DNA of 64,000 bases from Fasciola hepatica (Eukaryota; Platyhelminthes; Trematoda; Plagiorchiida; Fasciolidae): positions 992,001 to 1,056,000 of the forward strand of contig CANUEZ040000140.1 in the NCBI GenBank assembly GCA_948099385.1. The letters run 5' to 3'. Within the stretch, counting starts at the first letter, position 1; each line of letters opens with the position of its first letter. The position numbers and the translations under genes were made by a program. The notes under the pieces were generated by a model. That model had not been told where the DNA came from. It saw nothing but the letters and a program-made list of their open reading frames with translations, and ran no database searches. Below, piece by piece: positions 1-64,000 of the stretch.

Positions 1-3000
1 TTATTGCCACAGGTTTCAGAAGGCTCACAAGCAACACAGAGGGAACAATCCGCGGTAATCACTTGTGAGTGCGATGAAAATGTGAGTTTATTAACCTGAT
101 AAAACAATAAAACGTTGAGTGCCATATAGTGAGAAGGGAATGGTAATATATGGCAAATGTACAAGGCACCTTAAGTTTCAAAGGTTGCCGAAAGGTGCCA
201 GCAGTTGATGGGATGAGTAAACGGAAATCTGTATTGAATCAGTGTAGTTTTTTGGACGTTTCACGGTGGTAGAATGACTCCGGGCTCGATGTCAGCTAAG
301 GGAGATAGGATTCAACCTTCCGAAAGTAGAAAAGATAAAGACGTACTTTTCATTTGGTAGAAACCGGCCGTCGTTAAACCAAGCGGACAAACAACAAGCA
401 GCTCTGTTGCATCGAACAACATAAAAACTGCTTAGAACTAAGTACTGATTATTTGTGGTTATCTATAGCAATTTTACTACCTAGTTTACGCATGCAAACT
501 CAGTCAATACCAGGTCGATAAAGAAACTCGCCTATAGAAGGGAACTTCCACAGTTGCCGTTCACTCAAGATAGGGAGTAAAGTGCACCGGCCATCAATGA
601 CCTGACGAGTTTTGTATGAAGTCCTTCTAAGGAACCATGTTACGATGCCCTAATCTACTCCTGCAGCCGGCGTATGTTCACCAAAATGTGCACGTACTGG
701 GGGTCACCCCTAAGACCTTCATTTGAGTGCCGCAGAAAAAACGAATGTACGGGACATAATGTTCTGACACGATTTTCTGTGATTCATTCACCGACCATAC
801 CTGTACATGAAATGGAAATCAACATGAAGCAAGTAAGAGAAGAAACGAACTGAATTTGCCGAATCAGCCGGAGGTACATACAAGTTACACAAAGCGAAAA
901 AAACTTGCTGCTTAGTTGATTCTCCGAAATGGTGTTATAAAATGTGTGAAAACCGTAAAAAAAAAAACGGTAAACGTTCAGTAAATGAACGCCGTCTGCA
1001 AGGCACATTGTCCAATGTGCAGTCTGATTAGAGGTCCGCGATAACTTCAATCCGGTCGCATTCCATTTTTACTACTGGAACATTTATCAGTAGCTAGAAT
1101 CCAGTCAACCACTATTGCTTAGAGAGAAAATACGTCAGTGGGGTACTATCGACCAGAGGATCAGTAACAGAATTGTTTAATAATTTAGGTTGTCAGTAAT
1201 CAGATCTATGCCAAATGAATGAACAGAGAAGTGTACCTAGATGTCTACACTGCCATTACGTTGTATGGGTATTATCCATTTGTCTGTTATCATAGCTGAA
1301 CTTGCTGCGAACTGCACAACGAAGGGAGTCAACAAGGGGCTGTTTGCCTCACCCGCAATAAAACGAGCCACATTTCTGTTTAGTGATTTATAACAAAGTG
1401 ATTTTTTGTCCTATTCTGCCGATCCCGCTATCTTAATTGCATGATAAGTAGTGTACTTATCAGTCTATATGATACACTAAGTTAATTCCAACAATATCTA
1501 AGACGACACTAACAAACTAGGGTGGGCGGAGGAGCGTGTTCAGATGACAAGGCAAAAGGTATGCACAATAGAAATAAAAATGAAACAAGATGCATGACAA
1601 AAACTCAAAATAGTCCACCTTTCTTGTAATCGGGATGTGAGCGCAAAAGAATAAATGTCGGCCAATGTGTTCGGTTCAGCTCAGTCTGACAGCAATTCGT
1701 CGAATCAATCGGAATGGTGCTCAGGCGAGTGCCAAGTGACGCCGCTGAAGCTTCTAAAGTGCTTCATTTCTCTCGGTTAGATCTGGATGATGTGATTCCA
1801 GGGCTTTTCAAGTCAGAAATCTAGACCAAGCCAGAATGAGGGGTTTATTGGGATCTTTTTTGTGTTGCGCGGTGGTGGTGTGTATTCGGAAAAGATGTGT
1901 GTTGTTGCATACAATAAAACGTCCGCACGAAAAAAGGAATGTTGCTTCAAGGGAGGTTGACAATCATGAAAAAAGTCAGAAATGTACATATACCTACAGA
2001 TATAGAAAGATTGTCTAAAGAAGCATTTAATAATATGGGAGAGCAATTTGCTCGTTGTCCCTTCGTTTTTTCCCCGGGGAAAGTGGACCAGGATTTTGGG
2101 ATTTTATCGGGAGAGCTTTCTAGCCTTTCTGTGGGGCCACACTTAGCTTTTGCTGAATAATTTTACCACATCGGTTGGATGAGTTATGCTTGATTATTCT
2201 TCTGCTCTCCAGTGCATTCCTCGGTCACTCTCAATTTTGAAGCTTCACTCATTTAATTCCCCACCTAATTTATAGGCATGAGTTACTTACTGACTGTTCT
2301 TTGAGGCGTATCGATAGTCCTCCAAATCCCTAATAAATAATTCCGGGGTTATTTTAAAGGCTGGTGTTTTGTCCATTTTCAGCTTATGTCAGCGACTTCC
2401 CCTCTAGCTACCACTCGTAATGCACTAAGTGAGATGGACTTCAATCATGTATCTCTCAGTCTTCAAAGTATCATTTTTTTCTTTTGATTGGGAAGCTTAA
2501 TCCCTTATCTCTTCCAAGTGTTCTAATTATGTTCCTTTTATCTTCCGCAAATTTCTCCAGCGGCCTTTCTTCTCATACCTTCAACTACCAAGGGTTGAAC
2601 ATCCGAAGTAACCTGGAATGACGTTAAGCACTAGACTTCACCGGTCATCTGATGCTACCAGTTGCGTGCACCAACTGTGGTGATTTCGTTTTCATATTCG
2701 AAAACTCAGGCATTTCCCGTTTAAGCCCACGGTTAAATCTACCATTGTCCCTCAACGCGCCTTTACAATCTTAAACTTTCTACTCCCCGATCGTTCCATA
2801 ACTGTCAAAGAAGGATTCTGAAGTGACATGTTGAAGTATTCTTTCAATTAGTTGTCTCTTCCACCCCGTCTCTTTTTAATTAACAAATCACGTGATTGAC
2901 AGAAGAATGTCTATGAAAATTATCAATGCATCCACCCATTCCCTCTATGAGGATCTTTCGAAATACCGCTGTGACTCGGAGTCCGGCCAGAACTCGCTCT

Positions 3001-5689
3001 CCAAACCGTATTATCCTCGTTATAACAAACTTGTGGGAATTCTCCAGGTGAAGTAACTCGGTGGTTTACCGGTGCACAAAGATTCGGTCACAGCTGAAGT
3101 GCGCGCAAATTTTCTCGAAATCATTTTGTGATTTTCATCGCATGTTACTCCTCCTTTTTCTCGTTGTGTCGTAGTCGATGAATAATAGAAATATAAACTA
3201 GATGTTTGCACAAGCCTGACAATTCAGTACACCATACGTACCGTTTTCAACTTTTCAACCTTTCTCAAGGGAATTTAATTTGATCTTAACGTTGTCTTGA
3301 GAAAGGTGAACTGCGGTAACCAAAAAGTCGGCTATTTGAAATTTTTCCACCAACAACCTGGTGTTCTTGATATTACATTTTTCGCGTTTAATACACCACA
3401 CGACGCATCGTTTTGTAGCGACAGTCATCTTCGTCCATGCTTCTAACACGTTTATTGTTTAACTGAACGCTGATTACCAAGACCAGTTGCCATTTGACCG
3501 TTGCTCTTGCGCACATTCTCACGCATATTCTCAACTACACACTAATCACTATCTCTCTCAATCATCTTCTGGTTCTCACGGGTCGTGGAGAATACTATTC
3601 CGGTTAACGTATTTGTACAGTGCCGAAAATTAGAGTAATGTGCACGTTTTCCACGTAGTAAAAGTGATCGAAGAACGCATTTAATTCGGAAACTGCGACG
3701 TAAGTTTTGACGACCTTACAGTTTCTTTCGATACACTGAGTTTCGTCCGGTCCTGACGCACTGAATGGGAACCCTTGTTGACAGAACATGTTGCAACCTT
3801 TTTCTTCTGTCAGACAGTCATTCAGTCAAAGAAGTTGTTACAAACACCAAAATGGAGGATACCACTGTACTCCGCACTAAACACATTTACGAACGGTCTA
3901 TGTATTAGGTTGAAGAAAAACGGAAAACATTTCAAAATCAGTCCGGAACATATGCGCAAGGAACCGACGCACACCATTTTTTTCATCGCCGTGTGAATGG
4001 CTGGAATGAACATGGTGGGAGCTGGAAATGCAGATTCTATTTATGTTCACCCCGGTTACTGCAGTTTTCATTCCGCTGCGCTAAGAGAATCGGCGGGCCG
4101 TTCTTTAACCACCACCCCCTAACCAGTAGCCCTAAGACCAACCCCATACAAGCCAGTCACCCTCCGCTTCTCTCACTTAGGTCCTGCCTTCACCGTGCAC
4201 CGCTCACATTGCGACCGTGCCTACAATATCTCATCCCTGTCTGTGTGTTGTCATCAACGTACAAACGTGCACGCGCACCCATGCATAACACACACAGAAC
4301 ACCACCACACCACACACACACGTTACTGTTCATCCCGTCCTCATGTTAACGCATGACGTGTCATCAGGCTCGGTGAAACGGAATAAAGGATGACACGCGC
4401 GTAGCGGTGGTTGCCAAATACATAGCTATGGGGCTGAGACTTCACGTGAAGTCAGGCTGTTGGTTGCTCTCGTCAACCATGTTCTCCTACAGACAAGTTG
4501 TAGGACGGAGCTCGTTTAGTGTTCGTGAAGCTAAGGCTGTTAAAAGGACCAAACTCAGTGTAGCTGCCGCGGCTGATTGAAGCACCCCGTGAGTTTGTGA
4601 AGCAGACGCAGTGAAGGTGTCTGGGTTGATCGAGATCGGAAACTGCGTCGGTGAGACGGCATAACAGATTCTCGATGAAAAGATAAACCAAGTCATAGTA
4701 TCGCTGCAATCGAGAATCGCTAATTTGCCTTATCCCATACACGTACCCGCGATCAACAACCCCATAACGATCGACAATCAGCCTCATTAAATTTCGTCGC
4801 TGTTCCTAGCTTGTGCAGACTTGCGCACGGACTCAGAGACGGTCACTCAGTCACTCGGCTTTCAATCAAAGCCTGTCTGCTCCGTGGTCCTTCTGACTGT
4901 CATACCTTTCGAATGGTAGGTGAGCTGAACTGCGATATCGAACAGGGCTGAACTCTTTATCCGCGGTTTTTCCCAGGGCCCTACGCTCTTATACACCTAA
5001 CGTGACATGCTTGCAGCGTATGAGCAGCGCGCTAATTGCTTGCTGCCAGCGTTTATGGGACGCACTGTTTTGTGCGTCTGTGTGTGATACTGATGGACCA
5101 AAGCTAGTGAGGAACAAGAGGAACTTTCGGGTACTTCAATTTCAGTTTTTCAGTGGCCCGGTCTGGTACGGAATTATCGGTACTGAGGACCGATCGTCTC
5201 AGTCCTGAGAGATCTTGAGGGAAGTTTCACAAGCAGCACCCGGATTCACTGAACGCTTCTTACTACTTGTGTTACTATGCTGTGAAGAAGTTAATAAAAC
5301 TGGTAATCGTAGAATATGCCCATCAATTCATGAAAAAGCTTGTAACACGAAGAAATTTCCTTTCGATATGACATTTCAGGCATTTGCGTATATAGTACTG
5401 GATAAATGAAAGTATATGTGCAGCTATAGATAGCAGAGAGTGAGTAAGTGTGCAACAAATCCGGTAACTCGACAACATGCTTCAACTTGATGAATCTTGT
5501 CCGATGTGTGAACGACAATAAGTGTGAAATGTGTAACCAAATGGCGTGAAAAGACAGGTGTGAAAAACGAAAGTGTGAGAAAAGAGGTGCTGAGCTGGGG
5601 AGAATTTGCACATGGGAGCCACAAGAGAATCACTTGTTACGGCCACGGCAAAAACAACTGTTGCACGAGGTTACGTTGCTTACACAATT
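1..5689. other. no recognised gene
   Basis: I see no recognisable protein, RNA gene or element here. Open frames are short (mostly under 120 codons), occur in all frames and lack family motifs. The only obvious low-complexity stretch is an imperfect CA-rich run near 4,286-4,321. It may be intergenic DNA or eroded transposon sequence. Confidence 0.5.
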
Positions 5690-6420
5690 CCGGCTTCAAT
5701 AGTCGAAATGCTATGGCTTCTGACGTCATCGGCAACCGCCTGCGTAATGCTATCGCTGTGAGCTGTCTGATCTACAAAGCAAGAAATATCTGTAGTCCTG
5801 ACACGATTGCCCAAGAACTCGAACACATACGTGACACATTATCAAAAAACGGCTATCCAGAACCGTTTATTCAACACATGGGACACACAAAATGAAAGTG
5901 CAAATGGCCAAGAAAAAGGATATTTTTCTAACTGTCCCGTTCAAGGGTGACAAGACCTTAGAAATACCAGAGCTACGCATATCTAAGGCCCTCGGAAAAT
6001 CCTTCCCCGCTGCGCATGTCCGATTCTTAACAAATATCAAGCCTTTCATTGTTCAACATTCCAAGGACAGGTTGCCTCTTCAGTCTCAATCTTTTGTTCT
6101 ATATCAGTTCACGTGCTCTTGTAGTGCATGGTATATTGGACATACGACGAGACGCCTGTCGAAGAGGATATCAGAACGTCTCGGCTTCTTTACGCAAAGG
6201 AACAGTTTGGGCTATCAATAACGCAATCCTACAGCATCTGAGGGATAGCGGACATCAAATCGATAGTGACAGCTTTCAGATTAGTCCTGACAACTCCCAG
6301 GTTTACGCAGCTGCACATATACTATCATTTATCCAGTACTATATATGTAAAACTGGTAATGCCACAAAACGATCCGGCCCTCCACGATCATCCCCCACCG
6401 AAGAACAATAAGCGAGACGT
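5690..6420 (+). mobile_element. Penelope-like element, 3' part with GIY-YIG domain (decayed)
   Basis: This is the C-terminal part of a Penelope-like retroelement polyprotein, which in the family joins a reverse transcriptase to a GIY-YIG endonuclease. A first frame (to about 5,892) carries a segment (LSKNGYPEPFIQ) that matches LLNNDYPERFIQ in the second such element at 20,820-23,215. The next frame carries the endonuclease core YQFTCSCSAWYIGHTTRRL, with the YIG of the GIY-YIG fold. A frameshift near 6,185 moves the reading to a frame with AINNAILQHLRDSGHQID. A further shift near 6,300 leads to the C-terminal SSTIYVKLVMPQ part. The RT part is absent, so the copy is 5'-truncated, and with several frame breaks it is not functional. 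The family call is firm; the edges are approximate. Confidence 0.8.
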
Positions 6421-7118
6421 ACAAGTTGGTTATGTGAGAAGCCCCGCGCATCAACCGGAAACCTTGGAGGCCAAGATTGTTGCCGCGCTCCCGGAGATTA
6501 CAAGGTGTATGCTGGAGGCCATACTGCGAAATCTGATTCCAAGGGTCCAGGCTTGTATGGCGCAGGACTGGTGTTTTCAAACATCGCCTCTGACTGGCTG
6601 AGATGGCGACGCTCGGGGAACAACAAAATAGTCCTTATGACTGGAGAATGATTGCAAGGTATTGCTTCAGGGTCATCTCATATTGATTCGTTGTTTATGG
6701 TTTATCATGTTTTCTCTCGCAATAGCAAATTATCACTTTGTTTTGCGTTATGGTCTATTCAGAAAGGTTTACGCCTCATTTCATGGAGACAAGCTGGACA
6801 TTTTCGGCCGTTGTGAATCCTTCTCCGTCGTTGACGCATTGTAAGGTTGGTTAGACCTTACCATGCTGCTTCCTTATTACGTACCTTCGGTAGTCCTTCC
6901 CAACACCCTTGGACCACCTGTCCGCTACGGTGGTATTCTGCAGTATGTCACCACGATCACCAGGACGATGTTTCCCACAATCCATGAGAAAAAGAGAGTA
7001 GTTAGCACATATTGGAAATGCGCGCGTGTAGCGTACACGAGCAACGTTCAAATGGCCACCGCGCCTGATGGCGCGAGTTCAGATAAACAGTGACGTGTGT
7101 TAAAAAAAGTAACCAGGG
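6421..7118. other. unassigned spacer
   Basis: An open plus-strand stretch runs from the Penelope fragment to about 6,601, but I recognise no domain in it. The rest shows no clear coding or repeat structure. It may be older retroelement sequence, since a Gypsy integrase scrap follows. Confidence 0.3.
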
Positions 7119-7450
7119 TTGAATGCCACTACAGCATGTCTCGTGTCATCCCACAGGGTAGTTGGTCCAGTCTCTCTACGGCGTGTCATACTGAAACAGT
7201 TTCACACCGGTCATTCGAAAATAAGCCGTGTGAAGGCAATAGTCCGAAGCTACACATACTGGCCCGAAATGGATGATGACCTCAACAGTGTAGTTCGTCA
7301 ACGCTGGTGACGTAAACAAGCATCAAAAATGCCGCCACGTCAGACACCTTCTCCATGGTCAACCTCAGAACACCCCTGGTCGAGACTTCACGCTGACTTT
7401 ACTGGACTGAGTGACAATCCACCCAGCCTCCCGGTTGAAGGTCGACAGAC
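7119..7450 (+). pseudogene. Gypsy-type integrase fragment
   Basis: The plus frame reads RRVILKQFHTGHSKISRVKA and then RSYTYWPEMDDDL. This matches the H..GH..I.R.KA.....YWP.M pattern of the zinc-binding head of Ty3/Gypsy integrases. After a stop codon, the text SEHPWSRLHADFTG corresponds to the start of the integrase catalytic core, around the first catalytic Asp. Similarity is then lost. No reverse transcriptase or LTR is visible next to it, so it is a short remnant. It lies on the opposite strand to the larger Gypsy element at 10,990-15,110 and looks independent of it. Confidence 0.65.
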
Positions 7451-8789
7451 TATGCCCAATATGCAAGAATGTTAGTGAACAGAGTTCACAATACACGTGG
7501 TTTGGGAATGAAGTTCTCTCAGGCTATAGATTATGGTCAAAAGTAGCGACGTTACATTAATAAAAATAAAAAATGGCGCGAGGTCCAAGATTGTCTGAGC
7601 TCGCATATTAGGCCTGAGAGATGGGCAACAGTTGTTCGTAAGTATTTGAAGGATCCAAACTATTTTGTCAGGTTTTAATAGTATTTTGCATCCTCAGCGG
7701 CATATCATCCAGGAAAAATCTGTCTATCTGGGTCATGTTTAAAATCTGACACGTCAGTCTGCCTAAAATGATCACTCTAAGGAGTGGGGTTTGAAAGGAA
7801 TAACAGAGAACGTGGAGTTAATTGTATTCCGTGCACTGTTATCAGTTAAGGGATATGCCTCAGTTGCTGTTGCTTCAAAAACTCACCTGATACTTCAATA
7901 AACCGCAGTAATTCCACTGGGTTTGCCGTTTTAGCAAGTTAGCTTTACGAACAATAACCACTAATCCGATCCTGACGGCTCACTGTGGTGAAGACTCGCA
8001 AAAAGCCTAGCATCATATGACGTCTTAAGCCGTGTTAACCCGGGGTGTATGGCTACCATCACTAGGTATGGCTCACAGTTCTTATCCCATTTTACCGAAT
8101 TTCGGCCAAGCCCAGTGGAAGCATCGGGTAAGTCATGCATGGTAACTTCGGTAAGCCTCTGTAATTTCAACAAATCCCATAATGGCAGTGATGCCGTATG
8201 CTTGTTACTCTATTTTACCCGATCTTAGTTTGTTACGGTGGAGACAGCAAAAATGTATCGAATGTGTGAGTGCATAGGCACATGTGTGCACTGAATACAA
8301 CACTCAGAAAATAGAAGTTATTCTACGGTCAGCCGGCTGAACCCAGATAATATTTCACCGTCCGTGGAAGACTACAGAGCACCACAGAGCGAACATGCAT
8401 CCTAAGAAGACCAGTGACGGGCAAGCGTGAATGTGCAAGGTGGTCCAGTATGGATTGAATTGACTACATCACTGATACCAGTGCGTTGGTCGGGTGCACG
8501 GTGTACGGGGAAAACGAGAGCAATGGGAAAAATGGGGTGTGGCTCACCAATATTGGAGAAGTCTTGGGATATCTACCATTGCTGGAAGGGGATGATGGCT
8601 AGAGAACTACTTACAGTTCCTCTTAGAACGGAGGAATGGAAACGTAGCATCGTACCAGGATAAACTTCACAATATAATTTTAACCTAGTTATACCGTTTT
8701 CATTTAAAGTGAATCATACGTAACTACACGTGACGCCACCAAGTTTTTCATGGTCAATTGAGTGCAAATTACTTTTCCTGTTGACCAGT
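7451..8789. other. unassigned spacer
   Basis: I see no recognisable gene, RNA or element. Open frames here (for example 8,427-8,663 plus and 7,961-8,173 minus) have no family motifs and unremarkable composition. Confidence 0.4.
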
Positions 8790-9475
8790 ACAGAAAATGG
8801 GGTGTCTGAGAGGAGTAGCACTTCTGAGTTGGTTGACTGTCGTGTCCCTTGGGGCATCCTCCATCTCTTTGGTCTCCATCATTCACCCAGCTCTCACCTG
8901 TGGCTCCACGAAGCTGAAGCATGCATCAGCGGCCACACCCCGGCAAACCACTCGACAGGCGGGCTAAACCAGGTTGAGGGTTACCGAGGTCTAAAAAACT
9001 TCGGCGAGACGGTGTTCGGCATGTGAAGACAGATCCTTCTGAATGGGCGGACGAGATCTACTGATCCAACGGCCACAAAGGAGACCTGTTCAACTGCCTG
9101 ATCCGACATTCCAGAGGAGGCGAACGAACCGTACAGCAGGTCACCGGCTCCTCTGGGAACACCCTGCTGCCTTGCAGTCTGCACTTGGGTGTGCAAGGGC
9201 TAGAGGTGCAACCTCGAACAAAAAGGCCGAACGGTGCTGGGGACACCGCTTCGTACCCTACTCCCGCGACTCTCTATGATTATTCACGAAACCTCAAGCG
9301 CTCATCATGCTACGGCGTCCCCGGTAAGCGACACGCCTCGTGTCCCGGCCGTCGAGGTGATAAGATAACAAGCTGGGGTACGGAGCTCGCCTCCGACCGC
9401 CGCGCGTGGTCAGCAATGGTTCGTGATATCCATGGAGCCGACTTATCCTCTCGCAGGAGATAGTCGCGTAACAGT
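8790..9475 (+). mobile_element. internally deleted LINE (5' leader joined to 3' end)
   Basis: The first ~500 bases closely follow the leader of the LINE that starts near 31,320. Shared landmarks are the GAGGAGTAGCA.TC start, the ...GGTCTCCA.CATT... block, ACCAGGTTGAGG/ACCAGGTGGAGG, and CGGCGTCCCCGGTAAGCGAC against the same block at 31,958-31,978. At about 9,375-9,390 the sequence jumps to the 3' end of the LINE reading frame: it encodes DRRAWSAMVRD followed by ADLSSRRR. This matches [11 protein letters not shown] and ADVSS at 36,750-36,810 in the long copy. The endonuclease and reverse transcriptase are therefore missing. This is a non-autonomous derivative or a deletion product. The end points are approximate. 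Confidence 0.7.
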
Positions 9476-10639
9476 AACAGTAGTACAGAAAATGGTTTGA
9501 AAGATATGCAACTGATTACAAGGATACCTGGAAATTAAACCCAAATCGTGCCTTGATGATATGGTGAAAATACAGGTAAGAAAAAGATTAAATTTGGTAC
9601 AACTCACTGAGAAACAAAGGAAGATATAAACGTAGATTTAACCCAGATTTTTTGAGTTATCGAATCGGAAAGACAGTGCAACGCAATCCGGGCACACAAC
9701 TGACAAAATAAGTCCAGTGTTTAGCATGAATCTGGAGTGTTCAACAGATTCAAATATGTGTAAATTAATGGTATACGAAGCATAATAATCAGTCGAGAGA
9801 GCCAAGACCGGGCGAAGATACATTCACGAAGGTTGATTGGAATACCCCAAGTAGTTACGACGTCAGCACACCTTATTGCAGTTCAGGAGGAGTCAGATGT
9901 GAGATCGCGAGATTAAGTGTGGGAAAAAGGTTGAAAGCACAACACATTGGAGAACACCAGAGTTACTGGTTGAGAATTTGGTCCACCTGCAGGCAAATCT
10001 ATTGTTTGGTATATCTCCCGAGAAATAGTCAGCATGTCACGCGAACGAATTAGATGAACAACAAAAGAAATGGGGCTTCCGTAGTAGCAATGGTCTTGGA
10101 ACGAAGTCAGAGATCAGCGGACGGTTATGAAGTACCTAACATTTTACAAAGTTGTTGAGAAATTTACATTTAGAATGGACTAGTTAGGGTACATAACACT
10201 GTGCTCCTTGGCTGATTTCTCTGTGGTGTGTGTCTTATTCAAAGATGAACATAGATGTTCCAGAACTTCCCTTTTGAAATACCTTGGTCGGCTGTTGAGT
10301 AAAACACAGCTTGCCTGCAAAAGATCTTCCGAACGGAGTGGTTTAACTTCAAAAACTGCTGAAGTAATGACAAGTTTGACAAGAAAAATTGGTCCACATA
10401 GAAGGGAAATAGTGTATTTCCAATAAAATGTTACAGTTCCATTTAAATCTTCTGGCACAATGCCAACCGAAATGCTTCGATATAATACTCGCATTCTGCG
10501 CCATCCGTCCTCACATTGTTAGCTAAATGGGGGAAAGTCATAATTTTCGTAAAGTAGAATCATGGAACTCAGAAGGGAATACAAAAAACTAAGAGGTAGT
10601 AGGTGGAGACAAAAATAGCAGTATCTGGTACAGTGGTCA
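9476..10639. other. unassigned spacer
   Basis: I see no gene or element I can name. Small open frames on both strands around 10,180-10,494 overlap each other and show no motif. Confidence 0.4.
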
Positions 10640-10985
10640 GGGACGGTGGAACTCAATTAACTGCAGAGGAGGTATGAAGTTGCAATATGCGGGAAAACAT
10701 TTCTTGTTGTGCAGTGGTCGCTGAGAGAGTCAGTGGTTGGAAGACGAGTGACGATGGCCAGTCCATAACAGTTCAGAACATGAAAAGCCTTAACAGCGAA
10801 ATTGGCTATGTAGGACGTGTTACGCTTCGTGGCTGGAGTCCAAGAGATCCTCCCACTCAGGTGTTAGGTAAATTGGAAGATTAGGTTCCGTGTCGCGATC
10901 AGTTGCGCTCTTGCATGCACAGACTTTCCTTGTCGACTTGGTACTATTTTCAGTTCTTTTCTTACTCTTTTGAAAATCTTTCTTC
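10640..10985 (+). mobile_element. RTE-like LINE, 3'-end fragment
   Basis: The frame from 10,687 reads ERVSGWKTSDDGQSIT, MKSLNSEIG and RGWSPRDPPTQVL. This is the conserved C-terminal tail of RTE-like LINE proteins: GW..., GG/DGQS.TW, MKSL, RGW.PRDP...WL. The same block is on the minus strand at 16,410-16,640. It is followed by the untranslated 3' end and stops where the minus-strand Gypsy element begins. It is strongly 5'-truncated, as is typical of LINE insertions. Confidence 0.7.
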
Positions 10986-12017
10986 TTCAATTATATCTCA
11001 CTGAGGCTCCCGTTGAGAGATAATGAACAAACCGCTGCACCCAAGGCACGGCCAATGGTCTGATCGGAAATGAACTGAAATGACTCGTCTGTTGGCTTCC
11101 GTGATCAATGCAGATCACAACCGTTTGGAATAAAGTAGCCCTCAAACACTCAAACACCATGGGGCACCCTAACGGCGAGGGGATCTCGATACTCCTTCCC
11201 CCATTTCGACGACATTTACTGGAGTCGAAATTTAATCCTACGATCACGTGCACACTCCATTGAATTTTTCTCCAATCCTTGGTGGTCACCCGAAGTTTGA
11301 TTACTGGCAGGTTTTCAGTAGCAAAAACTGGAATTCGACTGGAATGAAGTGATCTTGAGCTTTTTAGCCAGATTGCACATGACTGCCAGATCACGTAGTT
11401 CGCTGCGCTTCAGGTGCTTCCGGCTGCGCTGTTGGAGGCGCAGGAATCGTATTTACAGTGACGGGAGACGGGACTATTGGCGTACTACCATGGATCGGTG
11501 TATCACTCTCTAGACTATTGCCAAGGTGCACAAACTTAAGACCGTCAGTAGATACAGCTTCGTGTTTGCCGTTGCGATCAATGACGGTAGTTTCGATCAC
11601 GTGGCTTAAGCTCCTTAAAAGGACCTTCGTAAGGGCGCGTAGAGATTTTTTAACGCTATCCACGCGTACAAGTACATACGTGCAAGTGCGTAATTCCGAT
11701 GGAATGTAGGCCAATCAAGATGGCGTCCACAATGAAAGCATTTGCAAGCAGCGTATCTGTGCAGCCAACTATTGAACGTGTGAAGCCCAATCGTCGTCCC
11801 ATTTGCGACGTACAGCAAAGTAATCCCCTGGGTAAACCAAGTGTTGGATCAAAAGCTAACGCCATATCCGACGCATCAATATCAGGTTTATAAGCTGAAC
11901 TCAAACCTAAACGAAAAGGCTGTAAGCTCCGCTACCCAGTCAGAGCTGACGGCAGTGGTGAGTGAGTGAAGCTTAGTGCTGTCAGCGAAAACATCCAGCC
12001 ATACCGTTGGCTGCTGG

Positions 12018-12338
12018 TCAGTAGGCCGTCGTGCGACAACGGTGACAGCCTAACAACCGCAGCGTATCTCCGAATAGGTGTGATTCGAATAGTGCGCTGT
12101 GGTCAGTAGCTACCGTTTCAGGGCATCCGTACAATGAAACCCAAAATTCTTTAAAAGCAGCTGTCACGGTTTCTGTTTCTACAGTGGAAATGGGGACAGC
12201 CTCCAACCAACGGGTGAAACGGTCGACCACGAAAAATTGGCGGCGGAAACCTTTAAAGGGGCTAAGAGGACAATCGATATCCGTATGGATGTGAGGAAAC
12301 CGCGAGGCTACATCTGGAAAGTGGCCTAAAGGGATCAA
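12018..12338 (-). pseudogene. Gypsy integrase catalytic core
   Basis: An open minus frame of about 106 codons contains HIHTDIDCPLSPFKGF, VVDRFTRWLEAVPI, AAFKEFWVSLYGCPETVATD and LGCHRCRTTAY. It holds the first two Asp residues of the D,D-35-E triad (in HTDI and VATD). The frame ends just before the Glu-containing block (normally YHP..NG.VER). The zinc-binding head that should precede it is not in this frame. The family's role is insertion of the DNA copy into the host genome. Confidence 0.8.
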
Positions 12339-12849
12339 TGCAAAACGAGAAAATATAACGTCAACAATACGGCGTTGTCGGCGGAAAAATTATGATTAGC
12401 CGACGGTTCGGCTACCGTGGGTAACCTTGAGAAAGGTGCATCGTTTTTTCAATACACTCCGAACTTCGTTCAGTCCTAGTGTATTGGAGCCAATGTGTCT
12501 ATTTACCATCGATCATTGTCACTGAACATTTGAACGAACCCAATTGCGGATATCCTTTGACATACTGCGCTAGATGTACCTATGTGCACCTAGCTGGGTG
12601 GTGGCTTGCATGCCAGGATGGGTTACATTGTGCGAAACGTTGAAAATCATGCGGCTCCAAGACGTGGGTACGATGGAAGGCGGAAGTGGCAAAGTTAAGT
12701 CACACATTATTGAGCCTGAGGAAGTGGTTAGTGAAACTCCGAAGATTTAAGTGATATGGCTTGACTGAGATCTGTGAAATCCAATTCCTAACGTTGAGTC
12801 GCAGCCATAGCTTCGAGGTCTGTGACATGTGGCTGACTAGAAATAGGGT

Positions 12850-13302
12850 CTACTCGAGGAAAAGCATCGGCCCCGACGACGCGAGAAAGATCACCAAAAT
12901 ATCCGCGACGAAGTGTAAGTGATGCAACTCACGCGGTGAGTGCTTATTGGTTTGGCAGTGAAGAGTGTAAGTGAATCGTTTGTGATCGGTGAAGATGATG
13001 AGTTGTATACCTTGGATGATAGGTCGGAAGCACCCAACAGTACTGTAAACGGCAGGTAGTTCCAAAATAAACGTTTAATACCCAGTTTTGGCTGGTAGAA
13101 GAGGACATGAGAAAAATGCAAGTGGTTTCCATTGTGATACGTACCACTGCTGCCGCACGCCACCTATCGCCTCATCAGAGGCATCAGTGGATTTATTCAA
13201 CTGCGATTCAGCGTCAAAATGAATGAGCAAAGTACAAAAATCCAATACATCTTCAACTGTACTGAAGGCATTTTTGGCACCCTCGGGTAATTCTAAAGAC
13301 AA
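12850..13302 (-). pseudogene. Gypsy RNase H
   Basis: The minus strand reads LNKSTDASDEAIGGVRQQ, matching the TDAS..AIG.VL.Q signature of Gypsy RNase H with its catalytic Asp. After a frame change it reads ELPAVYSTVGCFRPIIQG and IIFTDHKRFTYTL, corresponding to E..A....V..FR..+.G and ++TDHK.L...L. RNase H removes the RNA strand from the hybrid during reverse transcription. At least one frameshift lies between the two blocks. Confidence 0.75.
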
Positions 13303-13309
13303 TTTTTAT

Positions 13310-14800
13310 CACCTCAAATTAACTTCGTCAAAGGCTGCATCAGGTGGGCGCAGTTTGGCATGAAACGTGTCAGGGAGTTGGAAATCTCCCTGAAAACACG
13401 TCATCGGCGAGGCTTCAGTCCACATTCGTCCAACGCACGGACAGGTTGCTTTGTGAACACTAGCCAACGACAAGGCCCTTTATATCCCACACAACAGTGC
13501 AGTCGTAACACGTGTGCTCATGAACCAATCGGTCCATCACACGTCACTTTTCACATCGACCACTGACGGACCACCACCCTTCACACCCATCCACCAACTA
13601 AACAGAAGTATGGAACAGTTATCTGACTTAACCAATCACATCTGCACACCACGCGGGACAATCAATAATAACGTCATATGTGTCCATGTATTCCTTGCCT
13701 CGTGCTGTATAGTGATTTTGGTTACAATTGAATACAGTTTCCGAACTTTGTTCGTGGTTACTTTTCCGTTGGGCAGATCGAGGAATCACTGACCGGGGAT
13801 AATCGAGAGGTTTACGCGCTGACACAGCAAAACGATGATGGTAAATTACCATCCCGTTGGAAAAAGTAACGGGGAGTCGCGAACGGTTTGCACCTTTTCC
13901 TCTAAGGCCGAATACCCAGATCATCAATTGTGTGGCCTAAAGCCTCAACTGAATCTTGATCAAAAATACTTTCATCCGCGATTACGGGCGTACTACCTGC
14001 GGCTAAACGCCCAAACAACTGATGTAGATCTTGTGCATGTGCTTCTTCAGATTCACTTAATACAGCAAGTAGTCAACTGAGGCGAAAACAAAACCTAAAC
14101 CTATGGTAACTTGGTCAATGAAATGCTGAAACATTCGTGCAGCTTTGCGCAAACCAAGTGGCACATGTAGAAATTTGGGAAGACCAGAGGTTTCATAGCT
14201 CTGTCCTAGGTACATCTCCATGTGCTACGGGAATCTGGTGGTAGGCACATATCAGATCTATTTTCAAGGCTACACCATCCCCGTAAAGGTTAGTCGTGAT
14301 ATCCTGAATATTTGAAATAGGATACCTACTCGGAACAGGACTCTATAATTTCCACACGGTCGCCAAGCCTCAGACATTTTAGGGACTCGGTGATGTGGTG
14401 ATCCCCAAGGGCTATTTGACGCGTGAATAATACCTAATTGGAGCACGTGCTAAAAATTAGCTAGCGCGATCTTAAGTTTGTCAGCTACAAGCCGACGTGC
14501 CCCAGAAAAAGCTTGCGGCCTGATATGCTAATGTGATGACCTACCAGGCTCACTGTGGCAGGTAGTACAGACGGTGGATACAGCACTTCTCGGTGCGCAT
14601 CCAGTGCGTTACCGAACGATTCCAAACCGGTAGTGTTAAGTAGAACACGATTGATGGCGTTAGAAATAGCCAAAAACCCTATTCGCAAAAAGATTAGTGA
14701 CACGGTCAACGCGCGTTTGTGGCGAGAATAAACCAAGAGGTCGAAGTGATATAAGAAATCAGTATCGAGGATGGCATTCTGAACCCCCAAAATCAAGAAA
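13310..14800 (-). pseudogene. Gypsy reverse transcriptase (broken, interrupted)
   Basis: The minus strand carries DTDFLYHFDLLV, matching the GADFL..F.LLVD block just before Gypsy RT. A few frames later come ASNSPWGSPLHMVPK and KIDLICAYHQIPVA, matching RT motifs around S.W.SP...V.K and .K.DL..AYHQIPV (first catalytic Asp). Then come ALGHTIDDLGIRP (LG..I...GI.P) and, further on, RFMPNCAHLMQPLTKLI (RF.P..A....PL..L.). A block at about 13,410-13,800 with no RT similarity separates the last two motifs. I did not find an intact YVDD box in frame. The copy is clearly dead. Confidence 0.75.
13410..13800. repeat. insert inside the Gypsy RT, possible solo LTR or short element
   Basis: On either side the minus strand still encodes recognisable Gypsy RT, but these roughly 390 bases have no RT similarity. 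They include a TATA-like CTTTATATCCC on the plus strand and a CACC-rich stretch. An LTR, a SINE or simple divergence would each fit. I found no second copy in the window and no certain target-site duplication. Confidence 0.35.
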
Positions 14801-14917
14801 ACCCAGCGAAAAAGTTGGACGGAAACTAAAATTTAACGTCTTCGAAGCTTGCCCACACGCCTGTACAGGGGTACCATTAGAGACACGTTAACTAATTAGG
14901 GGGCACCTATACAACTA

Positions 14918-15103
14918 TTAACCTAAAGTTTGGGAGCACATAACTTCAGCACCTGTGTCTACTAAGTAGCATACTCCTGACTTATTATTGACTATATAGA
15001 ATAGGCGACAACCCTGGACAGTTGCGTCCGTCCCAACTACGCGCTGGTGGGGTGTAACAATGCGCCTTAGAACGATGCTTTTGAAGGTACCAACAAAGAC
15101 CAT
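14918..15103 (-). pseudogene. Gypsy protease segment
   Basis: The minus frame contains CRLFYIVNNKSGVCYLVDTGAEV. The L-V-D-T-G-A-E-V part is the active-site signature of retroelement aspartic proteases, where the Asp of DTG does catalysis after dimerisation. In the family the protease releases the mature proteins from the polyprotein. Here the frame ends at a stop soon after the motif, and the gag region expected upstream is not recognisable. Confidence 0.75.
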
Positions 15104-15110
15104 CAGTTGA

Positions 15111-16254
15111 CGATGATTTAACCGGTTATTTTATACGACCACGACACTGAGATCGATTTCGGTGAGACCACCTGTTGGATGGCTTCTGAATTGGGCGTCC
15201 AACTGACGACACACTGGTTGTCTTAACCGTTTTGACGAGATGACGCACAATGGCATTTACTTAAGCCATTGGTGATTCAGCTTAACAGGAAGGCGCCTGA
15301 CTGACCTTCGGTTCATGCGTTTCCCAGATTTTATGGGCCGTCTCGGCAAGTCCTCCGAGACGTTCATATCTTCCGCATATCACTTGTAAGATATTGAAAA
15401 CGAAATGCCTTCGGGAGACTATAATAGATCTTACTAGTTCCTAAAAGAATTCGCATGCAACAAAGCATTTGCGAAGGTTTACGATTTCCAATCTTGGTGT
15501 CTGCAATCATACGAACTATTCACAATTTACCCAAAATTGCGATCCGGCTCATTAATTCAGTTTTGATGAATTCGTAAGGATTGGATTCTTCCGAATCCTA
15601 CATGTCCTGCACTTCGTTGGCAACGTAGGCACATTGCGCATAGCAAAAGCTTTGCTATCTGCGAAAACCAGGCCCTGGGGTTATTTTACCAGGACGACCA
15701 GAACGGGACCACAAGTGCGTTAACCTTATCGTCAAAAAGTTTGGGGTGGCTAATATTGCAACTGGTAAAATAAAATGAAACAAAATTTGAGGAAAGCTAG
15801 AACCACTACGTTCTCTTCCGTCCCACTAGCTCTAGTGAGAAAACTCTTCTGCCTTCGAATCATCTCAATTTATTGGTAGAGAATATATCGTTTAAATAAG
15901 ATATGTGGTGATCATAACCAGAACCGTGCATAAAAGCTTATTGGTCTACTGATATACCTAAACGGCTAGTCTGGCTGCGCCCGGAATGGTTGATTCGGTT
16001 CTGGTCGGTTCAGACGAATGTTAACCGCTGATTGGTACATCGATCGCTTGACTGGTTCTACTTGTGTCGGCGATTCTGGTTAGGAGATCACATACTGTCC
16101 ACAAGAAGAGCAGTCAAAGGTGTTTTTTATTTGGTGGGATCCAGTTGTCGTTTGTGCGAGCGGAAGAACTAACAAACACGGCTTTGTGACATCGAAAAAC
16201 CTACAAACGTCCTGGAGGCCAGTTTGAACTAATTATACTTACTTGTTTTGCTTT
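15111..16254. other. unassigned spacer
   Basis: This may hold the eroded gag region and upstream LTR of the Gypsy element, because it directly precedes the protease on the minus strand. I see no zinc knuckle or LTR pair that would confirm this. Confidence 0.3.
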
Positions 16255-16409
16255 TAACTTTTCAGTTCAGTTCAGATCAGTTCAGACACCCATGAACCAT
16301 GCACTGTGTGCGGTGGCTTCGGTTGCTATCTCCTAGCGGCAACCTCAAAAGGAAATAATGAAGGAGGAAAGAGTATGAAAGGAGTAAGAGCAGAACTACA
16401 TTATTGAAA

Positions 16410-16835
16410 TTAATTCGATGAAGAAAGTTTGTGAATGCAAGATTGCCACTGATCGCGGCTTCCAGCTATATCCCCCAACGTATCTAACCATTGACTGGGA
16501 AGCTCTCTTGTACCCCACCAAGGAAGTCTAACACACCCTACATGGCCAAGTCCACTGATTAGGCTTTTCATATCTTTCTTCCATGTCATGGACTGGCCAC
16601 CCTTACTCATCTTCCAACCGGTACCCGTCTCAGCAAGCATAGCACGTCAGGGAATCCTGTCAGGGGACATGCGTAACATATGTCCCAACCATCTTAGCCT
16701 GGTGAGCTGAAGTGCTTCATCTAATGATTTGATTCTTGAACGTAAGACTCTTCGCCAAACTTCAGCATTACTTATACGGTGTTCCCACCAGATTCGAGTA
16801 ATACTACAAAGACATCGGTGTTCAAATACCGACAA
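16410..16835 (-). pseudogene. LINE C-terminal tail region
   Basis: Two adjacent minus frames hold RRVLRSRIKSLDEALQLTRL with RLRWLGHMLRMSPDRIP, then ETGTGWKMSKGGQSMTWKKD and REPLPSQWLDTL-like text. These are the conserved C-terminal blocks of this LINE class (R..LGH.LRM....P, GW...RGGQ..TW, W.T). The frame break between them at about 16,641-16,646 shows decay. Confidence 0.75.
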
Positions 16836-17018
16836 TCTTCATATGTCCTCTGTCCGCAGTGACTATGTCTCCGAATCATACAGAAGCAGAGGCCTGACGG
16901 CTGCAGAGTACGCTCGACCCTTGATAGGTAAGCGGATGTCATGTCGACGCCACAGATGACTCAGGTTGGCAAATGCCAAGCGAGCCTTCTGTATACGCAC
17001 AGACGCCTCATTCGATAT

Positions 17019-18351
17019 TCAACCTCCGGGTGAGATGCAGCTCCCCAGATAACAGAACTTGTCTACTACGTTTATAGTCTCCCCAGACACTGAAAGGTTT
17101 GACGTTGGGCCAACCCAGTCCTGCAACAGCATCTTGCACTTTGAACGTGCAAAACGCATACCGAACACTGCTACGCAATCTCTCGAGCTGTCTAGAAAAG
17201 CTTGCAAATCACGTGAATCTTCACTTAGAAGAACTATGTCGTCCGCATATTCAAGGCGTAGCACTTTTCCACTCCTGGAAAAGTTCAATGACACTATCCT
17301 CACCTGACAAAAGTGCGGACTCTAGGATCATTTCAATCACAAAGAAAAAGACAAAAGGAGAGAGGGGGCAACCCTGACGTACACCACTTCTCGTGGTGAA
17401 CTCGGGTGAAAGATTACCGTAAGCCCGAACTCGGCTCCGGCTGTTAATGTAAAGGGATTTTACGATGGAAATGAATACCTCTGGTACACCCTTCGGCAAG
17501 AGGCAGCGCCAGAGAACTGTGCGGCCAACTGAGTCGAAGGCCGCTTTAAGATCAAGAAAAACGGAGATAGTGGGTCTATAAAAGGTGTGCCTATGTTCTA
17601 AAATTTGTCGAAGAGTGAAGATATGATAAATACAACCTCGACCATGTCTAAACCCAGCTTGATTCTTGAGCGAGCACTGTTCGCGAGCATTAGATAAGCG
17701 GTGGAGAATAACACCAGCGAGCAGTTTGGATACGATGCTAACCAGACTTAATCCATTGTGGTTTTCACAGAAGGATCTATCACCTTTCTTATCAATCGGT
17801 ACGATCACAAATTCACACCAACTCTTTGGAACTCGTCCCCTCTCCCATATCAAACCGAGGAGTTTTGTCAAATCGTGTAAAGGTAGTGGGCCACCGTCTT
17901 TGAAAATAGACGGAGGCAACCCACCTGGTACGGCAACCTTATGTCGTTTAAGATAGCTTACCTCGCGAAGAAGCTCTGTTTCTGACGGAGAACTGGTATC
18001 TACAACAAAGGCTGTGCCCATTGCGCTAGTGAGCAAACCTGAAAAGGATAAAGGCCAATTAAAATGCATCCCAAAATGCTCCGACCAGCGAATTAGACGA
18101 CGCTCCCGAGTTGGAATCAGTGAGATGTTCGCTTCTTTGATCAATTCGCTAACGCCTGGTTTATGTGGACCGGTTTGTCTAATCAGACGAAAAAGGTTGC
18201 AGCTGTTGCCAATCGCAGCAGCCTTTTCCATCTCCCTACACTTCGCAATCCACCACTGCTCACGATCATTTCTCAGGCTCCGAAACAGTTGGCGTTTAAG
18301 GCATCCCGGTGCCTCATCGGATCTGGAATCCGGAGGAATCGTTTTGCGCAC
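17019..18351 (-). pseudogene. LINE reverse transcriptase (frameshifted)
   Basis: A 366-codon minus frame (18,351-17,251) carries KRHKVAVPGGLPPSIFKDGG, GFRHGRGCIYHIFTLRQI, LDLKAAFDSVGRTVLWRCL and [12 protein letters not shown], the ordered RT motifs of non-LTR elements. The frame then shifts near 17,270-17,300, and an overlapping frame (17,303-17,019) continues with LRLEYADDIVLLSED. The YADD catalytic box is therefore present but out of frame with the first half. CKMLLQDWVGP and DKFCYLGSCIS follow. The single shift between the conserved blocks makes this copy a pseudogene. Confidence 0.85.
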
Positions 18352-19008
18352 ATCTAACAGTGCAACTTAGGATGCAGTTATCCATCGTTTCTGTGTGTGT
18401 CTAGTTGTTGGACCTTGGGTAGCACCAGAAGAGCCTGTTTGATTCCCGTCCATTACTCTTCTGGATCCTGCACATTTGGCTGCGTCGATAACTTGATGGA
18501 TACTTCTGTTCCGAAAGCAGATCGATGGTTATCGTCCAGTAGCAGCTGCGGCGGACGGTTCGCTTTGGCGTTGTGTCGGCCACCAACAGGGCGCAAGCTG
18601 AACGTGATCAGTGTCTACAGACGTGGACCAAAATGATCGACAGTCGATCCGAGTCCAACGCTGTGAAGACGCGGGAGGACGCTTTTTGTGCGAGAAATTT
18701 GTACTCGCTAGGAATATTCTATGGTCGGAACATAGTTGAATGAGTCGATCACCGTTATCAGTTCCATCGGCTGGAACGCAATATCAGCCTGCCATATTCC
18801 TCTTCGTCTCGTCTAGGCTTCCGACTTGAGCATTGAAATCACAAGCAACAACCATGATGTTCGCAGAGCTCACGCTACGGAGCAATTGAGACAAATCCTG
18901 GTAGAGTTCGTCTTTAGTCTCAGGAGAGCTAGTCAGTTGGGGCATACACAGAAACGACTAACAGGCATCGGCGCTTCAGTCCAGTGCTGTTGACATGCAC
19001 AGAACCAT

Positions 19009-19401
19009 TCAACCGAACTGCACACAGACGGCTGCTGACTGGGATCCATTCGAGCAATGCACGCTCAGAGCAATGCCAACGCCAGTCTGACCACGAGCAG
19101 TAGACACCGAATCACCCGACACACGAAGAGTGAAACGAAAAGCCGAGTTTGTACTTGGGGAGCGAAGTATTAACACTGAAGTTGGGTCTCGTATGCATGT
19201 TTCGGAAACACTACACATATCTATTTTAATTGTTTCAAGAGTTCTAACTAGGGCAGCCTGTTGCCCCGTTTGGCAAGGTGTGCGGACGTTGAAAGAAGCT
19301 AAGTGAAGAGGATGCTTGGGTCGAAGAATGGATTCTCTTTCTTTCCCTGTCTTTAATGTGCTACCCTCATCGAGAGTTCGAGGTTCACAGTCACGACTCA
19401 T
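19009..19401 (-). pseudogene. LINE endonuclease, N-terminal part
   Basis: After about 28 codons the frame reads LHLASFNVRTPCQTGQQAAL, then IDMCSVSETCIRD. This is the start of the APE-like endonuclease of LINEs, where the Asn of FNVRT and the Glu of SETC belong to the active site. GVGIALSV follows, as expected for this domain. In this element class the nuclease nicks the target DNA to prime reverse transcription. Past this point the domain continues only in pieces: a DFNAQVG block is readable near 18,840-18,810 in another frame. Confidence 0.75.
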
Positions 19402-20150
19402 TATGGCGTCTCGTATCTATTCAGAACTGGGATGCGAAGGGTGAAGAGCAGCGAGATAAGAAATTTTCCCCGATTGACCGCTGGAGATTTCCGGGTACAT
19501 CATACTTCGCAGCTGCCCACACCGCAGAAGGGGTTTTTCTTTGAGGACTCTAACCGGAGCCTTAGACTCAAAAGTCTCATCCAAAAGGCAATGGGGTGTT
19601 AACCCAGCACGGGGAAGTGACCGAAGAACCCGTGAAGGAACTTCTTCTGGTCTGTCACGTGAGACCTGATTACTGTATGCGCTTTGTCATGTCTTCGTTG
19701 GTGGTTTGTTATCGATCCGCTTTTCGGATTCAGTCCTTAGCCCCATGCACCCAGTGGAGCGAGCGGAACGTGGACGGAGCAACATCCTTTGAGCTGGGGG
19801 CTGCCCAGCTTAGGCGGGCTATAGCTGCCAAATGAAGTGCGATGACTTCTTCAACCGTCGAGAGAAACCCCAGGTACTCCACTGCTACGTCCATCTAATG
19901 GGGGTTTTTAAACCGGTAAACTTTTTCTCTCTGTGTTTATTCACTGGACTGTCCCCTTCAGGGCATAGTGGTTAGAACCAGATGTTGCCCATCAACTGGT
20001 CCTGAGGCTAGACTTCGTCTGGCCTCTACCCATCCCCCTGTCAGGCATGATTGCATCTCCGGCTTACGGAAGCCGTCCTGCATAGCTCCTTGGGTCATGG
20101 AGGCACGCAAGCCATCACACCACGCTAAGCTGCAGTCTCGTCGTGATGGT

Positions 20151-20819
20151 TTTTAATCTCTTAATTCACGCGAACAAACTCGATCACTCGCTTTATAGTT
20201 TATTAGGAATGAGAACTTTGACACCTGCGCATTGACAATATCATCTCGACTGGTGATGAAACATTTGGAACTTAAACGCCAAGCTCAGCAATCAGAAGCC
20301 ACTGAGAACTTCGGCTGTCTACCCATATCGTAGATATTACTCACCTTCTAGACCTATCCGTTCCTCGATTCCATGGATAGTCGAAAATCAGTATTTCTAG
20401 ATTGTAGCAAGAATCCAAGTCACAAGAATAATTCTCGGTATTCAACACCAAGAGATCACTCAGTTTTCCTTAGGGACTTTCCCCTGAGCAACCCTTCCAG
20501 GAGAGACCTTGCTACAACATGTGGTTTGCCAAACATTTATCATAAAATTTCCCTCGCCTAATAGCAACCTTCTGAGGAGAGAAGTATCACACGTCCTCCA
20601 ATAATAAACCTGGCTCCTCTTTTGCAACAATGCTGTAAATAGTAGAATCGTCGGCCCATTTAAACGACTTCGAAAACTGAGTTGTATACACAACCGCAAA
20701 AAGCTTCCACTCACTTCGTAGCTTTTGTAATCTAAAATGGATTTCCTGTTCAGTCGGCTTCTGTTTCAAATCCGCTTTTTCAAGTGGTAGGTAGACAGTA
20801 ATCTACTGTCGTCCGGGAA
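20151..20819. other. spacer or 5' end of Penelope-like element
   Basis: No motif is recognisable here. It may hold the untranslated start of the Penelope-like element that follows. Confidence 0.3.
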
Positions 20820-22269
20820 CTAAATTAGGTTCTGAAGTTTCCCACCAGACTTTGTGAGGCTAACTGTACCGTTGATTTCATCGAGGAATGTGTTTCTCTC
20901 AACCAATTTCCCACCACGTACTGGAAACATTTGCGTCTATGTCGGATTTATCCTGACAGTAAGACATTAAAACGTCATGCTCCTAATCAACTGGATACTA
21001 TTAAATCTTCGATAATTGTGTTCGGAAAGAATGTTTCTCAATGCAAACACCACACGGAAGCACTAGAAAATGACAGACGCCAGTTCCTGGAATACGTTCA
21101 TAAGATTATAAACAACCGCCATGAAAAGAAATTGCCGTCATTGAAGAGGGACACTGAGCCAACTGATACCTCAAGCTCAGTTCCCAAGTGAACCCGAACG
21201 GTATGTAGATAACTTCTCCGGTTTACAAGTTGACTGTGTTCTGATCGAAGCTTTATCTCTTGGTTCGAAGTTTTGTTGCCCACGTCGAAAAGAAAGCCAG
21301 ACAGACTTTGAAATACCTTTCGAGAACTTGGTACGACAAACTGTCGACCACAAACCAAAGTCGGCAGACGATTTAGAACGTTTCAATTCGTCATTGGTCA
21401 CAGCACGGTGTCAGTATTGGCGATATCAAGACCGTAACCAAGGTCCTTTACCAAAAAAACACTGATGCACTTAGGGATTTACAACGAAACCCTCAAATTC
21501 TCCTGAGCAGACCTGACAGAGGAGCCAGTATTGTTGTGATGGTCCGGGCCTCATAAGTGACCAACGTGCTAGATCTCCTGTGTGATCAGTCTAAGTTCAC
21601 TCGTGACGCATCACAAAAAGACCAAACAGAGAAGGCGGAAAATGGAATTACCAACAAACTGAGAAGTCTCAGAGACCAAGGCTACACTTCACCTAACCTC
21701 TTTGAAAGCCTTAAGTCCGTAGGCTCCACCGTACCTCGACTATATGGCCTTCCAAAAGTTCATAAACCTGGACTGCCCCTCCGCCCCATCGTTTCCATGA
21801 CAAATTCAGCATACCACACGACAGACCGATGGATAGTTAGTCTTTTTGGAACCCGTACAACAGAAACTCACGAAGTACACACTCCGTGACACTTTTCACT
21901 CTATTGAAGTTATTAAAGATGTGGACATGCCAGGAAAGCAAATGTTCTCTTTGGATGTGATTTTTTGGCTCACTAATGTACTTTTGGTTGAAACAGTAGA
22001 CTTTTTTTGTTCATTTGCTGACGAAGAAGCAATACCCGTAGGAATTCTGACTACAAATCTAACAACTAATTCTTCAATGCACTTCGAATGTAGTTTATAT
22101 TTAACGACACCGATTATCACCAGAAGGATGGAGTTGCTATGGTCTCCGATCCAGGACCATTCTTGCTGACGTTTTCATGGCAAAGCTGGAAACTTAAGCA
22201 CTATGCAGAACAATAAGTCGATCGGACCACTACTACCGATATGTAGATGATATATTTTACATAATAGAT

Positions 22270-22710
22270 GTGCAAACCAATTTAGATGATGTATCACGCG
22301 AATTCAACACTACGCACTCCGCAATCAGGTTCACCACCGAAATGGAAGAAGAAAACTGCCTACCGTTCCTTGATGTACACTTAACCAGACGACCTTATGG
22401 CTCGATCCAGACGAATGTGTATCGGAAAGCGACCTGGAATGGCCAGTGCACAAACTTTCACAGTTTTGTGCAACTTGGTTACAAACGTAATCTGATACGC
22501 TGTATTCTGCACAGGACGAAACATATCCGCAGTGCAGACACTCTGGAGGCCGATCTATCGTACATAAGAAATACGCTGCTTAACAACGATTATCCTGAGA
22601 GATTCATCCAAAGAAACTGGACTGCACGGATAAAACCTGCGAGAATCACACAGGCAGAAAAGAAAGTGCTATTCATCCGATTCCCCTTAAAGAGATATCG
22701 CAGCCGATAG
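22270..22710 (+). pseudogene. Penelope RT C-terminal region
   Basis: An open frame of about 146 codons follows directly from the YVDD box. It contains CLPFLDVHLTRRPYGSIQTN, VYRKATWNGQCTNFHSFVQ and the spacer LEADLSYIRNTLLNNDYPE. This is the post-catalytic part of Penelope RT and the linker to the endonuclease. It is among the best-kept segments of the element and can be aligned with the linker at 5,740-5,880. Confidence 0.8.
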
Positions 22711-22721
22711 TCTGTAAAATT

Positions 22722-23213
22722 TTGAGTGCCACGGTGAAGTCCACCTTCAACACCGCCAAGATCAGACGCGTGTTTTCCACGTCAGCATTAATCCGATGTG
22801 AAAATGAAGATAAACTACTCCTGCTGACCTCATCCATGATCATCTATCAATTCAGATGCACCTGTGGTGTTACTTACATAGGCCGAACGGCAAGACAGCT
22901 ATCAAAACGCATCAAAAAGCATCACCCACGATGGCTTAGACACGGAGGCAATGAAGTAGTATCAAGTTCAATCGTCGAGCACTTGGTAGAAAATGGGCAT
23001 TCAATCGACAACCAGTCTTCTTTCAAAGTCGTCTACCGGATCCCACAACACGTGTCAAGAGCAATTAGGCTCCGGACACTAGCAACTGCCGAGGCAATTA
23101 TCATCCGCCTCTCGATGCCTGAGCTTGGTGTGAAGCGAAAATTAGTCCAAGTACTACAACTCCCATGGCTAACAGTCAACTGTGTTATACAGCAAGGCGC
23201 AGCGGTGACGTAA
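22722..23213 (+). pseudogene. Penelope GIY-YIG endonuclease
   Basis: The frame holds YQFRCTCGVTYIGRTARQLS, the GIY-YIG core of Penelope-like elements with a CxCG pair, then the SSSIVEHLVENGHSIDNQSS block and a LRTLATAEAIIIRLSMP end with the conserved E of the family. The domain cuts target DNA. The frame is open throughout these ~160 codons but lies in a different frame from the RT part upstream (which ends at 22,710), so the fusion is broken. Confidence 0.85.
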
Positions 23214-23215
23214 GC

Positions 23216-24069
23216 TAGTTAGCACCGGTTATATAGTCTGGTCGTTCACACGAGTTTCCGTCCCTCTTCACCTTTAATTCTCCATACCGACTTAGTGAGA
23301 CTTTTTCTAACTCTTCTTATTAATTAGTTTTCATAAAGATGTGATTGTAATGGCTTGAGAATGAAATCATCGAAAACATGTTCGCCAACAACTCGTGTTC
23401 TGAGATAAACCAATGTTTGTGCAAGATCTTGTGAACGGTTTTCGGTGTACTCATCAAACTGTCTATATAACATCACATGATAAAACAGCGAACCAACAAG
23501 AACGGAATTTAACACAGCTAATTGAGCCAGAAAACGGTAGATATTGCACAATGTACCCGTCTGTTTTATCTAGAATGCTCCTGGCTCTCTAGATCACTTG
23601 GTCGGCTAACGGGATTTCAGACAGTCAGCGTCATATACATTATCGTTTATTTCTATCCGGTTGTTAGAATCCATTGCTTTTTCACTAGTTTCGCCAAAAG
23701 GAGGAGAATCGGCTGCACGACGTTTAGCCCCTACCGCTCACGTTATGGCTTCAGCCGCTTCAATCTTCAACTGATGCTTTACCTCATTTAAAACCGACCC
23801 TTCTACTGAAAGGGACTAAATGTTAAGCTAGAGGAATTGCCCGGAGAGGACGTTGTGGTTGTGCACGACGAGAACGAATCTGTCTGCTTCCCCTTCTGTA
23901 AACTTTACTGGAAGTGAAATGAATCAAAGAAACAATCAACAAAGTGTAGCACGGTGGAAGTACTCCAAAACAGCCAGATTACCTTCCAAGTCAATTGCGG
24001 GTTTTGAATGTAACGGACTGGGAAAGAACAACTACGCAAATGAACAGGCAGGCGGATACATTCCCGGTT
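23216..24069. other. unassigned spacer
   Basis: I see no recognisable gene or element between the Penelope-like element and the LINE fragment. Confidence 0.4.
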
Positions 24070-24735
24070 AGGACCGTACCACCGCGTTGCGTAGTGTTTT
24101 ACTCTACAGTTGCGAGAACTGGCGACTCAGCGTTGACGATGCTCGACGCCTTTCTATTTTCGACAATCGATGTCTCCGAAGCATTGCTCGTGTCTCATGG
24201 AAGGACCAAGTAATTCATGACGGGATGCGCCGTCGTACGTTAGGCACGGATAGCCGCCCTCTTAACGAAGTGACCGGCCTACACTGCCTCCGGTGGCTCG
24301 CTCATGTTTTACGAATGCCTACCCATCGTCTACCTCTCCATGTTCTGTTCGCACGTGCTGGGAAAGGCTGGAAGAAGCGACGCGGCGGTTAGGCCATGAC
24401 TTGGAGTAGAGATATGAAGAAGTTAACATCAGTATTGGCTTCGGTTGGTGCTTCCCGCCTCTTTGGTTGGGGCCCAAGGGACGAGGACTGTTGTTGGTTA
24501 GAGACGTTGAAGGACATTTCCCAGAATAGAAGCTAGTGGCGCGAATGCTGTACAGTTTGTCTGCTGAACTCTCGTATCCCACAAACGCAAAAAGTCATTC
24601 AGACAAACGGTGTACGGTGAAAACCAAAAAAATCAACATCTTTTCTACTACTTACTTATACTATCTTACTTCCCCTTATTGTACTCGTTGTAGCGTTGGC
24701 ACCATGGTTGATTTCAAGTCGGTGTAAAATATGTA
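24070..24735 (+). mobile_element. RTE-like LINE, 3'-end fragment (third family)
   Basis: The frame from 24,087 reads LRSVLLYSCENWRLSVDDAR, CLRSIARVSWKD, RWLAHVLRMPTHRLP and GKGWKKRRGG, the C-terminal part of an RTE-like LINE protein. The untranslated end includes GGCACCATGGTTGATTTCAAG at 24,698-24,718. The same end, in reverse, lies at 56,600-56,935, so these two copies define one family. The protein frame has a stop right after RRGG. The copy is 5'-truncated. Confidence 0.75.
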
Positions 24736-26303
24736 TGCTATTAGATGGTGTCTTTTCAACGCGAAAACGAAGAACTTTCCAGTTCTTCTGAAATAAATCC
24801 CAGTGTTCCAGCAACATAGAGCTGAGCCACATTAGTAATTGCCTGATTTTCAACTTAATACTACTACAGCAACCAGATACTAAGCTGCTTGTACGCGTGC
24901 AGGAACGTTACTTCACATCAGCTGTCTCCGTGAGCGTGGACTTGATCTGGCTTTTATGCATTGATCTTTTGGGCACGATTGAATTCTGGGGCAAGGAAAC
25001 AATCCCAGGTCTATGTGTGGGTTCTTGCAGCGTGGAAAAAGTAAACCATGTTCCTCATGACAAAGTAACATTTAACTTAGCACGTCGCTACTGCTTGAAT
25101 CCAAATACTGAATTGTGCTAAATTACGAGGAACAGTACGAGAATTCTCCAATAAACCACAACAGAGACTGCATCTTGGATATAAAACGCCGGCCAATTCC
25201 CGAAGACAGGTTTATATGTATATGCACATTATCATTACTAATCAGTGAGTTTGCATGTGTACATATACAATTTGATTTTCGCATAAAAGATTCCAATATT
25301 TCAGACGGAGGGAGAGAGTGGACGACTTGGGACGGAGTGCAGTGAAAGATACGAAGGGGATACCGACAAAGACGTTTTGGGAAATGTATCGCAGTACGAA
25401 ACTGAAGGTAAAATATGGAAGAAGGAGAACGGCAATCAACATCAATACCCGTTGTTGATTGGGTCAATGAAAGGGATACAAACATGGAACATCAGGGGAA
25501 TAACGTCGCGCTGTCATGCACACGGTGCTGTCAAATAAGTTCCTTATATCCAACTTTGTAATTCATAAAATTCAGGTCGCATTGTTAGAAAATGTAGAAC
25601 GTGACCATGAAACTGTCCTGGAGTCAAACCGGGACGGAGGTATTAGACAAAATGGAAAAAGGCCTGGATAGAAAGTTGAATAAATGCATGCTTGCGACGC
25701 CGGACAGAGAAGCGTGAACTAGTCATTCAGAATGAGAATAACGGCACCGTCAGAAGAGAGTGAGATTCATCGACAAAAAATGGATTGAAAATGCAATGTG
25801 TCGCACTGTTTTTCTTCAGTTGTGATCGCTAGTAGTAGAGAAAGTCGTAGTACTAACGCGATGTGTACGTACGCATACATAACCAGGAAAACAAGCAGAA
25901 CTACATAAAAATAGGAAGCAATCATACCGTGGTATCCGCAACTTTTTGAGGGAACGGTTGAAAATGTCTTCAAATCGGGAGGACCAAAGTGTCCCCTAGT
26001 GAATGTGGTTTGGAGGAATAAGAGGGAACAAGTGGAATAAATGCCAACTTGGAGCACATACACTCAAAAAATGATGCACAAATATGCACATTAATCAATG
26101 TATAAGTAAGTGTGAACTTCTCTTATATGCGGTCGCACGTTGGTATGCATGTATAAATGCTACCAGAATAGATCAGTTTGTAAGCAGCTTGGAAGAATGA
26201 ATCTGTGAATTAACTCAATTGTCATTGTCTCCAAAAGATCTGTCCGGTCTGGTCGTCTTTAAAATCGAAAAGTCAGTCGATATTCATTTATGAAAACGGA
26301 TGA
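24736..26303. other. downstream region of the E-protein gene
   Basis: This lies 3' of the E-protein stop codon on the minus strand and probably includes its 3' untranslated region. I did not find a convincing polyadenylation signal on that strand. No other gene is evident. Confidence 0.35.
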
Positions 26304-26914
26304 CTAGGAAGTTGTACCCCGGTTGGTGGGGCCACGCCTCGCTGGTCCATGTGAATGATCCTCTTCTTCCTCGTCATCATCTTCATCCCCGCCACCGGCG
26401 CTGCAACTATCCAGATCATCAGCATTCATGTCGTCGCCGTCGTATTCGCCATCAGCATCATCATCATCATCATCATCATCTAAAACGACGGCTGGTCGAC
26501 ATGACTGTTGCGAGTCACATCTGATCGACACGTCCGAGTAAATGCGTTGTGTCGTAGTGCGACCAGTGTCAGTCGGATCCATGATGTTATTGGTAAGGAT
26601 AGGCTGCGGTGAACATCCGGAGCCGTACCAGCCAGTCCCATCTGTAGTGGATCCAACAGAAGTGAAGTTCAAAGATTGTAAATGTGATGCATGATGATGA
26701 TGCGAGGGTTGTGCGTGATGAACCACGTGAGATGAAGTACTAGGACCATAGGAAGAGTCATCTGTAAGATTGGGTCCCGTAGAACTATAGTTCGGTGGGA
26801 CACAAAGATCTCCGGGGACAGAATCTGCCAGCGACATAAGCAGTGAGCCTGCTTGATGGTCCAGTTCTGCCATATGCCCCGACGGTGCTCCTGAGGCCAT
26901 TGAATCACCATACA
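26304..26914 (-). CDS. E-protein last coding exon with acidic tail
   Basis: The exon opens after acceptor GATTCCCTTTTTCCAG and encodes 203 codons including TAG. It begins [20 protein letters not shown], with a His-rich stretch (PSHHHHASH), and later has DDDDDDDD and EDDDEEEED close to the C-terminus, ending PTNRGTTS. The acidic run comes from a GAT-type triplet repeat, so its length may vary. Vertebrate E-proteins lack such a tail. A plus-strand frame rich in His (26,300-26,524) is the shadow of these Asp codons. Confidence 0.8.
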
Positions 26915-29900
26915 CTGGAAAAAGGGAATCACGAAAGAACGAAGCCCAATTCATCTGATGTGTTCACGAATAGCAATGTGAGAGGATTGAACTCACTAAT
27001 GGCGGAACCGGTTTAGCAAAAGAACAAGTAATGAGAATTAAAGAGATTAGCTAAACGACCTGAAAACGACAAGAAAACGTGTGATTTGAAACCCAAGTAG
27101 TTGCACTGTTTTTGTGTGTTAAACTTCGTGCCCAAAAGTTCTAAATGAAAACTAATTCTACTAAGTGCCTGAGCGAAACCTAGTGGTAACGCAAGTTATC
27201 TTCGATAAGTTTGCATTTATCATCGTGAACTTAGGAACCTCAAAATTAACGGTGAGAGACGCGCAGGACTGATTCAGTTTGCATTTCACCAGCTGGTAAT
27301 AAACAATAGACTGCTTTCCAAAGATAATGCCCCACAGAAATCATAGGTAATGCGTGATGTTCTTTCGCACAGCTTAGACCTAATAGCTGGGCATTCAGTT
27401 GTCCCATGAGTGGAATAGTCTGATCGCAAACAAGCCATTGCCGTCCGAGGCATCGTCGTCAAAGCTTAGGCGGTGGTATGATCTAATAATTGATTACTTA
27501 AAATCAGAAAACGATGCGGTTTGAAATCCAAATAAACAGCGAGAACATCAAAAGTCAGGAATTTCAAATTTATGGGATTCATGAGGTGAGATTTGCGTTG
27601 TAACACACCGTTTGGTGGTGGAATCACGGGGACGCGTAGATCATAGCTCACGTTCGGTGTGAAACCTGGTCCTAGTGCTCCGGAGATCGAACTAATTGGA
27701 CCGATCGAGGTGGTGGTCGTACTGGTTGTGGCGGAGGTGGATGTGCCCGGATGAGCACTGCCGGCCCCGAATCCTATGTTAGTCCCGGTTCCCGAGCTGG
27801 AACCAGAGAGCCGCGGTATGCCAAGACCAGTAGTATGATTGGAACTGCCCGCGGGGCTGTTGAAATGATTCTCACTTTTCTCTTCCTCGCGCCTCTTCAA
27901 ACAGGCTTGTTTCGGATTCAAATTGCGCTCTGGATGGGATGAGTAATGTACAGAAAATGATGACCAGGAGACTGAGTCAATGATTGGACTCGGTGTCCGT
28001 AGTGAGATGCATCTAAAAGTGCTCCTAACATGCAACAGCTGTGGGATGCGAAAAACTCTTGACGAGCAGATGGGCCTTGTTTAGGCAACAGTGAAAGCAC
28101 AGAAGATCATGAAACCTGCTCAATAAAGTACTGGGTTTTATTCGACAATTCGAAACAAACTGACGAGAACGGATCAAATCGCATCAACCTGCATGTAATA
28201 TAGCGTCCATGGATGAAGATGATCAACCAAAACTAGACGAATAACCCATGAAATTCATTGCGATTATTCAAACGAATCATAGGGTGAAGTCCACTGCTAA
28301 ACTTTGGTTGATTATGAACTAAAAGTGCAAATGTCAGGCTCAGAATGAATTACACAAATACTAAAATGGCAACAAAGTGAATCCGCAAGGGCAAACACTG
28401 GGTAAACGTTTGAGATTATGAAAAGCATGTGGGTTTGGCAAACAGCCTACACACTACACTTTGGTCTTTACTCGTTGAGGTCATATACAATACCTCCTTA
28501 AAAATGACATAAGATGCATGTCCTACGACCACAAGGACTCATAAGACTATGGGGTAGGACCGGCAACCATGAACCTAATAGGAGAATCACGCGGGGTCCC
28601 ACATCTGGCGCATAAACGGCCTACATAGTAGCGTGATTCTCTCCATTACCAAAGTTCCTGTTTTTTCCTTCGAGAAACGTCTGAGTTAGAGTAATTTATA
28701 AGGTTCTTTAAGTTTAGAGGAAGTCTCAAATCATGTGCACGCCAGATTGATCATATCGCAGTAAGCTACCAGTGGTACAGTTCTGTTCAGTACTGTAGAT
28801 CTTACTGGTCCACGTACGTAGAGTTGGACCACGCATTAGTTTTAGTGCGATTATCTCTGCAGCGCCATGGCCATCGACGCAAACCGCAAACCCGGTTAGC
28901 CGTATAGCGTTTGTCTGATCCAGAAGTTCACACCAGTTATGAACAGAAGTTAGCACATGAGCTAGGATCCACGACGAACAGTAATGAAGATGAGCATTGG
29001 GCCCAGCAGGAAATACACGTGGCAGCAGGTTTCGCCTGTGTTCCCAGATCCGATGTCCACCAAAGACACTGGATTTCGCAGGAGTCGATCAGGCTAACAG
29101 AGAAAAAGCGTCAGCTTTCGAACTGTAAGGAGATGAATTAGATATGAAGAAAGCTACAAAGGCAAGTTACGAAAAGCCTTAAGAAGGATCGCAAAAATTG
29201 GTGGGTCAATGTAACCGAAGAAATGGAAATAGCAGCTGCTTCAGGTAACAGTCAAAGACTGCACAAACTTATTCATGACACCGGTGGACGGCGGACCCAG
29301 GTCAGTGAAACGATATACGATAGGAATGGAGAGCCTATTCATAGCAAAGAACAAAGTCTCGACCGTTGAGCCGAATACTTCGAGGAACAGTATAGCTGGC
29401 CGCGCTCTCATGTAGTTATTCCGGCGTCAACAACTGCGATTCCTTGGGGAGTATCACGTGAACCTCCATCGGAAGTAGAAGTAGAGTCGTGCATTCGATT
29501 ACCGAAGCGAGGTAAAGCGGTCGGTCCTGACAAGCTACCTCCAGTTCTTTTCAAAAAGGGTGGTGGTGCACTGATAAAATCAATTGCCACCTTGGTCCGT
29601 GACGTTTGGAAGGAAGAACGTATCCCGCTATTATGGGGTGAGTCATTGATTACACCCATCTTCAAAAAGGGAATACGCAATGAATGTAGTAATCATCGTG
29701 GGATTAGTTTAATTCCAATAGTCACCAGGGCATTAGCCTAGATTTTGCTGCGTCGTCTCACACCGGCTCGCAAGAGGAAGGCCCAAGAACAACAGGCCGG
29801 ATTTCGTCCAGGTCGGGGATGCATTGACCGGATTTTTACTGTTAGTCAATTACCGGAGGTGCGTCAAGCACACTGCCGACCGACAATACTGGTTTTCCTC

Positions 29901-32900
29901 GACCTGGAAGGCGCCTTCGATTCAGTTGACCGGACGGCGCTATTCAATGCTCTTCACCGGAAAGATATGCCCCAGAAGTTGGTAAATCTACTGACGTTAT
30001 ACTCTCATACTTTTGACCGCGTGAAGGTTTACGGTGAGCTATCCAGTCGGTTCAAAACGACCAGTGGTGTTCGACAGGGATGCCCTTTGTCTCCATTCCT
30101 TTTTAACTTCGTCGTGGACGAAATAATGGAGAGTGCTTTGCAAAATCTTCAGGATGTAGGCGTCGAACTAGGAGATAGTGACAAGCTATGTGACCTAGAT
30201 TACGCAGACGACGTTGTCTGCTTGTTCGAATGCACGGAACATGTTCAGCGTGCACCAGATAACCTCGCAAGAGCTGTTGTTCCATTCAGCATGGACTTTG
30301 CACCTTCAAGGTGTCAAGTGATGTTGCATGACTGGACGCCAACGATTCTGAGCTTGATGATCGATGGGAAGGAACTAATAATTGTTGACTGCTTTAGTTA
30401 CGTCGGAAGCAGCGTGACGACAGATGGGAGCACTGTAGTAGAGGTGAGCACGCGGATATCCAAGGCTCGAGCGGCGTACGCTTGACTGAAGCACTTGTGG
30501 CGCCGACCTGATTTTTCACTAAAGTCGAAAGGTCGTGTGCACCGTACCGCAGTGAGTTCAGTTTTGTTGAATGGTTGCGAGACTTGAGGTCTGCGTGTGG
30601 AAGATCTTCATCGTCTTGAGGTTTTCGACCACCAATGCTTGCGTAGTACCGCCAAGATTAGATGGAATGACCGAGTAAGCAACGATGAGGTCAGAAAGCG
30701 AGTACTGGGTACCACTTCGGGGAGTTCTCTACCACAGCGTATACAGCTTAGTAGACTTCGCTGGTTGGGACACGTGTTACGTATGGCAAACACACGTCTA
30801 CCATACCGTGTCTTATTCTCCGTTCCTCCTAGGGGGTGGAAGAAACCACGTGGAGGTCAACAGATGACGTGGCAATGAGCAATGGAAAATGTACAGCAAA
30901 CTTAGGAAAAGTAGGTGCTTCACGTCTTCGTGGTTGGGGTCCAAAAGATCCCTCAACCAGTTGACTGGAGACAATGAAGGATATGACAGCGAACCGCGAG
31001 CAGTGGCGATCGTGTTGTCACTTTCTATTGAATCAGAATGACTGATCGATGTGCGTTTGTACAGTTAGACTGTGTATTCCGTGTGCTGGCTACTAGAGCG
31101 TTCTTTCCTTTTCCCATTTGTGTAGGTCTACTCCCCGTCCATCTTGCACATTCATACTTTCTAATTCATCATGCAAAATCGTGAGAAAGGTAGTGATCAG
31201 TGGGGCTTGCTCTACTGTTTGATGCTGTACGATGATGGTCATGATGATGCGCTCGCCTTTCAATGTTCAGTGTATTTGCCAGGTAAACCACATTCTTAAG
31301 ACCGCTTCAGTATGGTGAAAAGGTATCCGTGAGGAGTAGCAACTCCGAGTTGGTAGGTTCCCGTGTCCCCTGGATTATTTTCCATTTTTTGGTCTCCACC
31401 ATTTGCCCAAATCCCTTCTGTGGCTCCACAAAGCCAAGGCATGCATCAACAGCTAAACCCGGGCAAAACAGCGTGAGAGGCGGATTAAACCAGGTGGAGG
31501 GTAACCAAGGCTTAAAAACCTCAGTGAGATGGTGCCCAGAAGGCGAAGATGGATATCCCTACAAACGCAGACGGGATTTATTGGATTCAAAGACTACCAA
31601 GGAAATTCGTCTAATCAACAGGGTTGCATAGACCCCCGGGCCATGATCACTTCTATTGAATGACGAATGGGCTCCTAGAGAGCCACTGGTAACCATGCAC
31701 AAAGATCACTTGGACATATTAGGCATTCCTGATTGGTAGATCACCATTCAAAAGGCGTATAAGCCACTCGATCGGTCACCGGCTCCCAACACAAAAACTT
31801 CCTATTGTCCGGCAGGTGGCTTGGCTGTGCTCGGGGTAGAGGTGCCATCTCGAACAAAAAGCCGAGTGACGCTGAGGACGCCCCTTCGAACACTATTCCC
31901 AAGTCTTTACGTGCATTTTGTCACCACAATTAGCTCTGATCATGTCACGGCGTCCCCAGTAAGCGACGCACCGTGCTCCCCCAATGGCAGGGGTGATCCA
32001 AGCACGAGTTGGGAACCTAAACCTGAAGACAAGGTCACGAGTCCACGTAGCCTGCTGGAACGTGGAAACTCTTCTAGATGCAGGTAGCCAGTGCATTACC
32101 ATGCACACACTCTACGATCATATAATTGAGGTAGCTCGTCCATTCGAAGTACGCCTACTCAACTCCGACAACCGCCATATTTAAGTCCCTCAAACGGACG
32201 CATCCTACTGGATGTACCACAGTGGGTCAGTAGATAATTTTGGACTTCATGGAGTTGCGATCGCAATGAACAGTCGAGCTCATAATGCCCTGGTCACTTA
32301 GAAAGTAGTTTCTTCAAGAATTGTCGTGGCACGATTCAGGAGAACTCCATTTAACGCGACTGTGATTACAGTCTAGGCCCCAACACTACATGCTGAACCA
32401 ACCACTAAAGATGTCTTCGACAGTGAACTTGAGAATTCAGTCAATCGGAGTCCCAGGCGCGGTATTCCGCTAATTGCAGGAGATTGGAAGGCCCGCACGG
32501 AACCAGCAAACGAGTATACCCAACACGCACTGGGGACATTCAACCTCGCCCAGCGATGTGAAAATGGCGACCGCCTGGTCACGTTTCCAAGCCTTAATCG
32601 ACTGGTCGACAATAATATCTGCTTCCAACACCTAAAAAGGCACCTGCTGACTTACTACTCTAACGACTGTAGGACAGCGCACAAAAGCGACTACATCTTG
32701 GTGCGTTCTCACTGAGAATCATCGGTCGAGAACTATCGGGTATAACGGGGCGGCGTAACGGGGATCGCCAAGGGCACAGACCACAGTGGTATGCGCTCAC
32801 CTCAAGTTTCACCTTTTAGTACGATAAAAATTTCGTCCTCACTGCAGAGTAGGTACTTTTGAGCTAACAATCCCGGACAACGTTCAAGCCCTGTCAAACG

Positions 32901-35900
32901 CGATTCCATCCAGGCTAACTGCGATCGATGAGCATGGCAGCGCAGATGGACAATGGACGGAGCTGAAAGTATCCATCACCAGAGCCTCCCTTGGACAATT
33001 AAGCAGAGCAAAGTGGTACAGGCAAGATTGAATCTCTGCAGAAACCTTAAACCGCTGCGTTAAGACTAGGGACGAGACTATCACAACCTTCTCCGAAAAG
33101 CTACACACTCAGCGAAGAGCGACCGTAAACGATATTGGTCTGAAATTGCAGACCGGATGAAAACGGCAGCCGCTGTTGGACTTTGGGAAGCTTTTCTGAC
33201 TCATCCGCTCCTCTTCGAGGGAGATGCGACCTCCTCCTTCCATGCTACGCGATGGTAGACGACACCTCATATCGAGCTATGAACAGCTTCAACGATGGGT
33301 CGAACACTTCAGTCAGCTGCTCAACTGCTCACCATCCAATCCGTGTAACAGCATTAGGCGACAGAGAACAATGTCCAATCGACCTCGAGCCTCTCAACGA
33401 ATCGAAAGTCGTCGTCGCCGTTCAGGCGATGAAAAACAAGAAGTCATCTGGGGATGATGGCATCCCACCCGAGATCTTCAAATCCTGTTTGCCAATTCTA
33501 TTGGACCCTATAAGTATGCCATTCCGTCGTATCTAGGACATCGAAGTTTTTCCCAAAAACTGGGGAATCTCTATCCTACTCCCTACACGAAAAAGGGTGA
33601 CAAGACTGTCTCCGCGAACTATAGAGTCATCGATAAAGCGGTTAAGCATCTTGTGACCATCCTGCTAAACCGCTCTGTTGCTGTTCGGGATGCGCGAACA
33701 CGCTTTAACTAGTGTGGTTTTCGTCCAGGAAGAGGTTATGTTGACCAGATCTTCATGTCACAGCGAATTCCAGAACATCGCTATACATTTTAGCAACCCA
33801 CCACAATGTGCTTCATTGACTTTCGGGCAGCATTCGATTCCATTGACAGGAAGTCACTCTGGAGTGCACTGCGAAGCGACGGAAGACTCGAAAAGTATAT
33901 CAGAAAGTTAGGATCGTAAAACTCGGCAAGTCGGCGCGTCCGCCCTTACGGCGAAGAGTTTTCAGAGCTGCAATCGGCTCTGGGGTCCGCCAAGGACGCC
34001 CTCTATCACCAGTCCTATTTAGCTACACTACCGATGGGCCGAGTACTTCAAGGAACAGTTTAGCTGGCCGCTTGCTAGTGCAGTTACTCCCGTGTCAACA
34101 ACTGTGACTCCTTGGGTGCTATCACTTGAGCCCCCATCAGAAGTACAAGTAGAGTCATGTATTCGATTACTAAGGTGGGGGAAAAACGGCAGGTCCCGAC
34201 GAAATTCCTCCAATTCTTTTCAAACTGGATGGTGAGGAGTTGATAAAATCACTTACCGCCATGCTCGTGACATTTAAAACGAGGAGCGTATTCCGTTAAT
34301 ATGGAGTGAGTCATTGATTGCTCCCATCTTCAAGAACGGAATACGCAATGACTGTAGTAATCATCGTGGGATTAGCTTAATCCCGATAGTCACCAAAGTA
34401 TTAGCTTTGATTTTGCTGCATCGTCTTACACCGGCTCGTGAGAGGAATGCCCGCGAACAGCAGGCTGGATTCCGCCCAGGTCGAGGATGCATCGACCAGA
34501 TTTTTACTCTTCGCCGACTACTTGAAACGCGTCACATGCACCGCCGACCGACAACAATGCTTTTCTTAGACTTGAAAGGCGCCTTCGATTCAGTTGATCG
34601 AACATCGCTTTTCAGTGTTCGTCATCGAAAAGGTATGCCCCAGAAGTTCGTGAACCTAATGAGATCATTGTATTCTCATACTTCTGGCCGCGTTAGGGTT
34701 TACGGTGAACTATCCGGTCGGTTCGAAACGACCAGTTGTGTTCGACAGGGATGCCCTTTGTCTCCATTCCTGTTCAACTTCGTCATGGACGAAATAATGG
34801 AGAATGCGCTGCAAAATCCTCAGGATGTAGGCGTTGAACTAGGAAATAGTGAAAAGCTATGTGACCTAGATTACGCGGACGACGTTGTCTGCTTGTTCGA
34901 ATGCACGGAACATGCTCAGCGTGCACTAGATAATCTCGCAAGAGCTGTAGCTCCATTCGGCATGGACTTTGCACCTTCAAAGTGCAAGGTGATGTTACAA
35001 GACTGGACGTCAACAATTCCGAGCTTGATGCTCGATGGTGAGGTGTTGTCAGTTGTCGACCACTTCACCTACCTCGGTAGCTGCGTGACGACAGATGGGA
35101 GCACTGTAGTAGAGGTGACCACGCGGATATCCAAGGCTCGAGCGGCGTACGCTGGACTGAAGCACTTGTGGCGTCGATCTGATATTTCACTGAAGTTGAA
35201 AGGCCGTGTATACTGTGCCGCAGTGCGTTCAGTTTTGTTGTATGGTTGCGAAACTTGGAGTCTGCGTGCTGAAGATATTCGTCGTCTTGAGGTTTTCGAC
35301 CATCGATCTTTACGTAGTATCGCTGGGATTGGGTGGAATAGCCGAGTAAGCAACGATGAGGTCAGAAAGCGAGTACTGGGTACCACTTCGGGGAGTTCTC
35401 TACCACAGCGTATACAGCTTAGTAGACTTCGCTGGTTGGGACACGTGTTACGTATGGCAAACACACGTCTACCATACCGTGTCTTATTCTCCGTTCCTCC
35501 TAGGGGGTGGAAGAAACCACGTGGAGGTCAACAGATGACGTGGCAATGAGCAATGGAAAATGTACAGCAAACTTAGGAAAAGTAGGTGCTTCACGTCTTC
35601 GTGGTTGGGGTCCAAAAGATCCCTCAACCAGTTGACTGGAGACACTGACGGATATGACAGCGAACCGCGAGCAGTGGCGATCGTGTTGTCACTTTCTATC
35701 GAATCAGAATGACTGATCGATGTGCGTTTGTACAGTTAGACTGTGTATTCCGTGTGCTGGCTACTAGAGCGTTCTTTCCTTTTCCCATTTGTGTAGGTCC
35801 ACTCCCTGTCCATCTTGTATATCCATACTTTCTAATTCAACGTGCAACATGGTGAGAAAGGCAGTGGTCAGTGGGGTTGCCCTACTGTTTAACGCTGCAC

Positions 35901-38900
35901 GATGATGATGATGAAACTGGATAATGCGCCGCGAACTCAACAACTTTAGAGGAATACAATCCGGCCATTATTCTTAGGTTACAGACCTAAAATTCACCGA
36001 CACTGTAATCCTAGGACAGAATCCCTGAACTCTGCAGTCGGTTATCGACCATATTGTATATGGAGCCGAGGCTGTTGACCAAAAGAAAAACACTACAATA
36101 GCGAGATCCTTCACGACTTCACAAGGCGCAACACGCTCCATACGCGCCAGCGGCGGAACTCTGGAACAGGTGCATCAGTTCAAGCGCTTAGGTTCTACCA
36201 CCCAGTCAAACAACCAGGTCAAGGATGAGGTTAAACTTCGTGTAGACGACGCAAGGAGACCGTTCTTGAAGCCTCGCAAAAAATTGTGGTCACGCAGCGA
36301 AATAAGCCTCCACACGAAGCTACGCATATATACCAAGCTGCTGTTTTTCCAGTCATTACGTACGCGTGCGAAACATGGCCGTTGAGGGTATACGATACAA
36401 AAAAAAACTGGAAAGCTTCGGTCACTGATGTCGCCGCTATATAGCCAAAATCAAGTGGTATGATCGCGTCTCAAACTCCCCTGTGCAAATACAGAACGAC
36501 TTTCTTCGTCCCTCCGACGACGTCGCCTACAGTAGTTCGGTCATGTCCTTCACCGGCCCAAAACGAAAGCTACGAAGAGGAGCTCATTTCCATCAACCTG
36601 CTCAGGCTGGAAATGTTGTCTTAGAGACCAAATGAAGACATGGATTAGCGCTATTAAAGCACATATGGATCGCCTAGGCCTCTAGTCTGTCTTCAGAGTA
36701 CGCAACCGGCGCAACAACTGAATTTTATGGTGTGCAAATCTTCCCGTAGACCGTAACGCGTGGACAGCTACCATCAGGGACACCCAAGAAGCCGACGTAT
36801 CCTCTTGCGGGAAATAGTCGCATAAAAGTAAAAAGCAGAAGTTCAGTAAAGTGAATAGATACACCTGAAGGACTGTAGAACAGATACAAAGCACAAGCGT
36901 CTCGTTGTGTTATAGTTCCTGTCACAAGCGTACAAGCTGCTTAGCCAAGGATATTCTAAAAAAGGTCCAGACCGTGATCACGTACATTGTGGTAAGTGGT
37001 GTTTAGAATCAATTTTTCTACAGGTCTGCTTCTGTGTTCTGTTTTCATCGTGCTTTCCCATGTGTGCGTCACAATATTTATTGAGAACTGTGTCCGGTAC
37101 TGAAGATTTTCGGTATGGAAATCACGTCGGCATGGGTTAGACATAACAGCATAGATACGAATTATTAATTTACAAGCAAGTGCGAAATCAGTAATCGCAA
37201 ACGTATGTAAGCTGTTCTCTTGATGATTGTTTACGGTAATGTCTAACAAAATTGGAAGACCTAGATGCTTTTGGAGTGAAGGTAGGACTCGAGCTTCAGT
37301 CAGAAACGAAAGATCAATTCCCGAAAATGAATACAAAAAAACAGCAGTCCATATGGACTACAGTGACGAAAAATATATGAACTGAACTGAATGAACTCTT
37401 GATCATTAGGATGCTTTGAGAACTCAGAAGTGATCAAGTAAAAAGCGGACTAAGATTACTCTTTTCAGATGATCGTGCGAAGCCATTCCAAATAAACGAC
37501 GATCCAAATCACGCCTTAAAAACAAGACTGAAAAACTAGTCGAAGAGGGACAGGATGCGGACAACTTACCTCGAACTTGTTGCTCTAAACTGGTAATCAA
37601 CGTAACTGCCTGCTGCAAAATGGTCAATTTGGTCTGTTGACGTTCACTGTTCAGATGCATCATGCACATGCGACCCAGTTCTTTGAACGCATCATTGATA
37701 TCACGAACCCGGATACTGTGAGGGATGGTGATAGAGCAGAAGACGCGAGGCGAGTGGGCAGGCGCGTGCACGTACGTTCAGAAGCAAAGAATTGTGGTTG
37801 GAACCGAGCGCAGGGGGGATAGAAGAGGGGATAAGGGACATGTCAATCAATGGATGCATGCACTACTCAGTTTGCATAAACCAAAGTGTGCCGATCGAAC
37901 ATGAACAGGTACTAGGCACCATGCAGAAAGCAATGAACGAAACGAATTTGAGAAAAAGAAATACCAGATCACAGAGTCTGTTCAAAGTGATACCCGGCGA
38001 TACTAAACAGAAGTTATCCAGCTGAATGGTGATAAAATGGGTGTACGGACGGCAATGGAAGTTACAACCGAATGGAGGACGATAGCTAACCTCGTACATG
38101 ATGTTCCAAACTGGTGATCACAGTCACCGCTTGCTGCAGAATCATCAGTTTGGTAAGCGGCTGACTATTACCGGTGTGCAAGTTAATCATCTGACCCAAT
38201 TCTTTAAACGCATCGTTGATCTCTCGTACACGGAGACTGGACACAAGCCAAGACAGTCGTAAGGGAAAGAGGGTGGGAAGGTGAATGTGATAAATAATTG
38301 GTATAAATTAACAAAAACCAAGGCTGAACGGAAGCAACAGGATCACTTCGAATGGATCCAAGGACGCGTGCTTTCACGTGATAATAAGTTTCACAAGGGC
38401 TCATGGGAAAACAGATCCACTGTATTTGTTTGACAATTTCGCAACAACAAAATAAGAAAGCTTAGGTACACGTTCTGACAAATACTACGAGTTGGTTGAT
38501 GAATATCCAGTACATTAAACTGGGATAATCAGCTTTGTATTATTGCGTCTTGTCAGTGGATGAAAATGGCAAAAAAATTGTCTCAGAAACGTAGGGATGA
38601 ATGTTTTGAAACGAACCAAACGTATGAACCTATCAAATGATTAGCCATTTGATGAAGCAGAAAAATTACAGGAAAACAAGGGATGAATTCCAAACTTGTC
38701 TCAATTCGGGGTCGGTTAGGGAGTCTACGTAAACACTAAATGAGACACTACGAACGCAGGGACAGGGAAGTAAAACACAAATGCACAAGCACTGACGACC
38801 TCGGTAATTCTTTTAACTGAGCCAATGGGTTATGCGGTCAATTTCTGTTACAACACAGTCGGTTCAATGCAACCACTTTGTTTATTTGGGCTAGGCAGTA

Positions 38901-41900
38901 CAAACTGACAATGAGATAATGGGAAGGAAAGCATAAACAGGTACTGAAGTGAGACGACACTTCTCAAGTGAACACTAGATCGGCAAAAAAGGTCTCTGTT
39001 TGAAGCGCATCTAGAAAAGAAACTGTGCTAATGGTTAGTCAAAAACGAAGTATTTACCGACCGATGTTTAAGGACTACATGTGATCGATCGTTCAAGAGA
39101 ACAAATATCATTCATTGGTGAGTGATATTCCTCACTACCGAAAGACATTCTGAATGACCCTTTTCTAAATCTTTCTGTATCATCATCATCATCATCATCA
39201 TCGTACAGTGTTAAACAGCAGGGCAAGCTCCACTGACCGCTGCTTTCTCGCCATGCTTTTTTTACATGCTTGTGCATGGAACGGGTATGCACCCCATGGC
39301 CACGAAGGCTCACCGCACTATCTGGTATAAGCGGCAACCAGACCCTGAGACTTGGAGTGGAGAACCACATAAGGCCCCAATAGGTCAGGTGTGGTAACGA
39401 TTCGGACGACAGTGAAATGCTGTCTATCACCAAAGTAATCGGTGGTGGCGTGGATTCGAACCTGGGACCTCCGAGGTGGTAATCAAACGTTCTAACCCAC
39501 TCGACCACCACGCATGAATGTGGCAGAAGGGTCAGATGTCGTAGCCACAAAGGCCCATTGTATCAGTAAACAGAAAAGTCAAACATGGTTGGGAATGGAC
39601 AACCACATGGAGACGTAGTAACCAATCCGTATCCGTACTTACCGTTCGCGAGCGTTGTTCGCTTGTCGTCTGTTACGTTCACGTTCTGCCTTTTGTTCGG
39701 GTGTCTCGTCCGGATCAATCGTCTCCTCCGAGTCCGTACCACATAGACTGGGAGTTTGACCGTGACCAAAACCACGACTCAATGCTTCAAAATCCCCGAA
39801 CAGGGAAGAGGAACACTCGGAGCCTAGACCAGAGACCAGGGAGCTTAGTGCAGTTCCAGTGGTCATGTCCGTATGTTGACGATGATCTGGGCCTGGGTTT
39901 GCTGAGGAAAGAGATGATGAAGCACGTCGTTTGTGTCCAGCCACACGACTACTTCGAGCTGTGCGGCCGACCAAAGCACTGTTCACGTTGCCCCCCGAAT
40001 TGGAAGCCGCAGTAACGGAGGCCGTCGCAACTGTCGCAACTCCTGATGTTGATGAGACGGAATGCGCGAACGAAGTCGAGGAATGTACGTGAAGCATACT
40101 TGAAACCGGCGCGGATCCGTCCACGTCATCCACGCCAGAACCTGAAAAGATGAGGCAGAGATAGATAAAAAAAGTTAACTTGAAAAGCGCAAACAGCGAC
40201 GAATAAATGGTTGATGTTTAGCCTGAACATAATACCAATCAATGATATGAAACACGATAAAATGGCTGTGGTGAGACGGATTCACTCGGAAAATCGATGG
40301 ATGAAAAGCTCTCTTATTCGAATGATAACGAAATTACATTCTGCAAATGGCGCTTTCATAACGTAAGGATGCTTCACTAAAAAAACAGAGGACAGGAAGA
40401 ATTTTGAAACAAGGGTGTATTTAAGCAAAGGGACCTTTTAACACCAAGTACCCGCGATAGTGGATGGACGCAAAAAACGACGGAGAAACGATACAAAAGA
40501 GTTCAATAAACACAAAATTCAAATTTTTCATCCAATTGCTTGGTATCCTTCTGGCTGTAGGCGACAGGTCAGCTATGAATCCGGCGCAACAACACACATT
40601 TCATGATTAGTCTTGGAGTAAGTAGCTCGATTACTGGCATTGTCGGTCCTTCGCATTGGGGATCAAGATATTTACCTACTGAAGTTAACAGCTATCACAA
40701 TGATTACAACGCTCGATTGATTTCCTTTCTCCGAGGCATCTACTCCCTCTTAGTTTATCAGATTAAGTAATTTCCGGTTGCGTTCTACTACAAGATACCA
40801 AACGAAATGAGATTTCGTGTGTGATTTTAGGGACTGGCAACAATAACCAAAATTCCTAAGCGAATTGAGATTTTAAATTTATATAGCTGTAACGTCGGTC
40901 CTGTGCAATACTTTGCCCCGCACCCAATTTTTCCATAGATGTCCGCGATTCCATTTTCAAAAAATGGGGTTACGTAAACGGAAAAAAAACTTCGATCAGA
41001 TGTTTTTCACGTTGCAATAAAAAGCGAGCGACGTAACTGGACATAGAACAGCAACTGCATAAAGTATCCCATTAACTTACCAACAACAGAGAGGAGAGCG
41101 TCTCTGGAGCAACCAGTCATATCGGTGGAGAAGTGTCCCCCAGCCCCACCCTAGAAGAAAAATGAACAGAGTAAGATTTAGACTAAATGAGGTAGGGAAG
41201 GGACTCATATAAGATGTCAGGATTGCAAATGTGGTACCCAATAGCGATCACAAAGCCTAGTAACCATATCAGATCACAGCGACTTCAAGCTGTCAACCTG
41301 TCTCATTTGCATTATAATACTACGACTCGTGGACGGTCCCCAGTCCATCTGTTCGCCACCGACCCCGACAAGTCATCGAGTGATCCAATCAGCATACACT
41401 CAGAGCACTTCGCGTGCAGTTTATGTTTATGATCAAAGAACAAAGGGGGGGGGGGGGTCCAGTTTCGCGCGATAAGAGAAGACAAAACTAGACAGGTCAA
41501 ATATAGATAAACTCTAGCGGCGTGGGTGATCGACTGACAATTACCACGTTTCACGTTGATCAAGTGTGGGGGGAAACGCTAAAGTGAATCGTAACAGTGA
41601 GAGAGAGAGGAACAAGGACGAAATCATGTCGAACACGTGTGATCCAAGATAGATCCGATGATCGTATTCACCACTTATGAGTGACTTGGTGCATTGATAA
41701 TCAGAATAGCTCGAGAAGACAGTGCAACACAATGATCCTGATCATCTATCCGGCACCTTAGGGAGGTCAGCATAGCACATCGAAGCAGAAGTGAAATTCC
41801 CATACTCCCGACTAAGACGATATAGACAGCTTATGGTGAGGAACTAGAAAGAATTTTTAGTTTCTTGGTCTCATGTCCCCAGTCCTACGATAAGAATATA

Positions 41901-44900
41901 GACCCATCCAGACTGGTAGAATACTATCAAATGATGCAGGCGGTGGTACAATATATAGAAACAGACGCTGATTTGATTGTGTAACAACATGAGAGTCGCG
42001 AACTGTCCCCGCGACGTGTTCGGATGTAAGTCGAATGTAACGCCTGAATCCCAGGCTACGTTTTGGACATCACAAGCGTTCAACTCAGTAGTTTTCAGTA
42101 TGAAATCCATGTTTGTTTTCATGTTTTCTTCTAATTCAAGGACTCCGGAGAACCGAATACAACAAAGATAATGCTAAGTGGAATGGTGCAGACGCAAGGT
42201 ACTCGATAACCCCGAGTTAAGAGTAAAGTTTACAACCCACGATGAAAGACAAATCCTTACCGGTGATAATTAGGCTGTCATCGGTTTTTTCTTTTCGAAA
42301 AAGAAAATTTCACTTAGAAATAACAGAAAGGAAAGACTGGATACACCTTTAGTTGGATATTATCACAGAGAGAGTTGAAATGCATGTTAGAAATTTCGGT
42401 CGTCAGGCATGATTGGGAATCGTTCGACAGCAAAACCTACAAGTAGCATGTTATCTACTACGTACATGTTTGGACATCGAAGCAACAGACAGCTACCACC
42501 AAAACACGATAGAAGAGAAACAACCTGATGTTGCGCGGTGTCGATCATGCCAACATTCACAACTGAACTTACCAATAAAGTGCTCAAGCCAGATGAACCT
42601 GGATGCGCATCAAAAGCAGCAGCACTGGGACCAAGTAAGCCTAATGTGGGTCCAGGCGAGACTGCCATCGGTGGTTGGGGCAAATGTCCGAATTCTCGCA
42701 ACGCAAATCCGGCCGACGATTCTAGTGGCCGATCTGCGTGGAGATCGAATATACACGAGGTGGGGCGGCGAGGATGCAAAACGAAGTGAAAAGCAAAATA
42801 ACAATGCAAACAGTAGGGACGCATATGTAACTTTGACAAGTGGTCATGTTCGTGAACAGGAAAAACAGAGGCAGAGATTGTGCGGTAGACCACACACAGA
42901 TGCAGACAGTCAACCGGTGGGTGAGGACGTCAGATAGGCGATCACAAGAACAGGGTGTGATATCGAACAAAAAGTGAATTAGACGGTCGAATGTCGGCTG
43001 GATGGCAATATCAAGCATCAGCTCTACATACACTAATCTAACTGACTTGATCAGAAAGTCTACTGATAATTGGCACTTGCCGCGCGATAGGAATCAAGTA
43101 GGCAGTTGTCACTTTCAGTACCATACCATTTACCTTTAAGAAAAAAGACAACACAAATTCGACAGATGAACTCCAATGTACAATTCGCGGAAAATTTGAC
43201 CCAGGGGATACTGTGAGAGGAGAGGGTGTAGGATAGGAATCAAAAACCAAATACTGAACGAGAAAAATCTGAAAGCAGTTTGCACCGAAAAATAGACCAC
43301 ACACAAACGCACACACAACTTGAAAGCGTATCATCTCGGCAACTGGACTATTCGATCACCATGACACCGTCACCAACATCCGGTAGAGTAATTAAAAGTC
43401 ACAAATCATGGAAAAAGAAACAGCTTAGAGATAGGAAAAACAGCTGGGATGAGGGGACTTAAAATGAGAGCAAATTGTCCACTAATAACCGCTTACCCGA
43501 AGCATCGCAGACAGAAAGAATTAGTTTAAGGTAACATGGAAACGACAACTGAATATCCTCGTCTAGCGCTTGAAAAGGTTCTGGTACGTAAATACCACGT
43601 TTTTGCGAGAAAGAGAGCACGACGAGCTTAGAAATGAAAAGTGTGTTATAGCAAGTTCATACATAAAACAAATGGCTCATATAAAATCAGTCAAATGAAT
43701 TCTCGCATTTACTTCCTTTTCTTCTTCATCATCATCCTTTGAAACGAACTCATGCTTAGATGAGTGAATCCAAGTTACACTATCCGAACGATAATTTTCC
43801 GGAATACGTAAAAGCTCGTCATTTGTCCCACTTTTATAGACACGTTGAGTATACGAAATGACCAAATCTTATAATTGTAAAGGTTCATCAATCCTTTCGG
43901 AGGAACGTGCCGAATCGAGCACTTGCACCCCTGTCCCCATCCACTGCTTCCTACTGTTGTAGGTTAGATGCATGCCGACGTGTATGGCAACAGAAACGCT
44001 GCCTGTCTACCAAGAAACAGCATGAACCGAACAATCTCAATTGACTGTCTAGTATAATGAGGTTGAGTACGAAAGTGCTGGGAATTAGTTTTATTACGGA
44101 CTACAATGAATCCACTCGAGATGATAATCGTTTTGGTACGGAGTTGTGTGACCAACCTCTTCTACCCAATAACGGATGGGAAACGAGAGTAGGTTAATAC
44201 AGATAAACCAAGATGCTTGATATCACAGAAAACTTTGCTGTTGCCGGTAGATATATGACATTTTTCAGTGTCCTTACAGTGATGCGTCAGAAGTTGGGAC
44301 GTTCACGAGTGATAGTCGGGTATAAACTACAGCGCCACTGAGATAGATCGCTAGGACAAGCACAGAGTTTTAGAACGTGCCAGACAGATTTCCAGCGTAG
44401 ATTACTTGCGGTGATGAGTGGACAGATTATGAGGTGATGAAGAGATTTTAATCAATGGACCTCGTATAAAACGCTTCCGGATTGAGGTCCGCATGACTGA
44501 TATATTGTTAAGTTGGAGAAGTCAGGCGGTATGTCGGAATTTCACGATCAGTAACGTTTGCAGTTGGGCAAAAAAATCCCTGACTACGTTTCGCTGAGAA
44601 GGTAACCAAATTGTCGCACTGAACCTCAGCACTGGCGGTTGTAGAAACCGAAACGTAGAAGATTCAATGTCTCACAGATAATGAGTGAGTTGGTACTGCA
44701 GCTACCGAAACTCAGTTCAGCAGTATGACCGGCTACACCAATGAGGCCAAAAGTAATATCATAGGACGGAAATGAAATTCTACAGAACAAATTCCATTCC
44801 AATTGAATGTCATGTATAAGCGCCAAACGGACACTGGATGGAATCGTAAAGCAGACAGGTGCAAGGCAGGTATTAGAAAAGGGGGTTAAAATAGTCACCT

Positions 44901-47900
44901 ACCTCAGCAACCATACAGCAAATTGGTCTGGTAGTAAAAAAGGCACAGAACGCGGAATTGAAACTTAAGAGTGACACTGTGTTCTGCGGGATGCATGAGA
45001 GACAGATGATGACAACGGGAAACGGTATTATTCATTATGGAGTTGTAGTTGTAAGTTCCAGTATTATACATGGGCACAGTTATCACAACGGATAACAGGA
45101 TTTCTTACTTGTCCCATCTGCTGGGCGAGTGGCACTTGGATGAACCGATGAGCTTGGCAAATTGGCACCGTTTACAGTGGCACATGAACGGAGTTGACTC
45201 AACGGATAGACGGAAGAACCAACACTGGGATAGGGACCGGACGACTATGTGAAAGGTGAGTGAGAAATATGACCGAATGGTGAAGATTAACAAACCAGTA
45301 GTGTGTACAAGTGTATCGAGCCCAAGCCGTTAACTACCAGAAGAGTTCAACAGAAAAACAGGTGAAATAAACAGTGACCAAGCGAAACGCGGGTGGCAAT
45401 GCGTCAAATGAATGGAAGACCGAGACTAAAGAAGGAGATAACACACTCGAATACTATGACACGACGAAACAAACAAAAATACAATAAAAGAATTCTGCAG
45501 AACGTATCTTATATACATTCGACGGTTTTGAAGGTGTTTGACCAGACACCAGAATGGACCGGGTTATGTGGCCCATAACCCCTTACGTTTTTTGGTATAT
45601 GTTTGCACATCAGTGTAGTGGAAGGGCTATGTCCCATAACCTCAAAGGCCACTGTACTGTTAAAGAGGGTCAGCAACCAGACCCCGGAACTTGGAGTGAA
45701 GAATCACATAGGGTCTCAATAGGTCAGACGAGGTAACGAGCAGGACGACAGTGGATTACTGTCTACCACTACGGTGACTTGTAGTGATTCAAATAACCTC
45801 AAAGAGTGTGTGACGGAGAGGCAAAATCAACTGAGAATGCATTCGGTGGGTTCATCGTGTCACAGGAGACCTGTAAAAACAGCATAGTGCTGAATCAGGA
45901 ACGTAACATAGGACACAGATTTAGACTATCCATTACTGGATCTAAATTACTATAAAAGACAGATTCCAGTAAAGTTACAAATAATAGACTAACAGAGAAA
46001 ACATGAATTCAGGAACAAAAACGATTCAGTAGGCAAACAATTGCAGCCACCAGCTGACTCCGAGCTGGCCGGCTGTGGCAAAAACTGCCACCATGATTAG
46101 CCTCAAACTTGGAGGTCCCACGCTTGAATCCTGCCGCTGCCGACCATTTCTCTTTCGGCAGCCTTTAACTGACCGCGACCCCATTCCTAAACAAATAAGC
46201 TCCGAAAACAACCGACCAGAAAAAGCGAAATGACAAACAAAAGCAAACCCACAGACAATCATGCCAAGTAAATGAGGAGTGGAACTGGCGGTATGATCAA
46301 TCGGCAATGTGGGTAGGTAAAAATAACTCACCAAGTGCACAGACGGGTGTAAATTATGGCTGTGAGATTGTAAATTTGACTGGAGATCAGCGTTGCCGGA
46401 TAATGGAAAATTTGACGAGGTCCCACCACTGTGTGGAAGGAAACCAGGAAGCATATGAACGGAAGATAATCCCGTCGAGGTTGTGGTGTTGGTATTGGTT
46501 CCCGGTGCTGGGTTCCGCATAGAGGCGGACCACATATTGTTAGATGAGGAGGCGGACGATGATGACGATGAGGAGGAAGTTGATGAAGAAGATCCATTAG
46601 CACACGCACCGGAAGCGTCTACCAATCCAAAATGAGCAGCAGTCGCGTGTTGAAAGGAAGAAAAAGTAGATCACAGAAATTGACAATCTGTGGTGAAAAT
46701 GATTCGTGGAATGGTATTCATCACACTGAATCGAAAGCAGTAAAAAGGAGGAATATCGTATTCGTCAGCTAACAAACATGTACGTTGTGCCAACCGAATA
46801 ACTCATTTCTAAGCGACCAGCATCAAAGTATTTCACCGCCTATGTTCAAAAAAATAATCCTCATTCATAAGAGTGCTCGTTCTAAAAACAGTACTGGATT
46901 CGCTGTCTTCTGGATATCCAAACTGATTCACTAAATGGTTTTTATTTGAGAACAGAGTCTAAGAACAAGAGCATTTTTATTCTATATTTGTTAATATACG
47001 CATGCGCACGAGTGGTAACGGAAGGAGTATGCAACATAATCTCAAAGGTCCAGTGCCTTATTAAGGGCAGTCGGCAACCAGACCTTGAGATATGGAGTGA
47101 ACCACGTAAGGTCCCAAGAGATCAGGTGTGGCAGCGAGTCGGACGACAGTAGATTACTGTCTATCACCAAAGTGACCGGGGGTGGCGAGATTCGAACCTC
47201 TGACCTCCGAGGTGGTAAGCAAACGCTCTGAATCACTCGACCACTACCGGTTGATATCATGCTACTGTCAACCAACAGCCGCATAGAAAATTCTTAAAAA
47301 CAAGCAGTGAATTACCGTGGGTATATTAAGTACGAAACAGAGTGAGTATCCCTGTCATCATCACCATCCGCGGTAGTAGCAGCAGTGACACTGCGCAACA
47401 AGAGGCAGTGAAGCGAACTTCACGAAACGTTGTGTTGCTCATCATTGACTTGTCCCAACCAGTGGTGTTTATTTGATGTGGCCCAAGGAGATAACCCGTT
47501 CTATGGTGAAACAAATACATGAAGCATCACCTCACTATGACTAACCTCGTTTTATTTCGGCCTTGATAGAGTTCATGGTCAGTGGTCTAAATTTCTGACT
47601 ACACCGCACTTGCGATTGCTCCTCAGGTGAATAGAGGTAATAGAGAGTACAAAGGTACAAACACGCCTTTAACAAAAGATAAGACGCAATGAAATTCGCT
47701 CAACGATGAGAATGTTGAGTAAACGGAAAGATTTTAGGCTATAATAATGGCAGAATAAATGAAAAAGCAGATTTTGAACTTAAGATGTCAAAAATCTTTT
47801 GAGAACATTATTAGGAGACGCATCGGAAAATTTAGTCAGCTTGAAAGTCGGTTATTTATGCATATTATACTATTCCAAGATGAAATCCACGAGATCCCGT

Positions 47901-48209
47901 CACACATCATGGTCTATGAAGGAATAAGTGACAAGACGAAACTCTCAAACGCCAGATGCTGAATTCCGCTGATGCTCTGTATAAAAACAAACCGATGATG
48001 GAAATGTGAACCTATTGAATCCGGAATTGATTAACTAAATGGACAAACTATGTCGGTGGATATTTAGAAGCAAAAAAATACGGCGAAAGATTGAAGCAAC
48101 AAGGCGTGGACCATAGAAGACTGACACACACTGAAAGGAGGTTGGCAACTAGAAAAAAGCACGTACACCATTTTCGAATTCCTATGAGCTTTCTGAACCA
48201 GAGTGAACA

Positions 48210-48240
<31 letters not shown>

Positions 48241-50340
48241 GAGGCCACGGGTGTGGACAACTTTAATAGAAAACACATGCCCGAGCACGAGACAGATGTT
48301 CGGTCAGCGCCTCGGGGATTGCGGGAATGGGACTTGGGGACTGAGCGAAAGGAGGAAGACACGGAGACAAGGGTGGGTGGCGGTCGATAGTTCGAGACGT
48401 GGATAGAAGAACACGCTCATGTATATAGTGTGCGTATGGGAGAACCGAGAGACAAGTGTGCTGTTGCAGGCACAGAGAGAATGAGTGCATGCATCCGCGT
48501 ACTATCTAATGGGAGCACAAACAATCATCGAGTCTCGTATGTTTGTCCCAAACAATCGGCAAGTTGTATCCCAAAGAAATCCGGATGCGCGGAGCGCGAA
48601 GCCAACGCAACGCAAACGAAGATAACTTCGACAGAAGGACAGCGCGCAACAAGTGATCCGTGCATGACTGCATGACCAGCTCCACCACCAACGACAACAG
48701 TTCTTGTTTCGGCAAGCAAAACATTCTGCAGTAAACTTGAAATATGCCAACCAACACCCACACCCCGCCATCCACAATGGGTTTACAAATAAGCAGAGCA
48801 AAACCCAGGTCAATGGTTTGTGCCCTCGGTCGGATAAGGTGCGGCGTCCCAAGGGATCCAAGGTCTAACAATTCTACTAGAAAACCGCACCCTGTCAAAT
48901 CCCTTATTATCTACTGCTCCCAGAAAAAAACTAAACGCAATACAGTCGTCCAACCAAAACCAGAGCTCCGAGGAAAGATTAGACAAACCATCCGAAGAAA
49001 TAGTCAAGGAGACTCGGACACAACCAGCAAGCGAAAGATCAACATCCTGATGAAATCTGCACGACAGAACTAGGTGAATGATCCGACAAATAAACGAAGG
49101 CGACGGCAAAGATAAAATAAAGCGTGGTCGTTGATGAGGACACTTCTAAGATCCATAAGAACAGATTCTAACCCTGATTTTATGAATGCCATTCGCAGCT
49201 TACTTAATAAATAGCAAATTCGTTCTCTATATTCCACCTAGGTTATATTAAATCACTCATTCAGAAAAGGAATAAGATTTTTCTTAATGATGAGCTAAAT
49301 ACGTCCGAAGTCTGAGTGATTCTGTCGTGAAGGTAGTCCCTGAATTCCTCTTATAGGATATTTTCCAACCATTTGGTTTACCTATTTTGTAATAATTCAA
49401 TTCCAGAGTAATAAAAATGTAGCGTAAATCTGCTTTTCTGAACCAGATTTGAGTGCAATCACAAGTCGTTTACATTCTAAGACACGAAGATTAATATTCG
49501 GATTGAGACGCGTGCGAAGCAACAACAACCTGCAAAAAAACCGCACCAGCAATAGAGGCTGTGATTGTGAAGATGTCCTCAACAGTAAACATCTGCAGCT
49601 TACGGACCACATCATAGAGAGTGATGCTCGTCACACATGGGTTTCGTACGCAGTGCAACAATCAAATGATGAAGATCTAGTTTATCCATTCTCTCGACCA
49701 GCGAAACCATGCGCTTACGGAAATTAACTCGGTTTAATTGTGCATGCTACCAACAATCATACACAATGAAAGCCGATATGTATTCTACAGGATGGGGTTG
49801 AAATTCAAAACTGGGAGGAAAGTGCATAGTGCGAAACGGTATAAATGGCCAAGTACAAACAACATATTGCACAGCCTTATTTTTGCTCCATCAGGTAACG
49901 ATATCAACCCACTTGATGATTCGAAAACAAATAATAATAAACATGAATGTACAAACGAACGAGTGACAATGACAACATTAGTGGCGGTAACAGTTTCAGC
50001 GATATCAGAGACTGTAAAAACAAAATTGCGGGAACTTGTGACTGAAAGAGTGAAAACAAAATACACAGTGACAGATGGTCAAAATATTCGAGAAGTGATC
50101 ACTAAATGCGTCCAGGAGAAAGCTTTGAGTGGACTGAGGTGGGGAGAACGGTCCAGGTGGAAGTAGATTGTCAGTTTAAGTGGGCAATGGTGATAGGTGT
50201 GTACCCAAGCACGGATGTGCATACACAGAGTAGGATGAAGGGTAACGATGAAAGAAACTAAAAAGAGTAATCAGATCAACTGAAAGCGGGACAGATGTTC
50301 CAATGGACAGAAATCACGGTTGTAGGGAGTCAACGGTTCA

Positions 50341-50400
<60 letters not shown>

Positions 50401-53288
50401 ATGAACCCATTGAACGTGCAGCGCTTGTCGGCATCCTACATCAGTTCAGTTCAGTTCAGTTTATTCAACCATTAACCTCGCACTTCTGCGCTCTGATTTC
50501 GGTTGTTACCTTCCAGCAATGTCGACTGAAGGGCGAAAAGAATAGGAGCATAGTGATAAAGATTCAAAAAAATCAAAATATCAAGAGGACAAGAAAAGAG
50601 TCTGAATGCAACTGCGCTACTGACTGCGACACCTAGCCATATGAAACTTCCCCACCCCAGCCCACCCCACCCCCACTCCACGTAGTTAGGTTCTGGCAAA
50701 ATTGAAGTTAAACCACACCTCGTTTATTCAACTGCAAGCGGTCAATAAAAATTCCTTGTTCTTGTATACAAAAATTACTCGGGCCTGCTAACTAAGCGTG
50801 GACTTCATATTGCACAATGTGAGTAGAACAGAGTCGCTTGAATAGTGTGACCAAAAGCTGCATAGCCACTGTTCTACTGTCTGACCCACTAGTCATGGAC
50901 ATAAGTTCCAATATCTGGGATTTTCGATCATTCTTGAGAATATCTTCACAGGAATTGTCTTGGAGTGCAGTTGCGGTATCTCTTAGTTGAGATTCGATTC
51001 AAAAGGAGTGTTGGGAAAAGACAATTTCGTGAGCGACTAATCACTTCTAAAGAAAACCAATCTCCAAAACATAAGTATGTAGCCGAAAAGTTGCCCTTGT
51101 GCCATCATTCGCGCATCTGTTCAGGGTAGAAATAAACATGCAACATTTGTTGCACTTTTACGAATCTTAGAGTGTATTCTCGTGGTGTTTTATTTAATTT
51201 ATTTATTACATGCTTGCGCATGAGTGCGAAGGCCAACTGCACTATGACGGATAACCCGCAACCAGACCCTGAGATTTGGAGTGGAGAACCACATAAGGTC
51301 CCAATAGGTCAGGTGTAGTAACGAGCCGGACAACAGTGGATTACTATCTGCCCATCAAGTATGACGTGCAAATGGTTTCTTCGTGATTTTTCCTACCGAC
51401 CTGGGAATGCAAATTTCATGTGAAAAACACTCAAATTATCTCGGAATTTCAGTACAGCAAAAAGAACAATGTGGGCGAAATCAATATTGGCCATCTATTT
51501 CGCGTGCTCTCAACCAGCTGCTAGCGCACAGTATATATGTTTCATTAAGTTTAATCAAAAACAATCGTACACATTCACATACATCTCTCGGAATTGTTAG
51601 TTATTACATTTGACTATTGATGCTTGACATTTGTGATATGAAAACTGATGGTTTGAACGGCCGACATCTTCCACAAGGCTAAATACTCTATTCCGAAAAT
51701 TCTTCCATCAGAATATTGCATGATAAAATATTCCCTAGTTTTGAGTTTATATAGAAGTAGCAGAGATTCGCAGTGACCAGTAAATTTGTAACATATTACG
51801 CACAGTTTCGGAAGATTCCCTACTCAGGATTAGCACAGATTCAGAAAAGTGCGCATGGCCTTTGTGTGTGTGTGTAGCAGGAATACATAGACCTGTTGAA
51901 CCTAGCACACCGCATTAGAGGTTTTAAAATGCGTTATGGTAGTGGAAACGAGAGATAACCGGATTACAGCAAATGTGGACCTGGAGTCGGACAGAAGGCA
52001 ACCGCTGGAAATAATGTATTTGAGTGGTGGGTGCGTCAAAGGCTGGGGAACGCATGATGAACGTAGATGAGTGATGGATCGGTAACGGCCAAAATTCGTA
52101 GCCTGCTCTTTAAATGAATATAATGAGCTTCCGATGAGTGGACGTGCAGTGCACATTCTCGTTCTGTGTAATCCCACGAGATGGGGGCGACGGGTGGACG
52201 GCAAGGAAGGAATGGTGTGCATCGCGTCCCGAACGAGGTAAGTGACCTCAAACAGGAGCAAGAGCTAACCAGACAACAGCACCCATGCTAAGGGACTGAG
52301 TCACGAAGGTTATGGAGTGTGTATGTGTGTCTGAGAGCGTGTGCGCTTCTGTGGTATAAACTACGATGATCATTGTGCGCGCCTGCAGGTGTGTAGTACA
52401 AATACACGAATCTAACCAACTCTAACCTTGGTCTTATACGCCTTAATACACCAAAAAACCTCAGTGGACGTTCAGTGCGTATCGTGGTCACGTGTGAGGC
52501 GAGCGGTGTGACTATCGCTCGAATGGAAAGAAGCACAGCCGACAGGGACCTTGGGTGTGCTGCATTTTCTTAGTGTGGCAATATATTACTCAGACAAAGA
52601 AATTCGAACTCAGGAACGGAAAAAATAGCTGGGAAAACTGTTGAGGGTGAAGCAAGCTGAAATATAAATGCCGTAGCTCGTGACAAGTTCCAATAAGACA
52701 ATGAAATTCTTGAAAGATGGTTTATCTAATGATACTTCAATGCCGGCAATGACAGAGATGTCCCATCACACACAAAAACAGACGACTCCGTAAAAGCTCT
52801 GCATCCGATTTCGATAAAAATAAATCGGAGGAAAACATCTGTGGCTTACCGATGCCATAATAAGGATCATAAATACCCACGGCCATTGCGTCCGATGAGG
52901 TATGAAAGCGCAAAGTGTTAGATTTCAGGCGCCCAAGTGCATCTTCCGATTTTAAATCGCTCGCGGCTGTGGCGCATCGATCCTCAGACAACGGTGGGAC
53001 TCGATCAACATTAGCTGCGGTAGTTAATGTGGTGTAAACACTAGACGCGTGGGTACCCGCAGTAAGAGTTGAGGCGTTCCCAACACCGTTGACGACTGAT
53101 TCCACCGAACCGGCAACCGCTCCTATAGAATCCGGAAACGTAACTGAAGGAACCAAAGTTTGTGGCGCTACAACTACCGTGGATGGTGGAGGCGGGCTCC
53201 GAGAAGGAAGCGGGTTCCGGTGACACTGAGTATCTGTTGACTCTTTGATCCCATTTTGATCATGCGTACTCACGACGGAATCATAAAG
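26304..53288 (-). CDS. E-protein (class I bHLH transcription factor, daughterless/TCF3-4-12 family), partial
   Basis: E-proteins bind E-box DNA as homodimers or with tissue-specific bHLH partners and act in the nucleus in neural and other cell fate decisions. On the minus strand the coding exons are 53,288-52,850; 46,621-46,332; 45,244-45,109; 42,733-42,573; 41,150-41,081; 40,141-39,643; then 38,236-38,091 or 37,715-37,570; 27,929-27,609; and 26,914-26,304. All introns are GT-AG, phases agree at each junction, and the total is 2,673 bases ending in TAG. The basic region ([12 protein letters not shown]), the HLH, and [18 protein letters not shown] after it are hallmark E-protein text. Upstream exons are Ser/Pro/Gly-rich, as in the family's activation domains. 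The N-terminus is missing. Sequence after the HLH (about 310 residues) is far longer than usual. No transcript data were available. Confidence 0.9.
26453..26481. repeat. coding (CAT/ATG) triplet repeat
   Basis: On the plus strand this is a CAT-type triplet run. On the coding strand it supplies the poly-Asp stretch of the E-protein tail. Confidence 0.8.
27609..27929 (-). CDS. E-protein exon after HLH
   Basis: This is a 321-base exon. The acceptor ends CATCCCATCCAG. The probable donor is GTGTGT at 27,608-27,603, within an open frame that continues a little further. It encodes [17 protein letters not shown], the conserved segment that follows the HLH in all E-proteins, then a Gly/Ser/Thr-rich region with [15 protein letters not shown] and PPPNG. 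The donor is the least certain splice site, but it gives perfect phase to the last exon. It is separated from the HLH exons by about 9.6 kb of intron full of LINEs. Confidence 0.8.
28740..31249 (+). mobile_element. RTE-like LINE copy A, 5'-truncated
   Basis: The copy starts inside the end of the endonuclease (about 28,740) and includes the linker [17 protein letters not shown], the RT and the C-terminal tail. It ends in a GATGATG-type short repeat at 31,231-31,249. RT is seen in [47 protein letters not shown] and [13 protein letters not shown] (YADD box). Stops occur at about 29,141, 29,368, 29,740 and 30,485. It lies in the E-protein intron, antisense to that gene. A second copy of the same family lies at 34,032-35,914. 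Confidence 0.85.
29745..30485 (+). pseudogene. RTE reverse transcriptase, copy A
   Basis: This is an open stretch of about 246 codons with RT motifs from [10 protein letters not shown] to YADD and on to [13 protein letters not shown] and [12 protein letters not shown]. It ends at a TGA where copy B reads Gly (AYA-Gly-LKHLWR), so a point nonsense mutation broke this copy. The downstream part resumes from about 30,597 to a shared stop after QQMTWQ at 30,876-30,878. Confidence 0.8.
34032..35914 (+). mobile_element. RTE-like LINE copy B, inserted into another LINE
   Basis: This is a 5'-truncated copy of the same family as 28,740-31,249. It starts at RWAEYF-like text (GATGGGCCGAGTACTTC) and ends with GATGATGATGATGA at 35,901-35,914. 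Both edges fall inside the RT gene of a different LINE. The nested order shows that this insertion is younger than its host element. No clear target-site duplication could be seen. Confidence 0.85.
34314..35549 (+). pseudogene. RTE reverse transcriptase, copy B (411 codons open)
   Basis: This is the longest uninterrupted RT frame in the window. It contains [132 protein letters not shown] and [18 protein letters not shown] is intact. SCVRQG carries Cys where SGVRQG is usual. It stops at TGA right after MTWQ, where relatives continue; copy A has the same stop. The endonuclease is absent. Confidence 0.85.
36841..37569. other. E-protein intron, no element recognised
   Basis: This is intron sequence between the interrupted LINE and HLH exon A. 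Nothing recognisable was seen. Confidence 0.5.
37570..37715 (-). CDS. E-protein alternative HLH exon, version A (conventional)
   Basis: This is a 146-base exon with acceptor ACCATCCCTCACAG and donor GTAAGT. It encodes [31 protein letters not shown] and [17 protein letters not shown], close to vertebrate E-protein HLH domains including the helix-1 Cys. One base, G, remains and joins AG of the next exon to make Glu, leading into ERNLNPKQ. This is probably the default version because its text and splice sites are closest to consensus. Confidence 0.9.
37716..38090 (-). other. short intron between the two alternative HLH exons
   Basis: These 375 bases separate versions B and A. No repeat or element is visible. 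Any signal that decides which HLH exon is used would be expected here or just beside it, but I cannot point to a specific motif. Confidence 0.5.
38091..38236 (-). CDS. E-protein alternative HLH exon, version B
   Basis: This is a 146-base exon, first of two alternatives on the coding strand. Acceptor TGTGTCCAG and donor GTTAGC flank it. It encodes the end of the last basic Arg, then [31 protein letters not shown] and [17 protein letters not shown], a complete helix-loop-helix. Compared with version A it changes the end of helix 1 and the loop (Cys to Ile, NSERQQ to GNSQPL) and keeps helix 2. Phase is the same as in version A. The donor GTTAGC is weaker than that of A (GTAAGT). It sits 375 bases upstream of A. 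No transcript was available to show it is used. Confidence 0.85.
39178..39253 (-). mobile_element. RTE-like LINE 3' tail with (ATG)n
   Basis: On the minus strand, GAGAAAGCAGCGGTCAGTGG and a CCCTGCTGTTTAACACTGTA block lead into a GATGATG repeat. This matches the 3' tail of the RTE copies at 31,190-31,249 and 35,860-35,914. A SINE abuts it at 39,254. Confidence 0.7.
39254..39537 (-). mobile_element. tRNA-derived SINE, copy 1 (full head)
   Basis: Minus strand. The A box TGGTCGAGTGG is at 39,498-39,508 and the B box GGTTCGAATCC at 39,452-39,462, both near the RNA polymerase III consensus. A shared body (CACCTGACCTATTGGGGCC, GGGTCTGGTTGCCGC) follows, and the copy ends in GCATGT plus an A run. It lies inside an RTE tail. 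An open frame across it (39,068-39,550) is not a gene. Confidence 0.8.
39643..40141 (-). CDS. E-protein exon f with bHLH basic region
   Basis: This is a 499-base exon with acceptor ATCTTTTCAG and donor GTAAGT. After Ser-rich text it encodes [20 protein letters not shown], a [20 protein letters not shown] segment, and finally [12 protein letters not shown]. The D/E-rich stretch followed by TPEQKAER and the basic region matches vertebrate E-proteins very closely. The basic region with its Glu and Arg contacts to the E-box (ANNARER) is complete. It ends two bases into a codon, and the last Arg is completed by T from either alternative exon. Confidence 0.9.
41081..41150 (-). CDS. E-protein exon e (small)
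   Basis: This is a 70-base exon with acceptor TTTCTTCTAG and donor GTAAGT. It encodes [23 protein letters not shown] in two parts, starting in phase 0 and ending with one base that completes a Gly with the next exon. It is too short to be found by open-frame length. Its support is the perfect donor and phase agreement on both sides. Confidence 0.75.
41444..41457. repeat. poly-G run
   Basis: This is a run of about ten or more G on the plus strand in the intron between exons d and e. Confidence 0.85.
42573..42733 (-). CDS. E-protein exon d (Pro/Gly-rich)
   Basis: This is a 161-base exon with acceptor ATCTCCACGCAG and donor GTAAGTTC. It encodes [20 protein letters not shown] and [20 protein letters not shown], then SSGLSTLL. 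The style (Pro, Gly, Ser) fits the region between the activation domains and bHLH of E-proteins. It begins after one base of a codon and ends in phase 0. A 174-codon open frame on the opposite strand (42,413-42,937) is only its shadow. Confidence 0.8.
45109..45244 (-). CDS. E-protein exon c
   Basis: This is a 136-base exon with acceptor CTCACCTTTCACATAG and donor GTAAGA. It encodes [20 protein letters not shown] and ends ATRPADGT plus one base. Its frame is too short to stand out as an open frame. It is required because the neighbouring exons on either side end in phase 0 and begin in phase 1, and this exon bridges exactly those phases. Confidence 0.75.
45596..45785 (-). mobile_element. tRNA-derived SINE, copy 2 (head missing)
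   Basis: This has the same body as copy 1 (ACCAGACCCCGGAACTTGGA on the plus strand, then a GGACGACAGTGGATTACTGT block). The tRNA-like head with its A and B boxes is absent, so it is a 5'-truncated copy. It lies in the E-protein intron between exons b and c. Confidence 0.75.
46332..46621 (-). CDS. E-protein exon b (poly-Ser)
   Basis: Donor GTGAGT follows CACTTG, and the acceptor ends ...ATTGGTAG. The length is 290 bases, consistent in phase on both sides. It encodes a long Ser run followed by [18 protein letters not shown] and [15 protein letters not shown], a disordered activation-region style. The Ser run is encoded by a TCx-rich stretch seen on the plus strand as GATGA-type repeats and may vary in length between individuals. 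Confidence 0.75.
46985..47262 (-). mobile_element. tRNA-derived SINE, copy 3 (full head)
   Basis: The A box TGGTCGAGTGA is at 47,233-47,243 and the B box GGTTCGAATCT at 47,188-47,198 on the minus strand, followed by the same body as copy 1. It lies in the intron between exons a and b. Confidence 0.8.
48211..48237. repeat. (TG)n microsatellite
   Basis: This is a perfect TG dinucleotide run in the intron between exons a and b. The Cys/Val open frames across it are artefacts. Confidence 0.95.
50343..50398. repeat. (AT)n microsatellite
   Basis: This is a perfect AT run of about 56 bases in an E-protein intron. It can form a self-complementary hairpin and may be unstable. Confidence 0.95.
50440..50620 (-). 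mobile_element. RTE-like LINE 3'-end scrap with ACTGA tail
   Basis: On the minus strand the sequence ends GTTGAATAAACTGAACTGAA followed by more ACTGA units. It resembles the end of the LINE at 16,255-16,340 (AGCAACCGAAGCC against GGTAACAACCGAAATCA). Only the last ~180 bases are present. Confidence 0.65.
51205..51360 (-). mobile_element. tRNA-derived SINE, copy 4 (head missing)
   Basis: The body matches the other copies (ACCAGACCCTGAGATTTGGA, CCACATAAGGTCCCAATAGG on the plus strand). The minus-strand 3' end is A-rich (AATAAATAAATTAAATAAAA), as expected of a SINE tail. The head is truncated. Confidence 0.75.
52850..53288 (-). CDS. E-protein exon a (Ser/Pro-rich)
   Basis: Acceptor TTTCCTGATCAG precedes CTTTATGATTCC, and donor GTAAGC follows GGCATCG. 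The exon is 439 bases, starting in phase 0 and ending after one base of a codon. It encodes Ser/Thr/Val-rich text with SRSPPPPST and YDPYYGI near its end. The first base of the last codon joins AC of the next exon to give Asp. No ATG opens the frame, so it is internal. The exact acceptor is less sure than the donor: alternatives such as GTCAACAG at about 53,233 exist. Confidence 0.7.
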
Positions 53289-56200
53289 CTGATCAGGAAA
53301 GTGGAAAATATCGATAATGAAAATGAAGTCATTCAATGACCGGTATGCTAATGATGTGCTACTGTTCGTGAATTAATGTATTGCGATTACGAGTGTTTTG
53401 ATGCAAACTAAGAAAACAATCCCAAATTCAGGTAAAGTAACAGAAAATTTAATTTTCAGTTATAACAATAAATAGCATTCGTGCGAAACAAACAAGTGCA
53501 TTGTTCACGAGGACCAAATATGGCAGGATGAGAGACAGATGAACTTACAACGAATCAATCTGATAGCTCGTAGGGTGGTAAACAGTGTTTTGTCAGACAA
53601 AGATATATCCCAGTGTGAGGTACCCGCATCCTGGCGCTTTACATATTTCGTTGCTGTCCCAGAAAGATGTCGATTCAGACTAATCTCAAAACTGTTTATC
53701 CGGGAGTTGATGAGATACACAGTCCCGTGTACGGCAAACTGGCACAAACAACTGACGACAACATGCAATCTGTTAATATGGTCGAAAAATATCGCAATGT
53801 GTGGTTTGCGTGCGGTCGTTTTTTCATGCAACATAGAATCACCAGAACGCATTATCCAAATCACAGTTTGAGAGGGGAAAACTAGTAACAACAGAACGGA
53901 GTGGTATCGGTAGCAGCGGTAAAGCAATCGCAACCAGTCGAGAGAGAGAACGAGCTATTGCACAGATGTGTATATCATTAAGAAATATGGTGCCCGTACA
54001 ATCTGTCTGAAAAAGGTAGTGGGAGACCAGAAGGATATGCAATAAGACCAAGTCGACAAATGAACGAACGAATAGTGATCAGAGAATTTCGGTGGGAAAA
54101 AAGTCAAAAGAAAACCGTATTAATAGGAGGGAAAAGAACTGCAGTTGGAATTCAACTCAGTCCGCAGACTTGATGAAAGTCACACTTGCACACTTTTCCC
54201 ATATATTTTCTCCGTTTGATAACGGTACATATGCCGGGGGTCCCCGTAATGTGAACTGTTAAGGGGTGAAGCAGAGCGCAGTGTAGCCACTGTGGAACAA
54301 TAGCCATTCAACCACCCCCAAAAAGATTAACACAACACATGGAACGCAGCACTGTTTGGTACGGTGTCCTCAGTAGTAAAACAGTACGCACTACTCTACT
54401 GCACACGCATCAGGAACATAACTCTAAATTGGAAAATGGAAGATGTAACGTTGAAGGGAGAGGAGGAGAACAACAAATGCAATCAACAGTGGGATCTAAG
54501 CCCAAAGAAACACGCGTGCACACGCAAACCTAAGAGTAGTATCAACTGCGGTGGGAGTGAGCTTCCTTGAAGCGAGGGATAAAAACCAGGTCAGAGACAA
54601 ATAGTGGATTATTAGTTAGTGGCGCGACCGGCGAGTCAGACAACTCTGGTGGAGATTAAAAAAACGGTTCAAGACGAAAAATAATTGCAAATACGAAAAG
54701 CTAGGGAACAGAAGTAAGAAAATCAGACCGTTTTGTGTCAACAAGCTAAATCGGTGTCGTCAGTTAGCTGCAGCTACTTTATTCATGCCAGCCAATCATC
54801 GAATTACCTGTCTACTTCACTAATGCGCATCATCAAACTGGGAGTCAGAAATCCGAGCCCTAAGGCACTGTTCATCTCACAGAAGACCAAATCTATTTTG
54901 TTCTAATAGATTCACACCTGTTGATCGGTGATGCACACGGCCTCAGCAACTTGATCAACGACCCCAATCGAATCATTCGTTGTCTCAGTTACCTTTCCCT
55001 GAGAGTCAGGCTAAGTGGTGCTCTGTTCAATCGCTTTACCGAACAGCACAGTTGTTGGTTTGGATGGCATCCCTACCAGGACATTGCACACTTCTGAACG
55101 CGAGATTCTGAAGGTTCCAATTAGAAGAACGAAATTCGTGGAGGACGTGAAACTTAAAAAAGTGGAATGTCAGTCGTATCGTGTTTCCAGTTCACCCGTC
55201 CGTCAGCCCCATTTATTAGACCGTTATCCAGGAAGTGAAGCGACTGTCTTTCGAAAATATATCAATGGAATGAATAATTATAGAACGTTGTACTGTCTAT
55301 TCCACGCACAGAAAGAGGGAAACCAAAATGCTACTACGAAGATGGAATACCGAGCACGCTAGTCAGAAAAAACACCAAGAAGTGGTCCTATCACCGATAA
55401 GTCTCGGTAACAGTGCTTCATGGAACGGACACAAAGCCACCAAGCTGTGATAGTGGTTCACCAGAACAATGACACGACCATAAACTCCGATCCATCAGTC
55501 ACTCGGAGGATGGAGCGATCAATCAAAGGCACGACCCACATGCTGGTCCGTGTGCATGTGCATCCGTGCGTTTCAAAAGACCCCGAGCAGAACTGTGGCG
55601 TGGATAGTGTGAATCCAGTCAGGCAAACCGCAGGGGGTCATCATCAAAAGACCGACGATGAATGTGATGTTTAAGCCCTAACAGAGTGATCAACCGGGTT
55701 CAGTAAGTGAATCAGACATCACGACAGGCGGACAGAACTATTACGCAGACAAAACCAAGTTTACGAGCAACGATGAACTGACGGCAGGGGAAAGGTCAGG
55801 ATGAATCGAATTGGATTCAAATGAACCAATCGGAAGTCGGGTTTTAGTTGTGTGCTGTGTGTACGCGTGCGCACGCTTAGGTGCCATACTAATGAGCAAA
55901 TGTACGGAGAGTATCGGGGATAGCGGTCACTAACAGGGCCGTCGTCAACGCGGCCAAACGAGATGGAACAACCTGTCAAGATGGGACCTAATGAGCGGCG
56001 AATATGACGCCGAAAGTTTTTGCAAAAAGGGATATGCACAGGACAGATCCGACTATTTTCGTAGATGAAAACAAACAAAAAGAAAGTACACTAACAAAAT
56101 AATTTCGCCATGGAACTTCGAAAAAAAGATGTGAAAATGACAAAGTTAGTCACGCATCCATATGAATATCTAGCGGTCGATTAGCTGCACTCCGTTGCTC

Positions 56201-56594
56201 ACTTTGCGCAAAGAATGAAAATAACAGAAAATAACGGGAAAGTATGAATGCCCATGTCGTGTATGCACCGTTAACGTCCGAAAAAAAACAGCGTACAGTG
56301 AATAATTCATGGGAGGAAATAAAAATGGAGAATTACATACGTGCACGTACTAAGACTGTACAAAAAGTAACGTTGTATATCCTGTTAAAATCACTTACTG
56401 CTAACCCCTGAGAGCAGCGGTTGAAGAATATAATCTTCGATTATTTTGTTAGGCGAGATTAAAGTATATCGTGCATTAGCGTTCAGTTGATAACTGTTCA
56501 CATGCTTTCCGACGTTTGATATGGGTCAACTGCACACCTAAAGTTTATCGAAATAATAGCAATGAAAAATTTGGATAACACTTTACACGGGTTG
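53289..56594. other. upstream intron or 5' part of the E-protein gene, exons not resolved
   Basis: No confident exon could be fixed. A perfect donor GTAAGT on the minus strand at 53,548-53,543 ends an open frame (53,933-53,550). A second, at 56,397-56,392, ends an open stretch (about 56,515-56,398) with PNKIIEDYILQPLLSGVS. Neither resembles a known E-protein segment and neither has a good acceptor. Confidence 0.25.
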
Positions 56595-56935
56595 CTTTTC
56601 TACACCGGCTTGAAATCAACCATGGTGCCAGCGCAACAACAACAATCAAAAAATAGGAGTGGGAGTAGAACAATAAAACAGACAGTTGGTAGAAAATAAA
56701 ATGCTGTGATTTTTTCTTTTTCACCGCACTGCTGTTTTTGTCATTTTGATTATCCGAATGACAGATTGTGATTACCGGGCACCAGAATTCGACAGACAAA
56801 CAGCACAGTATTCGCACCACTGACACCTATTCTGAGCCATGTCCCTCAACGTCTCTAACCAGCGACAATTCTCATCCCTCGGGCTCCAACCACGGAGGCG
56901 AGAGGCACCAACCGAAGCCAATGCCGATGGGTGTC
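56595..56935 (-). mobile_element. RTE-like LINE 3'-end scrap (third family)
   Basis: On the minus strand it contains GGTTGGTGCCTCTCGCCTCC, GTTAGAGACGTTGAGGGACA and finally GGCACCATGGTTGATTTCAA. This matches the plus-strand fragment ending near 24,735. It shares the same 3' terminus but is truncated further in from the 5' side. Confidence 0.75.
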
Positions 56936-59900
56936 TTGGGAATTAGCAATATGGATGAAAAGCGCACACTGCCGGTTTTGTTGGGAAAATACTGATTCTC
57001 TTGATCGATTCGTTCTGAGTGAAGCGGCGATCCGTAAGGAATTCAGCAAAAGTATGTTGTTGTGAGTAAACAGACAACCCGAAATACCTGGATCACAAAT
57101 TCCCTTTTTTGAAAAGCGAATCGGACATATGAATAATCATTTTGTGTGTTGATAGTATATAAATCAGACACCAGTGACTTGTATGGGTGTCCAATGAGAG
57201 GCAATCGTAATCCACTGCAGTCCACCGAACTCTTTTCTATGAGCATCAAATAAAAAGATATAACTATGATTGACCCAAAATGTCACTAAAAATAAAAATT
57301 AGAAAAAATCAAAAACCACGGGACCATTATTAAATTTATTTAAGACTACCACTTAGTAAAAGACTATAAAAAAAGTAGTATTCGGCGTCCCAGCTACTTT
57401 AAGCGACATCCATCAACGTTAACTAACCCCGACGTGAAGAATACCAATGTGGATGAAAAGTAGCATCAGACGAAGACGGACGTACTCCGAAAAGAAGTCC
57501 AAGAATTTACTCTGATTAGGATACAGTGTGCCAATTGAAAGAGCGGTTCATATTGCCAATGCTTGTACCTCATACAATAACTACTAGTACTACTACTACT
57601 ACTGCCACGGTACGGCGCGTTTGATGTGCACGGCCACTATCATGTGAAGGATAGAACATAGTGGAAAAAACGTTATACGCAGGTCTGCGAAATCAATCGG
57701 CTGAATGTTTACCTCTCGGGGTGCATAAAGCGTTTCCATGACTTTAATCACATTGACAAAGTAACACAGCTAGCACTACAAGATCTTAAGTTGTAGACGA
57801 CCTAGAATTAAATAAAAAAAGTGAAACAGAAACATGCTATCTGAGACGGAGACAACTGGGCTTTTTTGTTAAAAAGCATCAGACGACGAATAAAATTTTG
57901 CTGAGGAAACCATAGACAAAGTTAGGATAAATGAAATGAAAAAAAATCTGACTAGTATGAATGGGAGACTAAACACACCATCAGACCAGACCAAGGGGAT
58001 TGCTGAGCTTTGTCTGCTGGGTACATACCGCAAACATAGCATACAATTTGCGCATCGATGCATCACTCAGATTGAAATCGGAGACAACATGATTGTACTA
58101 TTGTACCGAAGCGAAGTGGTTCGACAAACGGTGCGGTTGAGCCGCCATAATTGGGTTCGTGCGTAGACAAAATAGGAGGCGCTCTAAAATTCTGAAATAT
58201 AGATTTACTTTGGAGAGGTACGAGGAACAGAATGTGTAAAACAATCAAGCGGACGACTTTAGCCTGTACGGTGTTTGTGTATGAACCGGATGTTACAGGA
58301 TTCGTGAGCGGCGGAGGTAGCGCAGGAAAATGTTCGCTTGAAGTTGTTTACCTAAGCACACACATTTCAATGAGGGAGAGGATCGTCTCGGGACGAACTG
58401 TAAAAAAGATGGAAAGGTTTCAGTTTGAAGTTGGAATGTTGGTGTCACTGCAGCGGACGACGGACAACCGGAGGGGATTTCCAATGAATCGGTCAAATAA
58501 GAGGTAACGGGGGAGGGTACGCTTTCCCTCTCACAATTCAAGTGAATGGGCGGTCGGAAGAACTAAGTGCTGGTCAGGATCGGAACAGAATCATCATGTC
58601 CACTTGGAGCTGTCAAACACAGGCGAGCGCGAACGACGGGGAGAGCGAAAGTAGACAAGCGAATGTGTCGCACATGAACTGCGGGTTATCAGGACAATAA
58701 GCACATCAGCCATAAGAGCCCGTTAGTGAAGCAGATGCAGCTCAATTGATTGAACTGGTTAAGGACCCAATCAGGGTGAGATGAGACGAGTGGAATAAGA
58801 AAATCCGGTCATATGGGAAAAGACGACAGAGAAGCAAGACCGAAGTAAAGCAATTCGATTTAAAAACTAGATGACCGCTCAACGATCGAATGAGAAGTGG
58901 AAAATAAATTAAACGAGAGAAAACCGTGCAAGGAATTGACCAAAATGCAAGTCATGGATAAACCAAACACGCGAGCGGGACGGATCTAAGGAACCAGGCC
59001 ATAAATATTCTTCTAATTAGCGGATGAACCCATTACTGCCCATAGCAGATGTGGCCAGGGGCACATGTACAGGTACAGCTCGTGGAAACCAAGCTACCGA
59101 CGGGGACACACGGACAGCTCATATAGAGTTGAAGATTTCACGTTCGATCACTCTACCACCACCATCACCACCACCAATCAGCCCAATCCCGTCCCTTAAC
59201 CCCGACCGAGACTCAATGTTCGTGCATGCATCAAAGGAGGAACAAAATCCAACGGTTCAATACTACTTCTATGAACGCCCACATTCGCTTTGGACATTGC
59301 GGACGTAAAGACAGGACATCTTAAAAACACTACATGCCGATGATGCATTCACTAGCGAACAACCAGCCACCAGCCGGGTGGAGGAAGACGGAACCCCATG
59401 CACACCCCTCCAGCCTCACCAAAACCGATCAGGGGAGGATTTTCCCACTGCGAAAGCCCAGTGGCCTCGATGAAGGTCAAGTGAGTGAAGGTGAACAGAA
59501 AGACAAATGAACGGATGGGGCCAATGTGGTGGAGAAAAGTGCAGTGAACTAAACAGTGCGAGTTCTGATGTCTAAATTGGGTAGTATCTTGTGTTGGTGA
59601 GGTCGTAAATGCAACCACTGATATGCAACTCTTTCTCTTCTATCCCCATTTCTGTATTCGGATAGGGAGAAAAAAAAACAATTATCAGCAATACACAAAC
59701 ACAAAGGGCTACCAGAAGGGTACTACCTCAACAAGATGTACTGCGGCGTTGAAAAACGTACACGATGATCAGGCGATAAGGACATTACCTGTCAGCGGTA
59801 TTTGAGCGAACCGGACTGTTACACAGCGAGTGATGATATATGACTCGAATGCCACAGATGCAAGTGTCCCGTTGCATGTTATCGTGTATGGTTTTTCATA

Positions 59901-62849
59901 AGACGCAGTGATGGGAGTTTAATGGACGAACGAATGATCACTTCAGGCTCCATAGCAATACGCTAACGGGCTACACATCAGTTCATTTATCCAATATAAT
60001 TTTTATTTTACTGGTAGGTAGTCATAATGGATGAAGTCGTCTACAGATGGCATGACAACTCAGACAAAAACAAACCGCCACAACTACAGCGACAAATACA
60101 ATTTGCAGCGTAAGTAATGTCAACGTACCATCCATCGGTTGCAAGTTAAGTCGAAAAGAAATGAGTGGTCTCACGAGGAGATGTTTAACACCGAGTTTCA
60201 AATATGAAACCAAACCAGTTTTCTTCGGTTTCAATGTTTCACGTATCAATCTTCATTTCACTTGTGCATGTAGTTTTGGTTATTCAGAAATCACGGGAGT
60301 TAACTAAGTGTACCCACAGCCTTCGTGGCACTGATACCTGATCTGAGACATAACCTTTACTGTTCCTAACAAACGAAAATCTAAAATCTTCGTGATTTGT
60401 GCTCGAACGCAGAAATTCGAACACACTCAATTTTTACTAAAAATATAAAATATGGTAGAAGTTGTGCAATCTTCTGCTGTATAGGCGATCCTCATGATGA
60501 GCTCTAGCGGGTGCAAATTTTATAACGTAGACAACAGTCAAAAGGAAGTGAAGGGAGATGCCCAGATGATTGTTTTTACACACTTTACCCTCCCAATAAA
60601 CGGAGCAGATTTTTGAGTCGATGAAAGCTCACTTCCACAGTGCTAGATATTTTAAATTTCTCCGAAGTTTCAGGTCCTACTTCTAAAATAGATTCTTCTC
60701 AATAATCCCCGCTCTCAAGTGGCGTGAACGGAGAGGGTATCACCATAAAGGTGCTGAACGCAATAAAAAAAAAACAGTTCACATGAAGATATCACCCACT
60801 TAAAGAAAAGGTGATGTCTAGACCATTCGGAGCACGGGTTTCACGGTATTCATCGTGTACCTACGATTTCGAATAAGCATTACTTCTCAGAAACCGTAAC
60901 ATGATGCGACACTAAACGGAATCAGAAGCTGTATATACGGCAGTAGAAACACGTGTAACCCGTCAATAAACAAATCGATTAAACATTCAGTGTTTGGTCA
61001 ACTGTGGTGTGTAGTAAATTGCACTAGAATGACACAGTGCGGGCTAAGTGCCGGGGGTGTACTGGGCTTACAACCGAGATGCGGAGAGATAGTAAAATAA
61101 TCGTGTAATTGGATCTGAAGGTGTGAAGGAACACCTGAATATAGCCATCAAATAATCGCCAAGAATTAGATTTCCTCATTATTTGATTTGGCAGCTCTCC
61201 ACCATTTACAACGCTAATTACTTTATCCCTAATATGGAATCGTCAAAGAACAAACAATCACAAGACTCATGATACAACTTTGTCAGACCACCAACCGCTC
61301 TGGTGATCCGCAACCTCTCGGAAATTGAGCAATTGTCCCACGTTCTTACTCGTCCTGATGTAAAACGGTAGAAGGATTTGATGATTGATACTGCCCCACT
61401 CGAATTCTGTGGAACGACCACCTAAATTCAAGAACACATCTTCCTTTATGAAAGATAAAAATGGAACACTTATTGTTGAAAGTTCCTGAGAGAGGATGTG
61501 GTATGGTGTTGCTAGACTGTATGACGACGCACACGAACTGCTGCTCTATGAAGGAACAGACGAGACCTTTTCTCCAATTGAGATTCGGGGCGTTTTGGCT
61601 GAACTGTTTCCCCATTTGCGGAGGCTTCCTGGCAACGCTATGGAAAGAAGACAATGCCACCATTCACAGTGGAAACATTACTACTGATTCTAACGTTGAG
61701 TTCGTTAATATTACTGAACCTGATCTAACGTGTGAAAAAGTGAAACTTATTGACGAAACAGCTAATAACGTACTGTTACAGTCGTCTTTCATAAGCCAAT
61801 GGAAGAAAACTCCGGTGATGCCGTATGGAGGAAGTAGATACGGACTGTGCAGTAATTGCCGTTTCCGATCAACAAGTGGAAGAAAACCTTGAGGGGGTGC
61901 ATCGCTAGGATGAGAATGATTGCCTTAGTATTATAGACGCCTACATTCCACAAGTGGAAACATTAGTGCAAACGGACGTTTCTCGGCCTCTGACTCAACC
62001 GATAATTGAACCTACTTGCCATAAAAAGTTAGTTTATACAAAAAAAAAACATTTCGGTCACCACATATGACTGATTTGATGGACTGTTCAGAATCGATTC
62101 CTAATGTTGTCCACGTCGATCATTTTACTAAGGTAAAACCTCATCCCTGAATTGTCTCATGGAACAGATCCGGTCGGATATTCACGCGGAAGACGACAAA
62201 GGTCTATGATGCACAGACATATTGCGCATGGAGGCTGAACGTGACCACTGCATCAAGTTGATGTTTGTCACTTTGGTGTTTCAGTATGTGTGAAAAAAGT
62301 ATCTGCTAAATATTTTTGACATCCTCAGGTACGTTAACGACTCGCATAAGGTTATGAGTGCCTTACGAATACTCGACGTCCTCTGTCTGCTAGCCAAAAT
62401 AACCGAAGACGTACTTCTGGGAACGGAACTCCCGTTTAAACACGCTCTACGAGAACAGTTACCGGTTACATGCCGTATCGGTAGGACAGATTACTTGGTT
62501 CTCGAGCCGAAGCCACCACCCTCTCACACCTACTACAAAATCGAACACGTTGTTGAAAAAAGGACACCATTCTATCAAAACTGGGGCTCTAGTAAGTGAT
62601 GATCCTGAGGTGTCGTGGGTGACACCTGTTTTTCTTGGGGGAAGGCAATTTTATGGCAATACCGGATTCAAGGCCGCTGCTCATTCATGAATGCGCCACT
62701 ACTCTATTACTATATTCATTATCTCTCTTTCGAGCCTGAATGTTGCCATCGGCGATGCTCAAGACTGTCCATATCCCAATGTCTTTTATCCTCTCTCCTT
62801 TGATTCATAACTATCTGTCCCCGGGACTCTCTGTGCCCAGAATGACTAT
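56936..62849. other. no recognised gene
   Basis: I see no confident gene. Noted are a short ACT triplet run (about 57,583-57,603), a CACCAC-rich patch (about 59,155-59,175), and a 143-codon plus frame at 61,461-61,892 with no motif that I know. Upstream E-protein exons may be hidden here. Confidence 0.35.
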
Positions 62850-63610
62850 AGACTTTTGCCTAATACACGCTCTCTGAAGGTGTCTGTGTTCTTCCTGGGT
62901 GTGAGCTGCCAGTGGACGGTGTTGGACGTCGGCTCAGTGTTTGTCTATATACTAATACCGAGTCTATCCCGGGTTCATTTCAAATCGATTGTCACCGCGA
63001 CTATCCGCCCAGATCCGCCTTGCCCACCACAATACTTTTTTAGGTACGCCGTTCCTCAACAAACATCCCTGCGGAGCAGCCCTGTTAGCTGAACCAAAGG
63101 CCGCTCTGATATCCAGGAATACGGCAATGGTCGGCTTTTTGTAAGTATACCGATGCTCCAACAACTGACGGAGAGTGAATATCTGATCAATGCAGCCTCG
63201 GCCACAGCGAAATTTTGCCTGCTCCTCTGAGTGATGACAGTCTATAAAGAACAGACGGCAAAATCTTCGACGTAATCTGGATTAGGCTGATTCCTCTATG
63301 ATTGTCACAAATAGTTCGTGATCCTTTCTTGAAGACAAGGGACTACGATCAATCCAATCCATAGGAACTTCCTCCTTTTATCATACGTTAGAAAACATAT
63401 GCGTGAGCTCTTTCACCATATTATATCCTGTTCTTTGGATACAGCTGGTGTTAAACCGTCTGGGCCTGGGGCTTTGTGGCGCTTGAGAAGTGCAAGTTTA
63501 CCACAAATTTCAGCTTCACTGGACGGATCTACGGACACAGACCGCTGGACGCTAAGATCATCAACAGGTATGGCATTCTGCGCAGAAGGCTAGTTGAACT
63601 GCAAATTGGA
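62850..63610 (-). mobile_element. RTE-like LINE, RT fragment
   Basis: On the minus strand, KRHKAPGPDGLTP near 63,480-63,440 matches the K..KA.G.DG+.P block at the start of LINE RT. LEHRYTYKKPTIAVFLDIRA at about 63,160-63,100 with AAFGSANR matches the AFDS.R block. Several stops and shifts are present and the YADD region is not found. It is a decayed piece of the family seen at 16,255-20,150. Confidence 0.7.
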
Positions 63611-64000
63611 GTGTTCATCCCATCTTTCTACGCCCCGATAAAGACCATGGATGGGCATTCTGTCGGCTTCGCGAACTGTCTCCATGTTGGCTAACAACGC
63701 AAATAGAACTTGAATTTCTGATACAAATCGTACGAATCCGGCTGTAGTTAAACGACTATTGGTCATAATAAATGTCAATATGGGAGGACTGATTTGTCAA
63801 CCAGCAAGAAAACCAAACGGCACTGACTCGGAGCAAACAACCGAGAATTGACATATACAGCCTAATAGTACCTAGTTTTTTTTCTCCAGCTTATGTGGGA
63901 GTGCCATGAAAGAGACAGTTCCATTAGTCACAGAAATCCGTCGTACTTGGGGGCGGGACTGGTAGTGCTGAATAGGACGCTCGGGGTGGTGGAAAACAAT
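63611..64000. other. no recognised gene
   Basis: This may continue the LINE fragment upstream on the minus strand. No motif is visible. Confidence 0.3.

Follow-up and report, generated by a model that had tools for sequence, protein, structure and literature searches.

Two neighbouring exons in the window (the whole stretch of 64,000 nucleotides of Fasciola hepatica DNA that was analysed) are best explained as mutually exclusive exons of an E-protein gene, which pre-date the split of flatworms, annelids, nemerteans and molluscs and whose products would read the same E-boxes but differ in dimerisation; we put the probability of this whole explanation at roughly four in five. The two exons, called e1 and e2 here, each encode a full helix-loop-helix (HLH) domain that fits one shared basic region. 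This agrees with the original prediction, in that both frames are open and the two versions score 50.5 and 45.2 bits against the Pfam HLH model, for which the cut-off is 20.7. Judged by frame, splice sites and relatives, the pair is a real and conserved set of either/or HLH exons. The parts of the locus, in the order of transcription, are as follows.

39643..40141, minus strand: exon f, a common exon that ends inside the basic region (frame, splice sites, tblastn matches)
38237..39642, minus strand: f-e1 intron, with a SINE-like, tRNA-like piece at about 39441-39511
38091..38236, minus strand: alternative exon e1, 146 nt, divergent HLH (frame, splice sites, Pfam, tree)
37716..38090, minus strand: e1-e2 intron, 375 nt
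37570..37715, minus strand: alternative exon e2, 146 nt, E47-like HLH (frame, splice sites, Pfam, PDB matches)
27930..37569, minus strand: e2-g intron, 9.6 kb, with reverse-transcriptase ORFs on the plus strand
27609..27929, minus strand: exon g, a common exon after the HLH (frame, tblastn matches)
26304..26914, minus strand: probable last exon, in phase with g and ending in a stop (C-terminal similarity to proteins P0243 and P0242)

Joining f, e1 and g, or f, e2 and g, gives an open reading frame in both cases, and joining e1 to e2, or skipping both, leads to a stop codon that starts 53 or 55 nt past the junction. Since each exon is 146 nt long, only transcripts with exactly one of the two stay in frame. 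Thus, the claim that the exons exclude one another is borne out by the reading frame, which is predicted to enforce the exclusion at the least. All four exons f, e1, e2 and g carry an AG acceptor and a GT donor, the donors being gttagc for e1 and gtaagt for e2. Under a simple matrix, the splice sites of e1 are weaker than those of e2 and close to those of the common exon g (acceptor 3.6 versus 4.0, donor 2.4 versus 3.0). The locus therefore displays what marks a mutually exclusive pair, namely adjacency, similarity, equal length and phase, the presence of splice sites, and double inclusion or skipping that is non-productive because of early stops. In tblastn comparisons, f is covered by E-proteins of Paragonimus, Schistosoma mansoni and others, and those of Paragonimus, S. 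mansoni, cestodes and a mollusc can be matched one exon after another to f, e1 or e2, and g.

The two exons agree at 98 of 146 bases and 32 of 49 residues, which matches the predicted share of about two thirds, as do the common length, phase and intact AG/GT sites. When e2 is slid without gaps over both strands of the window, e1 is the best match at 98 of 146, the runner-up reaches 62, and the mean is about 37 (sd 5.3); this margin rules out a chance resemblance. The 48 base differences fall on codon positions 1, 2 and 3 as 10 of 49, 11 of 48 and 27 of 49, an excess at third positions (27 of 48 differences, p 0.0009), and dN is 0.26 against a dS of about 2.9, which is near saturation. By these measures, e1 and e2 are two old coding copies that both appear to be under purifying selection.

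Residue conservation in relatives rules out that e1 is a dead relic exon. Its product matches that of Protopolystoma at 45 of 48 residues, Taenia solium at 45, Schistosoma rodhaini at 44 and Macrostomum at 37. The e2 product is identical to that of Clonorchis across 48 residues and matches S. mansoni at 45 of 48, Mesocestoides at 43, Macrostomum at 36 and T. solium at 37, the T. solium row ending in mis-modelled residues. As far as these comparisons go, e1 is conserved about as well as e2. The gene itself is, by its encoded domains, an E-protein (class I bHLH; TCF3/4/12, daughterless), as had been proposed: besides the Pfam HLH matches, the top PDB matches of the two versions are E2-alpha and TCF4, and exon g encodes the conserved E-protein motif that follows the HLH. 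The F. hepatica protein P0242 has 84% identity over the scored region, with its E-protein parts permuted (f, e2, g and last exon, then the upstream parts) and its basic region altered. It is perhaps a rearranged retrocopy of an e2 mRNA.

The introns of the locus may point to regulation. An AG-free zone extends for 85 nt before the acceptor of e1 and for 145 nt before that of e2, compared with 35-40 nt for f, g and the last exon; in composition-matched shuffles the corresponding p-values are 0.059 (e1) and 0.011 (e2). The zone ahead of e2, within the e1-e2 intron, holds several UCUU/UUCU motifs, and the only YTRAY sites in the last 185 nt of this intron lie 128 and 132 nt before e2. Such long zones suggest distant branch points and regulation through the pyrimidine tract, and we infer that the use of e1 and e2 is regulated in F. 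hepatica. Steric exclusion is thought unlikely, as the e1-e2 intron is 375 nt long.

Mobile-element remains accompany these introns. A tRNA-like B-box, GGAGGTCCCAGGTTCGAATCC, lies at 39452-39472 (minus), 46111-46131 (plus) and 47188-47208 (minus) of the window, as one exact copy and two with 3 mismatches, where shuffles give an expectation of 0; the copies look like a tRNA-derived SINE. ARAGORN found no tRNA, and Rfam gave no match on window positions 36000-41000. By Pfam, the ORFs at 34278-35549 (plus), 29742-30485 (plus), 17251-18366 (minus) and 12018-12389 (minus) comprise three RVT_1 ORFs and one integrase-core match just under the cut-off, the two on the plus strand lying within the 9.6-kb e2-g intron. 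Two further ORFs, at 5835-6221 (plus) and 22599-23213 (plus), carry the YIG-type motifs WYIGHTTRRLSKR and TYIGRTARQLSKR. These motifs are reminiscent of the endonuclease end of Penelope-like elements, and Pfam returned no match to a Penelope-like endonuclease for either ORF.

To place the pair among its relatives, we used 276 different proteins from three protein searches (the best 120 of 6160, 262 and 5889 matches), drawn from a database that is clustered at 90% identity and might therefore hide isoforms of full-length proteins. Five residues served to call the e1 type; only top-scoring entries are covered, so that a group with no listed e1 is not thereby a group that lacks it. Among the 276, 78 are of e1 type, 193 hold other types only, four are intermediate and one, the mollusc protein P0076, has no anchor for typing. 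The intermediate proteins (P0200, P0219, P0234 and P0238) have an HLH with RTKLMILHDAV and two or three of the five e1 marks, and were omitted from the tree. By source name, the listed e1-type proteins come from the trematode S. rodhaini (P0252), the cestodes T. solium, T. asiatica, Hydatigera, Echinococcus and Schistocephalus, the monogeneans Protopolystoma and Cichlidogyrus, Macrostomum, the annelids Lamellibrachia, Ridgeia and Dimorphilus, the nemertean Tubulanus and many molluscs. Types other than e1 are listed for vertebrate- and arthropod-named entries, 17 rotifer-named entries, a bryozoan, Capitella and Helobdella, and 12 other trematode-named entries carry e2 (P0242 in altered form). 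A scan of viral contigs with the e1 protein gave 44 pattern matches, none of which encodes a relative.

Among the listed proteins, 45 of 276 hold at least two HLHs (44 found by sequence pattern, plus P0032, which the pattern missed). We regard such tandem models as the product of gene prediction across alternative exons that lie side by side; they reveal order and boundary, not expression. In 31 of the 45, an NNxRE basic end comes with the second copy itself; these comprise 29 vertebrate models (E12-like plus E47-like), the fish TCF4 P0001 and the beetle Popillia P0034. In the other 14, the second copy has no such end. A search for both exons in the same gene of other flatworms, as had been advised, succeeded: e1 followed by e2 is present in Echinococcus, T. 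solium, Schistocephalus and Macrostomum, as well as in P0235 and the annelid Lamellibrachia, with the second copy beginning at or beside the ARE/R boundary. In the Cichlidogyrus model, e1 is followed by a later part that is truncated, while Pinctada and two Magallana entries have two or three e1-like copies in tandem, and Homarus, Hyalella, Darwinula and a barnacle have two non-e1 copies.

Related arrangements occur in several other models. Crustacean proteins of daughterless type (P0038, P0040, P0063, P0085 and P0173) have tandem HLH copies at the ARE/R boundary, and Armadillidium P0173 joins the first-copy type to ERNLNPK. The insect E-protein models P0178 and P0179 (Spodoptera) and P0034 (Popillia) contain two copies of the basic region, ANNVRE and ANNARE; in Spodoptera both precede a single HLH, so that the other half of the domain is the one duplicated. 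An exon-like insert with a second NNDRE/NNARE end just before the HLH is present in P0058 and P0105 (Mizuhopecten isoforms X3 and X2) and in P0117 (Haliotis cracherodii X9).

Annotated isoforms and joined proteins bear on how the copies may be used. In Ostrea edulis, isoforms X30 and X29 are both 736 aa long and are the same outside 10 residues, which all fall between ARE/R and ERNLNP; X19 and X18 differ in the same manner. As annotated, these pairs represent either/or use at the ARE/R boundary. The e1 type is joined directly to ERN(L/M)NP in 66 of the 78 e1-type proteins listed, and proteins that join f, e2 and g also occur, for example P0243. No direct join of e1 to ERNLNP occurs among the 10 listed e1 entries that are flatworm or flatworm-like. 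For one and the same gene, the S. rodhaini entry P0252 carries e1 and that of S. curassoni carries e2. After e1, P0252, which has 8 member sequences, ends in VR-VLLDISMLS and a stop rather than in ERNLNPK, an ending that differs from the VRG read-through ends of several other flatworm models.

These endings bear on whether flatworm e1 yields a full-length protein. One could suppose that it is a truncating exon that leads to an alternative end without the ERNLNPK C-terminal part, and hence to a different or dominant-negative form, as P0252 and the missing e1-ERNLNP junction among the listed flatworm entries would suggest. We consider this quite unlikely, given that the e1 donor in the window is intact and in phase with g, that many mollusc and annelid entries have the e1-ERNLNP form, and that the ending of P0252 may be an artefact of the gene model. 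Least credible to us is a role for e1, or for double inclusion, as a poison exon that lowers E-protein through nonsense-mediated decay and has no protein of its own. Although the early stops on double inclusion and double skipping would suit such a role, e1 alone keeps the frame, its protein agrees at 44-45 of 48 residues with three other parasitic flatworms, and synonymous change relative to e2 is near saturation.

The age of the pair was addressed with a tree of 50 hand-picked rows (47 distinct) over 48 residue columns (IQ-TREE, LG+C20), which is limited by the small number of columns and by a bootstrap that, according to a program warning, had not fully settled. One clade holds all 23 e1 rows (support 100/96), and the flatworm e1 rows form a group within it (94/92). 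Because the rows had been sorted into e1 and e2 by eye from marker residues, a control tree was run without columns 23-31, which hold the marker block, and without four rows that were gappy or had long branches; the e1 clade is retained there (100/94). Flatworm e2 rows are not one group, with Macrostomum e2 standing beside Helobdella on a long branch, and E12 and E47 group with TCF4/TCF12 (92/87). Approximately unbiased (AU) tests did not reject e1 with E12 (p 0.10), e1 with E47 (p 0.28), e1 with crustacean A (p 0.09) or crustacean A with B (p 0.22). A spiralian e1/e2 pair is recognizable by an e1 with a non-basic residue 571, Gln581, Leu583 and Met587 that precedes e2, and this is what is found here. 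As far as the tree and the order of exons tell, the pair is probably older than the divergence of flatworms, annelids, nemerteans and molluscs.

The original prediction had suggested that the pair could be an independent duplication within flatworms, convergent with vertebrate E12/E47, and this part is not supported. The different exon boundary in vertebrate TCF3 speaks for it, as does the control tree, in which a flatworm clade survives the test at the 0.05 level (p 0.065). However, flatworm e1 groups with the e1 type common to annelids, a nemertean and molluscs rather than with flatworm e2, constraining flatworm e1 and e2 together is rejected in the full tree (AU p 0.00095), the e1 clade persists in the control, and the Lamellibrachia model places e1 ahead of e2, as the flatworm gene does, with the same boundary. 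We therefore judge a flatworm-specific origin to be very improbable. An older origin, in which one bilaterian or protostome duplication underlies e1/e2, the crustacean A/B copies and perhaps E12/E47, with the boundary changed later, seems unlikely to us. The crustacean tandem HLHs share the boundary, and the three AU tests that join e1 to E12, E47 or crustacean A would allow it, but the E12, E47 and crustacean tree rows share no residue with the e1 rows at the five marker columns, and E12 and E47 side with TCF4/TCF12. The different exon boundary likewise favours independence of the spiralian pair from vertebrate E12/E47. We prefer an origin of e1/e2 ahead of the flatworm, annelid, nemertean and mollusc split.

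The exchange of e1 for e2 affects a defined part of the protein. In E47 numbering, taken from our own alignment to the residue numbers of PMC8283981, the swap starts at residue 557. The predicted constant basic region and swapped HLH stand, with the boundary at ARE/R, except that the DNA-contacting Arg558 lies inside the swapped exon; it is present in both copies. By the same alignment, both versions have the E-box contact residues Glu555, Arg556, Arg558, Asn563 and Lys585, and both keep the His576/Glu600 pair. Five columns tell all 23 e1 rows apart from the other 27 rows: in e1, Arg/Lys571 is replaced by other residues, Asp/Glu580 by Gly, Asn, Ser or Thr, Lys/Arg581 by Gln, Gln/Val583 by Leu, and residue 587 is Met. 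The e1 of F. hepatica has no Arg571, Lys581, Gln583 or Cys573, the last of which is present in e2. Cys573 reportedly (Benezra, 1994) matters for disulfide-linked homodimers, and the word 'disulfide' was not found in two reviews looked through for this idea. Passages of PMC8283981 describe a hydrogen-bond network in the E47 HLH (Gln574-Lys581, Gly570-Gln583, Gln583-Gln591), a homodimer bond His576-Glu600, and Glu568-Arg571 among the salt bridges of the E2A-Id1 dimer. The same passages list D561E among Burkitt lymphoma missense mutations of E47; neodermatan e1 has Glu561.

According to our proposed mechanism, the common part would supply most of the E-box-reading basic region, and the swapped exon would supply helix 1, the loop and helix 2. 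In E47, Arg571 (as partner of Glu568), Lys581 and Gln583 help to hold these elements together, and all three are absent from e1. With the contacts kept and residues 571, 581, 583 and 573 lost in e1, the two forms should therefore read the same E-boxes and behave differently as dimers. Most likely, the swap leaves contact with the E-box intact and changes those contacts of the loop and helix 1 on which dimer stability and the choice of partner depend. The two forms would differ in homodimer stability, in their proneural or myogenic partners, or in the response to Id-type antagonists. The different partner choice raised in the original prediction is plausible from the residues exchanged.

A wider reading is offered only tentatively. 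Its two parts, taken jointly, are that an old intron at ARE/R split the bHLH into a DNA-reading and a dimerisation splice module that were duplicated repeatedly across animals, and that e1 provides a second code for dimerisation, one that is not subject to Id-type inhibition or to E-protein homodimerisation. Spiralians (with the ancient e1/e2 pair and the three oyster copies) and crustaceans would have duplicated the HLH module, insects (ANNVRE/ANNARE) and scallops (ANNARE/ANNDRE) the basic module, and vertebrates both together. If e1 were such a code, splicing would let each cell decide by which rules its E-protein pairs.

Proneural and myogenic factors, like other tissue bHLH factors, share the E-proteins as a partner, and a single E-protein gene seems to be all that many invertebrates have. 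If the pair has been kept since the ancestor of flatworms, molluscs and annelids, spiralians would diversify this hub by splicing, where vertebrates do so by gene duplication and E12/E47. The pair also allows a clean test, with one basic region and two dimerisation surfaces in animals that have stem-cell systems and genetic tools. It carries a warning as well, in that gene models in these animals can err at this site by fusing both exons or dropping one.

Several known systems resemble the pair. Bivalve TCF4/12-like isoforms (Ostrea X29/X30) swap the HLH part at the same boundary and are otherwise identical, and the Magallana model K1QGM5 has three tandem e1-like HLHs. The oyster copies found are all of e1 type, unlike the e1/e2 pair, although an e2 copy could have been missed there because the queries were of e1 type. 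Crustacean daughterless-type genes (Homarus, Hyalella, Darwinula and a barnacle) have two tandem HLHs, the second without its own basic region, but neither copy is of e1 type. Mutually exclusive clusters in general are tandem arrays of exons that resemble one another in sequence and length, and double inclusion often shifts the frame, according to parts of a human atlas (PMC5740500) that name TCF3 and contain no invertebrate E-protein pair. Among the open-access titles and abstract openings listed, none describes an HLH exon pair in an invertebrate E-protein. A well-known parallel is vertebrate TCF3 (E2A), whose exons 18A and 18B, for E12 and E47, are likewise either/or bHLH exons before ERNLNPK (parts of PMC12585103). 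As had been predicted, the boundary differs: in TCF3, as in the 29 vertebrate tandem models, the second copy includes its own basic region, whereas here the swap begins at ARE/R and the exchanged exon leaves most of the basic region outside; the vertebrate tree rows also differ from e1 at the five marker columns. The flatworm pair is thus a new variation on the E12/E47 theme, in which the dimerisation half is swapped alone.
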